Origin: Sipunculus nudus
Taxonomy: Eukaryota > Annelida > Sipuncula > Golfingiida > Sipunculidae
Direction: 5' to 3'
Assembly (NCBI GenBank): GCA_026874595.1
Contig: CM049316.1
Coordinates: forward strand, 37,371,695 to 37,435,694
Length of the DNA: 64,000 nt
The first letter of the stretch is position 1; each line of letters begins with the position of its first letter. Below the pieces are notes generated by a model that was not told where the DNA came from, did no database searches, and was given only the letters and a program-made list of their open reading frames with translations. The position numbers were made by a program, and so were the translations under genes. Positions 1-64,000 of the stretch are shown piece by piece.

Positions 1-284
1 ATTTCAAAAACATGATTCTAGGTGTATCGCTCGATCTGTTAATTTTAGCCGAGTTAATTGAGGCGCCATTTAGTCATTTGACCACGTAAGTCTCTATCAG
101 ACTGAGGGCTAGAATCAGTTCTTTTTGAAAACGGCTATGTTAAATTTAGGAATGGCTTTTATGTATTCCTTGTTCATTTTTTAATGTTCTTCTTCAATCA
201 ATTCGACCAATACGATTTGAAAATTGAAATAATTCATATTCCACAAAATCAAAAAGTACATTTAAGAATCTCTTGATTAAGGAG

Positions 285-815
285 TGAGCATGATCACATT
301 GGAGACAGATGTCCAGAGTCCAGTTGTGTACAAAGGAACACAGGGGGCACGGACGTCCGGGGTACAGCTGTGAACCTGATTACAGTGCGATACGGACGTC
401 TTGGGTACCAGCTGTGAGGATTAAAACCGTGGATACATGCGAATTCGAAATTCCACCTGTGAGCATGAAAACAGTGGAGCCATGGACGTCATGGGCTGTG
501 AATTAAAAAAAGCAATGGAGACACGGGCGTCACGGGATCCAGCTGTAAAAGTGATCAGAGAGGAGACACAGACGTTCAGGGTTCCACCTGTGAAAGTGAT
601 CACAGTGGAGACATGGGCGTCACTGGGTCCAGCTGTGGACCTGATCGCAGTTTAGACAGGCGTCCCCGTTGTCAACTGTCACGGGGTCCAGCTGTGAACC
701 TGATCGCATTTTAGACAGGCGTCCCCGTTTTCCACTGTGAGCATAAAACAGTGGAGGAACAGACGTCCCTTTTTTCAAGTGTGAGCAAAACAATTAGGAG
801 ACAGGGACGTCCTTG
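285..815. repeat. Degenerate minisatellite, unit about 44 bp
   Basis: About 12 diverged units. Landmarks GACGTC/GGCGTC recur near 352, 394, 484, 524, 571, 615, 658, 718, 762 and 805, mostly 40-47 bp apart, followed by GGTCCAGCTGTGAAC and GTGATCACAGTGGAGAC. Short open frames here are by-products. Confidence 0.85.
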
Positions 816-1465
816 AGGTTGACCTCAATGCAGAATAAGGCCCAGGCACTTTACCTGTCTCCCAGTATTGAAGTTAATAATGGGCTGTTAGATTGACGTA
901 TGTATGACGTGTATTGCTGGGATACATTTTAAGCATATGCACATGCATTGTAAAATAAATTATGCATTTTCGTTAAACAATTAATTATCAGCCAACCGCA
1001 GGTGCACCAAGCATTTTTATAACATGAATACCACAATTTTGTAAAACAATTTTCTTTTACTCGCGCCATTGTAATACGGACTTTCCAGATGGGTATTTAG
1101 TATAAATTTTTATGATGAATGCTGATGCCTGAGAAAAAAAAGTAAAACCCGATATTATTGCAGTGATTTAAATTACTTACCACAGAGACTGTATAAAATG
1201 TCCATCCTTCCTTCTAGCACTTTCAAATGCTAAATGCAGAAAACTAGATTCTAGAAAATGACATATGGTCTGGGTAATGGCGTACATGTGAAAGGAAACA
1301 TCTGTGTTAAAACATTAATCATATTTAGGAGCGTATAAAGATAACCTACACGATGTGTAGGTGTTCGTCTATCATTACGGTACGTTATTGCACTGGTATA
1401 TTTTTATGGTGTTTGGCTATCTATTAACAGGCGGTGTAGCAATTTATCGTCCATGTATACCGCGT

Positions 1466-1740
1466 TTGTGGCTCAGGGGTAGAGCACAGGACACAAAGCC
1501 GGGAGATCGTGACTTCGAATCTCAGCCGAGGAGGTTAGATTTTTCATGGTCGCCCCCATCCAGGGTGAGCGCTGTGCAGGCTTTATCGGTAAGCTGTGCC
1601 CCACGGCCGTGTTTTAAACTCACAAAAGGAGTGCGTCTTTCGGGGGTTCCTCGGTGATATGGCCCAGCAGTGGGAAGGGTTTCACATCCAGGGCCCGAAG
1701 GTGCAGTAGTCAACGGGCCTGGTTAATGCCAGAATATAAA
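1466..1740 (+). mobile_element. Candidate tRNA-derived SINE
   Basis: Box A-like TGGCTCAGGGGT (1469-1480) and box B-like ACTTCGAATCT (1512-1522) are spaced as in a tRNA head. A tRNA-unrelated GC-richer body runs to about 1740 and differs in composition from AT-rich surroundings. No second copy found in this window, so the boundaries are approximate. Confidence 0.45.
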
Positions 1741-2239
1741 ATGGGAAAAAGCATGTGATACTGCCCTATCAATTAGTCTTAAACAGGAGTGGAATTCTGC
1801 AGATGACATACACTTAGTTAAGCTAGCATAAAAATGGAGGCGGTTACCTCGAACGAAAACATATAAAAAAAAATATCGATTATATATAGATGATCAGTCG
1901 TTTCCTTTAATCCATGATCTTATTTGCATTTTAGGCAAAAGTGATCAGAAAAAATTATGGATGCACATGTAAAGAAGTCACATCGTTCTGGCGATAATAT
2001 TCTAATCCTGTGAGAGATTCAAGACGAAATACAACATAGAGAACAGGATTAAAACTGACTTTTGCAGGAAATAACCCGCCCGTTACCTGGATATTTCAGG
2101 GTGATGTTCAGGTCACACTGAATTTACTCGGTCAACATTTTAATTGAGAATAAATGAATGAATTTATTTATTATAGGGTCATGTTCAATAACAAAAGAAG
2201 ATATACAATTAATATACAATTAACCGCCAGCGGTTTATA

Positions 2240-2790
2240 TATGACACTCAGTACTCAGTCGATAATGGTATGACAGGCGTAAAAACTGTCCTTTCTTATC
2301 GCCCATGCTTTGGCTACAAAGTCAATGACTTCTTTGACACAGTTTGTAAGCAGGTTTATACTTTGACCTTTATAGGAGATAATCCTAACAACTCGATTTC
2401 ACTGTTAGATATAGATTTGCAAAGTTCCTCTCTGATTTCATCATGTTTTTGACATGAGCATACGAACTCGATTTCGTCTTCAACTGAATTGTCCTTAGAC
2501 ATGGTGCATGTTCTTTCCTCGGGTTTTAATTTTCTATATTTACCTGTTATTGCGCCTCTTATGTTTTTAAACCTCCCAACTTCAATTTCTAAGGGTAAAA
2601 TTCAACATCGAAGCTTTGCCATTAAGGATCTCTTTGTCACGTTAAATAATGAATGACAAGGTTTCGGTACAGAATGAAGATTTTAATAATTCGTATATTC
2701 TTAGTTGTGGCTTCCGAGAAAATACCATATAGCCTAGTTCTGAACTTTGTCAATAGTCGCAGATTTACAGTGACCCCATACCTCACAAGC
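2240..2790 (-). pseudogene. Decayed non-LTR retrotransposon, 3' end of reverse-transcriptase ORF
   Basis: Minus-strand translation, with frameshifts, gives KPEERTCTMSKDNSVEDEIE, then a Cys-containing stretch and KHDEIREEL. That is the C-terminal zinc-knuckle pattern of LINE reverse transcriptases (RxCxxC..EDExHF..C..Y..R). Further on the frame gives a VIDFVAKAWAIRKDSF-like tail. Several stops; not functional. Confidence 0.6.
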
Positions 2791-2959
2791 AAACAACATT
2801 TTAAGTCCATTTCCATACAGCAGATTTCAATGTCATATAGAAGGTACATACCATTTAGATTTAAAGTTGAACATCGGTCGTTTTCTTATTCTTCTTTCAA
2901 TCATCGGACATTTTACTACCAATCACTGCCCCTATTTATTAAGCCTCGCCTCGCGCGAA

Positions 2960-2977
2960 GGGGGGGGGGGGGGGGGG
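2960..2977. repeat. Poly-G run (18 nt)
   Basis: Uninterrupted G tract; length unreliable in assemblies. Antisense it is a C tract. Confidence 0.9.
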
Positions 2978-5900
2978 CTTTTAGGGGTTGATAAATTTAT
3001 TTCTGTTTCCATTTTGGGTAAAATATTTTGTGGGTATCTAGGTCCCTAAGAGTGCAAAATCGTCGATTTCATGCTCTAGATCTCAAATATGGCCGATTGA
3101 ATTTTTTCCCACTATTATTTGCCCGAGATAACAAATTCCCACCTGTTATTACTTTTTACCTTGACCTTTATTTAAACAATATAATACCCTGGCCTTTATG
3201 CTAATGGAATACGCAAATTATGATAAAATTTAAAGGTTTTAATTTAAAATTAAATTAATGTATTTTTTAGTGCTCTAAATGTATGTAAATGCTCCCGGGG
3301 ATTCCAAATGGTTAAACAGAAGGAAATAATGTTACTTTCTCTCTTTATGTCGAATAAAAATACATGCATAGTAATTTTGAAATTATAATTGCAATTTTAG
3401 AATTTATGCATCATTTATTAATACCAGTGTTTATAATATAAAATATTAATCATATAGAAACGAGAAATAGTCAAAGGACTGCTGCCGGTATAATTAGTTA
3501 TGCCTGTTTTACTGTAAAGTATAACAGTTTCAGAATGAAAAGTTATCTTGCCCTTATTCACCTGTTTTTGTGTAAACCTGACAGCTGTAGCTTTATCGGT
3601 GCCATGTGTCTCGGTCAATTTATGGGATATGTTGGTCACGTGCATGCCTGGATACGCGTACTAACAAGGTTGAGATCGGACATTTTAGGTCCACGCGTGG
3701 TTCAGGTTAATGATAAGCAATCAAACGTCTTACATTGAGATCTAAAATGAGAAGTTATAGTCCAGTCTAAACATTAAAAAAAATGAGTAATACGTGTATG
3801 CATGTGTATTAAAAATCTACAGGGAATTTCGGGAATGGGCTAATGACGAATCGATAAGATTTTGGTGAGGATAAGGCACATATTCCGGATTAATTAACGT
3901 CAATAAGGAATTAAAAAAAAACGTACCGTCACTTATATTGTGCAAGAATGAACATGGGAATATGGACCGAATAAGTGAATGCAAACAGTTGGCGAAGGCT
4001 TGCATTCCTTAAAATGCATATTTCGTGTTAATTATAATTTCGTCAGCTTGAGACGCTTCATGTGAACATGTGTACAAAAGCTAACATTCACAGTATGTAT
4101 CCATAGCTTGCTCATGGAACTTACTCGGTATGCCCATATGGGTTGACCATAAATTAGTTATATAATTTGCAACCAGATGGCAGAACCGATCCCCTAATGG
4201 TCTCGGGGCAGCAAATAATTATGCCTCCGCAATGTGGTAACAGGTATAATGTTTAACCTTTTTTAGAATTTCATTTGTCTGTAAGCAGTTTTAAAGTTCT
4301 GAACAGATTTTGTTGAAATTATGAGGAATGTATCAAGGAACAAACCTTTAAATTTAAGAGATTAGACAATCTGGGTCAACAACATAGATTTTTTTATTCA
4401 AAGCCTTGCTTTTCGTGCTGAAACAACAAATATATCTTTTGTCTCTGTGGATGCCATTGTTATAGAGAGCTAGCCAGTGAATGCAGTTGTTGAATTGTAA
4501 CATATAAACTGTGGCTGGCTGAACATTCGTGTGGTTAAATTTTTTGCGATTTTTACCTTTTCTGTGTTTCGCGAGTGTTCCCATTCGCGATCTGAAAATA
4601 ATAAAGACCTATACACAGAGTATAACATTTTTCATGTGAATCAATCAAATCAATATTACGTGCAGAAAATCTAATTAACAAAAAAAATTGTTCGTTACTA
4701 GCAAACAATTTGAAAAATTTAATAGAATTTAAAATATCAATTTTTTTAACATACACGATTTATTATTATTCATAATGTCAGATTTTAACTATTCACCTTT
4801 TAAAGCATTACTTATTATTATATTATTATATCGCGAATATCGCGAATTTGAAACCGTTGCGAACAAAAAGGCACCAGCAGTAAGTTATTATAACCTGTGT
4901 TTCTGTGTAGTTAATTAGGAAACTGGCGGGGGTTACGGTCTTTGACCACTTTCCTGTTTAATTTAATGCCTGAGATATTATTAAAGCGTAATGACTGGGC
5001 AAGGCTGTCCGACAACAGAATAATGTAAAATAATTTTAAATTACTTCCGCTGTTTTATCAGCTATCAGCACGCACAATGGTGTTAAACATAAAACAGTGT
5101 TTGAGATAATTGGCATGTTAATGAGCAGAACCAGAGGACCTGCTGTCATTAATTACACAACACATTTTCATCCTATTTTCTTGGTGCAGATAAATTAACC
5201 TAAATTAAGTTCGTGGTACACATCAATGGTAAATGAGCATCCGTTAGTGCAGAGAGGGGGTGCTAATAATAACAATGATGTGTGGGGAGAAAGCGCATCT
5301 TATGAATCCGGAAGTTTCGCATGAGATAAGCGTGCATGTAATATAAATATTGTCACAGATCCCATGCACGGTACCCTTATCGTGACAAGCAGCTGTGGTG
5401 AACATCTGTATGTGGTAGACTTCAAAGGAATCGTGCTAATTACAACAAGTGGCGTGAGTATATAGTTTGTTTATGTGATATCTTTCAGTAGGGTGTGTTT
5501 GTGTGAGAGGGCGTTTATGCGTTTGTGAGTTTAAGAATGCAGCAGTTTCCGAGAGCTAAACCCGAAATTACATAATAATATGAATATATGAAATTTCGTT
5601 TTTTCCCATTTTATGCGGTCACCTATAAACCAGAAAGAAAGTTTCGTTTATTCTAAAGTTCTTGGTTTGCTAGGTAAATTAAATAAATATCCCACGGACA
5701 TTCTATCTATATGCACAAAACCACACATAGCTTATTTACACCACAATTCCTTGATTTATATATGCGTGTGTATGTGTACATGTTTTTGAAAGAAACATGA
5801 ACAGATCATCATTTTTAGGGTTTTCTTTTTACGTTAAGATTGCAAAAGACAAGGACCTCAGACAACCATCCCTTGACCTCCCCTGCGACTGCCCTAACTC

Positions 5901-6600
5901 TAATCTACATTCCACAGACTAGACATTCATTTTTTAGGTGGGGACCTGAAATTTCTCAGACAAGCGATTATTCACACTCAGGAGTTTTTATGGCCCGCAT
6001 AAAAGTTTCCCATGGTTAAGTCATACTGAAAGTTTATACTTGCTTTGGAAACTTTCCACTTGAGACTGAAATGTGTTATTTACAGGGAAGATCTTTATAA
6101 TTATAACGGTTATCTTTATAAATTAAACGGTACTTTGTGTTATGCCTTGCAAGGAGTTTTATACAAGGTCAAATCAGACCAACGAGTAGATAGAACCTGG
6201 ACATGGGACCCGAATATTTTTGTTCTTAATAAAAAAATAACCAGCGTCAATACAAAGTTGGGTACGGTGATGTCCTTGATGATGTGTTTAAAGAATAAAT
6301 ATGAAAACATATTGTCACTGTAAAATTCTATTTTGAGTTTTGGTCAACATTCATAGTGTATCACATGTGGACTCATTGGCTCACACATACATACATTGTT
6401 ATTGTAATGTCATTCATGTATGTAGTTTTGTTTTTGTTGTTGATAATCGTAAACATAATCATGTGCTACTTCAAATGACCAGAATATTAGAAGAAAGCCA
6501 ATATGTGATTATTGTATATAAAAATAGATGATCTATTATTTTTTCTGTTATTACATTATGTTCGAGGTATTCATGACTATTATAAGAAAAGAAAAATATT
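2978..6600. other. No gene seen
   Basis: AT-rich sequence without a supportable exon, apart from a dispersed-repeat fragment at 4149-4186. Open frames are short and lack coding character. Confidence 0.6.
4149..4186 (+). repeat. Dispersed repeat fragment with CCAGATGGC core (copy 1)
   Basis: Shares TAAATTAGTTATaTaaTTTGC and aACCAGATGGC with copies at 12801-12836 and 23940-23974. Confidence 0.6.
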
Positions 6601-6609
6601 AAGCTGATC

Positions 6610-8530
6610 ATCAAAACAGAGTATGGCCAGGGAAATCTCCATGATACAGGAAACCCACTCAGTTGAAAATGATGAAAATTTCAGGAAGAAACAGTGGCGA
6701 GGTGATGAGTATTTTGCCCATTGTTTATCTCTAAGTGCAGGAGTAAGTATATTATAGTTGATTTAGAAGAGATTAATAAATATATAAATAAAAAAGGAAG
6801 AGTTCTTATTATACAGTGTTCAATATAAGGAATCCAATTTCTTATTATTAATTCCTACGCTCCAAACACAGAGTAAGAACAAGTACAGCTTTACTCTAAT
6901 CTTTTTTTAAATTTAGCATAGAAAATGAACTAAGGTTGATCTGGGGAGTAGACTTTAATTTCCATTTTAGTGAAATAGACGGTAAGGGTGGTAATGTTCA
7001 TAACTTAAAATCAAAGTCAATTCTTGCAGTACTTGCAGTGATGGACCAGCTCGATTTATGTGATATATGGCGAGTAAGGGACGAAAAATTGAAAAGATTT
7101 GCATGGCGATCAACACGTCCACTGATACAAAGGCGTTTAGATTATTTCTTTATTATAAAATTTTAAAAATGTATTGAATATATAGAAGGGTAGATCACTC
7201 ACTGTTTACGGACGCATAGAGGTAGTTAGGTAACTAGCTGTTTCTAATGTACTATATGTAATGAATATGCCCGAATCTTCTTAAAGGTTATGTGATGAAG
7301 TACAAGTTACTACAAATAAATTCGTTTGGAAAAATAGTAGGGCTGAGGTAAAATTTAGCACAAAAATTGGGTCGTAAACTCTGGGCGGATTAGAGCTACC
7401 AAATATGGATATACGATATAAAACACATAATAATATGGATAGCTAATCTTATCAGGGAATTTAAAGGAACAGCTAGAAAATACTTGATATAAAGTGTAAA
7501 GCTATCGGTGGTTTAGATGGAAAACACCAAAACTATGATTTTACATGTTTTCCGATGTCCTGTGCTCCACAAACTACTATAGATAGATATAAAAGGTCAA
7601 TACTTATCGAATAACAAATATAAATTGGTTAATATTCTATCAGTATTTTTATCGCGGCCTCTTTGATATGAATGTAAATATTTAAGGGATTAAATCGATG
7701 AAAATGTTAATTTCAAAGCATTTATGAAACTCGATTTCGCCAAAAGAAGTACAACAATGGAACTGAGCATGTTTTCACTTAACCGCCTTATATGTGCTAA
7801 ACCAAGTGATTGGAAGGAAAAACTCAAATTGTTGTTAGGATTATGATGAGACAATTAAGAAGAATATTGGTAAAAATTATATAGTAGAACAGTGTATCAA
7901 AAGCTGGTCAGCTATTTGTTTAAACAACCTACATATGTGAATATATACTACGGGATAACGGGTTGGAGGATTGGCAACAAGCATATAAAGGAATATAGTT
8001 ACACTCACGAAACATAGTTTCGTGAGTGTCAGTTTAAAATTATAAATCATTATCTATACTTGTCCACAAGGAACTTTATAATTTGGAACTTGGCAAACTC
8101 CCCTAAGGAGTACTGCTTTGTCTATTATGAATCAATTTTACATTTACTGTATTATTGTAATACAGCAAGGGACCTCAATATAAAAATGGTTGAGTGGTTG
8201 AAAGCGGTAAATCTTATTTTGCCAGTCTATAATCTATGTTATATTTTATATGGTAGTTTTTTAGTGACTATTCATAATATGTTGATAAATAATGTGATGT
8301 AATTCTATATGTATAAATATGTATTATATAGCAGAAGATGTGAAAAACATGGAAATTTTTTTGAGGTATTCAGAATTAAATTAAAAGATATGCAAAATAC
8401 TGAATATCTCATAGCATGTAAAAATATTAAATTATACCTTCATCTTAGAAATAGACATCAGTTAATCAGCTATTCCGCTGATGTGTATTTATGTAATTAT
8501 GTTTTCCCCTCATGTAGGATGTATTGAATG
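6610..8530 (+). pseudogene. Decayed L1/Tx1-like LINE ORF2
   Basis: Endonuclease remnants: an MQETH-like block near 6640, then 6936-7166 encoding WGVDFNFHFSEID, CDIWRVRDE, FAWRSTRP and RRLDYFF, matching the GDFN, DIWR and RLDYFL motifs of apurinic-type LINE endonucleases. The reverse-transcriptase core is mostly deleted. Around 7310-7440 FVWKNSRAEVK and GGLELPNMDIRYK match the post-RT region. At 8060-8300 a zf-RVT-like segment (EYCFVYYESILHLLYYC) and C-terminal tail follow. Multiple stops and deletions show it is dead. Confidence 0.75.
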
Positions 8531-9075
8531 TCAGGTTTGTATATGTGTCCTTGTCATTATATGTATCTATGTTAAATGTTTGTAGACAACATCTGTATGT
8601 GTTGTAATAAAATATATTTAAAAAAAGGACCCTGACAATAAAGTTCTCCTGGGAACCGTTCAAGTCTTCCCCTGGCTCCACTCCAAAGAACCCTTAAAGA
8701 TTCTTCCTGGAACCATTTTTATTCTAATTCTAAGGGTGAAGCGTAAACACGCATTCATATCTACAGTGGAGACCAAGAAGTCATAATTAATCAAATATTT
8801 CCTGCGAAATTCATTCAGTACACAAGCTCTTAATTAAAAGTGACTAATTTTTCTTTGGTAAGGGATTTAACAAAATTTGTAGTTCTTTTGTATAAACAAT
8901 ATTAATTATACCCACACAACGAGTCAATAAAGGTCACACTCATTTGTCAGTTATCAGTTTAGACCAAATCACTTTCAGTTCAAGAAGAGGGATTTAATGG
9001 GTGTGTTCACGGCGCTTTGCACCCCGAATGGGATGATCAATTAGTTTGAACATGATCCAGTTTCCCAGTACTTTG
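8531..9075. other. No gene seen
   Basis: AT-rich spacer between the dead LINE and the possible promoter at 9.08 kb. No coding or repeat signal I can support. Confidence 0.5.
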
Positions 9076-9079
9076 TTTA

Positions 9080-9087
9080 ATATAAAG
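9080..9087 (+). promoter_or_regulatory. Possible TATA box upstream of the small membrane protein
   Basis: ATATAAAG followed by moderately GC-rich sequence and a possible donor (AAG then GTACTA) near 9260. It could start a 5' UTR exon spliced to the acceptor at 9765. Weak evidence. Confidence 0.25.
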
Positions 9088-9853
9088 CACCCGCTGCACA
9101 TCATTTTTGTTCCCCTCTCATTTATGTATTACATACTGTAAATACTCTGCAGTCGCACACTTTGGCTTAGCTGAGAGATGGAGGGGAGTTTATCCGTAGG
9201 GCTTATTGGCTTAAGTTGCTCGTGCTGACTCTCAAAAGTCCCAGCAAAAAGGCACGAAGGTACTATCTTGGTTTGAGCCAAATAGAACCAAACCACGGGC
9301 ATGAAAGCTGTGCGTAATGTTAGTCACCTGTGTTTGGGTTCAGTTAGCCAGTATCACTGGTTTGGTCAAATTGAATTAAATACGAGTCAGCTGTCTTGAC
9401 ACGAACTTCACAGATAAAGAAAAGGTAGATTATTCTTGCTTTTATCACTTTGAAGTTAACCAGATATGATTTTTATTGAAAATGATCAGGACCCGAACTC
9501 TCAGTGTGATTTATTGCCGCGAGGTGGTGCATGTAAGGTGGAAAACATTTTTTAACGTTTGAATTCTAATGACCTCTAAAGAATGTAGTGTGGCTTATTT
9601 GCAGCAAATACTATTTAAGTAAATATTGATAAAATAATAGGTATTGTATCATATATTTCCTTATGTTGGTGCACATTGTCAGATGTATAATTCTTTACCG
9701 TTTCAATACTTTAAATCTTGTTAGGGAAGCAGTAGAAACTTAAGTATTTCTGCTTATGTTTTCAGATAATCATCGTCAGTGAAGTGGAACGTTTTCCGGT
9801 CGATGTTATTTCCGGTGCGTGGTCCTGTGGACAGTTTGACACATTTTGAAAGT

Positions 9854-10405
9854 ATGCGATACTGTTCTTTCTATCTATTATTGGTAACGCATGGATCGGC
9901 CATAACATCTGAGGACGCGCTTGCTTCTGTTGAGGTCAGTAGGTACATCCAGAAATCGTATGGTGCATATTGTGAAGTTCAGCCGAATCGACTTATCAGA
10001 TGTTGTATCTTCGGTTTAGAAGCTCAAGGAGAACAGTCTTTAATATGTAAAACTAGGACTGTTCGATACTGGAGGAAGCGAAGTTTACTAAAATCTGAAT
10101 CATATGATAATCACATCAGAATGAAGCGACAGGCTGAACAATATAACCTGACTAGTCAACCATTGTATACTTTAAATATGTCGACGACTGGAAAAGAGGA
10201 TATAATAACGCACGAGATAAACCCTACGAGTAGGAACGGCCAGAGTGTTTCCACGGAAAACCCACCAAATGCAAACAAACAATACATAATTGGCGCTGTG
10301 GTTGGTGTTGGTGTATTAGTGTTTTTCTTACTGGTTATATTCTTTTATCTCCGCCATCGTATGCGGCCCAAACCGGAACCAATGCCCGAGGTCCCCATAC
10401 GATAA
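9854..10405 (+). CDS. Unrecognised single-pass type I membrane protein (183 aa)
   Basis: Single open exon. An in-frame stop at 9767-9769 follows an acceptor-like TTTTCAG (to 9765), so the exon probably begins at 9766 with 5' UTR. ATG 9854 is chosen over ATG 9803 because it has A at -3 and puts a hydrophobic signal peptide (residues 1-16) at the N-terminus. Ectodomain about 17-143 with four cysteines (40, 50, 51, 65), dibasic sites (RKR 74-76) and two N-glycosylation sequons (NLT 98, NMS 108). Transmembrane helix 144-165, then a stop-transfer RHRMRPK and a short Pro-rich tail. No family recognised. The combined signal peptide, sequons, membrane segment and basic stop-transfer make a chance frame unlikely. 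Upstream non-coding exon(s) expected. Confidence 0.6.
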   Translation: MRYCSFYLLLVTHGSAITSEDALASVEVSRYIQKSYGAYCEVQPNRLIRCCIFGLEAQGEQSLICKTRTVRYWRKRSLLKSESYDNHIRMKRQAEQYNLTSQPLYTLNMSTTGKEDIITHEINPTSRNGQSVSTENPPNANKQYIIGAVVGVGVLVFFLLVIFFYLRHRMRPKPEPMPEVPIR

Positions 10406-10840
10406 AGATGAAACCACGCCCGCATGGCACAGCTTTGAGTTCCTTATTCACATTTTTACCCACAGGCACACAGACAGTATATGACAAAGTTGGAATTACC
10501 AAACGCTTGGCACCCGAGGGAGTGTTATCTTTTTTTTTCATTTTATTCATGGCATGATTCCAGTTGATTTATCGAATGTTTGTTTAGTTGCTTTTATATA
10601 CCAACAAGCTTAGAAAGTGTCTTTATAAAAAAAAGTCATTTGCAAAGGAAAGTGCTTTTATTTATTGAGCTATGTTTATCCTTACAAAATCCTGGCAACT
10701 TCATATCATAGATATGATAATACTCTGAAATATTTCCAAGAATTCGACATGACAATAATATTTAAGGTTACCAGGAGGTTAAGAGGGGACGTGTTTTTTT
10801 GTATGATGTTAACATTTGGGAGGCTTTTTTTTTTGCGTGG

Positions 10841-10841
<1 letters not shown>

Positions 10842-10918
<77 letters not shown>
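10842..10918. repeat. (TA)n microsatellite
   Basis: About 38 uninterrupted TA repeats. Flanking frames rich in Ile-Tyr are artefacts. Confidence 0.98.
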
Positions 10919-10922
<4 letters not shown>

Positions 10923-12975
10923 ATGACAATATAAAAAAAATCTGCCAAGATCATTAAGCACCAACCGATGTAACTAATAAATAGAGACAAACATATCCTG
11001 GTACATATTTGAAGTAAATAGAACATACAGTGTGTTTAAGGGTTCATTGAAGTTGTATATTCATTAACATTGTGAAATGTTGAATATTGAAAAATACATG
11101 GATGTGTGGTATATATTATATACCGGTAGAGATGTGTTCGTAGTATACATTATGTACAGTTTGATAAGCGCCAGAGAATGGACGAGATATGGGAATGATA
11201 TTTATTTATGGGGTGCTTGACCAAATCGTCAAATAGATTCATGTTAGCTCCACGTATATATATGTATATGTGTGTGTGTGTGTCAATGTGTGTGTGTATG
11301 GGGGTGAAATATACGATTCATTTAGCTGTCAACTGGTGTTTTTCATCAATGTTACATTTAGTTTATAGTCTAGCTATGATAGTATCTATATGAAAGTATC
11401 TATGGCACAAGGAAGTGTGAACAATATCACGAGGAAAATGACAAGAATAATTTACAATCATTTTATCACTGGTAGACACATAACACATACCCACAGTGCA
11501 AACAGGAGAGTGAATAATACATGCCGTGTGTTTTGCTTGTATTTAACTGCCTTATTAATCCTGTCAAGAGTATAAATAAAATATAGAGTCAATTATAATA
11601 TCTAGCATAATTACTCGCCTTGCGTAGTTTATGTAATTCGTGATAGATGACGCTTCATTAGCTCTTGATAAGGTGGAATTTCTCCGGATTTATGGGGGCA
11701 ATATGGGAAATGATTCCTTAGTACACTCTTGGCATCGTTAACGACAGTCCAGGACCAAAACAAGGACATTTCCGTGGCGTAGACACACAGGAGTTGCGTG
11801 AAAAAGCGAGTGGTACCACCGTCACTTACAATATAGATTATCCTTGGCTAAAACAACTCTGCATAATAAATTTTGTTAATGGCTCCAGTACATCAAGCAC
11901 GGCACTGCTTGATATGACCAAATGAGCAACACAATGTTTTGATTATTTTCAAATGATTTAGAGAGTCCTACCCTACTCAGGCCAAGTCGCTGAGCCTAAA
12001 ACAAGGAGACACTTTCTGTTAGGTATAGTTTCCTTTTCTTTTTACCGTTCCCTGCGTGAATTCGTCTGTGCAACTCAACACCAGATGACATAAGATAAGG
12101 CCAAAGCGATCATGTACATTCGATATTATGGATATTATAACACCAACAATCAATTAAGTACGTTGCACAATCCATTCTTCTTTTCTCTAACATCGCCAAC
12201 GATATTTCACCCAGTCTTTCGTTTTCCTCTCTTCATTTCATCCACTGCTTCATCTTTTCTTAACAATTTCTTTCTCAAAAGTTCTTCAATCCTTTCTTGA
12301 CATTGTCCGTGAACAGGCAGGAATGAATGCTAGTGAAGAAACGAGTACTTGAGTACCTGGGACACTCAAAACGAGTGTACTAGTCCAAAATAATATCATG
12401 CCTTTATGTATTCATTATCGTAGGGCTACGAACTTCATTTGGTATTAATTAGCTAGAGCTTACGTGACCTGTTTTGATACATGTATAGCTACAAACAACA
12501 GTTCAGATACTTTTTGTGACGATAAACAGAATATAAACACATTTCGATTAATATTTTCACGGTGTTGTCATAGCAATGGGTGGTGGATTCCGAGCTGTGT
12601 TATAGCTGTCGGGTACTGAAGTTCAGCATTTGCAACCCTGTTTCATCACGAATGAATATAGACCTACCAGACCGTACTTAATTACGTATGCCAATAAAAT
12701 ATGTAATAAAAAATGTGATCCCATGTAATGTAGACGTAAATGGGTCCGGAACTTTATGCTGGTTCATATACATGTCCTGGTAAAGCTTGACGGCCAGGGA
12801 ACCATAAATTAGTTATTTGATTTGCCACCAGATGACTGTACCATACATCAATGTAGCCAGTGTACATGTAAGTCGTATTTGCTGTACTGACTAGTCGACT
12901 GTGCCAGTCTACAACAAATACACTGGCAATGGAACTGCTCTATAAAAAGCCGACTTAACAGCCTGAATTATACAT
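10919..12975. other. No gene seen
   Basis: No exon-like segment. It contains short GT-rich tracts (11270-11300) and one dispersed-repeat fragment (12801-12836). Confidence 0.55.
12801..12836 (+). repeat. Dispersed repeat fragment with CCACCAGATG core (copy 2)
   Basis: TAAATTAGTTATTTGATTTG followed by CCACCAGATGAC; same family as 4149-4186 and 23940-23974. Confidence 0.6.
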
Positions 12976-12981
12976 TTTATT
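12976..12981 (-). terminator. Poly(A) signal after duplicate terminal exon 11b
   Basis: AATAAA on the minus strand about 39 nt past the TAA stop at 13020-13022. It supports 11b being a usable alternative 3' end. Confidence 0.6.
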
Positions 12982-13019
12982 TAAGATTTAAAGACAGCCT
13001 TGTGTATATCTCCAGTGCC

Positions 13020-13213
13020 TTATGCGCTGGAGACGGCCCGGGTAGCGGCAGCGAGGCCAGCGAAGATCTCCTCTCCGCTCTCTCTGATGTTGGGCACGGC
13101 AGGAATGACGAATCCTCCCTCAGCGGCCGTTGCAGGACGGAGTTCGGGTCCGTAAGCGTACTTGATATTGGCCACACCCTTGGCCCAGTCCATCGATGAA
13201 CCGGCAGCGGGAT
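13020..13213 (-). CDS. Duplicate terminal exon (11b) of the carboxypeptidase gene
   Basis: A second last exon lies downstream of exon 11 (13922-13732). It has a CCTCAG acceptor, the same splice phase (completing the split Tyr codon after exon 10) and an open frame of 63 codons plus TAA. The peptide is nearly identical to exon 11a: the same [10 protein letters not shown] start, the same catalytic ELRP, with changes such as YSYAP to YAYGP, EEVFAG to EEIFAG and AISA to AVSSA. It has its own AATAAA at 12981-12976. Flanking intron and 3' sequence do not resemble those of 11a. Most likely an alternative terminal exon giving a 428-aa isoform; the alternative is a remnant of a tandem gene copy. No other carboxypeptidase exon lies between 11a and 11b. 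Confidence 0.85.
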
Positions 13214-13698
13214 CTGAGGACAGTTATTCAGTTAATGCCTCTGATTCGCAATTGGAGATATATATACCGTAACAGATCTAATAAGCGCCCCTGCACTTCC
13301 ACGCATCCCTTCGTAATCGTGTTACCAAGGACAAAACGTTCAATGGTAGCAATCTTAAGTCGCATCATTTATTTCCTTGAATGTTAAGGCCACAATAGTA
13401 CATTAATTTCACCTTAACTGCCCTGGATTGGTGACGGAGCTTGCAAGACCTTACTTGGATGGTCAATGGTTAAGTTCATCGATTTCAGAAAGTCGGATAA
13501 AAGTGGGCTCAAAATGGGAGGGCATCCTCTTAAGTGATCGAAAACGCAACATTCTATATTGTTTACCGTCAAGGGCGCTTATTAAGTCAAATACGATATA
13601 TGAAGTTTGTCTACAAATATATTAATGCCGAAGTTTTAACGGGAAAAGTCACCGGAAAACACCAAACACACGCTCTGTAATACAATATCAAAGCATAT

Positions 13699-13704
13699 TT
13701 TATT
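13699..13704 (-). terminator. Poly(A) signal after terminal exon 11a
   Basis: AATAAA on the minus strand about 28 nt past the TAG stop at 13732-13734. Confidence 0.65.
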
Positions 13705-13731
13705 TCATTTCAACTGAGCGAGTCTAATTCC

Positions 13732-15469
13732 CTATGCGCTGATAGCCCGGGTGGCGGCAGCGAGGCCAGCGAAGACCTCCTCTCCGCTCTCTCTGATGTT
13801 GGGCACGGCGGGAATGACGAATCCTCCCTCAGCGGCCGTGGCAGGGCGGAGCTCGGGGGCGTAAGAGTACTTGATGTTGGCCACTCCCTTGGCCCAGTCC
13901 ATAGAAGATCCGGCGGCCGGGTCTAAAGTTAAAGTCACTCGCATTATTAGTTGAGCTTCAAGGGCTCTATTCCGATATCTTGCGTCTATTAACTCAGGAT
14001 TGTCCCTTTAACTGTTTATGAAATAAAGGCCAGGAAACACTTATCCCAGCACAAAGAGTTGGTCCTTTTTCATTATATCCACGTGTTTATAACATGTGGG
14101 GAGCACCCCCCCCCCCAAATAATTAAATAATCCAAACACATTAAACAAGGCTATCTGGCGACATGTCAGACATATCAGAGTTAAAGAAAGGGCGTTTCGC
14201 AACTAGGGATTTTTCAAATCCTGCACATATGCATAAAAACCACTTAAGGTTACCTGGTATTTCCGTTTGTCAATATTGCTGTGTTTACTAATAGCTTGTA
14301 GATATATACAAGCTAAGGCATCCACCACAGAGGCGTTATAAGAACTTTTCTTTAGAGGAATACAGGAGTTTATTAAAATGTATACAAAAATAAGATATAA
14401 ATCACATAAATTCTATAGAAATGTAGGTAAATGGCTGACTTATAGCCTTGGGCCATTTTTATTTTTATTTTTGGTTTACGCATATTTTGTGGAGGAGTTG
14501 AGTGTAGGGGGACATTAAGTACTAGCCCATGTTTTCATTCCCTATCCTACGCTGTGAGACATCCTAGATACCTAAGCCCAATATATGCAATCATCGGGGA
14601 CATAAACAAATGTTCACACTGTCAAATAATTACTGATATGTTAATTACCATGCGAAAAGTTCATAAATATAAGCATACATCAAAGGCAAATCTGAAAAAT
14701 AGATACCCAAGGATTTTAAAGCTCAGCTTAAATCTGCAGCCAAGTGAAAGCTATAACTAGAACAAACGTATACATACACTTCTACTGGTCTATAGACTTG
14801 TACACTGCTTATAACTGCTGTTTACAGGTAGGTAAAATATAATATAGACAACTGCAGTGAGCAGGGCATCAGCATTTTCTGAACTTTTCCTGAACCTAAC
14901 TGAATCTAGCTATGGGGTCATTTTTCATCATATATATATATATATATATATATATCTGCACATATTCTTAGGACAGTTTAGTGAAACTAGGCGAGTGAAA
15001 ATAAATTTATAAAACACTAATTTTCAAATTATGCGAAAGTTTCATATGCAATTTATTTTAGATTTGAGGGCCAAGAATGGTTTCTTTGCTGATAAATTTT
15101 GACCCATGTCGATGCAGATTTTAGCAATTATTGGTTGGTTAGGATTACACCAGGATAGCAGGGGCTTATTTCAACTGTTGCAGCCCGCATGCGTGTCAAA
15201 ATGTTACATTTCAAATTTCAACTGGCCTCGGGTTGCATTTAAATGGAACAATGACAGCAACATAGGTGGCACATTTCCTATTTAATTTTTAATCCAATGT
15301 TTTAATAACTTACCATGCATATAGATAAAAAAGATTATAAATATATATATTATATACATATTATGTATATGATTAATTATTAAACTATAATTACAATAAT
15401 GATATTAAGTTTTGATCTTTTACTTGCAATCATTTTTTATTAGATTTTAATAAATGTATGACAACTGTG

Positions 15470-15541
<72 letters not shown>

Positions 15542-18500
15542 TAACAGTTATGTCATTGAGATAAACCCTCAATGTCGAAAATTATTGTTTAAAGGAGCAC
15601 ATAAACTAAAATATCAGAAGTAAAAATATAACTGCTCAAACCAATAACATATATATCCTCATAACAACTTAGTGGGACTACATGTATATACGGGGATAAA
15701 AGATATACTTACAAAGGATATCAGGGGGAGTACCGACGACGAATTCACGTCCATTGACAGCGAAGATAGCATCAGCAGTAGCCCGGCCAACACTCAGCTA
15801 TAAAAATAATAGATAAAAACGACGAATCAGCAAAAATAAACGAACCGTTAATTACTCAAATTTCCTTACATCAAGTCGGCTGACCAAAATGTGACATGAC
15901 ATTATATGGACTTGTTAACAGTATCCCTGAGGAAACATTGTCTTTCGTGAGGATTAGTAAGATTTGAAAAAGACCATGCGTTATCAAAATTATAGTAGCT
16001 GTTGTTTGGATATAAGTAATTATATGTGTCAATAACAGGCTGTAGGATTTTCCCCGCAGATATAATAAAACAACACACCAATTTAAGTCGTCAAATTTAA
16101 ATCATCGAATGGCCGAAAGATCTGTCAAACTTTTGAATGGTTGATATTACAATGCTTAAACATATACCTCCGGCCTCTTAGTTAAAGTGATAATAAAGGC
16201 CATAAGGAGAGGAATTGATATAGGGCTGTGGCCTGTTTTCCTCATTGCTTTGCTTTGCAATAAAATATTGTTTAAACCAATAAAGGCCATAACAATCGCG
16301 GCAAGTACCAGCAAAAGATTAAAATGTAACATTTAAATGATACAAATATTTATTTGAAAGTTTGACAGCTGAGAAAAGAAGTCCCGGCCGTCCCACAGTG
16401 CCCGACTTGAAGAGGTTCGTTTGGGGTAGAAAAACGACCTCTGGCGTAAAGGTTAGTCAGTGACAGTTGACCTTGACCCTACTGTCATCTGGTGGACATA
16501 GAGTGAACTAGAATTTAATATGTTAATCATCCTCTGAATCCTAGAATTTGGTTTTCGGATCAGGATCATCTGCGCTGCATGAGACATTGCAGAAACACAG
16601 CTTGTTTAAATTCTCAAATGGAAATATGCTGTAGTGTCTTAGGTATAGTACCCTGGTCATCAGAGAAGCTGGCCAGCATACAAACCCGACTGCAATACTC
16701 TACCCCCTCCTCCCTTTGGAGGGGGATATGGAACGTAGAAAAAAGTATTACTAATGTAAACTCACGAGTTCGTTGTAGTCACTAGGGTAGACATAGTCGT
16801 AGGCCCACGGGACGAGCCAGAGCTGGGTATAGGCGTGCATGGTGATGAACATCCTCATGTTGGCGCTGTTAGCCTGGATGTAGTCAGAAACGGCGCGGGT
16901 AGCGGGCTCAGAGAAAGGGGAGTCTCCAGGGAAGATGTCGGAGCAGGGATCGGGGCTGACACCGCTGACTGCAACAAACAGTGGATATACAGTAAAATAG
17001 GAGCGAGGATCGGGGCTGACACCGATACTGCAACAAACAGTAGATATACAGTAAAATAGGAGAATGGATCGGGATGACACCGCTGACTGCAAAGGACATG
17101 AAAGAAGCGTAGTTTATTAATCTTTATTATATTTGACGTGCCACTCGACCTTTGTCGGACAATTCCCTGTGGTTACGCCTCGGAAATGCGAGTTTTTGGT
17201 CTTGAGGTGTTTACTGTTTTTTGGACAAGTAAATCCTACGTAAGTCTTTCACCATTTTTTCCCGTAAATCATGAAAGAAAATTATTTTCGAGACTAGCGC
17301 ATCACTATCTGTAAAAAAAACAGGTTAGAACGGGGAATATTCTAAAGCATAGCAATGTAGAACAACGGGGCTGACAGGAACAGACAGAACATGTGTTATT
17401 TATTGATAAATCAAAAAGGATGCATTACCGTTGCGTTTCGTTTTTCCATATGACTTGTGACATTTGATTCAAATAGGACCACCGGTAAAATATAAATGCA
17501 CACTGAGACGTGAATTCAAAGTTGACGGGTAAGGAGCAGTTTAGTAGTTATATTCTTACCTCCCCACTGGAAGTCCCAGTTACGGTTGGGATCAGCGCCG
17601 ATACATGATGGATCGGTGTCGGTGGGACGGCGGGTCTTTCTCCACAGGCGGTCCTATGATTATATGTATGTAAGGTAAATGAAAATGAGTAAGTATATCT
17701 AACGGATAAGTTAATGGTTTCCCGGGGGAAGCTATCTTGATATAGTTAATTAAAACAAAGCTGTTTTTTTTCAAGACCAGTGATTTTAATTTCTGACGCT
17801 GCTCTTATTCATATATATCCTTAACGGAGGAAAGATTATTATTCAACTCTGGTTTCCAGGTGATAAAACTTTAAATCTTCTCGGAGAGCTCATACTTTCC
17901 TCAATAACCGGACCTTCCCATTTAATACAATCCTGGCTGTTTATTTGGATATCAGCACTTCTACGAAAGATATACCCCTTGACGCAACCATTGATTGTTA
18001 TTGTCTTAAATATTCAAAAAAAGTAACCGCTAAACTCGGCTTCTCTAGTATGACACCATGTTACCCAGTCACAAGATCCTGACGATTTCAATAGAATGTA
18101 TAATATGAATTTTGTTCTTGTGCATGATCTTTTTGATTTTATATATGTCCTTGCTGTTCCCATTCACTTTAGTTACAAGCAACATAATGTGTGGAAAAAA
18201 GGAATTTGACCACTTAAAAAGTACTCATTAGTCACTCCCCATGGACAGATTTTGATAAGTTCAGAAATTATTTTTATAATGTCAAAAAAAAAATAAATAA
18301 AAAATCACATAGGATAAAAAAAACGTATATGGACATATGATGTATGTATGTACTTATGATGTACATATGTGTAAAAAAACAAATACAAGAAAAGGCAACA
18401 GATTTTCCCTGAAAATTCCTTACTATATAGAAATCGCAAACATGTAAGTAAATTTATCGAGTTAGATCTAGTTGCATATTATTCTACGTTTCATCATATA

Positions 18501-21500
18501 TTTCTTTCTTTTCTTTACAGGTTGAAATATCATCTATTATTTGTTAAATTTGCTAAGCATAAGACTGAAGACATGCATTTAAATGTTTCATTCCTCAGTA
18601 TGGAATTCACTGTGTTTAAAAGCAGATTTTAAAATCCACAAGTCACTCTTTTTTAATTATATCATATTTAAAAAATTCGGAGATTTAAAAAATCTTGACT
18701 TACACCGTCATGGGTGTACTGGTATCCGTCAGGGTTTGCCACGGGAACAACGTACCAATCAAAGCTGTCCAGCATTCTCTGAGCATCAGAGTTAGAGCTG
18801 TACTGATTCACAAGCTGTAACAGCCCAAGACATAATAATTATCATATAATCGACAAAAAAACCCTTATATATTTTCCAAAAATGTTGTCAATGCTTCATA
18901 TTTCAAATCAATTCCTCATGTTTGAAATCTGATCGATTGAAATTGTAGTTAACTGCAATATAAAGTTCTTGTTCTACCCCATTTCTTTTATTACCAATGT
19001 AGAGGTGGTCGGATAAATGCAACATATGATCGGTGATTATCGAGCTATGTTAAAAAAAAAGAAAGGTCCGCTTTAGAAGTATATGTAACCACTCATAAAT
19101 ATTAAATTGCATATATTTTTCATAACTACAATTTGGAAGAAATGACCATGAATCCGGTAATCAAGACTTTTTATGATATATCTCTCTTTGCCACTTAAAT
19201 AAGCATTCATTAATATGTACATTTCAATTTGCAACCTATGACACCTGTTTTCATCCAGCCGACGATAGATATTGACCTAAAACCTAACCCCATGTATTTT
19301 TCACTCCGATAAATACTGTGAAACCTGTGTAATAAGACCGCCACTGGAACAACATTTGTCTAAAATCTTAGGTGGTCTTATTGGACAGGTCAGTTATAAC
19401 CAGTGTGAATGCATTTGGTTTTTGGTGACCTTAAAGGACAGGTGGTCTTATTAGACAGGTGGTCTTTCAGACAGTTTCCACTGTATATGACACAGAAGCG
19501 GTGTCAATGGTACATTGGATACAGTGTTTTGTGTTTTATTTTAACTTTATAAAAATCTATTGAACGGGTAACCCCCGGAGCCTGTTTTTATAATATAAGG
19601 TTAGGTTTAAGCCCTAGATCATTTCTAATACCATCTACATTATAAATGACAGTGAGTTTTGCTTTCCTACTCCTCTGAGGCCGCGCCATGGACATCCCGT
19701 TTTTTTGGTCTTAACTGCCTGGGCGATGCCATATGTGTCATAAGGGGGGTCATTTCCCATATATCGCTAATAATCCATAGAATTTCGATATTTCTCCATT
19801 ACAGTGGCACCGATCAGCAATTATGTGAACAGTGCATTAATGAGAAACAATCTAGTAATTAATAATATGACGTTACGGTAGATCCCATTAACTCAAATCA
19901 TCCAATTGCAGCCAAAATAATTACCCTTGCCAATAACCAAAAAAAAAAAAGTACCGAACATAAGTAACAAATTGCAAAATAATCAACTGAGAAGGTACTT
20001 AGATATTTCAACAAAAATTCAGAGAATATTAAGGGTCATAATTCATGTCTATAAATAGAACTAACCTTGTCCATCACCCACAGGCAGGTGGCGGGGGAGA
20101 TCCACTCACGGGCGTGGATACCGCAGTCGAGCCAGATCTTGGGGCGGCCAGAACCTGTAGACAGCTGGAAAAAAAATGACACACACCAAATGTATATGTA
20201 CATGGCCATGAAAGGGTTATAGCTTGTGGACAGAGAGGTTTAGGTTCGAATCTGACATGGCAATTTTCATTTTGGTATGAAGAGTACACAGAGAGTTGAA
20301 AAACTAACTTTTCCTGTATTGAAGTTCACTTATCACGTGTTATATTGTAAAGAAAAATACGAAACGGAGTATTCGTTATCAATATAATAAAATATCATAA
20401 ATTTTAAATATGTATTCCAGGATGCCAGTACAAAATCAAATTTGAGGATAATGAGAACAAGTAATACATCTGTGAAGTGATTAATTGAATTCGGGATAGG
20501 CCATCCGCAAATAAATATATCTTTTCTGATGAAACCTGGCCTTCTGGTTAATTTATACAGGTCTATCTATAAATAAAAAAAACTCCCACGAATATTCCGT
20601 GGAATTCACCCATATTCATACAGACAAACCACGAAACATTTTTTTGTTAAAAACATGATACCCTAAACGCCTGTTCTTACCTTGGCGAGAGTGATAGAGC
20701 GGCCCTCGTAGGTGGTACCGATGCTCTCAACAGTCACTTTGTCAGAGTTGCTGGAGGCGAGCTGGGACACCCAGTTTTGTACCTGAAATAATCAAATAAT
20801 ATACACGTGACGTTACAAGTATGCAGCAGTGCTCCTAACAAGTGCCGGACCACCGGGATTTTCCGGTAGTTTTAACGGAGGTCCGGGCAAACAGCGTTGG
20901 TCTCTTGCACCTTGGGCGGAAGTTTGTTTTACAGGGAATGGTATAGGTTGTGTTTCGCAGGAGTGATGCAAATACTTTATTCATTGCTCAATAAAATAAT
21001 AGTTAATTCAGATTTAAGCGACTCGTCGTGAATTAATAAATTACATATTGTAAAATGTAAACAAAAATGTGCCGGACACCGTTGTACTGTCTTTGAAAAA
21101 TATTGAATCACCTAGTACCTGTGGTATGTAATTGATTAGTGTTTTCGCATATCACATGATTTAACTTCTACAGGTAAAAGAGGATTCGGAAATGAAAAGA
21201 AAACAAATGCCTTTGGCGAAACACGATGTTTCCAATTATAAATAAAAACTGCTGGAAAATTATATTGGACAAATAACTACGAGATGTCTTTGGCTTAGGT
21301 ATGTGATGTGTAAACAAAGCATGGTTTAGAGGCTTCATATTGTGGATAGCAAAGCATATCATGTATTTTAATTAAGTACCTTGCGGTGTCAGCAGTTTAA
21401 GCATTTTACGATAAAATCGTGAATAAAATATTTTCATGCCAAAGTGTTTCCCTGACTTTTTATATACACACAAGAATTGTAACAACATTAATTGCTGTGA

Positions 21501-24500
21501 ATTGGGAACTTTATCAAGGAGACCTCAAGATATCATAAATCGATAGCCTCATTTACTTTTATTTTCAGTCACAAGATTACACAAGATGCACAACATTTGT
21601 TTATTTGCCTTCCTTTAACAGATATGTGTGATTTTTTGACCGTAGAACTAAATTAGTTACCTCACTGTACTCCAGGTAGCGCTCGGGGGCGTCCAGGGGC
21701 ATGCCTTCGGTACCGTAAAGAGCCTTCTCAGTCTGTTTCATCTGGAGGTTCATTTCAGCTTCGGCATCGATCCAGCTATCAGTGAAAAGATTTTTTTTTA
21801 CCTATTCCCTAGGATTAAGTATAGTTTCCGGCATAGATTGACCCAACTATATGGGGTGTATGCTTCGTGATAAAGGTTTGCAAATATCAAACCCTATTAA
21901 GGCTTTTCAACATTCTTTTGTAAATGAAAATTTTTATGCGATACACATCTGGGAAAAAAAGGCTTTATAAATTAAGTAAATTTATTTATTTATATATTTA
22001 TTACAAAAAGGTTGGTGTCTCAATCACCACGCGCATCAATATTAAACATCTCGCATCAAAATATTTTATTTTGCTTTTCCATCCATAGAAGTTTGCCGAT
22101 ATTTGGCTCCAGCTGCCTCGATATTTTTTCAAGAAGATAAAAAATGATTCCAAAAATGTTGTCCTTTGTTATTATGTGTTTTTGTATCTTTAGGTAAAAT
22201 GATCCTGTTATTATCATGCCTTCACCTAATAATATGAAATTTACATTGAAAGCCTAGAATAAAAGTTTACCCTTGGACATCAGTGTTGATGACCTCGTGG
22301 TGGATGTTTCTAAGGTAACGAAGGAAGGTGGGAACAAGGTCGGGAGCGATCACCAGCTCAAAGGCTTTCAGGCCCTGAGGGTCTGACCAGAAGATGACCT
22401 GTCCAGAGGAAAACACGGGGACATTTATAATAATAATATATTTTATTAAAGTGTACCACAGGCAGCGGTTATACACTACAGTCGTCCCAGGAATCTTAAC
22501 CGCTGCTTGGTATGGCAAGGTTTTCCGTGCAGGAACACCAGGGTGCGCACAGAACACATAATTGTAATCAGACCACTGAGAGCATGGTATAAATTTTAAA
22601 CATGCGACACCCGCTCTCTTGGGTCTGACCAACGAGAGCTTGTGTCCCAGTGTTGGACAACTGCAGTGTATATACCGCTCGTGAGGGGCGTATTAAAGGT
22701 ACAACATGTAATATTCGCAAATAAAATTTAAAAAATTGTGAAATTCACTTCTATTCTCAGAATGCTTATGGAGCACCTCTCACTATAAAGAGTATAAGCG
22801 ACAGTATATATAGGCAGTTTACTTAAAAGAAATTAAGTATTAAACAATTGTCTTATGCATGTGCGGCAAATAGTGTAATTCCATTCATAATATCTGAATT
22901 ATTTAGCAGGTATTTTGAGTTTTCACTTTCTGATATTGTTTCAATATTATCCCCATTGTTCAAAATTGCAACAACAAATAAAATGGGATCGGAGCAAACC
23001 GTGTTTTTCACACGTTAAGAGAAATTGCGTGGTATCCTCGACAGTGCTGGAGTAACATGCTTGATATATTTTGTCGTGTCGTGGACTCGTGGGATATTAC
23101 GGTAATGTCATCTTTCTACTTAATATAAAACTTTATATAAAATTATGCATACGATCAGAAAGATTGATTTTAGATATATGGATTTTGCCCATTGTGCTGC
23201 TTTGAATGAAGAACTCTACTGAAAGCATTATAAAACCACTAAGGTCAGCTTGTTATTGGTTGAGTTTCAAATTCTGTTCATCTGCGTTTCCATTAAAATC
23301 GTAACATTGAAACCATGCAAAGAATGCACCTGATACACTTGAACATAGAATTGCTTCAATGTTATAACTGTGACCCTTGATTAACGTTGATGATCTGATA
23401 GTCAAACCTGACGTTTTTTCAAACGTGCTTTCGCAGAAAAATATCAGCAGGAGATTTTATCAGTTTACATAATATTTAAACTGCCATATTTTTGGATTGT
23501 TTGTAAGGATACGCAACTATGCATTGGTAGGGGGTACTAACATACTAAGTTTTATTCAAACATGTGTAATCGCAGAAAAATATCAGCAGGAGATTTTATC
23601 AGATTGCATAATATTTAAGCTGTCGTATTCTTTTTTTTTTTAATAAAAATGATAGAAATAAAAACATCCTAAGTTTGAATCTCGCGAACATAACGCCTAA
23701 CAACAGTATACTGACCTGTCTGTCACGTAGGAAGAGGTTACTGAGTTTGGTGATGGCGTCCACTTCTCTCTGAGAGCGGAATGGACCCATCTGGATCAGC
23801 TGGTATCTGACAGGACACCGAAGTAAATTAAAATCTAAAAAACACTTGATCTGCCAGGCCATCAATAATTATATCTCCACTCTGTCGTGTGAAGCAATAT
23901 TAAATTCCAAGTCTCGGTAGGCTCAACTGAGCCTTGTTTCATAATTAGTTCTGTAATTTGCCACCAGGTGGCACTTAGTAGGTGGAGTATGTTATCGATT
24001 GGGCCAGTCTAGGAACAGTGCCAACATCATGATCATTACATCCATTTTAATGCACGTGATCACATTATAGAACTATGTCACTCTTTGTTGCCAAAAATGA
24101 TATAACACATTGGTTGATCAATTACATTAATAACTATTTAGTTTTTCTATATGGCATTTCATTTTCAAATGATCTCTGAATCTAAGATTTTACCGTACCG
24201 CAAGAAGTAACATTCACATGTGTGGCTATATTCGTTGTTATATCTTTCTTTATGGCTAATAGCAGAAGTGAAACATAGAGTGACTCATATATTCTTAAAG
24301 GAGTAGATTTGACCGATAATTTTGACAGGTAGTTAACATAAACGAACCTTGATTCAGGTCTAATTTATCAAATTTATTAAACTTTCTGCTGTCATTTACT
24401 GCTCAATTTTTAACCTGTCATTCTCGTGTACTTTAAAAATTTATATAAATAAAGCCGTTATATAAAAGGATTAAGAAAACAACAAATGTACGGAATTAAT

Positions 24501-24590
24501 ACCCATAATGCACAGCTTTACTTACCCGTCATAACGGATTTTTGCCGCGGCAACTGCCAGAATGAAACACACCACCGCTGTCCGGAACAT
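13732..24590 (-). CDS. Secreted zinc carboxypeptidase (M14A, carboxypeptidase A/B-type), complete, 11 coding exons
   Basis: Exons (minus): 24590-24526, 23806-23716, 22398-22271, 21775-21661, 20782-20681, 20164-20066, 18814-18704, 17653-17560, 16968-16766, 15797-15713, 13922-13732; 1284 nt, 427 aa, all junctions GT-AG and in phase. Hydrophobic signal peptide at residues 1-16, then an activation propeptide to about residue 110, then the catalytic domain. Visible catalytic set: zinc ligands H184 and E187 (HARE motif) and H313 (ITMHAY); substrate carboxylate binders R245 and N260-R261; Tyr248 equivalent Y365; catalytic Glu E388 (APELRP); disulfide pair C254/C277. The S1' specificity residue (position 255 in bovine CPA numbering) is Met372, so a hydrophobic C-terminal residue, CPA-like, is predicted; that is inference from the family. 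Likely a digestive zymogen that removes C-terminal residues outside the cell. Length fits the family (about 420 aa). The start has A at -3 and lies about 35 bp from a TATA box. Confidence 0.93.
14040..14350. repeat. Dispersed repeat, copy A (in carboxypeptidase intron 10)
   Basis: Aligns with 32290-32530. Shared blocks include TATATCCA-GTTTATAAC, AATAATCCAAACACA, GGTTACNTGTT, ACTGTGTTTAC, AACAAGCT and CCAC-GAGGCGTTATGAGA-like text. A C run here occupies the place of a G run in the other copy. Confidence 0.65.
14930..14955. repeat. (TA)n microsatellite
   Basis: Thirteen TA repeats inside carboxypeptidase intron 10. Confidence 0.95.
15471..15538. repeat. (TA)n microsatellite with one TG interruption
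   Basis: About 33 TA units, interrupted near 15509, about 175 bp downstream of exon 10 on the coding strand. Confidence 0.95.
16480..16516. repeat. Dispersed repeat fragment (GTCATCTGGTGG, GAGTGAACTAGAATTT)
   Basis: Similar to 32041-32086 and 41323-41371: each has a YCATCTGG-like core, then AGAGNGAACTANAATTTTAT-like text. Probably remnants of one family, possibly the reverse orientation of the CCACCAGATGGC repeat. Confidence 0.45.
16941..17100 (-). repeat. Local tandem repeat duplicating the intron 8/exon 9 acceptor of the carboxypeptidase
   Basis: Copies at 16941-17000, 17001-17059 and 17060-17100 (partial), period about 60 bp. Each contains the first bases of exon 9, the TGCAG acceptor and flanking intron. 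Copy 1 is the working acceptor: it joins in frame to exon 8 and runs into the full exon. Copies 2 and 3 are decoys further upstream in the intron; using the third would enter the exon in a different frame. Confidence 0.85.
19317..19484. repeat. Dispersed palindromic repeat (TGGTCTTATTAGACAGG type)
   Basis: Left end GAAACCTGTGTAATAAGACC, right end GGTCTTATTAGACAGGTGGTC then AGTTTCCAC. The ends are roughly inverted copies and the internal GGTGGTCTTATTGGACAGG repeats, as in a small foldback or MITE-like element within carboxypeptidase intron 6 (between the exons at 20164-20066 and 18814-18704). Confidence 0.5.
22462..22632 (-). mobile_element. Two-hairpin dispersed repeat, copy 1 (carboxypeptidase intron 2)
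   Basis: Read on the minus strand: GTCAGACCCAAGAGAGCGGG to GCTCTCAGTGGTCTGATTAC forms one inverted pair; GCAGCGGTTA to TAACCGCTGC, flanking CGACTGTAGTG, forms a second. Same order in copies at 31544-31747, 51073-51282 and 54233-54338. Confidence 0.75.
23940..23974 (+). repeat. Dispersed repeat fragment with CCACCAGGTGGCAC core (copy 3)
   Basis: Lies in intron 1 of carboxypeptidase 1. Its core fits the CTCF-type consensus CCASYAGRKGGCRS. Binding is inference. Confidence 0.6.
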
Positions 24591-24627
24591 GATGGATGCT
24601 ATAGGAAGGGAACCCGCTGCTGTCCCT

Positions 24628-24634
24628 TTATATA
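24628..24634 (-). promoter_or_regulatory. TATA box of the carboxypeptidase gene
   Basis: TATATAA on the minus strand about 38 bp upstream of the ATG at 24590, implying a very short 5' UTR. A sharp TATA promoter suits a highly expressed tissue-specific digestive enzyme. Confidence 0.7.
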
Positions 24635-24886
24635 CTACAGGCTGACCTTTGTGGTGACCACCACACCTCTAATGTTCACCTGTTAGTTCCCTGTACGTGT
24701 CTTGATCGAAGGCTAACTTTATGATACGTGCCACGTGACTCCGCCTATATAGGTACGTGTGCAATCACGTGGGGATGATGGTGATACCAGAAAATTTAAA
24801 TGTTCAGCACCTTCAGTTGGAGAAAAATTATTATTATAGGTCAGTTAGACCATTCGCTACCTATTCTTTTATCCCGGGAAAATTAT

Positions 24887-25363
24887 ATATTATGAATTGA
24901 TTCCTGTTTTTCTCGGAAGAATGAGAGTTCTCATTTTTCCCAGGAAGAATCTGAATCTTCCCAAATTTTATTTCTTCCCTCGACACATATGTCTTCCCGG
25001 GAAAATGAGAACTCTCATTCTTCCTAGGAAAAACAGGAATCCTTTCATAATATTCCTTATTTCACAATTTGCTTTCTTAAAAAGAATCAAGATAAACATA
25101 ATTTTTATGATAAAAATAAGAGTTAAAACATGAACTTACTCCTGTTCTTATTTTCAAATCTGAATTCCAGTCTATCCTGGGAAAAACTAGAATTCTCAAC
25201 TTTCCAGGGAGAGGCTGAAATTCTCATATATCCATAAGAAGAATGAGAGTTCTCGTTTTTTGCCCAGGAAGAACAGAAATCCTTTCAAACCATCTCTGAT
25301 TCTCATTTTTCTCTGGAAGAATGGGAATTCGGTGAATCTGGATCTTCCAAGATTCTCATTCTT

Positions 25364-25375
<12 letters not shown>
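24887..25375. repeat. Palindrome cluster upstream of the carboxypeptidase promoter
   Basis: A long inverted repeat has left arm about 24887-24948 and right arm about 24992-25055 (ATTCCTGTTTTTC, GGAAGAATGAGAGTTCTCAT, TTTCCCRGGAAG); the core is itself near-palindromic. Further partial units of both orientations fill 25167-25375. Confidence 0.8.

Positions 25376-25428
<53 letters not shown>
25366..25428. repeat. (TA)n microsatellite
   Basis: About 31 TA repeats abutting the palindrome cluster. Confidence 0.97.
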
Positions 25429-25432
<4 letters not shown>

Positions 25433-25601
25433 TGGCCGATGCAAAAGGACTCCGGTAGGATATCGCGCATTTTATAACAAAGGTAATGAACAATTACACC
25501 TAATACTTACACCGACAGGTGTGCTCTTTTAATATGGCAAAATATATACCCAAGATAGAACTGGAAAATGTTTTGTATAATCAAAGCTAAATGTTGACCT
25601 G

Positions 25602-25795
25602 CAGGGGCGGATCCAGGATTAAGGAGGAGGGGTCCAACCCAGGAGGACTAATGAAAACGTTGTAAAAAAGGTCCCAAGGGTCCGGAAAAGGGGCCGGGGT
25701 CCAGGCCGGAAAAATTGGTCAGAAACCCTTAAAAAAGGTTGCGGCGGCTGTATAAGGTCCGGACCCCTTGGACCCCTCCCCTGGATCCGCTTCTG
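25602..25795. mobile_element. MITE-like element with terminal inverted repeats and TSD
   Basis: Ends CAGGGGCGGATCCAGG and CCTGGATCCGCTTCTG are inverted copies, followed inward by GGAGGGGTCC and GGACCCCTCC. Direct repeat ACCTG flanks it at 25597-25601 and 25796-25800. 194 bp, non-coding. Confidence 0.75.
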
Positions 25796-26556
25796 ACCTG
25801 CCTTAGTTATTCATAGAATGTATGGGTTTCCTGACTAACTCTGCAGGGGACATATAAATGAACTGCAGGTTAACTCCTTAGAAGAATTCTTATAACGCTC
25901 CTGTGACTGGTACATAAATCGTGTTTATCCACAAATTATGCGTAAACACGGTACGTGTGTCCAGGTTAACAAAAAAACTCTGACAAAAGGTATACGATTA
26001 TACCTGTGTAGAAGTTTTAAGGTCACTAGTTATTTTTTTTAGAACATGAATGTGAAGCAATTTTTTTTTACATTTACAAAACTTGTTGTTGTACATGGTC
26101 CGAGAACTCGAGGGATTTTATTTGATTATATTCGGATGCAACAGTTTATGGGTTATTCCTTTATGACAAATATATGGGAAATGCGAATCTGAAATTTTTA
26201 TTAACCTATCAGTAATCGTTTTTAGAAAATAAACAGCTGAGAATAGGGATACCCGTAAGTATGCAGGACACGAAATGCAAATATCATAAATACAACACAT
26301 AGCGATTTTCTCAGGTCATAAATGAACAATCCTACTGGCCTAATGCGAACCTGTGAAGTGGGGTATACATCAGGTATAATGCTCCGATCATAACATGCTT
26401 GAACATTACTTGAAAAGTACTTGATGATTTCAAGAAAATGTGTGACATGCACATGTACAATGCAATAACTTAACATTTTAAACTCAAGTACAAGCACCAA
26501 TTACACAAACTTCACTCCTAAAATACTGGCATGGGTGTAAACAACACAAAATGATT

Positions 26557-28470
26557 GTAGGTGGCGCCTCCAGTCTTGTTAATGAGAAAGCCATCAAAGA
26601 TGTATGGATATGTAAAATTCCAGGCAGATACTTCAAACCAATGTTGAGCTATGTGCACAGACGTATGAAACCCAAAAGAATTGTAGGTGGCGCCACAAGT
26701 CTTGTATAAGACAAAGTTATCCGAAATGTATAAATATCAGGATGATATATCAAATCCCTCCTGAGAAGTAAGCAGGCACATACACTATGCAAAAATCATT
26801 GTAGGTGGCAATACCAGTCTTGTGTACGAGAAAGCAATCCAAGATGCATGGACAAGTCAAAATTTTAGGCCAATACATCAAACTTCTCTTGAGACAGGTG
26901 CACAGGGCTTACCAAGCTCAGCTCAGGCAGGCAGTTGGCCCGAGTGAACCGGAACAATTTGGTAGCTGCAGCTACTGCACTGAGTGAACACTTGACCTGC
27001 ACTTGGCTGTACTGACTGAACTCTTGACCTGTTGCCTATCCTGATACAGTTGGCAGTCTGCCAAAGCTATAAATAGATCAAGACTGACCTTTGGCCTGTT
27101 GTCAAATCTGAAATAGTTGGCAGTCTGCCAAGCTGTTTATAGATATAGACACAATCATGACATTATGGTAAATCTGCTTACACATACTGAAAGACTTTGG
27201 CTAAAATGCTTTTTTTTCAAGCTGGCATATCCATAAGATTTTTTTTTATCAAAATGTTTAGCTTTGTTTGCTAAAGTATCTCACAGTCTTTTGATTGTTA
27301 GAGAACCAATAATTCTGCCAAAAATCATTTAAGTTAACTTGAACAAAGGCCACCGTAGAATATCTTATGAGATTGTTACGTAAGTTGAAACAACAGTTTT
27401 GTAAAGGAGACTTTTGCAGCCCTCATTTTGATATAGGCTCACTTATAACCACAAGACCAACATTCAAAGAACTTAATCTATTCTTATACAATTGAAAAAA
27501 CCCTACCCTAGGATAATTCTTGTGAAAAATTACACCATTCAGCTTGACAGTTTCATCATAAAACATTTTTGAGCTGAAAGAGGCTAAGAGTACGAGGGTT
27601 TTGCCCGTAAAAAAAATGATCGATGTCGGTGGAGCCACAAAACCTTAGTTTCAAATATGAGTCATGAGACCAACATTTGCCAAAAACTTGGTGATGCTAG
27701 CTCCTGTATATGCTTATTTCGCCAAAGAATTAGTTCAAATTCCTGTAACTCAGCCAAAATTCATCAAACTCTGGGACCTTTTCTGTGAAATATTGAACAA
27801 CTTGGCTGAATGATTGAGGAGTATAAGATTTCCAAAGGTTTTCAAGCTTTTCCCCGTAAAATATAAGTTGATGCAGGTGGTGCCACAATCCACAAACTCA
27901 ATCCAACAACATTTGATATGTGACAGATTTTGCTTAAAATTTGGGGTTGCTAACTCCTGCTATTCCGGAGAAATCTTAGGTTAATGTACTGAAGACCGAT
28001 GACACCCGTACAAAAAAGGTCGATGCTGGTGGCGCTACCTATACCTCAATTTCAAATATGACTCTTGTGACCATCATTTGCATAAAATTTGGTGATGCTT
28101 TAGCCGTTTCTGATATTGTAATATTAATGATAAAATGACTAAGTTCAGCTTCCTGTAACCCGGCCAAAATTCACTAGACTAGAACCATTCGAACAACATT
28201 GAGAGAGATTGTTTAAGGAATTATTTCTGTCAAATAATTAAACAGTTTAACTGGACAGTTTCCGAGATGAAGATTTTTTAATGTTTTTTTAGCTTTTTTT
28301 TCTCATATAAAATCTAAGTTAATGCAGGTAGTAAAAAATAAGCAAAATCTGATTAAGTTCGACATGTAACTGATTCTTCCATAAAAGTTGGTGCCTTTAG
28401 CTCCACCGGTTAGGTACGGATAAGTGCGGACGGTGGACGGACGACGCCGCGCCATCGCATAAGCTGACAG
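26557..28470. repeat. Array of GTAGGTGGCGCCAC-type modules
   Basis: Cores at 26557, 26683, 26801, 27625, 27873 and 28025 (GTAGGTGGCGCCAC and variants). Each is followed by module text such as CTTGTNTANGAGAAAGC, ATGTATGGAYA and CAAAATTT. The array ends in GGACGGACGACGCCGCGCCA near 28437-28456. Confidence 0.7.
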
Positions 28471-28499
28471 GTTCGCTTTAAAGGCAGTCTTTTGAAATA

Positions 28500-31000
28500 T
28501 AAATCTAGGTTTCTTTTTCCAAGAAACTTGGTGGTTCTATTTATAAATTTAAATCTCTGGTGGTCATTTTGAAATCCAAGATGGCTGCCATCAAAATCAT
28601 GTTTTTATAACTTTTCATCAAGTTTCTCCTACAGCATAATTATAAATTAAACAAGACTCAAAATATAATAAAATCCACAAAGGATTATTTAACGTTGATT
28701 AAATGATACATTTCGATGCAAAGATAATTATGATGTATAAGAGGCACTGAGTAAAAAAGAAACATTTTTCCCTTTTCGACACATTTTGTAATATTTGGCT
28801 TTGTGTGCCTCCCAGGAGCCAAAGAAACAGGATTTGTTGTCTATACCTACATGTTTTAAGATAAATAAATGCAAAGAAGATATTATTTGCAGGAGTCATT
28901 TTAGACTATTTTTTAGACTCTAGTTTGACAAACTTTACAATGTTTTGCTTTTTTTGCCTCCTATAAGTCACAGAAAAAAAAATTTGCAGTCAATATCAGC
29001 GTTTTTTAGGGTCAACAAATGCAAGTAATGAATGATTGGGCGAATCCATTCTTGGAATTCAATATGGCACCCATAAAATATATTCCAATAACAATGTTTA
29101 AAAGGTGCTATAATGTTTATGATAAGCTTCTAAATACTTGTAATGTTGACAAAAGACTCTACTAGGAAGAACAATATTTATGTATACTTATTTATTTTTA
29201 CATGGATTTTACATATTTTACAACTGATTATAATAACTCAGATGGCGGCGTTCAGTCGTCTGTAGGGGTTGAGGAAACCTGAAGACCAGGAGAAAACCAC
29301 TATTGTCATACATTTGTCTGTTGTCATACATTTGTCTTATGTCATACTATAATCTTAATATAATCTTTAAATTAGGCTACGGATGATGACTTAACACAAA
29401 AAATAACATGTGACCTGGCACACCAAACTGAAAGTCCGTCTCTATGGAAACGAGACATTTCCTGTATCGTATACAAGTTGACTATCGTCCTTTTACCCAT
29501 GCTAGCCATGTTTGCATTCATGCGGTCATAATTTCAATAAACATGCAGAGGGGTTTACCAATATGCTGAGTGAAACCAATTTTTCTCGCACATGGTATAG
29601 GTGTTCTTAGAAAGTATACCAAAATGCTAACGATTGGTCTTCTTTTTTTTGTGAAGTGACAGCGTACTTGTAAGCAATGAGCCGTTGTCATAAATGACGA
29701 AAATCGGTCCTCGATGTAGGATATAAAGGCACTCTAACGCGCAGTATGCTACTCGTAGATTCTCTAATGTTAGAGAGCAGTAATGGCGCTACTTTTGATT
29801 CGTGTTAATTAAAATGTGATTTCACCATGGCATCTGTTACTTAACAATGTTTCATTAAACTATTATGTAAAGTGTAATCTTTAACATTTCTCAAACATAG
29901 TTTAGTCGAAGCAATCTTCCTCAATTTAAGATTTAACACTTGAATAACTTGCTGTCTCCTCAGACAATTTTCTATTTTTTTCGTTGCTTTCGTGGCGTCT
30001 ATTTCCAAGAATCTTTATAATTCTCTGTGGAAACTGTGCGCACTCAACCCAGTTGATGACATGACCTTTGCTTGTCAGTAACCAGCCTTGCTTCCCTATA
30101 TATACGCTTTTAACAGACCTGCCCGTTTCTATACGACGCTACATGGCTGGTACGCAGAGGGTTTTCCTTGAGAATTCTCTAACATGGTGGAAAGCTGCTC
30201 GGGTTTATTCCTTGGACCTGTTCCAAAAGGATATTCATGTTTTTCCTAATATATGCATTCCATTCCATTTACTAGTGAAGGATTCAGTGGCAGAATGGAC
30301 AGCAGCTGGGACTTTCGCCGAGTTTGCCAATAGCATTCACAAACCCATGTTTCTTCATCATTCGACCAATTAAGCTCTCAGATCCTGTGAATGCGTGAAG
30401 AGCAGGCAGTGCTTATATAACTGATTTATCCAGATTCTCCACAAGTTGGAGTCATGTATTTGGAAGATTCAACTTGTCGATCGATGTGTTCTGTTGGTGC
30501 GCCCGTTAAAAAAATAATGTTCTAAAGAAGACCATGTAAAAGTTCTGAAGTGTATCTTTGTCCTTTTTTTCTGTGTAGCCAGTGCGTTCAGTACCAATGA
30601 AAATCTCTACTGCCAAACAACGAGCTCAGATGTCCCAGGTGACATAAAGCTAGATCTGCTTCATTGCACAGAGATAGAGAAATGGTTGAAAATGACGACC
30701 CACCAGCTGCCCCTTATGTGGATACTCTGTTCATGTTCCACCACTCCAGGATCTGCCAGATATCTATGGTGATATAGCCGAGATGATACTCATCACGCAT
30801 TGACCAATCAACGTCAAATAATCAAGTGTTGTTTTGTGCTATTTTAGGCCGGTTTAGTGTTTTTTAGGCTGTAGGAGAAACTTATAGTGGTACATTGATG
30901 AAAACGTTAATTAAAACGTGAGTTTGTTGGCAGCCATCTTGGATTTCAAAAGAAAAAAAACAAAGTTTGTTGGGATAAGAAACCTAGATTTAGATACAAA
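28500..31000. mobile_element. Foldback structure of about 2.5 kb with inverted arms
   Basis: Left arm 28500-28636 and right arm 30866-31000 are inverted copies: AAATCTAGGTTTCTT, TGAAATCCAAGATGGCTGCC, TTTTCATCAA and AGTTTCTCCTACAGC appear in that order on the left strand and in reverse complement on the right. The interior holds a diverged direct duplication (about 28775-28890 and 28930-29030) and non-coding sequence with one unrecognised open stretch at 30068-30373. No transposase recognised. Confidence 0.65.
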
Positions 31001-31543
31001 AAAACCTGTTTTTATATAATTTATGATCTGAGAAATCGTTATATGTTGATTTCATGATATTTGCATTTTCTGATCTTCATACTTACGGGCACCTCTCTCC
31101 TCATCTTCTCAGCTATTTTATGAGAAAACGGCACCGAAAGGTTAATAAGAATTTCATTTTAGAATTCCCCATATATTGGTCCTATAGGAACAACACATAA
31201 AACCTTTTGCATTCAAAAACAAAAATAAACTCCCCAAGCTCTGGGACCAATATGTTTTGATTAACCATCTGACAGGGTAAATTTTAATGTGCTATTAACC
31301 ACTGTTTGTGTAGCTGTTAATGGTAAATGGGCAGTTGTAACTGTGGATTTAAGCAGTTCTAAAATGTATAGTTTTCTTCCAGGCGATCAGATCACCAGGG
31401 TGGGCACAGAGCAAAAAAATATCCAATGAAAGCGCAGTAGCACCCTGTGCACTTGGCGCATTTCATTGTGCATTTCAAGACGACACATAAAAAAGAGTAT
31501 ATTTACATTAGGTGAGGAGAGAAATGTTCCGTGGCCGAAACGT

Positions 31544-31747
31544 TGTAATCAGACCAAAAGAGAACGGGTGTCGCACGTTCAAAATTTGGAGCTGGATGCA
31601 CAAAGCAATACAAGGCTATCATTGGTCTAATTTTACTTCTTTACTCTGTGTCCATCCTGGTGGTGTAACCCAGACAACCTTGCTATACAAAGCAGCGGTT
31701 AGAAACAAAAAGAAATCTGGGACGACTGCAGTGTATAACCGCTGCAT
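31544..31747 (+). mobile_element. Two-hairpin dispersed repeat, copy 2
   Basis: GTAATCAGACCAAAAGAGAA, GGGTGTCGCA, CATTGGTCTAATTTT, CTGTGTCCATCCTGGTGGTG, then the GCAGCGGTTA and TAACCGCTGC pair with CGACTGCAGTG between. Collinear with copy 1. Confidence 0.75.
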
Positions 31748-32040
31748 GGGCAGCGTACCGGCCACATGCTATCACTACATATTTACAAACAAGACAACAA
31801 CTATTATGAAATGTTCAAGATAATATCTATATTATATACCGATAATTAAATTTAAGAATATCAAGTATTTAAGAAGATTATCCTTATAACATTAAGGTAA
31901 CACTTTATGGGCATAAATTTCATGGAAGAGACAAAGAAACAGAATACCTATATTAAGTATTCACCGAACTTCAGATTTATTTTAGGATCTCAGAATGAAA
32001 TCTGTAACACACATTGACATGATTAGGTTGCAGACCCTTT

Positions 32041-32086
32041 CCATGTTGCCATCTGGGGAGAGAAGAGTGAACTACAATTTTGTATT
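32041..32086. repeat. Dispersed repeat fragment (GCCATCTGGGG, GAGTGAACTACAATTTT)
   Basis: Second member of the family at 16480-16516. Confidence 0.45.
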
Positions 32087-32289
32087 ATTTCTGATTTTAG
32101 CCATATGGACTCTTTTCCGTTGGCATCTTTGAGTAGGGTCAAGATATTCTAGGGACCCACCTTGTAAAGATTTATGATATCTGATGTCTATTTCTTTTTT
32201 GCCTACTCTTGTAACTGACGTCTATTAACTAAATATATTAATGATGTAACCTGCTTAAAAAAATAGGTCAGAAAACGCCGAACAAACGG

Positions 32290-32530
32290 GACAGGCTATT
32301 CGTTTTATTTATATCCAGATGTTTATAACGGGGGGGGGGGGGAAATAATCCAAACACACCCAAGGGCGCTTTGTAACTTTCAGCTTCTGCACATATCGCA
32401 AGCAACCACCTGAGGTTACATGTTGTTTTACTGTTTGTAAATATTAGCGCATATACTGTGTTTACCAACAGCTTATAGATAAACAAGCTTTTACATCTGC
32501 CACGGAGGCGTTATGAGATCTTTTCTTGAC
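32290..32530. repeat. Dispersed repeat, copy B
   Basis: Same family as 14040-14350, with a long G run at about 32331-32341 at the matching internal position. Confidence 0.65.
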
Positions 32531-32639
32531 AGAATTGCCATTCATATATGCAAAGTAATCTCATTTAATTTCTACAGATAAAGCAGGTGAAGAGCTGGCC
32601 TTAAGTAGACACAGTTTTGGAGTTACAGGTCCGTATAGA

Positions 32640-32905
32640 TTTAGCGACGCAATCAATAATACATACAAACTGGCATACATAAAGACAGACAGGCATACGT
32701 ACTCACGAGCAGGCATACGTACAGACAGACAGGCATAAGTAATCACAGACAGGCACACATACTCATAAACAGACATACATACAGACAGACAGACAGGCAG
32801 GCATACAGACAGACAGCATACAGGTAGGTAGACAGGCAAACATAGAAAGACAGGCATACATACAGACAGAAAGACAGGCATACGTACTCACAGACACATA
32901 CGAAA
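32640..32905. repeat. CAGACAGGCATACATA-type simple repeat
   Basis: Irregular tandem of CAGA/CAGG/CATA tetranucleotides. The Cys/Leu/Val-rich antisense frame is an artefact. Confidence 0.9.
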
Positions 32906-33315
32906 TGTGACATCCTCATCTCTTAGAGAGGTAATAACATTGACGAGAATATAAAAATTGGGTCCTGAGGCAGAAGCACCACCCCCCCCCCCCCCCCCCA
33001 AAAAAAAAAAAAAATAGTCAACAGAGACTGGAAGAGAAAATAAGTTTTCGGAATAATTTCAGAATAAGGCTTAGATGGAAGGGCTCCTTTCAATACAGAC
33101 ATTTCACTAAGAAAAAAAGCTCAGAGCACAGCAAAATCATCAGCACTTCATATGTTGAGCCATATGTCATTATTTAGGTCATGAAACGAATAAAAATGTG
33201 TTAATCTCATTTAAAAAGTACAATAATTTAAAAAAAAGTGTCAAGTGCACAGCATTCATACCAAGGAAATGAGAAAACCACGGGTTACATTTCATTATTT
33301 ATTAATAAAAATAAC

Positions 33316-33339
33316 TATATATATATATATATATATATG
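33316..33339. repeat. (TA)n microsatellite
   Basis: About 12 TA units. Confidence 0.9.
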
Positions 33340-33700
33340 ATGCATGCAAAGGTCACAGACATGTACAAATATTTTCCATATAAATATGCACACGCTCAGA
33401 TATATGTCCATATTTTTCTTTATTTTACTGTACTCATTATTTATCATCATGGCAAGATTACATAACTGAGCGCTATGACATGAAGCACAGTACAGTACAA
33501 TACGTCACAAGTCACTGCGATAGAGATCGCCCCCCATCCCGTCCCGTACGTAAACGTTCCTCCTATAATATTCATCCTTCAAATAAAGCAGCAGGATTAA
33601 TATAGTGTCACCTCTAAGCATCTGAGGGACTTCCAGTGGAACTTGTGCTATCATGGATGGTCAAAATTTCATACAGAATACAAATATAAACAGTACGAGC

Positions 33701-33819
33701 ACGGGTGGATTCAGGAAAAGGGGGGGGGGGGGGGTCCAACATAGGAGGATTAATGAAAAACCTAAATAAAGTCCCCAGGTCCGGAAAACGGGGGTTGTTT
33801 CGACCCCCCCCCCCCCCCG
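33701..33819. mobile_element. Second, eroded copy of the GGATCCAGG MITE
   Basis: GGGTGGATTCAGGA, then GGGGTCCAACATAGGAGGAT, TAATGAAAA and GTCCGGAAAA match the interior of 25602-25795. Long G and C runs replace the homologous G-rich blocks; the right end is missing. Confidence 0.55.
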
Positions 33820-33829
33820 GTAGATCGGG

Positions 33830-35225
33830 ATGTGTATGGTTGACTGATACTTCTGGCTTGCAAAGATAATGGCAACTAAAAGCTTTTAGATGTGTGTGAT
33901 AATATATCTCCGAATATTTCCACTGAATTTCACACATTTCCTGGTTTGAATATATGAGCTTGGTTAAAATTAGATGTAAGCTCGCACCAAATTTTTTGAA
34001 AGGTGCACTCTTTCTAGCATTTGGCAGGTTTTTTTTTTACTGGTTCTCCACCAGAGGGCTGTATGTTCATGCAATTCCGACCCTTAACCAAGCGCCATGT
34101 GCAAACAGTAAAGTCACATGCAAAATGCTACATTGCATTTCATTTTAATAGTGTATATACTGTTCTGTTAAGGCCATGCACACCTTGCCCTTTGCAGTAA
34201 AGATCCCGTACAGTGGCTTATACTAATATCCATAAATCTGATGAAGTATAAAACTGTTAAACTGGGTTTATAAAATTAATACATCCTGTAAATGTGGATT
34301 TTGATATAATTCTCATGTTTTGTATGCTCCAACAGATAAAATTTAAATTTTTCAGGTAAAAAATTAAAATGGAGTAAAACAATTATGTATTTTTTTTAAC
34401 ATAAAATCACCTAATTAAAATAAATACTATTAAAATAATACCATATATATATCTGCACAGAATATTAATAATAACCACATACTGAATAAACATACAAGTA
34501 CCTAAAATTGTGTATATAACTAAAATAACTACAAGTGTATCTCTCAGGTATTTAAAACACGTCTGTGACACACATTTTTTAATGGTAAAATCCTGAAAAA
34601 AAACTATTCAGGAGCATACTTTATCACATTTGTTTAAATTACACAAGCCCATCACAGATATCAACATACTATTACAGTCAAATGTTGAAATTTGAGTATA
34701 TATCCACTTGTAATCCAGAACTTCATCCGAATCCATTACCCTTATGAGATATCAAATAATTAATTTTTAAATAAATCTGTGAGACGGGCAATAATCCAAA
34801 AGAAATACTTGTTCTAAAATTATTACAAAATAATATTACTTATGAGACAGGCAGGCAAAAAGATTTGATTTTTAGTAATGCAGTATTAAAGATCTTAAAT
34901 ATTACAGGCATTAGTTCACGTAAATTGTTACAGATTCAGTGTAATTGTATGACTGTACAAGATCATTAGTTTGTATGTTATTTTAGAAACTCACAATAGC
35001 AGACTCTTAAACTATAATGCCTTTTTATAATCTTGCCATTTATAAATACTGTATTGATCATACAACTTCATGACACAAATTTTACTTAAGTCCTAAAGGC
35101 AAGTACATCTTCACTTTCGTCAAGTTTGTACCATCTGGATGACAGAAATTCATGGGTACTAGAAATTTACAGCACCTCTGGACAAAACCATTGCAATATT
35201 CAATAGCACAGTGGCAGAAACAGCA
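33830..35225. other. No gene seen; may include ZDHHC 3' UTR or downstream flank
   Basis: AT-rich, no exon-like segment. No clear AATAAA on the minus strand lies close to the ZDHHC stop at 36230; candidates occur only far downstream (33419-33424, 33298-33303), so the true 3' end is unclear. Confidence 0.4.
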
Positions 35226-35228
35226 TGA

Positions 35229-35690
35229 TAGAGTGTGACTACTCAGTAACTTATGATACTGCAATGTTAGAGTGTGACTACTCAGTCACCTCAAATACTG
35301 CAATGTTAGAGTGACGCTACCGAGTCACCTCAGATACTGCAATATTAGAGTGTGGCTACCGAGTCACCTCAGATACTGCAATGTTAAATTGTGAATACTA
35401 AGTCAACTCAGATACTGCAATGTTAAAGTGTGACAACTCAGTCACCTCAGATACTGCAATGTTACACTGTGACTACTCAGTCACCTCAGATACTGCAATG
35501 TTAGTGTGTGACTGATTCTCAGTCATCCAGATACTGCAATGTTAGAGTGTGACTACTCGGTTACCTCAGACACTGCAATGTTAGTGTGACTACTCAGTCA
35601 CCTCAGATACTGCAATGTAAGTGTGACTACTCAGTCAACTCAGATACAGCAATGTTAGAGTGTGACTACTCAGTCAAATCAGACACTGCT
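35229..35690. repeat. Minisatellite, unit about 39 bp, about 12 copies
   Basis: Repeating GATACTGCAATGTTAGAGTG and TGACTACTCAGTCACCTCA. Starts of the ACTGCAATG block near 35256, 35296, 35336, 35375, 35413, 35452, 35490, 35532, 35571, 35606 and 35645, with small length changes. No open frame is kept through it. Confidence 0.92.
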
Positions 35691-36229
35691 TGAAGTGGCT
35701 AAATCACTAATTATTATAGCCTATATTAGCACCTCTCTATGCGGAATTGTTCTTCTTTCACAGAAGTGTAAAATTGGTAACTTCCTGAAAACCTGGAAAT
35801 TTAACTAGTTTCTGTGAAACTGTTATACTCTAGCTTTATAGTGTAAACTGAGATTTCAGTGGGACTCTGAAAATGAAGAGTTAACCTGATCACAGGAATT
35901 ATTTCACATGAATCTCAGCTTTGTGCGGCCACAGAAAAAATGGGCGTTCCCATAGTCCCTAAGATGGACAAATCAGGCATGCAGGCTTTTAGTTTGCAAT
36001 GACATATTTCGCTGAAAATATATGATATGCTGGACAATTTGTGAGTATATGTACATAATCTCTCCAGGCTACTGGTAATTTTGTGAATTCTTTAACCTGT
36101 AAAACATTAAGAATTTACCATAACAATGTATTATTATTGCACATGCTAGTGGGTATACAGAGTACTTTTATATCACAAGGCAACAGATTATGAGGATAAT
36201 ATTATCTACCAACATGCACTAGAATGGCG

Positions 36230-39200
36230 TCATAAATGGGACTGCTGTTTTAGGCCATGGGAACTCCCAGAAAAATGTGCACCATTGTCCAGGTCAAACA
36301 CGGACAAGTTTAGCGGGGGGACATCCTTGTGTCTTTCTGGCCGATATGGTATATACCCGTTGAGTTTGCTCTTATACTGTCTCTGGTATTCGCAAAGAGT
36401 TCCTGTTGAACGGAAAGACAGTACTTCTTCATCTTCCATGTTAATACTGAGGCGGTTAATGTTGTCCATGCTGCCACCAGGACGTGGCGTACCCCACGAG
36501 CTGCTCACAGAGAGCCTCAGGGGATTTAGGCCAGCCTCCATGGCACTTAAATACGAACCATCCTGGTAATGCTGCAGTCCAATTTGAGTATCGCTGTGGG
36601 AAAATGAAGCATGTTTTTTAATGCCCAGACGGGCACCCCCCTGCAGGTAGGCATGAGTTGTGCATTCTAGCGGGATTTCATGCAGTGATTCACCGGAATC
36701 GGAGCTATCGTATCCAGAGTTATCGGTTGGCTGCTGTATCTGCAGCGTAGGCAGTGTGCTGTTAGTGAAGGAATGAGATGGCTTAATCAGTCTGGCTTGG
36801 TAGCCTTTAGGCGTGTATGGTGGAAGAGGACCTGCAGAATAGACAAAGCGGAAGCAGGGATTATTAACAGCGGCATGCACCCATCACCTTATAATCAAGC
36901 TTCAATATATACATAAAATGATCATATGATTTAAAAGCAGGAGAGGAAAAATCATCCAAACATTTTTATATAAATGCCATACCAAAAAAGGTAATTGTTC
37001 GTCTTAATTACTGCTCCCATTTTCATGTATAATTATTTTGGTGAGTGACCACAAAGTCCTTGGTGTTAATTGCTATTATTTTCTAAGTCATTTATAAAAA
37101 AAATCATTATAAGTGTCATAAATAAAAATTTTCATTCAGATAGATATCAAGTTGTCACTTTTTTTATCATTTCAAAATATTTTACATATTTTTTCTCAAC
37201 CAGCAAAACTTTCATTTAAAATGATTTTGCCATCCATGATAATTTTTCTGGTTCAGAATATTTTTTTGCAGTCTTTACTGACTGGATAAAGATAATTGAT
37301 GAAAATGCTGTTAACCCAGTCTTATCAGAATCATCATGCCCCATGGTTAACTGTCGATATAAATCTGGTGTTCACAAGCAGGAAATCTCTCAAATGACTC
37401 GTTTTTTTTTAAATAAAATTATTTGGATGACTGGCCTTCACTTTTAAGTTAACACAGAAGTGACCTCCACCAAAAACAATATCAGGTGTGTATGTCACAT
37501 ATAAATGATATGCAAGGTGAGCTGTCAGTTACAAATGAAAGAATCCTATCTGGATACATCCATCAAAGGTTTACAATATAGTTGATAGGATTACCCTAAG
37601 ATGTAACCTGTTCTACTTATGTCATTCAAATACTTTCATTAAATATGAAAAAAAAACTATGTATTTTGGGCTTAGGAGCTTGAATTTTATAGAACCCCCT
37701 TTTTTCTAACTCTGCATGCAACATACTTAACAAAAACATTACAACACCACTAAGAAATACATAAAGATAAGATCTGACAACAAATCTAAGCAAAAATGAC
37801 ATTATAAGTAATAAAACTGGAATAAAGATACTATCACTTCCTTATAAGGTTTAAATGCCCTGGCATTTAATTTCATTTGTACAAATTAAAGTAGAATGTG
37901 TAAGGAATAGAAAATTATTATAGCTACTGTTACTCAATAGGGAGAAATACAGACAGAACATGACATTTTAAAATTTGCGCGAGTTTGGCCCTGGAAATTT
38001 TAGGATATTGGTCATTTAAGTTAAAGAAATAAAATTCTTTCTACTTGTTGTTTGGAATCGCATATTTAGGACTAAGATCAAGATATGAGAAAAACAAATT
38101 CCATACTGATTCCTGGTCAAATGGATAAAAAAACATTTTTTCCAGCCTTCTGCTTCTTATTTACATTTGGAAAAAAAACAATGGCAGATCTATATAATTT
38201 TACCCTGGTTTTGAAATGAACTAGAAATTAAGCCCAGAATGGTCACAAAACATTTTGTTTTTCATTTTGTGTACCTTCATTCTCGTGATCTTCCACTGTG
38301 ATATCAGATGCAACAAGTCCCTGTCCCAGGCCAGCTTCACTGGCTATAATTTGGGGCAGTTTAAATTTATTGAAGGGCACTGGTTTGAGCACTTCTCCGT
38401 CATCGCTCTTGGCGGAGCTCTTAATTAACGATGCAGTGCGTGCCAAACTATCTGTTTCAGACCCAGCTCCAGAGTCAGTTGTGACATCAGCCCCATCTGG
38501 TGGTAGAAACAGAAACAAAATGCAAAGTTCCACAGCAAACACACACACTGGTGAACAAACTCTAGTGCAAAACACAATATAACCAATCAACACCAAATAT
38601 ATCTAATTAATTCATAATAATATAGACTATTAATTAATATAGAGGATCATTCACAAACATCACAAATACATTTCACATATTAGTTTATGCAAATTTGTGT
38701 ACAATGATAAAACTGCTGTGAAACAGGACATGCTGAAAACCGGCTCCAAACACTCTGAAACCAGTGGCCATAACATGCACAAGGACAACAAACACACTCC
38801 AGGCAACTCTGATGATTGTCAATGTCATTATCCTTACCCCAGCCTGTGGACTTTTAAAAGTATTTGTGGAAGAAAGAACAGACAGTTCTTAGACACTCAT
38901 GAGAAGTGAATGTAGGATTAAAGAAATTGTGTCTAACCAATGCCAAATCCACTCAATTCTCAAGTAAACCATCATTTTGTGACCTCATCAACCTTTTGAA
39001 AGACCTATTTCACAAGTAGGTCCATCATTTAGGCATGCAAAAATTAAAGTTGAGGTTATATGTTTATGACAGTCTAGATTTCTCATATGGTCAATTTCAC
39101 CTTAAACAAGTAAATATCTCTCTTTTTTCAACTACTGGAATTACTTTATTGTATTTACATGACATCAACCAAATGGCAGTTTTCTATCTTCTATGAACAT

Positions 39201-42200
39201 AGGAGAAAAGTTGTTAACCACAAATAAAACATAATAAGAATAATAAAATATATTACTTTAAAATAACTTCCTGAGAAAATAATCAGTGCTGCTACTCAAA
39301 AAAAAGTAAAGCACAGCAGATACGAGTAATAAAGAGAGATGAAAATATCCATAAAAACCATCCCCTGTGCTGATTATTGGTCATTAATAAACAAACTCAG
39401 TGTCAGTTTATCAAGAAACACCCTCACTCCATGCTTTAGTATACTACCTTGTTCATGATTTGGAGCATGGGTTCTTGGCCAATTCTTTCACCGCTAGGGA
39501 TTCAATAAATAGTTCTCATAAATCTACCTTGGGAAACACATTTATATCTGCACAAATTCCAATTGATAAAACAAAAATATAGAAACTGTGTGATAATTAT
39601 GTGCTTACAGCTGATTTACACAGATCACTTGTAATATGCAAATTATAAAAAAATATAGCATGAACTAATCTCTGTATACCGGACATTTCACTATTATGGA
39701 CACTTAAAGTGGTCCCTTGAAATTCTCTAGAACCATTATAGGAACTTGAGGCAGTCCCTTGAATCTTTTCCAATAAAGGCAAGTCTCTATAATAAACTAA
39801 AACCCAGGCCACATTCTTGTCCATAATAGATAGTTTCCACTGCATATATTTACATAAGGCCACACTAAAAAATAAATATGTTCTACAGAATTGCAAATTT
39901 TTTTATAGATCAAAACGTTTTTTTTTTAATAGGGCAATCAGTCCCGAGTATGTTGCCAATGCTGGTCTTTTTATGGTTCCCATCACAGAACCCATTACTT
40001 GTATTAAAACACAAAAGAGCCATCATTGCAGGTACCATATAAAACATATTACACTTTGTGGTGTTCAACATTTTTAGAAATGTTGCTCAGTTTTGTATCC
40101 TCCAGCAAAATTTTCAAAAATTTTGTCATCATCAGTAAATTTAGATAAAGAAAAAATTTCTTGCAGCCCAAATATTCTTGGTCCTAAGGGCACATGTATG
40201 ACAGAGCATAGAAAAAAATTTTTTGTGTGTGTGGCCTAAGGGGGGAAAATCAAAGGAATAAACCTAGATCTATCACTGGCTTACCTGTTGATACTGTTGG
40301 TTTCTTGGGTTGTGGTCTTTTTCTTTTCTTCTTTACATCAACAGCCACTTCAGACACACTGCTTGCATCAAGTTTGACTTGTTTAGGTCTGGAAGCATCC
40401 TCACTCTGGGAGTGCTCAGCTTCACTGCTGCTACCTGGTGGGAGAATTAAGATTTAGATGATACAGTGCTGCCACATGGTGGGAAAAGAATTTACTTTAA
40501 GATGGTGCCGTACTGTCACTTGATGGGGAAGAATAAACATTAGGATTGTGCAGAACTTGATGAAGAAATTTAACTTATTGTTATACAACTTCAGACAGGT
40601 AATTATTAATGACATGGCCACAGTAGAAAATTTCAGTCTTAACTATATTTAAAATATTTCATTACCTTTACTTTATACAAATCATTTTTGGAAGTCAATC
40701 ATGCTTTAGGAATGCTCCAATGCAGAGGTTTAGAAACTTTTCATTCTCTTTAACTGTTGTTTCAATCTTACAAAGCTGGTATAAATAAAGAAAATACGCT
40801 GATAACGTTTGCGGGATTTTTTTTGTTAAATTTACTCGAATTCTAATTTATGTATGGTATCAACACCACTTTAATCCCTACATCTACTTGGCCAATATAA
40901 TCTTTGATAATACAAGAGGAATACTGACCCTTGGCTGGGCTGGTACGGGCAGGTGTAGCCTGTTTCTTATTTTTACCAGCAGAGCCGGTCTTCCTCTTTT
41001 TACGTTTAGGCACTGGAGTACTAGTGTCCTGGGACTGCTGAGTAGTGATTGCTCCAGTTCCGTTCTGTGAAAAGTTATTATTGGCCTGGAAAGATAGATA
41101 ATAAAATTGCATGAACCAAAAGTTTAACAAATAAAGAAGAAAATAAATTACAAAAATGTTTACTAATTAAGTCTTCCCCATGGGAATAAAGTATAACCCA
41201 CTGCAAAGAGTATATAGAAAAATAACAGGTAATAAATGACCAATTGTTTTTAATGACTGACAACATGCCACTGCCATGAGAAAAAAAAAATTATTCTTAA
41301 AAACAGGGAAAGTCTGCTGACTCTGTTGCTGCTGACACCTGGGAGAGAAAACTAAACTGCAATTTTATATATTTTTTTTTTCAACTCTGTGAACTTTGAT
41401 ATTGGAATCTAGATCAACATTATCTACAAGAAGGACCCACCTTATGTAAAAATTATCTACGAGAAGGACCCACCTTATGTAAAATTTTAAAAGAACAGTG
41501 TGATATAATTTTGGAGTGATAGGTTCAGGTAGACATACAGACATACATAAATTCAGACAAATATAAGGTTGTTACCCTACCTCAGCCTCAACTGTGTAGA
41601 CAGATGGTGGGTGAGTTGATTTGGGGGCTAAATCCATCCCTGAGCCAACAGGACTGCATGGAGTATGAGGGGTGCGTGGTGACAACACCTGTTCACCAGA
41701 GGAAATGGCCGTCTCCATCCCGGCAGATTCTTGCTCGATACGAGTCTGTTCACGCAGAACACCTGTGGCTCCATTAAAGGCACTGTAACTGATAAATACA
41801 GCTTCATTAAAAAAACATACAAAACATTAATCATAATAATAAATATGTATGATAAAACATTACACTCTCAGCTTAACTACTATAGGATCAGAATTATACA
41901 AAGTTACAAAAACTGGAATGAAATATAGAAAATACTGAATTTATAATTTTTGGGGTTATTAAGACCCTTCAAGTTTCAACTTGTTAGATGTATTAATGAA
42001 CAGATTTGCAAAAAAACCTGTGGTATGGTCTTTTATACACAAAGTCAGTATGTGTCCATTATTATGTATAGGACTTAAGCTGTGCTTTAATTTGATAAAA
42101 AATGTTTGAACTATTTATATAGAAGATTATATTACCTATTTTTAGAACTTGAAATTGCTGCGAGATCATCTGTGGGAGAGTCTGGTGCCACCTGGTTGTG

Positions 42201-45200
42201 CTTTAAAAAAAAAATTTAATATATATATAACCTTTTACTGTTATACACAAGATCTCACAAATGTGACTCCCAAGAGCAGGCTTATACAAACTTCATGAAG
42301 CAAACTGCGATATAGATCAATTTTGAACTTAGCATTCACACAGAAAAACTGTGGACCAAGTCTAAATTATCTACTGTTTTGGCATACAAACATAATAGTC
42401 CAACCATATTCATCCAACACGCTGCTATATATACTTTATATGTGTGTGTGTGTGTTTTAGATTATCTTTGTTTTGGAATGTTATGAATATTATGTTTGGA
42501 TACAAGTGCTGCATGTATTGTGCTTTGCTTCTCATTAGAAAGGACTGCACAAAAACCAGAAAATGTTAAGCTATGCTTCACTTTGTGTACACAAATTCAA
42601 GGATTTCAAGCTTTACTGGTTAGTCAAGTGCAAAGTATTTCAAAAGGAAATTTACCAAATAAACAGTAAATTAAGGAACTGTAGACCATTATAAAGACTG
42701 TTAATGTCACCGCAAAAAATAAACCCTAAGGAACCACAAATCCCAAACCACTGATCAGGAGTTTGGTTTTATGTCATGCACATACATTCTGAGTATTTCT
42801 TTTTTAGTGTGTAAGGTTTTCTGAGCACTATGGACAATGACTTCCATGTATGAAGCCATGATTAATTAGATCTACATCGGATATACACATATAGCTAAAT
42901 GTATTAGTCAATGACACACAAATCATTTAAATTATTTTTGAAAATCATTTATACTAGGAAAATCTATCTTGAGTGTCTGTACATTTTTGACAGTGTTAGC
43001 TGAGCACAATGATTCTAAAAATATAATATTTCATAATAACTGATACAATGGAACACTGAAACACATCAAACATGTAATGGAATGCAAAGCAACCTTCAGC
43101 AACTTCAAATATTTTTTTTTCAAACCAGGGGAAAAATCAATAAAAATAAAAAATATTGGTTAACTATCTCACCTTGGTACATTTCCAAATTATGTATTTA
43201 ATATCAAGCTGAAAATCATAAAATACTTGCATATATACAAATCCTAGGCTTTCATAGGGCCAGAGGCCAAATTGTGATGCAGTATAAATATGGTTTATAT
43301 ATTTCTGTACAAGCCAAATTTACATGTATGTGGTTTGAATTTTGAAGATATTTTTTTAATATCTCAAATAAAACAAATATTTGTATAAATACATAAAAAA
43401 AAATTTGCAACATATCTGATATTAGGTCATCTCAAAATTTACCCATGAAAATTGATAACTTATAAATCAAATCTGTCTAATATTTTGTTGACAGGCAGAT
43501 CTACACAGCAGATCACAATACATCAACCCATCTTTGCTGACAATGGCAGTAAAACGCAAACACACGTTGGACAGCTGTGAATGTCTCTTTTTACATAGCT
43601 GAATCAAAATATTCCTGTATCAATTATCACAAGTAATTTTATCTAAATCATTTAAGAACATAAAAGATAATTACCTTTGCTGTTCGTCTAGATGATTCCA
43701 GCCCGTGCTCAGACACCATCTCAATATTTTTCTCTCGGGCTTCTTGTTCTGCCTTTTCTCGCTCTTGAATGATGTAATCATACGTTGTGAGATTACGGCA
43801 AACTAAAATAGAAGAAAATTTTATACAATATACATTTGTATAAACAATTAAACCCAGGTAGCATACAAAACACTCTGTATCTAAAATATCCTAGCAAGCT
43901 TTACATCATAAATAATGAACTGAAGCTACATCACACTGGACTTAGTATTAATTCAGGTTATACACTATAAAAATCATAAAAAGATACAATACTAAAAGTT
44001 CTTGGATAAGTGAATATGTAAAATTTTAAAAATAACTTTAAAATCTTTAGTTCAACTGATAATATCTTGTCCAAATGCATGTAAAAATAAAATCCTTAAC
44101 TTTTGCAAATTTTTAGTTTAATTGAAAAAATTTTTTCATGGCCATTTACAAGACTTAAGTTGTCTTTATATATTTCACAGTCAAGGTCCTGAAGAATATG
44201 GTTTAAATGACATAATGAATAAGTACTTACTCAGATAGATATGGAAAAACAAGAGGTGTCCTAACAAAGCTATTGCAATCAAGGACAACAAACAGGTAAT
44301 CGCAATCACAGCGAGCCAGACTTCTCCAACGCAGGGAATATACAGCACTCGGAATATCACTGAAATGATAAACAATTATTATTTATTAAATTGTCCCGTT
44401 CTGTGCAACTAACTTATGGTAGCACAACTTACGAATACAAATATTGAAGAAACTGGTATGATAGAAGTACAGACTAAAATAATTTTTACAAAGAGTAATG
44501 TTAATTAAAAATACTTGTATTTAAAGAGTTAATATAAAACTTTATGCCAACAGAGATCATATAGCTTGTATAATCAACATAACAGGATGATAATTAATGA
44601 TGACTATATGAAACTGATTAAATTTTAAGTTGTGAGTTGTACTCACATTGGACAGCTGGGGTTCCGGCAGCTGAGGGCGTTGAGCTTGTGACAATGGTCC
44701 CTGATATCACAGAAGCGCTTGTCAGGCCTAAAAATATATCAATACATAATATATAACAATTCTTTCAAAACATATTTTACAAAAAAATTATAGTGAAATA
44801 TTATGCATAGCTAAAAAATATTATGATTCTGATCCAATTACATTAACTTATAAAGTCTTATTTTCAACCGACTGATATGTTTATGATTTTAAATTTTTTT
44901 TTAATCCTATGACACAGTTTCACCATATTTTATCATCAAGTTGGTTTCTCAAATATATTATTTTGCACTTAGATCTTGAAAATTTATATTTCTCTCCTGC
45001 ACAGAGTACTAGCAGCAAGAAAAAAGTAAGAACTTACTGGCAGTTGTTGTACTGATTGAGCCTGTTACTTGTTTAGATCCCAAATGGTCTGAAATTAAAC
45101 AAATGATATACTCAGTGGAGTTTACTAAGAACTCAAAGGGAAAGAGCAACAATTATGATAATGTCTTGATGGCAAACTACATCATAAAGCATCATATTTT

Positions 45201-47341
45201 TACCGTTGGCACTCATTCACATTTAAAGCATTTTTTTTATTAAAGATATTAATGCATCTCTTTAATATAAATCAAAGGCATTTTATTTTATAACCAAGGT
45301 TAAAAAATATATTTATTATTTTTTGTGAAATCTACAGTTTAATGTATGTTACTTTGAAAGACTAGTACTGATAACCAAATTCAGTTTGTATTTTTATTTT
45401 TTTATTCAATGTAAATGGATTACTATTTAAAGACTGCATCTCACATAATCTGTTATTCCAGTTGGGATATCTCAAATCAGTTCAAAGTAAATAGAAATCA
45501 CAATCTTTATCAAACAGCGATAGCTACTTACCTCTGTACCATTGAAGTAGGTGGCCTGTATGATTGTCAGTGAAGTATAAAATAAACTGGAACAGGCAGA
45601 CAACAAACAGCACCACACATCCTATAAAAGCCGAGCTGACAGTAGCAATGAACCACCTGAAACAAAGGAAAAATAATCCTTCTAGAATGCAAATTCCCAA
45701 AACATTTTAGGTCTATAATATACAGTACACAGTAAGTGTATCAGTATATAGCAGCAATATCATAGTTTGGTTGTATCATCCTTATTATGAACTTATATAT
45801 ATATAGGTAATTAAGAGTCTTTAATTTAAGAAATATGGTGATTAATAAAAGGATCCATCATATTATTTTTTTAAAACAATTTCTCAACTACTACAAAAAT
45901 CAGACAATAAGGAAGCCTTGTTTAATTTCAACATGAAATGTGTCTCAATAATATTTTGAATTAAAGACACAATAACCTGGCACATACCTGTAATTTCTGC
46001 TGCCAACGCAGTTATTGAGCCATTTACAGTGATGATCAAAGTTTTCTACACACTTATTGCAGGCACTACAATGCTTTGATCCCAAACCCCTGAAATGTGA
46101 AAAATATTTATCATAAAAGTTATCTTTCTTGTTGAATTATACAGATAATACTTCTTACAAAACAAAATCTCTGAAATTGTAGATTTTATTAATTTTAGAC
46201 TTTTCATGTTCCAGACAATGTCTTTAAGAGCTTGTTTAGTTATGTTTTAATATTTAATTCATATGTATTATGTTACATCAATGAGCAACAACAGAATATC
46301 TTTTCAAACTATTTTACTTTTTTATATGTCATCACCTAATCTTTTAACCAAAGTTACTTTTAATCTGAAAAATAATTCTTAAGAAAACATTACAATAGTA
46401 TTGAAATGTATATTAACTAACAGATCTATAGATGGTCAGCATACTGAATGTGTTTAAAAAATTAAATTAAACTTACACTCTCACTTGGCAGAGGTTGCAA
46501 TACTGATCCTCGATGGCATGTTTATGCTTGGAGCGATCCAGAGCCGGAACCCTGGTCTTTCCTGTTTTATTTTTATGTCTGACATTGTCATCTGCAGGGT
46601 TTATTGTGTAGGCGACGATATGGGTTATCATGTGACCCAAAAAGGTCAAACCTACAAGCTGAGTATATAGTTAAGGATCATTCCGATATGTATAATGGTT
46701 GTACGAGAACCTCACATAATTGTGAATCAGAAACAATGGACCATAAACAAAGATTTATATATTGATGCTGTAGTCAAACAAATAACATTAAAACAGTGTT
46801 GAATGTGTACATGTGAGTGAGAGTAAATATTTGCACAAAACAATTATGCAAGAAGCAACTATTCATATTTGTAAATAATAGGATTGTTGTATATGTGCGA
46901 ACAAAATATACACTTGCGCTTGTCAGATACAAAAATATCAGTACAGAGGAAGGTGTGGGTGTGTGTGTCAGAGAAGATCTAAATATATATATATATATTC
47001 TGTAATGTACATAACCTCTTTATTTATTCACTATTTCTATATTTACCACGTAACACACTAGTTATTAACATTATTTAAAAAAACAAACACTACTGGAAAA
47101 CACAAATGGAAAACTCATGTGTTGTAATATAACAAACAGATTTTTAGGAATAAGTTATACAGTTGTGAAAGGATACGACATAGGCAGCGATTTGAGCTTC
47201 TACAAGAAATCCTGGAACAATTGTGGTAAAGTAGATCACAGCAAAATACAAAATGAAGCCCCATGCGATGAACTGGAATGGATGGGGAGGACAGGACCAG
47301 CCTGTATCCCTACTGTAACTGCGGAACTCAGCGTCCGCCAT
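36230..47341 (-). CDS. DHHC palmitoyltransferase, ZDHHC1/ZDHHC11-like, 14 coding exons
   Basis: Coding exons (minus): 47341-47177, 46658-46477, 46089-45988, 45656-45532, 45088-45038, 44727-44647, 44359-44231, 43802-43675, 42200-42136, 41782-41581, 41085-40929, 40434-40285, 38496-38275, 36831-36230; 2361 nt, 786 aa. The start is ATG in strong context, two bases into an exon. The N-terminal [10 protein letters not shown] block and INPADDNVR are typical of the ZDHHC1/11 branch. Four membrane segments at about 22-46, 50-76, 151-179 and 250-277. The Cys-rich domain (C109, C112, H122, C123, C126, C129) leads to DHHC at 134-137. The TTxE motif reads TTYD (284-287). The Ser/Thr-rich loop between segments 3 and 4 is long. 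The roughly 500-residue cytosolic tail has basic clusters PKRKKRK (436-442) and KKKRKR (497-502). Predicted role: S-acylation of membrane proteins at ER, Golgi or endosome. Human ZDHHC1 is linked to STING signalling; any such role here is inference. Confidence 0.93.
39660..39810. repeat. Possible dispersed repeat (TATACCGGACA, AATAAAGGCAAGTCTCTATAA)
   Basis: Text of the kind cctctataa..ggacac, resembling small MITE-like repeats seen in marine invertebrates. In the intron between ZDHHC exons at 40285 and 38496. No second copy in this window, so weak. Confidence 0.25.
41323..41371. repeat. Dispersed repeat fragment in a ZDHHC intron
   Basis: Third, more diverged member (GACACCTGGGAGAGAAAACTA). 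Followed at 41418-41482 by a two-copy 38-bp tandem (GAAGGACCCACCTTATGTAA). Confidence 0.4.
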
Positions 47342-47343
47342 TG

Positions 47344-49897
47344 CTGAAACAGAGATAACATTGAATTAAAAATGCAATATTGTTAATGATATAAATATAT
47401 TAATCGTTCTACAGATGTTCACTTATTTATTAATACAAGATTCCAGGTATAAATAACAGAGTTGATCAGGTTTTCTACTTTCAGTACCTAGGCCTACTGT
47501 TATTTTCACATGAACGTAGACAGGGCTTGTCAATTATGTCATGGATCATGAGTTCAAACAGCTCAGAAAATTTATATATATATTCTGCAGCATCAATTAA
47601 GGGAAGGCCATCTGCCTTTTTAGTGATAATTATTTATTTATTTTTTTTTTGTTATTTTAAAACTTTTTCTATGCACCTTCGAGCCATGGTAAACATGAAT
47701 ATAGTCTCAACCAAGAATGAAGTCACTAATTCAATGTATTTTAAGGTCAGGTCCCAAGAAAACCATGCATATGTCATCTCTCATTTAAATCATATAAATT
47801 TTACAGTATTTATGGTGCCAAGAATACTTGAAATTAAGGCGACTTATTCATGCATGCATTTTTCCACATTAACCAACGGCAACCATGCAAAATGGATTAA
47901 TTAGCCGATGGATTTTATTTAGTAGAAGAGATTATAAATAATTTAAACTGGAATAGATCTAATTTATATGTTCTAAATCCCTCGAGTCAAAGTTGTAAGA
48001 TCATAAAGCAGCCAATATAATTACTATCAGAAAAACAAATAATTGTCAAATTTATATATTTTTACGCAATTATACAATATGTTTATACAAAATATACTGT
48101 ACAAGTCTGATACATATGTCTTTTATTGTGACATCACGTTTTCATGACATCAATGTTTTGCAGAATGTCAATTTGACAGCCATGCCCAGAAGTTGCAGAA
48201 CCAAAACAGCCTGTACAACAGCAAAACACTGCACGAACCATAAAAGGACAACACGGAGCTTTTAAAACAAGATCACACACATATAGAACCAAGGTATTTA
48301 ACCCTAACCTTTGTATAAGCCGCCCCATCGCAGCGTATATCAAATTTAAGGGATATTTTGAGGCTGGTCTCATAAGAAAGTGGTTTTACGGACTGTCAAT
48401 GGTGCCATTACCTGCGGCCTTGACCTTACACCCAGGGGTGTAAAATGTCAAAGTAGACATGACGCGACGGACTAAAGTCCGTAATTATGTTGAAAATACA
48501 CAATAGAGGCGACTAGACACCACAAGTTTCCGTAATCTAGTGCATTTCTATCAAAAGTAAGAAACAATTCAGTAAATGGTAAGTTTTATCAGGGGATAAT
48601 TGTAAATTGTAACTTCTCTTTCCTAACTCGCAAACATATGATATCATTGCGCGATGCAGTTACTATGACAACAGTCGATAGCAGAACAACATTGACATCG
48701 TGACCCCAGGAAGTCGCACCACAGCCCAGCTTGCAGTCTCCTTAATTATATGTGTAACCCAGCTGGCAGTTTATTAGAATTTTAGCCTTACAAGTAACAG
48801 CTGAATAATTCAGTCAACAAATAAAGATATAGCATCTTAGGATTATGTTAATCTGTGATATTTTGCTAATATCCACCATATCATAAACGGGCATTTTATA
48901 CGTAGGGCTATATAATAATAGGCTTTATACAGTATTTGTGTCACAGATTTAGGATATTTTAAAATGCAGCAGAATTCTGCAGAAGTCGTCGGATTAGACT
49001 GGTTCCCCGTCGTATTAAGTATCTGTATAGGGCCATCAAGGGCTACGATGGGGAAAGGACAGGGAACCAGCCTACACGTGACTTTACTATGACGTCACAT
49101 CAACGTCGCCATGGTACCGCCCTGCGGGGTCATCCAGTTCTTTTGTTTATTTCACAGCCTTTGCCATATATAATTTGATCAGGGTTTTTATATTTATCTA
49201 ATTCACAGAACCCTGCACTGGTTCTTTAACACAACTTAGAGAAGTGTAACCAACACTTTTTTTTACTCAAATAGGCCTATCCAAAAGCAAAACGTTGTTT
49301 ACGTTAATGGAAAGCAAAGAGTTTAGTCAGGTTCTATACAAGGCCTCTATTTTCACGAATGTGTGAATAGGCCCTAGTCTTTTTTTATAGTTGTTACACG
49401 TGATTTTTAACTTGATGAAAACTGCGCACCACGGAAAAGGCTACTGTAAATGTCAGTTGCGCATATCTACAGGCCTGTAATGTCAAAATATAGGAGTAAA
49501 AGTCCATATATAAAGGGTATATATAAAGGGCATATATAGGCCTATAGACAGACATTTACTGATTTAGAATCACTTGGTGTGTGATTCCAATTCACCGAAC
49601 CTCTATAGACTACAAACGAACCGCATTATCATAAAATTTCCTCAGGCAACCCCTCATTAAAGATATTTATCATACATATATATGTTAAACTTAAAAAGCA
49701 GGCCAAAATTCGAAAAAAAATGCAGTTCCGGGTATACGAAAGGACCGACAACATAACGACGGGCGGACATACCTAAGCCGGTTGTCATTCATGCCATAGT
49801 TTCATAAAAAAACTTGGGCCTTATGCAGAAAATGTAAGGGGAAAAAAGACTCATAATTATCCCTTACCACCTGGAAAGTCAAAAGAAGTAGGAATTT
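47344..49897 (-). other. First intron of the ZDHHC gene
   Basis: Contains no supportable exon. A small open frame at 47527-47904 on the opposite strand looks random. The region after 48.4 kb is CpG-richer, as near a promoter. Confidence 0.45.
49090..49097. promoter_or_regulatory. Second CRE palindrome TGACGTCA in the first ZDHHC intron
   Basis: Identical 8-bp palindrome about 0.9 kb downstream of the first, in locally CpG-richer sequence. It may mark an alternative promoter or be chance. Confidence 0.3.
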
Positions 49898-49903
49898 ACT
49901 TAC

Positions 49904-49985
49904 TTTTCTCTGAAAAGGCAATCAGAAGCTTGGAACTTAATCGCGGTCAGCTAGAACGAACTTGACATGCGAGACATCAGTTTCC
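49904..49985 (-). other. Probable 5' UTR exon of the ZDHHC gene
   Basis: A consensus donor (AAAA then GTAAGT) lies at 49903-49898. The first coding exon begins at 47343 with a TTTCAG acceptor two bases before the ATG, so an upstream non-coding exon is required. This is the best donor seen near the CRE-containing region. The 5' edge is a guess. Confidence 0.45.
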
Positions 49986-50013
49986 AAATGACGGCCGGAG
50001 GAAAACAATAATG

Positions 50014-50021
50014 TGACGTCA
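50014..50021. promoter_or_regulatory. CRE palindrome TGACGTCA near the ZDHHC promoter
   Basis: Perfect TGACGTCA about 110 bp upstream of the proposed first-exon donor, with a half-site (TGACG) about 20 bp away. Full CRE sites near transcription starts are a conserved animal promoter feature (CREB/ATF). Functional use is inferred. Confidence 0.5.
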
Positions 50022-50340
50022 CGAAAAACCATGACGTTAGAACGTAACATAGTTTCGCGCCATTTTCACCTGGGCACGATGGACCGTTTAACGTTTAACG
50101 ATAAAGCCCTTATGTATATTTTGTTTATGTTACTTTGTTAATTATCTTCATTTCAGTTAATTTATATGTTTGGGACATAAAAGCAGAATATAATCGATAC
50201 GACGACGAAGGAAACCTATGATAAAAAAAAGTATATATGGCCTAGAAGAAGCGAGAGTAAAACGACATATTGATAGCGCCATCTAGTGATTAAAAAGCTC
50301 ATTGATAAAACAGGGATTCAATTGTATCCAATTAGACTTA

Positions 50341-50376
50341 CACACACGCAAGCACACATACACACACACACACAGA

Positions 50377-50422
<46 letters not shown>
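50341..50422. repeat. (CA)n then (GA)n microsatellite
   Basis: CA-rich 50341-50374 and uninterrupted GA 50379-50422. Confidence 0.97.
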
Positions 50423-50427
<5 letters not shown>

Positions 50428-51072
50428 CATAATCAAGTGTGATGACTGAACTATATCCAATTGAACTATATTTGCAAGGCCTTTTTTACGTTCATTATCA
50501 TCATAACTTAAGGACTATATCATGATTACTTAATAGACGAGTTATAATTGTATAAGGATCTTGTTGGAGTCAGTTATTGGGTTTTGTACAGTGAATTCTG
50601 GTCCAGAAAGCCAAATAGGTTTTATACTATTCCAACTATGCCTGATCAAGGTAACTTTAAAAGTAAAAGTCACGATCCCATTTAGAAAGGATATGATACT
50701 GCGTAAGAATGTATGAATTTTAGTTTGTGTCAGAATTCTTGCAAAACAGCTACGTATACCACTGACCAGCCAAGTTCAATGTCAAAATATAGATTCGAAA
50801 AGTTGATGCATGGAGCCTTCTCTGCTCTGAATTTAACAAAGTAAGGGACAGTGAATGAAAATAATTTGAGCAAAGATTGAAAATGAAGTAGTCCAGATGC
50901 CCCAAACAATCTTATATCCATAATACATTTATATAGCTAGCTATATATTAAGAAAACCCATCTGCCTGGCCCCCATTTAAAAAGCAGAAACCTATACACG
51001 GAGTTGCATATATTGAAAGTCATGCGAGTTTGATAAAGTATCTTTATAGCGAGATAGCTGTTACACTCCTTA

Positions 51073-51282
51073 CGCAGCTGTTACAAACTGCAGTCGTTCA
51101 AGATCTCCTTCGCTTTCACCGCTGCTTTGTTTATTATTATTATTTTTTTGTGGGGGCGGGGGGGGGTCAATACTAGGGCTGGCACAGGGCCAAGTATTAG
51201 ACCAAAGAGAGTGGATCTTCGCAGGTTTTAAAGTTAATATACAATGCGATACCACGCTCTCACTGGTCTGATCAGGGGCGTG
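51073..51282 (-). mobile_element. Two-hairpin dispersed repeat, copy 4 (diverged)
   Basis: On the minus strand: TGATCAGACCAGTGAGAGCG, TTTGGTCTAATACTTGG, CCCTGTGCCAGCCCTAG, then GCAGCGGTGAAAG and CGACTGCAGTTTGTAACAGC. A poly-purine/T insertion separates the halves. Confidence 0.6.
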
Positions 51283-51719
51283 TTTAGAGGGGGGCGCCCC
51301 CCCCCCCTAAAATCTGTTCAATAATTTTTAAGGAGGCATCCAATTTCGTAAATGGTCAAGGCGTACCGAAACCTTTTGCAAAATAAGCTCACAAAGTCGT
51401 ATTTGTAAGGCCCTGGCCCTAGTTAAAACTAGTTTAACTTAAGTAACACCATAGGATGACACGCTTTGGCGACTATAATGGACCAAACAAAATCCTCATT
51501 GGACGCTGCTGCTCATGCATAGGACATATCTTGTTATGCATGGAGCACGACAGTCCTGGTGGTTATAGCCAATAGATACCGGTTCCAACTTCTGTGATGT
51601 GTTCAGGTAACGTCAATGTGTGGTGTTCTATCCCCGCCGTGGTTTTTCTGATTTAAAGCAGGCCCTATGAAAGGTGGGGTCAGCAGGCACAAGGTACCGG
51701 AACCGGAACTGGAACAAGG

Positions 51720-52560
51720 GGGCCCAAGATCGACCAGGAATTTCTTATATAGTAATTCCAGGAATTTTCCTATAGAAAAATATGTTTTGAAATGTACAAG
51801 TCTCATAAAGTTTTTATTTTAGCTTATATGAATTTTAGATTGGAGACCCCGCGAGGGTGCGGGTCGGTGAGGTGTGTCCTATAAAGGGCAAAAGGAATGC
51901 AGATCATGTCTGCCATTTGAGAAGCATGTGTACGAAGGTTTTAATCGACAGTGAGGGGCCTACATTAAAGGACCCGTATTAAAGGACCAGGAATTTTCTA
52001 TAGGACCCAATGAAATGTTTGAAAATATAGAAGTCTCACTAAGTTTTATTTTAGCCTATAGGAATTCCCAATAAGGCACAAGATGCTTAAGTCACGTGTT
52101 TTACGAACCGTAAATATAGAGTTTCTAATAGTGATTGATCCAAAGGGGCCCGGGCCCGTCAGGAGTTTCCTATGTGAAGAACACCAGAAAATACTTGAAA
52201 ATGAGAAAATCTCTTTTGGCGTTTATGCTAACTTGCATTTATTTAGCTGTCTCCAGGACGACTCAAACAGGCCCGACTCGGGCTTTGTCTCCTATAGGGC
52301 CTAGTTAAACTTAATTATCAATGCGGAACTTTGTGTTTTCTCATTGGTTTTAGCTTAAAGATTGAATCGGAAGTGATGGGGCCTCTGGGACTCGTGGCCA
52401 AGGAGTTGCCAAGGGCAAAAGAACAGACATGACGATGAAGACTCAAATTTAAGTCTCTCATTTGTCTTAAATATCATTAGCAAATTGTAACCCGTATGGT
52501 CCAAAGGGCCTTGATGGGCCAGGAGTTCTTAAGGCCCGTTAGAATGCATGGAAATCGTTA
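51720..52560. repeat. Diverged direct repeats (AGGGCCaGGAGTTtCCTATAGG type)
   Basis: Related blocks at about 51720-51840, 51960-52070, 52140-52260 and 52500-52560: a GGCCC-rich start, CAGGAATTTCNTATAG, TGAAAATRTAGAAGTCTC, then TTTATTTTAGC. Copy spacing about 200 bp. Confidence 0.5.
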
Positions 52561-53056
52561 TCTTTCGTTCCGGAAGTACATGCCGGTTTTTTTTTCAATT
52601 TATTCATTTACTCTGGTTTAAGTTTAGATCAGGTATAAATGTAGGTTAGATGATTTTGTTGGGTGTGCATGAATATAATTATTCAAGAAACCAAATCTAT
52701 TTATTGATTCACGCTAAATATTAAGTGGGGGCCCCCTTTCATTTTATTTTTAAAATTTATCTTTGTGCTTTTCTTTGTGTGTGCGTCGGGGGGGGGGTCC
52801 CTTTTTTTTTTTCCCGTGCTCCTTTTATTGTCGATATATCCCGTGCTATATGTTTTGTCAATTATCAATTTATCGCCAACCCATATAGCTTTCTATTATT
52901 GTGACAAACCAAGTGATGATGCGTTTGAGATGCAAATATTAATTATTCATATTCATACTAGCAAATGTAGGTCTGGTCATCACAGAATCACAGTAGTCTT
53001 CGATCGATACAGCTTCCACTGCTGATCTGACCACTGTCAAAGTATCTAATAGTCTG

Positions 53057-53640
53057 AGGGTGCCTTTCCAAACACGCGGATGTTTACCCGCGCGGGCGCG
53101 GGTCCCCGCATGCAGAGTCCCTTTCCATGTGTGCGGGTCCCTGCATGTGGGTGACCCATCAGTTGGGATAAACGCATGCACTAATAATAATAATTTCTCA
53201 GAGTTTAGTGTAATGTGTTAAGAATATTCTGTGTTATCATTTATACTGATGAGGCAGATTGAAGCGGATTAATATTGTATCTCATTATCTAGGCTTAAAT
53301 GGTGGCCATTTCCTGTCACACTCTATAACTAGAGCTGGCACCGGGCAGTATCTCAATGAAGACTGGTCGTATATTTTTTATGCAGTCTAATAAGCTCTAT
53401 GGCTCCTCTTTCTTTTCAAAGACAAGGACATCTACCTGCTAATGACACATACATGTAGCATCCGCAAGCGGCCCCTCGCAGAAATCCAGCACTGTTATAT
53501 CCACATGCGGGTCCCGCGCGAGGGCCGCACGTATGGAAAGGGGACAATGATAACACGCTTGTTGGGTTTCAACCGTGCGGGACCCGCGCGGGTCCGGCGC
53601 GTCATCCGCGCGGGGACCCGCATGTATGGAAAACCACCCT
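53057..53640. mobile_element. GC-rich non-autonomous DNA transposon candidate
   Basis: Ends AGGGTGCCTTTCCAAACACG and, inverted, AGGGTGGTTTTCCATACATG; 19 of the first 23 positions match, continuing into GCGGG. Subterminal blocks are rich in CCCGCGCGGGTCC and ATGCGGGTCCC palindromes. 584 bp, no transposase. No clear target-site duplication seen. Confidence 0.65.
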
Positions 53641-54099
53641 GACGCATCTACACTCGCTAGGGCGGCATTATTTTAACCCTTTATCATATATATTCATGTA
53701 AATATTTTTTATCCTTCCACGTTTTAATTGGTTTTTCGTTTTTGTGTTCTTATTGTTGTTGATAATACACATAGCATGAGTGACACAGATTGTTGTGTGG
53801 GTAACCATTTGCCTGCTAAGACCTGAATATGCTTATGACGAAACAAAACTTGCTGACGTTGTCTAACTAGCTGAAACTGTAAGATAAAATGGTAAATAAG
53901 TTTTGTCGTTTAATCCATTGAACGGGTTCGGCTCTCGATTGGCATGGCTGGGTCTCCGCTGCTAGGATCGGTGGAGGAAATGAATGCTGCTTCTGCCTTT
54001 GTGGCTGTGGGTACTGTGGCTTTCCTCAGGTCACCGGTACGGGTAAAACGATGGCGGTCTCTCGCGGCTTCCTGTTTGTTGGTTGGACCAGAATCCAAG

Positions 54100-54222
54100 G
54101 GGAGGGAGGGGGGGGGGGGTATAGATAATAGTGCAACTGTCGACTGTCTCGGCCGAAGAGGTGGGGGGGGGGGTTACAAGGCCCCCCCCCCATGCTAAAA
54201 TCCTGCGCACGCCCTTGCTGAT
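54100..54222. repeat. G/C-run repeat remnant
   Basis: Runs of G and C with TGCTAAAATCCTGCGCACGC-type end text, as in eroded MITE-like elements. Short frames rich in Gly/Pro here are artefacts. Confidence 0.4.
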
Positions 54223-54232
54223 TACAATTCCT

Positions 54233-54338
54233 TGCCCTGTGCCAGTCCTGTTGTACATGAAAACCCGGATAACCTTGTTATACAAAGCAGCGGTTAAAAT
54301 GAAAAGATACAGAACGACTGAAATGTATAACCGCTGCT
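54233..54338 (+). mobile_element. Two-hairpin dispersed repeat, copy 3 (second hairpin only)
   Basis: CCTGTGCCAGTCCTGTTGTA, AACCTTGTTATACAAAGCAG, then CGGTTA and TAACCGCTGC around ACGACTGAAATG. The first hairpin is missing. Confidence 0.65.
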
Positions 54339-54339
54339 C

Positions 54340-55267
54340 CAGGAGAGTGGATTGCTAGCGGTCACCGTCTTACATCTGGTTTCACAATTGACAACATCCG
54401 CCATGCTGGTTCAGATAATCCGAGCACAGCAGACAGCGTTTATTCGCAGTTCGCTTGTTCTTAGGAAAAGTATATAAACTAAATGTATTCATTTTTTTAT
54501 ATTTGTCACAGATTGTATAGACAATGAACATAACCTTGCACCAAATACGGCATCATTTGTTAATGTGTAATATCCAGTTCGAAAGTTTACACAAGGGAAA
54601 TGTTGCATATTTGAAAGTAATTAAAAGACGAGTTACGATGTCGTATAAATTCAGTTTCCGCCACCTGTGTATAAAAGGACCAACAAGTATGATTGGATTG
54701 GGCGATCATATAGCATCGCTCATAACCAAGTATAAGTTCCAGTACCTAGTCCACATTTTACATTGTGGCATTGTAAGGTTCTCATGCAGCGGACAACTAA
54801 AGCTTAACTCAACAAAAATGGCATACAATGATGTACACATTTAGTATAATTGTACTTATTATGCAGAAACTGATTACACTGCCAGTCCTCGGGTAAGCGT
54901 TCAAGTAAGGAGACGGACAGTCGCTGTGGCTACTATACCATACACCGGCGCTATACTTAATCTGTCACCATTCACACCGAGACCCCCACTGACACGTTGT
55001 CACTCTCTCTCCTTCTAGAACAATCTACAATTAAATTGGTATCCAAACTTCATCATCCATATAGGGTAGATGGAATATCCTACAGTCAGATACACGAAAT
55101 GCACGGTTCATGAGAGGTTATCAGGTGTTCAAATCATGGATCCTGAACAGGACTTGTTTCAAAATAAGGGCTCTGTAGATTGAACCTTAAATCAATGTGT
55201 TGAGCTCATATTCTGAGACTTATGGGACGCAAAAATCAAAGAAATTAATTAACAGTCGGATGGAAAC
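54340..55267. other. No gene seen
   Basis: Between the two-hairpin repeat copy and the carboxypeptidase 2 poly(A) signal. No exon or repeat I can support. Confidence 0.45.
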
Positions 55268-55273
55268 TTTATT
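55268..55273 (-). terminator. Poly(A) signal of the second carboxypeptidase
   Basis: AATAAA on the minus strand 15 nt past the TAA stop at 55288-55290; a very short 3' UTR. Confidence 0.65.
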
Positions 55274-55287
55274 GCGTCCAGCATTGT

Positions 55288-56425
55288 TTATGCATTGATG
55301 ATATCACGCAGCTTGGCGTTGATTCCCGCGAAGATCTCCCGTCCGCTGGGTTGGATGTTTGACTCATCGATGACGAACCCTCCGTCCTGAGCGCTGACTG
55401 GCCGGAGTTCCGGGAGATATGAGTAGGTGATGTCAAGACCAAGGAGCGGATCATACCCCCAGTCAACAGACATACCGGATACAGGACCTAAGGACCACAG
55501 TCAAGATTATTAAAATACAGTGACCGTATCATCGGATAAATATATGACAGTGTTACACCCAAGGCGACCTCTATTTGTACAGCGAATGACTTAATTCAGA
55601 GAGGGACTATCCGAGCTAATTCTTGAATTATGCACGAGACAAGAGGATTAGATGTATCGTATGTACGATAACCAGGTAGTTGGTATACTATAAAACCCCT
55701 TTTTTAATAATATCAAATTCCATAACGGATATCGGCTCCCGTTCTAAATGCCTCCATTCAGAAATACAAAATTATATCGCATCAAAACGGGATACAAATA
55801 AATTTCAACATTTAATATAAGCCGTGTTCACGGTTCCAAATATGGTTTTACTGCCACGAAGTCCACGTCCTCTTCAAACTACACAGGTATTCATTCACAC
55901 TTCGATCCGAATCGGTGAAACCACATTGGGAGGTAGGCCCTACTACTTCCATACCGAATACATTATACTCCATTCACCTACATCTGCTCTTTTTCGCGAA
56001 TTTTTGCAAGTCAAAAAACGCCAAAACTTTTTGCCCCTAGGTCAAAAAGAGGAAAATGCGTGACAAACTATTTTGGAAATAATAGCCTACCTTTCGTCAT
56101 TTGCCTGCAAACATTTAAAAACATTTCATGAAAATTGACTACATTTAACTTTTTTGACCTTGAACACTGATCTTGAAGGTCAAATGCCTCCTTTGCAACC
56201 GGTTGATTCTGAAACCTTGGACATTGGTAATACAGTCTAGTGCAGTTGCTAACCTTGAAAAAAAAAGCCGGTCGAATTTCGCATACCCAGGTGACCAATT
56301 ATCAAGAGCTGCCGCACCTGCTTACAGCGAGACTTGTATTCTTCTCGTGCAAGCGCTTCACTGTTATGTCATATCCATATCCAAGAAGTATAAATAATGA
56401 TCACTTGTTATAGAGACGTCACGAA

Positions 56426-56483
<58 letters not shown>

Positions 56484-59400
56484 CATGTCAACCAGGCTGT
56501 AAAGTGATTGATATTTGTGTCATATAAGCAGGTTGTTACAAAAAATTACATATTTTCCTCTTCCTGCAATGGGTGCAAAGTTTGTTTGGTAAGCTTGTCT
56601 TTTGTGGAGATATTCGCGAAAAAAATCAGATGGGTAGGGGCGTCGGAACGGACTATACGATATTCGCATTAAAGCAGTGTGAACACGTATTTAGATATAC
56701 TAGTGTGCGTGTCGAATACCTGATCCCCAATGTAGCGCAATGACTTACCGCTTGGTGGGCGTGGCTCAAAAGGAAGCCCATTGACTGACTCGATGGCATC
56801 ACATGTGAGAATTCCCACTCTCTCCTGTGAAAAATAAAATGTCAGTTCAAAGAATGAGTACAGATATCCTAAATCCCGATCGTATAGCTGAAACATTAAA
56901 ACGTTTACTGGTAAAATAAGCAATAAACTGGATACTAAGGTCTATAGTTCCTCATTCACAACAGTGTCACTTTAAATATGTTATAATATTCAGGTTTGTT
57001 AGAATAAGCACCAAATTTAAAAGAAATCAACTGGTGGAGTGGATTGTGTCGAGAACAATTCTTAGAAATGACTTAAGCGCATATATAAATATGACATAGA
57101 ATAATACATAAATGCAAATATATGAATGTAGAGGTTTCTAAACCAAGTCGCCTACAACGGGGGCCATGCTAGGAAAACACATTTTAAACTAGAATACGGG
57201 TAGTCGACAAGCGACTACGTGTATCCGCCAAAATCAGAGAAGGACGGGTGAAGTGAGGCATGGACTGAGTGGCAAGGGGAAACACACATCACATAAACAT
57301 GATTGTAGGTGGCGCCACCTGTTATTTGAACGAGAAACCATCCAAGATGTATACACATGCAAAATTTCATGTGGAAAAGTTATAAGCTTGGATGTCTGCA
57401 GTGTGAACGTGAATGTAGGTGGCGCCACCTGTCATAAAATCAAGAAAGCTATGCAGGATGTTTACGCATGTCGATTTTCAGGTAATTTGGTCAAACCACT
57501 GCAGAGATATGAGTGATTTTAACCCAAGGCAGACAAACAGATGAACGCTGTGCGAAAATGGCTGTAGGTGGTGCCACCATTTTGTGTATGTTATAAAGCT
57601 ATCCAAGGGCTACATTTGTGTAAAAAATTTTTCCTGATCGGTCAAACGGTTCCCGAGATATGAGCTTGGATGTCTGCAGCGTTAACATGAAGGTAGGTGG
57701 CGCCACCTGTCATAAAATCAAGAAAGCTATCTATACGCATGCCGAATTTCAGGTGAATTAGTCAAACCACTGCAGAGATATGAGTGATTTTAACCTAAGG
57801 CAGACAAACAGATGGACGCTGTGCGAAAATGGCTGCAGGTGGCGCCACCATTTTTATCTATGTTGTAAAGCTATCCAAGGGCTACATTTGTGTAAAAAAA
57901 TTTTCCTGATCGGTCAAACAGTTCCCGACATAGGTGGGTTTATCTGTGGAAACAGACGCACAAACGGACGCTGGGCAGAGAGGAAAGGTCAGAGGTCAAG
58001 GTCACTTGGTTAGGCACCAGTTCACATGTGACCTGATAATTTGTGTAAGTTTCGGAAAAAATCCATCCAGTAGTCTCAGAGGAGTTCTCCGGAAATGGAC
58101 GCGGCGGCGGCAGCGGCGGCGGAACCCGGTCAAAAACATAGTATCCGCAAAACTTTGTTTTGGCAGATACAATTATGGATAGGGAAAAAGAGAGACCACC
58201 GTTCATAAAGTCATACGATGTTTGAGAGTAGCCAGCCATAATTAATAACGCAAGGTATAAGTCTATGTAAGTTACCAGTTCATCGAAGTCCGGGCTTGGC
58301 TCGACAGTGTACGCCCAGGGGAAGATCCAGAGCTGACCATATGAGTGTATTGTTATATACGCCCTGAGGTTGGCGCTGTTACTGAGTTCCCTGGCCTTGT
58401 CCCTCACGGCAGCCTGGCTCGGCTCAGAGAATGGACCTGGTCCTCTGTACGTCTGAGAGCAGGGGTCGTCAGAGGAACCGCCTTCAGCTGAAAGCAAATT
58501 TATAAGGATCGAACGCTGTATAATATCTATAAATTGTCGTGGTAACGAGTAGCTACAGGCCTGTAACGCAAACAATTGAATGTTCGGGCTAGGTAACGAG
58601 TTGACTTTCCTTATACAAGTTAGATTTATACAGCGAGTCGGAGCTCGTCTCAGCCATGGTACAGGACAAACCTATACCAAGTCGTTAGTAATTGCATGCA
58701 GAACCGAAATATTAATAATAAAATGAACTTCTGTAGGATATTTCCCACAGATAATAGAAAAAAACACAAGAATTTATGTTTAAAAATCACCAAATGGCTA
58801 AAAGGTCTATCCGAAACATATACTGTCAGTCTAATAGTTAAACGTGATAAACAGGGAAGCTAGAAAAATGGCGGCAGGCTACTGAACTTTACCTTATGTC
58901 GATTAACGTTTAGCCCCTTAACACGAAAAAAATGACCTAAGTGCCGACCAGACTTGAGCCACTAGGCCCACGTCTGAATCATTCAAGCACAAGAGAAAGA
59001 GAAGCTTATTACACACTGCTGTAGGCCAGCCTACTTTACAATAGGGATGGCTTTTTATTAGATCATTCCAAATATAGAAAAGAGGGGTGGTAGGTAGGCC
59101 TGATGTCTGATTAGCCCTGATTAGCATAATTTAGACCGGAACATCTGTGCCAGTCCAAGAGCTATGAATCATTTTTATAATTTTTCGTAAGCCAAGCTTG
59201 TTTCGCAATATTATACAAAGTTACATGCAGTAATGATAAAAAATATTGCTAAAATTCTGCAGTATACTTTTATAGAGTAAAAGTAGATCTTTCATTCATG
59301 CATGGTTAATAGGCTTACGACTTTATGACTCACGAGCATCCCATCCAGTCGCATAGTTTCTGTTCGGATCAACCCCGATGCAGATGTCTCCACGGTCAGT

Positions 59401-62400
59401 CCGGGTTTTCCTCCACAAACGGTCCTGGAATTATTCTGAAATACTTCAAATAAGGTATGAAATAAAAAGCATCTTCTGTTAATCAAACAATCGTACAAAA
59501 AATATGTATGCATGCTCATGTGGCTCCGGATTAAAATGTAAATCAACAAGGTTTAATACTTCAAAAGATTTTGAAATACATTTTATATCTTTTAAGGCAT
59601 CCTGTGGTAGGATGGGTACATTTTTACCCATTTATGATCCAGTATGAGGCACCTCGCTGTAAGTGTTTTTAACGTGTCAATTAATGTTCATTTACGAAAC
59701 ACGACAGGTTGCCCTCGTAGGTGTTTGTAAGAAATTTCAGTGAGCTCTGTTCTGCGCAGCGTCGAGTAGCAGAAGGCAGCTTGTTACTCTGAATCGGGGC
59801 CTAAGTCCCCAACCGAGACTATTTTGTGGCGCATGAAAATGATCACATGTCTTGCTCCCTGCTCCCCTGTCCCTCTAATAGGGCCCGAATCAGAGTAACA
59901 AACTGCCTTCTGCGCGTAGAGTATTAACATAGAGCGCCACATACCGTATCGAAAGTGTACTGGTAACCGTCCGGGTTGATCATGGGAGCCATATAGATGT
60001 TATAGTTGTCAAGGATCCACGTGGAATCAGAGTCTGATCCGTAACCTGTAGCCAGCTGTTTAATAGAACAATAATATGGTGGTAAATCATCGTATTGTTG
60101 GATATTCCATATATACCCTTAATAGATACACCCCCCCCCCACACACACACACCTATAAGTGGGCTTGCCCATTAATGTCCGCATGATAAAATAGGCGCGG
60201 CCCAATGGGTAGAGAGGGGGTCTCTGGTGTAGACACCATCTTAGGGCTCTTAGGTAAGTCATTTGGTCGCCAGGGTGTCCGCGTGTATGGAGATGGAGGT
60301 AGTTATGCAGCGGAGAAGTTGAGTAGCCTGCAATCCTCCATATCTTTAGTAAAGCGCATATACCAAAGACTGGTAGTATGATCACGTTTTGGCATAGGTT
60401 TAAATAATAATCATTCTCATATATAGTAATCGGACAGACCTTTTGGCCATTTGGTGATTAAAAATTCAAACTGCTTTGTTGTTGTATTTTATCCGCAGGA
60501 GAATTCATACAGTACGATGCTTCCTTTTTTATAAAATCAAAATCAAGTGAAGCAATACACAACATAAATTTATATCAAAGAAACTTGCATTATTTAATTA
60601 ATTCGATATGCGAACTTATCTCTCATTGACAGTACACCGATGAACCACTCCACTTAACTAGCGCTATCTGTCGGCAACGATTGAGAATGAGGGTTTGAGT
60701 CAAACCTTATATTTCAAATGACGCTCTTGCTTCTACTGATTATCATTTGAGAAAACTCACAATAGTCTCCCATTCGACCGGACTGGATGATTATTACGCT
60801 TAGTACGCGAGGAATAAGGTCTATTACTACTGATAAAATCACACGCTCATACAATCATTATAAAAAAAAATCTATTTAGGATATACCTGTGTATAATCAA
60901 AAACAATAACGTATTAAAAAGTTAATCACGCAGTTATATGCTATCATTGTAATAATTCTGTAGATACTACACTTCGGGAAAGGAAAGTTCGGACGGAATT
61001 CTTGTAATTACTGGTAATCTTTTTTTAAAGATGAAGTTAGAGGAAAAACTGGGCTAAGAATTGTGTCGTTCAATGATAAGGGAAGGAATATCAATTAAAT
61101 ATATGAATTCTCTTATGAAGTCCACATCTGCAGATCCACCAAATAGATCAACTTCATGAGTAAATATTATTATGCTCCCGAGGCAGCGGAAATCTTGCGC
61201 TTCTAAAGAAGCTACTGATTTTCACTCTGCCTGCTTTCACCGTTTATGATGCATTTAATCACCAGATTGTGCACATGGGCCTGTCTGCTTGAGAAACTGC
61301 TGATGTGACTATCAGCCAACCAAATGCAAGTCAATTAACACTCGACAGGCATCAGGCTCCGCCCAGAAACCACGTCTGGGGCCATTCTCTCTGAGCCAGT
61401 GGCCTGTTCAAACGGTCGCCGGGGCGATGAGCTGTCACTCAAAACGAAATGAACAACATTGGCATCGTGTATTCCTCGCTTGGCTGGTAAACCGTTTTGC
61501 TTCCAGCACAGGGTCTCATCTGATTAGACCAAAATACAGTGCTCCCCTCTGGTGTAGAGATTCAAGATACAAGGTCATAACAAACAGCGCTTACGATATA
61601 GGTAGTTGGCCTATGGGTAAAGCGCTGTGTAAAGAGCGTAGAATATTATCAAAATTTTCTTTCCTAATTTGTCACCAAAGATAAAATTGTAATATTACCA
61701 TAAATAACCTCTAAAATTGTTTTCCTTACCTTATGCGCAATCCATCGACAGGTGGCAGGAGAGATCCATTCTCTCGCGTGAATACCACAGTCTATCCAGA
61801 CACCAGGCTTGGACCCAGTCCCATTTGAAATCTTAATAAAAGAACCACAGCAAGTGTCTTAATAGACAAAGCTGCTAAAAATGACTTGTCCCAATCGTTC
61901 GTTAATTAAATTCATTGATTGTCGGTGCGAAATAAAACAATAGAGAAACAAGAACTGTGGAATTTCCATAGGTACAGTCTACTCATAATTTAAATAGCTT
62001 TATAATGCAGAATATAAATACGGAAATAAATTTCATTTTATTAAATGCGCGAGTGATTTCAGCCTTTTTTTAGTTGACATGATACGTAGATAATTATAAC
62101 TTAAATCAGTGAAACGAATGTCACTTTGTGTATATATGTAACATATGTGCATATTTATTGCATATAACATATAATTGCTATCAAACCGGCAGGTCTAGTT
62201 CCTGATCATCCAGATTTGTCTTAGTATTAACCTGTCAAAACCTAGATTGTAACATTATTTGTCACCAGAGAAGGATCCATCACAGTATCGTAATAGATAT
62301 ATGCTTTACCATGTATGCTTACAGTCATAAGGTACATCAGTCGGTTTTCTTCAGAATTTCCGAATGTCGACACGCTGACCCTGCCCGTGGCTGCAGCCAG

Positions 62401-63996
62401 GTTGTTCATCCATGTAATCGTCTGTACAAACCCGGTCAAATAAGAAGATCAAGAGCGAAATCGTTATAAAAAAGATATTTAATATACTAGATGCTACAGA
62501 AAAGTTCAAAGCAAATGACCATTTACGTCTTATATCGAATAGATGATTTGTCGATGATTTGTCGAAAATAATATTGTGTATATGTGGGAAACGAATGTGA
62601 ACAGAATGGTTTTCAAAGCTAACAATGACAGTTATATTAAAAAGGCAGTTAATAAGCTTTAGTACACCATAGGGTACATAAAAAAATTGCTTTTGCTCCT
62701 AGCTCACGGTCCCAGTTATGAAATAATAAAAGAATGTAGTAATAAATAATTAAAATATAACAGAGGAAGCGTTTCACAAATAGGAACCTCATGCACATTT
62801 CATCAACAAATAATGTTTCATGATTTTTTTTTTCATATATTATAACTATGTTTATAAAACGTTGATGTTAGTCAGAAATGCACAATTCACACCACTCAAT
62901 GTTCTCCAGAGGAAAAAGGCCAATTTATTTTAGGTCTTATTGGGGATCTGTAGAAGACACATAAGAAAAAAAATGAAAAAGAAGATAAATAAGAATGCAT
63001 CATCCCTTCTGAAAATAAATATATATCAAATCTGAGCCTAATTTTGTTACAGAAATACGTACGTAAATCTCTATGAGGTTACACAAATAAAGGATTGGTC
63101 TATGGACTAGGAACAAAAATTATGGTGCGAACTGGCGATTTTTTTTTCTTTACTGGACAAGGCAAGATACATGGAATTTTGCCAGAATATTAAAAAAAAG
63201 TTTCAATCGTTTAAATGTTGCATGTGTATGATCAACACAAAGTTTAGTCTATTGTCCATACCTTTAAGAACTGTTGATGTGTATAGAATAAATTTGCATT
63301 TATACCCAGGACCTGGTCTTCTTTTGCATAAAAATAAAATTTGGTCCACAAAAGTAACAATTTGTATAACCTGAGCCTCTCTCCGTACCCGGGAGGCTTA
63401 AACCTCAGACTTGAATCTTTATTTTAATTTATCGTACATATACCTGATTATAATCCAGATAGCTGGTCGGTTCGTTGCCCATCAGCTCCAGCGCCAAGGC
63501 CTGAGGACTCGACTGTTTGCCTGGACCGGTCTGCTCTATCCAACTAAAAAACACAAAAGTCTCGGGCAATTCACCTTGCCTGAAATTGCTTATAGTCGAA
63601 TACCCCGCTTATGTCGAAGTTACAGACTCGATATATTCCGGACAACTCTAGTTAAATTATTACCAAATAAATCCCGCTTGTGTCGAACCTCGGATGTGAC
63701 GAAGTTTTCTTATATTTTATGTAAAATATATTTGATTAATTATATGATATATATGATTTATGTATGTATATACATCTATTATATATATATGATAAATTAT
63801 ATTATATATATGATAAATTACATAGCATGTATACATATGTGTAAATATTATGTTTATTATACCTCTGCACGTTGTGGGTGTGGACCTGGTATATGACGTC
63901 ATTCTGACTTAGGTACCACAAAACATTCCCGGCAAGGTCTGGTGAAACCACAAACTCAAACGGGAGGGTGCCTCGGGGGTCCTTCCAGAATATGAC
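55288..63996 (-). CDS. Second zinc carboxypeptidase (M14A), 3' part, nine exons, 5' end outside window
   Basis: Exons (minus): 63996-63863, 63543-63444, 62421-62323, 61831-61730, 60055-59945, 59424-59334, 58487-58276, 56824-56749, 55487-55288; 1125 nt, 374 codons plus stop. Intron positions and phases match exons 3-11 of the paralogue at 13.7-24.6 kb; the signal peptide and first propeptide exons must lie beyond 64000. Retained: HARE zinc ligands (exon 61831-61730), RKTR, PNRN, ITIHSY zinc His, the LPELRP catalytic Glu, and the Cys pair in DICIG/DPCSQ. Odd: exon 10 is three codons shorter and the residue matching Tyr248 is Gly (join reads PPSG then PVSG); position 255 is Val. Probably still an active hydrophobic-specific exopeptidase, since Glu270 and Zn do the chemistry in this family, but with altered substrate closure. 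That is inference. Confidence 0.92.
56432..56479. repeat. (TA)n microsatellite
   Basis: About 24 TA units in the last intron of carboxypeptidase 2. Confidence 0.97.
57300..57990. repeat. Second GTAGGTGGCGCCAC array, in a carboxypeptidase 2 intron
   Basis: Cores at 57305, 57415, 57564, 57693 and 57835; three of the five contain the perfect 14-bp palindrome AGGTGGCGCCACCT and a fourth lacks only the last base. A higher-order direct duplication of about 275 bp (57415-57690 and 57693-57935) holds two modules each. Confidence 0.8.
58098..58124. repeat. (CGG)n-rich tract
   Basis: GCGGCGGCGG and CGGCGGCGG blocks in otherwise AT-rich intron sequence, at the end of the GTAGGTGGCGCCAC array. Confidence 0.85.
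59764..59919. repeat. Foldback hairpin next to a carboxypeptidase 2 exon
   Basis: Left arm 59764-59804 (GCAGAAGGCAGCTTGTTACT, CTGAATCGGGGCC) and right arm 59877-59919 are inverted copies with few mismatches; loop about 72 nt. The right arm ends about 25 bp before the exon 59945-60055, on its donor side. Confidence 0.85.
63565..63715. repeat. Possible dispersed repeat (CTTATGTCGAA / CTTGTGTCGAA)
   Basis: Contains twice the text CCCGCTTRTGTCGAA (near 63604 and 63675) about 70 bp apart in a carboxypeptidase 2 intron. Origin unknown. Confidence 0.35.
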
Positions 63997-64000
63997 CTGA

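Follow-up and report, generated by a model that had tools for sequence, protein, structure and literature searches.

A tandemly duplicated and probably alternatively used last exon in an M14 procarboxypeptidase gene of Sipunculus nudus

The analysed stretch of Sipunculus nudus DNA (64,000 nucleotides, here called the window) contains on its minus strand (24590-13020) an M14 carboxypeptidase gene with 11 coding exons and GT-AG borders. Two versions of the last exon, 11a and 11b, follow exon 10. We read the locus as an M14 procarboxypeptidase gene whose last exon is duplicated in tandem and used alternatively, and give this reading a probability of roughly 0.7. The observation holds in the predicted gene structure, with two last exons that lie 0.7 kb apart, are both intact and could stand in for each other, and the exon pair very probably is functional coding sequence.

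The gene starts with an ATG at 24590 and ends at 13732 via 11a or at 13020 via 11b (Table 1). For both ends the frame was open across all 11 exons, with 427 aa for the 11a form and 428 aa for the 11b form. Pfam searches with the two predicted isoforms returned Peptidase_M14 (PF00246) with E values of 3.2e-90 and 2e-89, and the activation peptide Propep_M14 (PF02244) with an E value of 6e-5 for both (23.5 bits, cut-off 22.1). The best PDB matches of the predicted protein were carboxypeptidases B, A4 and A2. The zinc ligands HxxE and H, Arg145, Tyr248 and Glu270 (ELR) were all present and aligned with CPB and CPA4. Residue numbers, including Met255 and positions 266 and 268, follow bovine CPA numbering. 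Domain, activation peptide and key residues of the predicted protein are those of the A/B subfamily, and on this basis the gene is an M14 (CPA/CPB-type) procarboxypeptidase.

Table 1. Predicted features of the carboxypeptidase gene (window positions)
Feature	Position	Strand	Basis
Exon 1	24526..24590	-	start codon at 24590; frame and GT-AG borders
Exon 2	23716..23806	-	frame, GT-AG borders
Exon 3, activation peptide	22271..22398	-	frame, borders, Pfam
Exon 4	21661..21775	-	frame, GT-AG borders
Exon 5	20681..20782	-	frame, GT-AG borders
Exon 6, HAREW zinc motif	20066..20164	-	frame, PDB alignment
Exon 7	18704..18814	-	frame, GT-AG borders
Exon 8, DPNRNW	17560..17653	-	frame, PDB alignment
Exon 9, MHAYTQLW, third zinc ligand	16766..16968	-	frame, PDB alignment
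Exon 10, donor common to both last exons	15713..15797	-	ends at 15713 before GT
Exon 11a, stop TAG, Ser266 and Ala268	13732..13922	-	frame, AG
Putative AATAAA signal after 11a	13699..13704	-	begins 28 nt into 3' flank
Exon 11b, stop TAA, Ala266 and Gly268	13020..13213	-	frame, AG
Putative AATAAA signal after 11b	12976..12981	-	begins 39 nt into 3' flank

Several other features of the window were recorded. Exon 9 has its acceptor and first bases within a 59-bp tandem repeat of three copies (16968-17100, minus strand). The first exon bases of the copies lie at 16968, 17027 and 17086, and by the repeat spacing, splicing at one of the two AGs farther upstream would change the reading frame. Long AT dinucleotide runs were seen at 10837-10924, about 14930-14955, 15472-15538 and 25366-25433, two of them inside intron 10. 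A 217-aa open frame on the minus strand (36230-36883), possibly an exon of another gene, had no Pfam match at E 1. On the plus strand, a 211-aa open frame that has a hydrophobic stretch towards its end (9770-10405) matched Mid2 alone, below the Pfam cut-off (19.4 versus 23.2 bits). Scanning the window for Rfam families and for tRNAs gave 0 matches.

The two last exons lie in the same orientation, 709 bp apart start to start. Exon 10 joins either of them in frame; both copies are preceded by AG and share the phase, with exon 10 supplying one base of the Tyr248 codon, its first, and 11a or 11b the last two. An earlier note on this DNA had described such a pair, and its coordinates for the end of exon 10 and for both last exons were correct. 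The two copies end in different stop codons. The identical phase and intact frame that it described were confirmed, and each copy does have its own putative AATAAA signal, on a strand where this hexamer has a background of 1.36 per kb. Exon 11b carries one extra codon. The copies share 91% identity over 180 ungapped nucleotides, and 88% over 198 columns when aligned by blastn (E 3e-70). Comparison of intron with intron and of 3' flank with 3' flank (blastn, word size 7) gave just matches of 8-24 nt with a best E value of 1.4, and so bore out the statement that introns and 3' flanks are unrelated while the coding parts are nearly identical. A retro-copied gene end was rejected, as the similarity sets in at the splice junction and does not reach past the stop codon.

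Two similar exons just 709 bp apart might reflect a duplication made during assembly. This is argued against because the flanks of 11a and 11b are unlike on both sides; the copies also differ by about 10% and lie on a single contig of 79 Mb (C11). In a DNA search of the 1.43 Gb, 153-contig genome, which skips very common words, 11a and 11b were the only two matches reported. We regard an assembly artefact as very improbable.

The divergence between the copies was then considered codon by codon. The 63 aligned sense codons hold 15 silent and 4 replacement changes (dS 0.40, dN 0.029, omega 0.07). A neutral 11b would be expected to show about 22-28 replacements, against the 4 seen (P 4e-6 to 2e-8). 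Neutral evolution of 11b is rejected by this codon comparison, and the test of synonymous against non-synonymous changes raised in the earlier note points to purifying selection on 11b. The silent differences were unevenly spread (maximum z 3.98, permutation P 0.0024): the first seven codons contain 6 silent and 0 replacement changes, and few silent changes follow. A longest-run test for conversion was borderline (P 0.044). These tests concern one exon pair, and the breakpoint leaves just seven codons on one side. Gene conversion, also suggested in the earlier note, is supported as a conversion-like pattern.

Silent sites were further compared with five of 25 paralogous terminal exons (L025 to L029). 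Beyond the first six codons, same-residue codons were identical in 40/49 cases for 11a and 11b, and in 12/32, 14/30, 11/30, 15/27 and 17/30 cases for 11a and the five paralogues. Given the low identity with the paralogues, silent constraint does not account for the silent identity between 11a and 11b. Within the first six codons, the counts were 1/6 for the pair and 1/2, 0/2, 2/3, 3/4 and 2/3 for the paralogues. A protein tree of 25 terminal exons did not place 11a and 11b as sisters, with weak forks. Tree and silent-site comparison took 25 of the 27 rows, leaving out the two shortest matches (L047 and L049).

The simplest history consistent with these sequence comparisons begins with an old duplication, with purifying selection acting on the two copies throughout and partial gene conversion following later. 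The exon would have been duplicated long ago, after which introns and untranslated flanks diverged beyond recognition. Selection would have kept both coding copies, and conversion would have overwritten much of the coding part beyond about codon 7. The patchy silent differences would also fit conversion acting on a relic, in which 11b is unspliced, or spliced as noise, and is kept intact by being overwritten from 11a. Repeated conversion of this kind could preserve 11b without selection, and the weak acceptor described below fits a relic as well. However, the first seven codons, which look unconverted, still show 6 silent and 0 replacement changes, total replacements are far under the neutral expectation, and AG, stop and AATAAA are all intact. 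We consider a relic unlikely.

Analysis of the splice acceptors did not agree with the earlier description of both as good. Each has 8/16 pyrimidines, and the scores were 1.1 for 11a and 2.0 for 11b. All nine acceptors farther upstream in the gene scored higher, at 2.5-11.3. A matrix built from these nine sequences was discarded as overtrained, and leave-one-out scoring and a generic model were used instead. Leave-one-out scores were -0.9 to 7.2 for the nine acceptors, -1.9 for 11a and -4.4 for 11b. Thus either way of scoring rates the two acceptors as weak. Among 27 terminal-exon acceptors, 11a was the lowest and 11b the third lowest; all 27 matches keep an AG two bases before codon 249. When 137 AG sites from about 15682 to 13000 were scored with the generic model, 36 lay above 11b and 38 above 11a. 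RNA folding around both acceptors, limited to local pairing, was no better than in shuffled sequences (z 0.66 and 0.25). Judged from these scores, weak acceptors fit regulated use, and they fit poor use of 11b equally.

Alternative use could proceed as follows. Exon 10 would be spliced to 11a, and the message would end at the 11a poly(A) site. Alternatively, exon 10 would be joined to 11b, with the weak acceptor and the poly(A) site of 11a both passed over. Because each last exon ends the protein, skipping 11a would suffice and no dedicated exclusion machinery would be needed.

We next turn to the two predicted proteins. The claim that they differ in part of the active site stands for the pocket position 268, with 266 near it, but not for the catalytic residues. 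Tyr248, Met255 and Glu270 are identical in both. The differences between 11a and 11b are Ser/Ala at 266, Ala/Gly at 268, a Val/Ile and an Ile/Val exchange, and one additional Ser close to the C terminus. According to a study that covers M14 A/B carboxypeptidases such as the CPO paralogues, residue 255 sets the specificity of these enzymes and positions 203, 207, 243, 247, 253 and 268 tune it (PMC9925722). Of the pocket positions named there that fall in the last exon, 268 is the one that differs. By the rule of the same study, Met255 predicts a preference for hydrophobic C-terminal residues. Over 25 terminal exons of the genome, column 268 is A, G, L, S or T. At 266/268, L025 has A and G as in 11b, and L026 has S and A as in 11a. 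The exchange is thus small, but of a type by which paralogous genes also differ. As to the ancestral copy, these residues point both ways, with L025 resembling 11b and L026 resembling 11a. From the predicted sequences, we infer that catalytic residues and the hydrophobic Met255 are common to the two isoforms, and that position 268, with 266, gives each a subtly different S1' pocket.

Both last exons may, however, be used and yield equivalent proteins, the value of the pair being separate 3' untranslated regions, or nil. The five residue differences are just that few, and conservative; catalytic residues and Met255 are the same, and the unrelated 3' flanks would suit a role in the untranslated regions. 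The Ala/Gly exchange speaks against equivalence, since it falls on a pocket position named in PMC9925722, and this position varies among paralogues. We give equivalence a substantial chance, somewhat short of even odds. In a more far-reaching form of the alternative-use reading, one protease gene would yield two enzymes with different substrate preference by choice of the last exon; conversion would keep the scaffold alike and selection would hold the 266/268 difference. This extension is tentative, and we would bet against it at present.

To judge how rare the pair is, the genome was searched with peptides of the gene. These searches score the best candidates only, and their counts are lower bounds: the 11a peptide gave at least 27 matches, 22 of them on C11, and exon 9 gave at least 27, two with E above 1. 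Pairing of exon-9 matches with terminal exons by strand and location (within 15 kb) gave 22 with one terminal exon, the present gene with two and four with none. Three terminal exons (L040, L047 and L048) were without an exon-9 match. Each of the 27 loci was also searched with its own peptide over 1.5 kb per side, and no same-strand pair besides 11a/11b was found; L030 and L047 are 1.5 kb apart on opposite strands. By these searches, 11a/11b would be the sole such pair among the loci examined.

Some observations on the paralogues are added here. The M14 terminal exons (L023-L049) cluster, with 22 of the 27 matches on C11 and several of them near neighbours. A tblastn search (E 0.01) of 264 kb that take in the window and its surroundings showed one other M14 gene, with a single terminal exon at 55491-55300. 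It lies on the minus strand from 55300 and extends beyond the window to about 64023. The apparent end of its exon 10 is AGC G|gtaag and the apparent start of its exon 11 is GT; therefore position 248 would be Gly, not Tyr. For 10/27 terminal exons, the two bases after the acceptor are unfit for a Tyr248 codon there, and L025 has a Tyr one codon later. The exon-9 match of L025 (G000:C11:44891657-44891842), the closest terminal-exon paralogue, contains a TAA; it may be a pseudogene, or the match may run past the exon.

Alternative exons of Drosophila silver/CPD were considered as a possible parallel and set aside; a literature search for them returned no papers. Duplicated last exons of the present kind are already known in other genes. 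A report on oyster AOX (Crassostrea virginica and C. gigas) describes a duplicated terminal exon that is used alternatively (PMC5589949). As in the present case, an enzyme gene has its last coding exon duplicated in tandem with a stop per copy, and key residues are kept in both copies; the AOX isoforms are equal in length. Both AOX isoforms were shown as mRNA in C. virginica and respond to stress, whereas the two carboxypeptidase isoforms are predicted from DNA. AOX copies are 63.5-65.9% similar, compared with 88-91% identity here. The long AOX form contains the two exons together and terminates at the first stop. The AOX 3' UTR is duplicated in part; in contrast, the 3' flanks of 11a and 11b are unrelated, each with its own AATAAA.

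Drosophila pip and PGRP-LC, as described in PMC9013439, likewise have tandem homologous terminal exons or 3' variable regions of which one is chosen. There are eight repeated clusters in pip, against two exons here. The PGRP-LC choice is reported to act via competing RNA structures, whereas the 11a and 11b acceptors show no local structure above chance. The CPO paralogues belong to the same family as the present gene, M14 A/B carboxypeptidases with specificity set by 255 and tuned by other pocket positions. In that study, whole genes were duplicated and specificity shifted (PMC9925722); in the present gene the last exon alone is duplicated, and therefore a single locus would hold the two variants of the pocket. 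No M14 precedent for a duplicated last exon turned up in a limited search of open papers, and the text of a study of human tandem duplicated exons (PMC9741552) was without the last-exon or gene-conversion terms looked for.

For genome annotation, gene predictors may merge the 11a and 11b ends or lose one of them. Should 11a and 11b both be in use, one locus would supply two pocket variants of a well-understood enzyme. The pair would then be a compact system in which to ask whether enzyme specificity is tuned by tandem last exons, and what conversion and selection each contribute to maintaining duplicated exons.
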